From Candidatus Latescibacterota bacterium (GTDB lineage Bacteria > JAAXHH01 > JABIQT01), in NCBI GenBank assembly GCA_018667995.1, contig JABIQT010001048.1, positions 1 through 5,063 on the forward strand: 5,063 bases of DNA, read 5' to 3'. Below are positions 1 to 5,063 of the stretch, one piece after another. The position numbers and the translations under genes are program-made. The notes beneath the pieces are model-generated. The model was not told the DNA's origin and did no database searches. It was given only the letters and a program-made list of their open reading frames with translations. Positions within the stretch are counted from its first letter, which is position 1. The number at the start of each line of letters is the position of its first letter.

Positions 1-549
1 CTCTACGATGCGCTCCATATCGATCAACCCACCGACTATGTTCCGCATGGTCATCAACACTAGAGAGCGGGCCGTTTGGGCAGCATGGGCGCCCTGGTCG
101 AGCACCTGTTCAAGCATGTGCAGATCACGAGACCACTCATCCAGGCGAATTCGCGACGCCCGCACCTGAGTTGAGATCTGTCCCTGTACTACCAGGCTTT
201 CTACCTTGCTGTATAATTCCTCTCGAGAAATCGGCTTCGAGGCGAGATCCGCCGCTTGGAGCGCCATGACAGCCATACAGCAGGAGACCGTAGGAGAATC
301 CGACAGGACCAGAATAGGGATACTGGGCAGAATCTTACGAATTTCTGAGATAAATGCCAGATCGGTATTGCCAGGCATCCCCGCATCAATGATCAATAGG
401 TCGAATGCTCCCTGAATAACCCTTACTTCGGCTGTTTCCGTAGCCGACGCCATATCGCATTCGTACCCTTCACTCTGGAGCATCTCTGAGATAGACGCGA
501 GCGCTATTGGATCGCTATCAACGATCAACAACTGTCCTCTGGACTCCAT
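1..549 (-). CDS. Response regulator with N-terminal receiver domain; C-terminus off window
   Basis: The visible 183 residues begin with a complete CheY-like receiver domain (about residues 5-120). The acidic pair is D11 and D13 in IVDSDP, the likely phospho-acceptor is D55 in LLIIDAGMPG, the switch Ser/Thr is S83 in ILVLSDS, and the conserved lysine is K105 in SKP. All key residues are present, so it should accept phosphate from a histidine kinase; no kinase lies in the window. Residues about 120-183 are mainly helical by composition, with a charged, possibly coiled-coil stretch (RIRLDEWSRDLHMLEQVLDQ) followed by a hydrophobic helix-like segment. I do not recognise an OmpR, NarL/LuxR or NtrC output domain, but the reading frame is still open at the left edge, so the output domain may lie beyond. 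The start at 549 is chosen because GGAGGG (556-561) sits six bases upstream. That ribosome site lies inside a long inverted repeat. Receiver identity is firm; target and output are unknown. Confidence 0.9.
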   Translation of the reverse strand, partial: MESRGQLLIVDSDPIALASISEMLQSEGYECDMASATETAEVRVIQGAFDLLIIDAGMPGNTDLAFISEIRKILPSIPILVLSDSPTVSCCMAVMALQAADLASKPISREELYSKVESLVVQGQISTQVRASRIRLDEWSRDLHMLEQVLDQGAHAAQTARSLVLMTMRNIVGGLIDMERIVE

Positions 550-637
550 GATGTGCCCTCCACGACAGAATAGGAGTATTCGTTGTTTGTTGGCATAAAT
601 CGTGAATACATAATAGCGAATGCCGGAGGGCACATCA
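549..637 (-). promoter_or_regulatory. Structured leader of the response-regulator gene that can hide its ribosome site
   Basis: Bases 625-637 (GGAGGGCACATCA on plus) are the exact reverse complement of 549-561 (TGATGTGCCCTCC), a perfect 13-bp inverted repeat separated by 63 bases. In a minus-strand transcript starting upstream of 637, the first arm would pair with the GGAGGG Shine-Dalgarno sequence, the spacer and the A of the AUG at 549. Between the arms are smaller possible stems: 592-596 with 620-624, directly stacked on the main stem, and 568-572 with 577-581. This fits a translational switch (thermosensor, ligand- or protein-controlled leader), but no known riboswitch class is recognised. 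A weak promoter candidate lies upstream: TTGAAG (728-733) and TATGTC (704-709) with 18 bases between. Alternatively TATTAT (610-615) could be a -10 box, in which case the upstream arm is not transcribed and the repeats would be DNA operators. Bases 638-823 hold nothing else that I can support. Confidence 0.5.
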
Positions 638-823
638 CTCGGGGAATATCCTAGAGCCGAAGGAAATTTGGATGAGAAACTGATTTTTAGGAGCCAATTG
701 ATGGACATAGCACGTGGAGATCCGCACCTTCAATGAGCCAGCTAGATGTACTATTCCTGTTCCTCCTCTGCACCAAACCTGGGCATCATGATGGATCCAA
801 GGTAACTATACGTTGCGCAGTGT

Positions 824-1951
824 TCATTGGGGGGGCGTGAGCTTGAGCATCCGTCCCCCGCTTCCATCCTCGAGAATCCACAGGGCTCCGCCAGGACCTT
901 CTTCCACCTCACGAATGCGTTTTCCCATGCTGAACCGCTCGGCTTCCCTGGCAGTATCATCCTTGAGCACGATTCTTATCAAAGCTTCGGACGAGAGGCC
1001 ACCGATGAAAGCGCTGCCACGCCAATTGGGAAATAGACTTCCTGAGTAGACAATCAATCCGGAGGGTGAGATGACGGGAGTCCACCAAACCTTAGGAGCT
1101 TCAAATTCAGGTCTGGTATCGTGACCTGGAATGGGATTTCCGTTGTAGTGATCACCGTTGGAGACAAGAGGATAGCCATAGTTTGCACCGCGCCTCACGA
1201 GATTCAGCTCGTCCCCACCGCGTGGGCCCATCTCCTGGTTCCAGAGACGCCCCTCGGCATCAAAAGCTATACCTAAGGGATTGCGGTGCCCCAATGACCA
1301 GATCTGAGCAGTGACCCCACCTTGGTCCACAAATGGGTTATCTGAAGGTACGGATCCGTCATCGTTGAGTCGGATAATCTTCCCGAGATTCTGATTCATA
1401 TCCTGAGCCGGATCAAATTTCTGGCGCTCTCCCGAGGAGATGAAGAGAAGTCCGTCGGGTGAAAATGCCATCCGGTGTCCAAAGTGCCCCCGCCCGACTA
1501 CTTTAGGAACCTGGCGCCAAATAACCTCCAGATCAGTCAGAGTGCCACTCCCAGATGAATAGACCAGTTTGGCCCTAGCTACTGCTGCGCCTCTCACGTC
1601 ACCCGATCCAGCCTCAACGTAACTCAGATAAATGACCCCATTATCGGTAAAATTCGGATGGACGATCACGTCGCCCAGGCCGCCCTGACCACCGTAATCT
1701 ACTTTGGGTACTCCTTGAATTGGAGCCGACTTCTTTCCGTCTTGTTCAACTACAATGAGACGTCCGGATTTCTCCGTAACGAGTATGCTACCATCCGGCA
1801 GAAATGCCATAGCCCAAGGCTCATTGAAACTCGCAACGGCTGCCGATTCGAACGGCCGAGGATCCTGTTCTGCCCGACTCGAAACCGTGGCGATGCCGAC
1901 CATCAGCATAGCGATTGTTACCACCCAGAGAGATGTTCCTGTTCGATACAT
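824..1951 (-). CDS. PQQ-dependent aldose sugar dehydrogenase, periplasmic (YliI/Asd-like)
   Basis: This 375-residue protein belongs to the soluble glucose/sorbosone dehydrogenase beta-propeller family, which oxidises aldose sugars to lactones in the periplasm using pyrroloquinoline quinone and calcium. Residues 1-27 form a Sec signal peptide: YRTG start, hydrophobic core about 8-22, likely cleavage after SSRA. Family motifs follow in order: [12 protein letters not shown] (43-54), [13 protein letters not shown] (87-99), [12 protein letters not shown] (156-167) with the probable catalytic base H156, [14 protein letters not shown] (182-195), [10 protein letters not shown] (221-230) with PQQ-contacting R223-N224, [11 protein letters not shown] (240-250), [15 protein letters not shown] (257-271), and RIREV (345-349) with R345 and R347 in the family's PQQ-binding positions. 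Residue roles come from family knowledge. Length is normal for the family and nothing is missing. The frame is open upstream to 2143, but the start at 1951 is preferred: AGAGGA lies about seven bases upstream and the signal peptide begins there. No PQQ biosynthesis gene or cytochrome partner is visible. Confidence 0.93.
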
Positions 1952-1980
1952 TCGATTTTCCTCTGTGGAAAGACTTTTGG

Positions 1981-2028
1981 ATAATAGGGAGCCGCACACC
2001 TGCACAGACAGAACTGATTCTGTTCTGT
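1981..2028 (-). promoter_or_regulatory. Putative dyad operator and -10 element upstream of the dehydrogenase gene
   Basis: Bases 2008-2014 (ACAGAAC) and 2022-2028 (GTTCTGT) form a perfect 7-bp inverted repeat with a 7-bp spacer, a size typical of a dimeric regulator's site. On the minus strand, TATTAT (1981-1986) differs from the consensus -10 hexamer at one base and would start transcription near 1974, about 23 bases before the ATG at 1951 and just upstream of the AGAGGA ribosome site. The -35 position (about 2004-2009) has a poor hexamer and touches the dyad. That arrangement suits a promoter helped by an activator at the dyad. It is inferred from spacing only. The dyad could also be a small hairpin with no regulatory role. 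Confidence 0.3.
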
Positions 2029-2269
2029 AATGCTGGAGCAAGAAACGGGGCTTCCTGATGCGGTCGTACCACACAAACAATGTGCAGAAGATCAACGAAG
2101 CAATCGAATTCTGGATAGTTCGACCAGATGCGTGGCTTAACAATAAAAGTCTATGCTATTTGGCTAATGGATGAACGGGATGGTAATCTGCTTTAGAATA
2201 CGAGAGAAGGCAAGAACGCGATGCCATGCGAGGTGGAACCTTCGAGGATTTTACAGGTGCGTATCCGTT

Positions 2270-2323
2270 GCTACACCACTTACTACTCGAATCAGAATTC
2301 GGGTCGGTGGAGAGTGTGGTAGC
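2270..2323. repeat. Imperfect 54-bp palindrome / potential stem-loop
   Basis: Nested complementary blocks are arranged symmetrically: GCTAC (2270-2274) with GTAGC (2319-2323), CCAC (2276-2279) with GTGG (2307-2310), and ACTCGAAT (2285-2292) with ATTCGGGT (2297-2304) around a CAGA loop. The inner block has one T-G mismatch at DNA level. It would be a G-U pair in a plus-strand RNA and a C-A mismatch in a minus-strand RNA, so folding slightly favours the plus strand. Internal loops are uneven. There is no trailing T-run, so it is not a typical intrinsic terminator. It could be a dispersed extragenic palindrome of the REP/ERIC kind, a transcript 3'-end protector, or chance. Confidence 0.35.
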
Positions 2324-2388
2324 GCAAGGGGTTTGACCTGTCTAGATATCGGTTAACCTGCATGCCAATTTGGAGTAGGGACATGCGA

Positions 2389-4584
2389 TCAGTTCTGTGA
2401 TGCACCTACCTTGTCTGGATTTGTGATCTGCCGGATGGCTTCAACACTTGCGTCGCGCACCCACTCAGTCTGATCACGGCTTGTGGAGTTAAGCGCTGGG
2501 AGCGCAACCCGTGCCGGAACACCGAGCCGTCCAAGCGCCTTGGCGGCACGGTACCGGGACTCTCCGTTCCAATCTCGAACACGTAGTGCTCTGACGAAAA
2601 TAGGTATGACACGTTGAGGCTCCGCTTTGTCCATCATTGTTAAGGCATATGCGGCGTTGAACGTAGCGTCCTCATCTTCATCGTTGAGCTGCTCCATCAA
2701 CCTGGGTGCCGTCGATTCTGCGGTCTTGCCCATCCACCCAAGAGATAAAGCGCCCTGCCCACGTACGTCACTGTCGGTATCCTCCAACGTTTCAGACAGT
2801 GCCGTAATCACCTCAACCGTGGTCTCGCCAATGATACCCAGAGATTTGGCGGACTCCACTCTTACATCAGATGCGGAATCCTCAAGAGACTGCAGAAGAC
2901 CTGGTACGGCGACTGACCGGCCGATCTGGCCCAATGATTGGGCTGCTTCACGACGAACATCCTGGGAACCGTCATCCAATATATCCATCAGCGGCGATAC
3001 ACCAGCGGCATCGCCTATCTGGCCCAAGGCATCTGCAGCTTCACGACGGACATTGTCCGATTCGTCGCGCAAGGCATCAATGAGTCCGTTGATCGCGCCC
3101 GCATCACCAATCTGGCCGAGGGCATCTGCGGCCTCACGACGGACTTCACTGGAGTCATCTTTCAAGGCCTCGATCAACGCCGGAACTGCGGAGGCGTCCT
3201 CGATCTGGCCCAGAGCATCGGCCGCCTCACGACGGACCTCACGAGATTCGTCTCCGAGCGCTTCTATGAGAGCGGAAACAGCCTGACTATCCTGGAAATT
3301 TCCAAGTTCATCGGCCGCCTCGCGACGGACCTCACGAGATTCGTCCTTCAGTGCGGCAATCAACCCGGGAATCGCAGCAGGGTCTTCCATGCTACCCAGG
3401 GCATCCACTACTTCGCGTCGGACCTCACGAGAAGGATCATTCAGTGCCTGGATGAGCCCATCAGCTGCCGACGGATCTTCGATCACACCCAAGGCATCTG
3501 CTGCTTCCCGACGTACCTCCGAAGACTCATCCTTGAGAGCTTCGAGAAGGGCAGGAACGGCTGCAATAGCCTCAGTCTCTCCAAGGGCATCGGCCGCCTC
3601 ACGACGGACCTCACGCGAATCATCTTTCAGAGCCAGAATTAGCGCTTGAATGGACTCAGGAGCACGAAATTCGCCCAAGGCATCGGCCGCCTCACGACGG
3701 ACCGCGGCAGATTCATCTCCGAGCGCTAGCACAAGCCCCTCCGCCGCCGCTGGATCGTTCATCTCACCCAGAGCATCTGCAGCTTCACGTCGAACCTCAC
3801 GAGAGGGATCATCCAGCAGTCCAATCAGAGCGGGGATTGCTCGTGGATCATGAATCTCATCAAAGGAATCGGCCGCTTCACGCCTCACGTCACTGGATGG
3901 GTCGCTTAATGCTTCAATCAGAGCAGTCGTGGCACGAGGATCGCCCAAGTCTCCAAGTCCGTCAGCAGCTTCACGCCGAACTCCCCCATTCGGATCCTTA
4001 AGAGCCTCAATTAGAGCATCTACGGCGGCTGCAGATTGGATCTGACCGAGGGCATCAGTCGCCTCGCGTCGCACGTCCGAATTGGCGTCCTTCGTGGCTT
4101 GAATCAGAGCGGGCACCGCCGCCTCTCCTCCAATATCCCCGAGAGCATCGACTGCCTCGTACCGGACTTCACGAGAGGCATCTGACAGTGCCACAATGAG
4201 CCCGTCAATGGCGGACGGATCACCAATATCACCCAGTGCATCTGCAGCTTCACGTCGTACCTCGCGCGAATCGTCTTTGAGCGCTTCTATAAGGCCCGGC
4301 ACTGCAGCCCGGTCATTGAGCTCCCCGAGGGCATCTGCCGCCTCACGTCTGACTTGGCGACTCTCGTCCTTCAATGCGACAATGAGGGCGGCCACCGCAT
4401 CAGGACCACCGATTTCGCCAAGCGCTTCGACGAGTTTCTCACGAACCTTTGGTGAGGAATCCTGCATGCCGTCAACAAGGGGCTGCACACTCCTCTGCGC
4501 ATCGGCACTGCCTGAAAGTAACAATATGCCAACCGTAGTGGCCAGTATGCCAAATCGTCTGCTCATGGGAATTGGTTTGCTCAT
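2389..4584 (-). CDS. Exported protein of 22 HEAT repeats
   Basis: The 731-residue product starts with a Sec signal peptide (basic SRR at 8-10, hydrophobic 11-24, likely cleavage after SADA near residue 29). The rest is an alpha-solenoid of HEAT repeats of the PBS-lyase/HEAT_2 type. Repeat 1 covers 31-59. Repeats 2-18 (60-586) are each exactly 31 residues with the pattern DPxAVxALIxALKDxSxxVRREAADALGxIG. Repeats 19-22 (587-721) are longer (33-36 residues) and divergent, probably a C-terminal cap, followed by a short polar tail. VRREAADALG occurs unchanged nine times. Repeat 7 is the most aberrant in the array (SFDEIH in place of ALGxIx). Such solenoids bind protein partners or act as scaffolds; the ligand here is unknown, and no phycobilisome genes are present to suggest a lyase. 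The start at 4584 has AAGGAG nine bases upstream (or GAGG four bases upstream); the alternative Met at 4566 has none. It lies 70 bp after the DUF4097-like gene, so co-transcription is likely. Confidence 0.93.
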   Translation of the reverse strand: MSKPIPMSRRFGILATTVGILLLSGSADAQRSVQPLVDGMQDSSPKVREKLVEALGEIGGPDAVAALIVALKDESRQVRREAADALGELNDRAAVPGLIEALKDDSREVRREAADALGDIGDPSAIDGLIVALSDASREVRYEAVDALGDIGGEAAVPALIQATKDANSDVRREATDALGQIQSAAAVDALIEALKDPNGGVRREAADGLGDLGDPRATTALIEALSDPSSDVRREAADSFDEIHDPRAIPALIGLLDDPSREVRREAADALGEMNDPAAAEGLVLALGDESAAVRREAADALGEFRAPESIQALILALKDDSREVRREAADALGETEAIAAVPALLEALKDESSEVRREAADALGVIEDPSAADGLIQALNDPSREVRREVVDALGSMEDPAAIPGLIAALKDESREVRREAADELGNFQDSQAVSALIEALGDESREVRREAADALGQIEDASAVPALIEALKDDSSEVRREAADALGQIGDAGAINGLIDALRDESDNVRREAADALGQIGDAAGVSPLMDILDDGSQDVRREAAQSLGQIGRSVAVPGLLQSLEDSASDVRVESAKSLGIIGETTVEVITALSETLEDTDSDVRGQGALSLGWMGKTAESTAPRLMEQLNDEDEDATFNAAYALTMMDKAEPQRVIPIFVRALRVRDWNGESRYRAAKALGRLGVPARVALPALNSTSRDQTEWVRDASVEAIRQITNPDKVGASQN
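2827..4407 (-). repeat. Tandem array of 17 x 93-bp units inside the HEAT gene
   Basis: Repeats 2-18 of the HEAT protein are 17 consecutive 93-bp units without any length change. Similarity also shows at DNA level. For example, 3216-3252 and 3309-3345 are 93 bp apart and differ at one base of 37, and close copies of the same core recur at 3588 and elsewhere. Other units encode the same residues with different codons, so the array mixes old divergence with more recent copying. All units are in frame, so gain or loss of whole units would keep the gene open. Confidence 0.85.
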
Positions 4585-4605
4585 TTGACCTCGCTCCTTG
4601 ATTTA

Positions 4606-4637
4606 TCGGTGTTTACCGAATCCGAGGAGTCGGGTTC
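4606..4637 (-). other. Small intercistronic hairpins before the HEAT gene
   Basis: Two overlapping potential stems lie in the 70-bp gap: TCGGT (4606-4610) with ACCGA (4615-4619) around a four-base loop, and GAATCCGA (4618-4625) with TCGGGTTC (4630-4637), eight positions with one mismatch around GGAG. They share bases 4618-4619, so they compete at the base. There is no T-run, so termination is not supported. They could influence processing or translation of the HEAT cistron, whose ribosome site begins about 8 bases further downstream. Chance is also possible. Confidence 0.25.
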
Positions 4638-4654
4638 GTCCTGCACCGATTGTT

Positions 4655-5063
4655 CTATCGTTCACGTATCCGAATGTAGCCCTTATAGGTCCGCAATCTC
4701 AGTAACGGTCCACCACCATTGACGGCCCCGCGATATTCAACGTCTTCGTCCCGGCGACCAAATCGATGTTCAAGATCACGCAGATCAAAATCTGCTCTCA
4801 GGTCGCCTTTGTTTCCAACATCTGCGTCCAGCTCAAAAGCGCTGCCTTTGGGCATGGTCAAGGTAATGTCACCCTTGTGCGTCTCTATTCGCGTACGCCC
4901 CGAATATTTGGCGTACTCGATTTCCACTTCAGCTTCATGTGTGTCCAGCTCGAGCGCGCCCGATAGTGCGCTAATCCTGACGCGACTTTTATGAGTCTCA
5001 AGTCGAAGCTCCCCACTCACATTCTTAATCACCATGGGGCCTTTGTGAGAATTGATACGAACC
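4655..5063 (-). CDS. DUF4097-like (putative adhesin) beta-repeat protein, C-terminal part
   Basis: The last 135 residues of a protein that enters from the right edge; an internal Met at 5035 is not taken as the start because the frame stays open, with the same repeat pattern, to the edge. The sequence is a chain of short beta-strands in a repeat of 18-20 residues, roughly xTHKGxIxIxxxSGxLxLE. Matching positions are H6, H24, H42 and H62 of the visible part, with Y126 in the last strand pair (RTYKGYIRIRE). The stretch THKGDITLTMPKGSAFELDADVGNKGDL (61-88) resembles the DUF4097 pattern of strand, Pro-Lys-Gly turn and 'xFxLDAxxxxGxL' strand. Proteins of this family are usually exported and form a right-handed beta-solenoid; their function is poorly defined despite the name adhesin. 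The signal peptide, if any, lies outside the window. The HEAT gene follows 70 bp downstream with no terminator between. Family assignment is by pattern, not search. Confidence 0.75.
   Translation of the reverse strand, partial: VRINSHKGPMVIKNVSGELRLETHKSRVRISALSGALELDTHEAEVEIEYAKYSGRTRIETHKGDITLTMPKGSAFELDADVGNKGDLRADFDLRDLEHRFGRRDEDVEYRGAVNGGGPLLRLRTYKGYIRIRER

Follow-up and report, generated by a model that had tools for sequence, protein, structure and literature searches.

A perfect 13-bp inverted repeat in exact register with the ribosome site of a response regulator gene: a candidate translation-masking hairpin

A response regulator gene encoded on the minus strand is preceded by a perfect inverted repeat, the arms of which (positions 549-561 and 625-637) are reverse complements over 13/13 bp (100% complementarity) and are separated by 63 nt. 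The letters of the forward strand are TGATGTGCCCTCC at 549-561 and GGAGGGCACATCA at 625-637, and the start of the regulator, read on the minus strand, is GGAGGGCACATC-ATG, with the A of the ATG at 549. A preliminary description of this DNA had reported the uninterrupted 13-bp match and had placed its downstream arm precisely on GGAGGG, the spacer, and the A of the AUG; our check of the arms verified the match, and the register proved exact. We put at roughly 0.4 the probability that a cis-acting hairpin, as modeled from this repeat, shuts off translation of the regulator and is opened by something other than heat. The elements of the repeat are as follows.

625 to 637, minus strand: 5' (upstream) arm, coding-strand sequence TGATGTGCCCTCC, which would pair with the Shine-Dalgarno (SD) region and whose 3' end is the exact anti-SD motif CCCTCC
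562 to 624, minus strand: loop of 63 nt, A+T-richer than the arms, with two small inner hairpins predicted and TATTAT (615-610) as a possible -10 box
549 to 561, minus strand: 3' (downstream) arm, coding-strand sequence GGAGGGCACATCA, comprising the SD, the spacer, and the A of the ATG

The window, by which we mean the whole stretch of DNA analyzed, is one contig (C370, 5,063 bases) in its entirety, and all of its recognizable genes lie on the minus strand. The draft genome to which it belongs totals 6.06 Mb and is split into 1,165 contigs.

1 to 549, minus strand: response regulator of at least 183 aa, truncated at the contig end, with a receiver domain (Pfam Response_reg)
824 to 1954, minus strand: glucose/sorbosone (PQQ-type) dehydrogenase, encoded upstream of the regulator on the same strand, with a gap of about 275 bp between the two genes
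2389 to 4584, minus strand: HEAT-repeat protein of 731 aa
minus strand, cut by the contig end: DUF4097 protein

The start at ATG 549 is credible because it places the receiver domain from residue 8 onward and has a strong SD, GGAGGG, 6 nt upstream. An in-frame ATG at 708, from which the frame is also open, was rejected in favor of ATG 549, as it has no SD and lies far upstream of the receiver. Beyond the receiver, the 183 residues present (including stretch 1-200) contained no recognizable domain or family. No terminator was found in 400-900, and no terminator-like site lies between the dehydrogenase and the regulator. The 731-aa protein consists almost entirely of HEAT repeats of the PBS-lyase type, many of them near-identical ('REVRREAADALG').

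Were the regulator mRNA to begin upstream of 637, it would be expected to fold into a long-range hairpin in which the 13-bp helix, longer still with G-U pairs, would bury the SD, the spacer, and the start codon, leaving little or no synthesis of the regulator from the masked RNA by default. Folding predictions for an RNA that carries both arms gave all 13/13 pairs at a probability of about 1.0 at 37 C, with a duplex energy of -25.2 kcal/mol for the 13-bp helix. The 121-nt leader RNA as a whole folded at -39 kcal/mol (z = -2.66), a value equaled by 5/200 shuffled sequences, and the dominant feature of the predicted fold is a helix joining the SD and start to a segment further upstream, as in an SD-sequestering hairpin. 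The ribosome site of the regulator was the most fully paired among 255 leaders and its opening cost the third highest, a rank that is itself subject to selection, the leader having been picked for its repeat from a scan of an unspecified number of windows. The masking of the SD and start codon that had been proposed is thus well supported structurally in these predictions (pairs at about 1.0 at 37 C), provided that the transcript has both arms. For the hairpin to act in the cell, we infer joint transcription of both arms, selection of the helix, and the existence of an opener. Standing against a masking hairpin are the chance-level frequency of such repeats, the selection of this leader for its repeat, the lack of a match to Rfam, the lack of a homologous leader in the genomes, genome contigs, and plasmids searched, and the lack of any general SD masking across the genome.

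Our comparison with other leaders of the same genome suggests that what is unusual about the repeat lies in its placement over the ribosome site, and less so in the repeat itself. In 254 other predicted leaders, many of whose starts are rough predictions, Watson-Crick helices over the SD reached at most 8 bp, versus 13 bp in the regulator leader; the maximum was 9 bp in 1,016 upstream-shuffled leaders and 10 bp when the regulator leader's own upstream sequence was shuffled 4,000 times. No general tendency toward SD masking was seen in the genome, helices of at least 6 bp occurring in 15/254 leaders and in 59/1,016 shuffled ones. The frequency of SD-covering helices drops about four- to eight-fold per added base pair, and extrapolation of this tail to 13 bp gives each single leader a chance of between a few per million and about one per hundred thousand. 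With an estimated gene number of about 5,500, this corresponds to roughly 0.02-0.08 chance leaders with an SD-covering 13-bp helix per genome, again by extrapolation, a figure that bears out the earlier contention that the placement is rarer than the repeat. Because the leader was chosen for its repeat and the number of windows scanned was not given, the rarity of the placement is suggestive and no proof.

The repeat considered without its position is far less exceptional. It was the only perfect repeat of at least 10 bp with a loop of 3-100 nt in the whole window, and repeats of 13 bp or longer whose loops do not exceed 100 nt are expected 0.0075 times per window (about 0.75%); none of 60 first-order Markov sequences with the composition of the window reached 13 bp, and the preliminary estimate of under one in a hundred per window agrees with both results. 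At the genome scale, 745 kb of the same genome, sampled by regions, contained a single repeat that was 13 bp or longer and had a loop of 20-100 nt, namely, the 549-561/625-637 pair, where about 0.69 was expected, and the repeat by itself is therefore not beyond chance at this scale. Coincidence, in which the 13-bp repeat arose by chance, has no evolved role, and is tolerated through a promoter in the loop or through weak or rare expression of the gene, is nearly as likely as a translation-blocking hairpin. It accords with the chance rate of such repeats in the sampled 745 kb, with the selection of this repeat from a scan of unspecified size, with the 0.02-0.08 placements on a ribosome site expected per genome by extrapolation, and with the lack of a genome-wide family of the arm sequence, the exact matches being the two arms only. 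Two considerations weigh against coincidence: the register is exact from the first G of the SD through the A of the ATG, which any one leader would attain by chance between a few times per million and about once per hundred thousand, and a helix that shuts off a gene should be selected away if both arms are transcribed. Should the repeat be accidental, the lesson is that each megabase of genome can be expected to hold about one perfect 13-bp repeat whose loop measures tens of bases, and that only position or conservation gives such a repeat meaning.

Searches for relatives of the locus covered an order with only 15 other genomes, the next nearest genomes being assigned no closer than to the same domain. 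No orthologue of the regulator was found in the 15 order-mates, in 43 more distant genomes, in the scanned genome contigs, or in plasmids; its relatives were generic receiver domains, the best at 30% identity in its own genome and 29% in order-mates, and at about 30% or less throughout these searches. The leader DNA had no match in 95 other genomes. These searches yielded no homologous leader and hence no covariation between the two arms. A regulator paralogue on another contig (C1161), which falls within the 745-kb repeat sample, showed no like repeat in its leader by reading. The dehydrogenase has an orthologue of 73% identity in one order-mate (G013) and many proteobacterial relatives, and no matching regulator lay near it at the G013 orthologue or at 80 genome-contig loci, within the DNA fetched. 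Its presence in 1/15 order-mates (73%), together with identities of up to about 70% to proteobacterial enzymes, may reflect horizontal transfer. A mobile, MITE-like repeat was considered and rejected, given that no second copy was found in the genome or in 95 others, that there was no plasmid match and no viral match of the arm pair, and that the arms are not flanked on the outside by a direct repeat such as a target-site duplication would leave. A regulon-wide motif was likewise rejected, as the 6.06-Mb genome holds only two exact copies of the arm, 549-561 and 625-637, and none were found in relatives, plasmids, or viral contigs.

It is also conceivable, albeit unlikely, that the arms act as DNA. 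Transcription would then begin in the loop (e.g., from TATTAT at 615-610, with a start near 603), the arms would be inverted regulator sites, and the RNA would never contain both; their spacing of 76 bp, about 7.2 helical turns, would possibly allow DNA looping. The -10-like TATTAT in the loop is accompanied 17 nt upstream by a weak -35 match, GTGATG, which overlaps the upstream arm, and the A+T content of the loop exceeds that of the arms. With a start at 603, the ribosome site would be only about 56% paired at 37 C, and the masking helix could not form. However, promoter-like matches of 8 of 12 positions numbered 3 in this stretch versus 2.5 in shuffled sequences, so that the TATTAT box is not significant and these matches single out no start of transcription. 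There is no dyad within the arm, and the visible part of the regulator shows no DNA-binding domain. A third exact copy of the arm is absent from the 6.06-Mb genome, with which an operator of purely local use is compatible, and near copies are not in excess (4 with one mismatch versus about 7 expected for a random 13-mer). The downstream arm also falls on a good SD, a placement not required of an operator. The weak -10 box is the only positive support for a pair of operators.

A lock of the predicted strength would leave almost no expression, which counts against a masking hairpin. Heat alone would not suffice to open so stable a helix, and any opening would require a kinetic or active mechanism, such as a ribosome on a short upstream open reading frame (ORF) that starts in the 5' arm.

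525 to 638, minus strand: possible short upstream ORF from GTG 638 or ATG 635, 36-37 codons; VMCPPAFAIMYSRFMPTNNEYSYSVVEGTSWSPEDSC

The start of this ORF lies within the 5' arm or immediately upstream of it, and translation would continue across the 3' arm and past the start of the regulator, in a different frame from the latter. The SD of the ORF itself is weak or absent, and a frame of its length would be open by chance in roughly 18% of cases. A ribosome translating it would prevent the helix from forming, much as translation of mgtQ frees the ribosome site of mgtB, an analogy that we regard as only a lead. The complete scheme, in which an unusually long perfect helix locks the regulator mRNA, a ribosome on the overlapping ORF opens it, and synthesis of the regulator hinges on translation of the ORF, strikes us as improbable. 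Alternatively, a competing small RNA or a protein might capture the 5' arm, the nature of any opener being a guess. Control of the leader by a ligand, a protein, or a small RNA is neither supported nor excluded by our analysis. A riboswitch of a known class was rejected, as the search against Rfam returned no conserved aptamer; neither the window nor the region 500-830 at E values up to 1 had any match (ROSE, fourU, other thermometers, and riboswitch aptamers). The RNA thermosensor suggested in the preliminary description, in which warming melts the helix and frees the SD, shares the hairpin-buried SD of ROSE and fourU elements but is contradicted by the predicted energetics and very improbable, because known thermometers depend on imperfect pairing with mismatches and non-canonical pairs (PMC3669281) and on marginal stability within the growth range, whereas this uninterrupted GC-rich helix, which has no match among the Rfam thermometer families, has a predicted mean pair probability of 0.998 at 37 C, 0.984 at 70 C, and 0.965 even at 80 C, with no melting predicted below 80 C.

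Comparison with characterized systems places the repeat among familiar arrangements and sets it apart from each of them. Like ROSE-like and fourU thermometers (PMC3669281, PMC10586365), it would form a leader helix over the SD; the pairing in those elements is imperfect or marginal and melts in the growth range, whereas the helix here is perfect. The ospC operator repeats of Borrelia, an example of paired inverted operators near bacterial promoters (PMC3966842), resemble it in being inverted and in lying in the 5' region of a gene, but in the present case the ribosome site itself forms the downstream repeat, with no promoter or binding protein identified. In the mgtQ-mgtB leader of Salmonella, an inhibitory stem-loop hides the ribosome site of mgtB, and translation of a short ORF opens the stem (PMC8092293). 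As in that leader, the ribosome site of the downstream gene lies in a hairpin of the intergenic leader, and a short ORF overlaps the structure. The mgtQ-mgtB leader differs in having mutually exclusive alternative stems of -12 and -16 kcal/mol, proven by compensatory mutation, the stem at the mgtB ribosome site being that of about -12 kcal/mol (PMC8092293); here, a single uninterrupted helix of about -25 kcal/mol is predicted, with no evident alternative stem and an ORF that lacks a good SD. If functional, the hairpin would thus represent a known kind of translational control. A real hairpin would add one more translationally silenced signaling gene to a well-known class, within a poorly sampled lineage, and its helix, stronger than is usual for a switch, would leave its opener to be explained.
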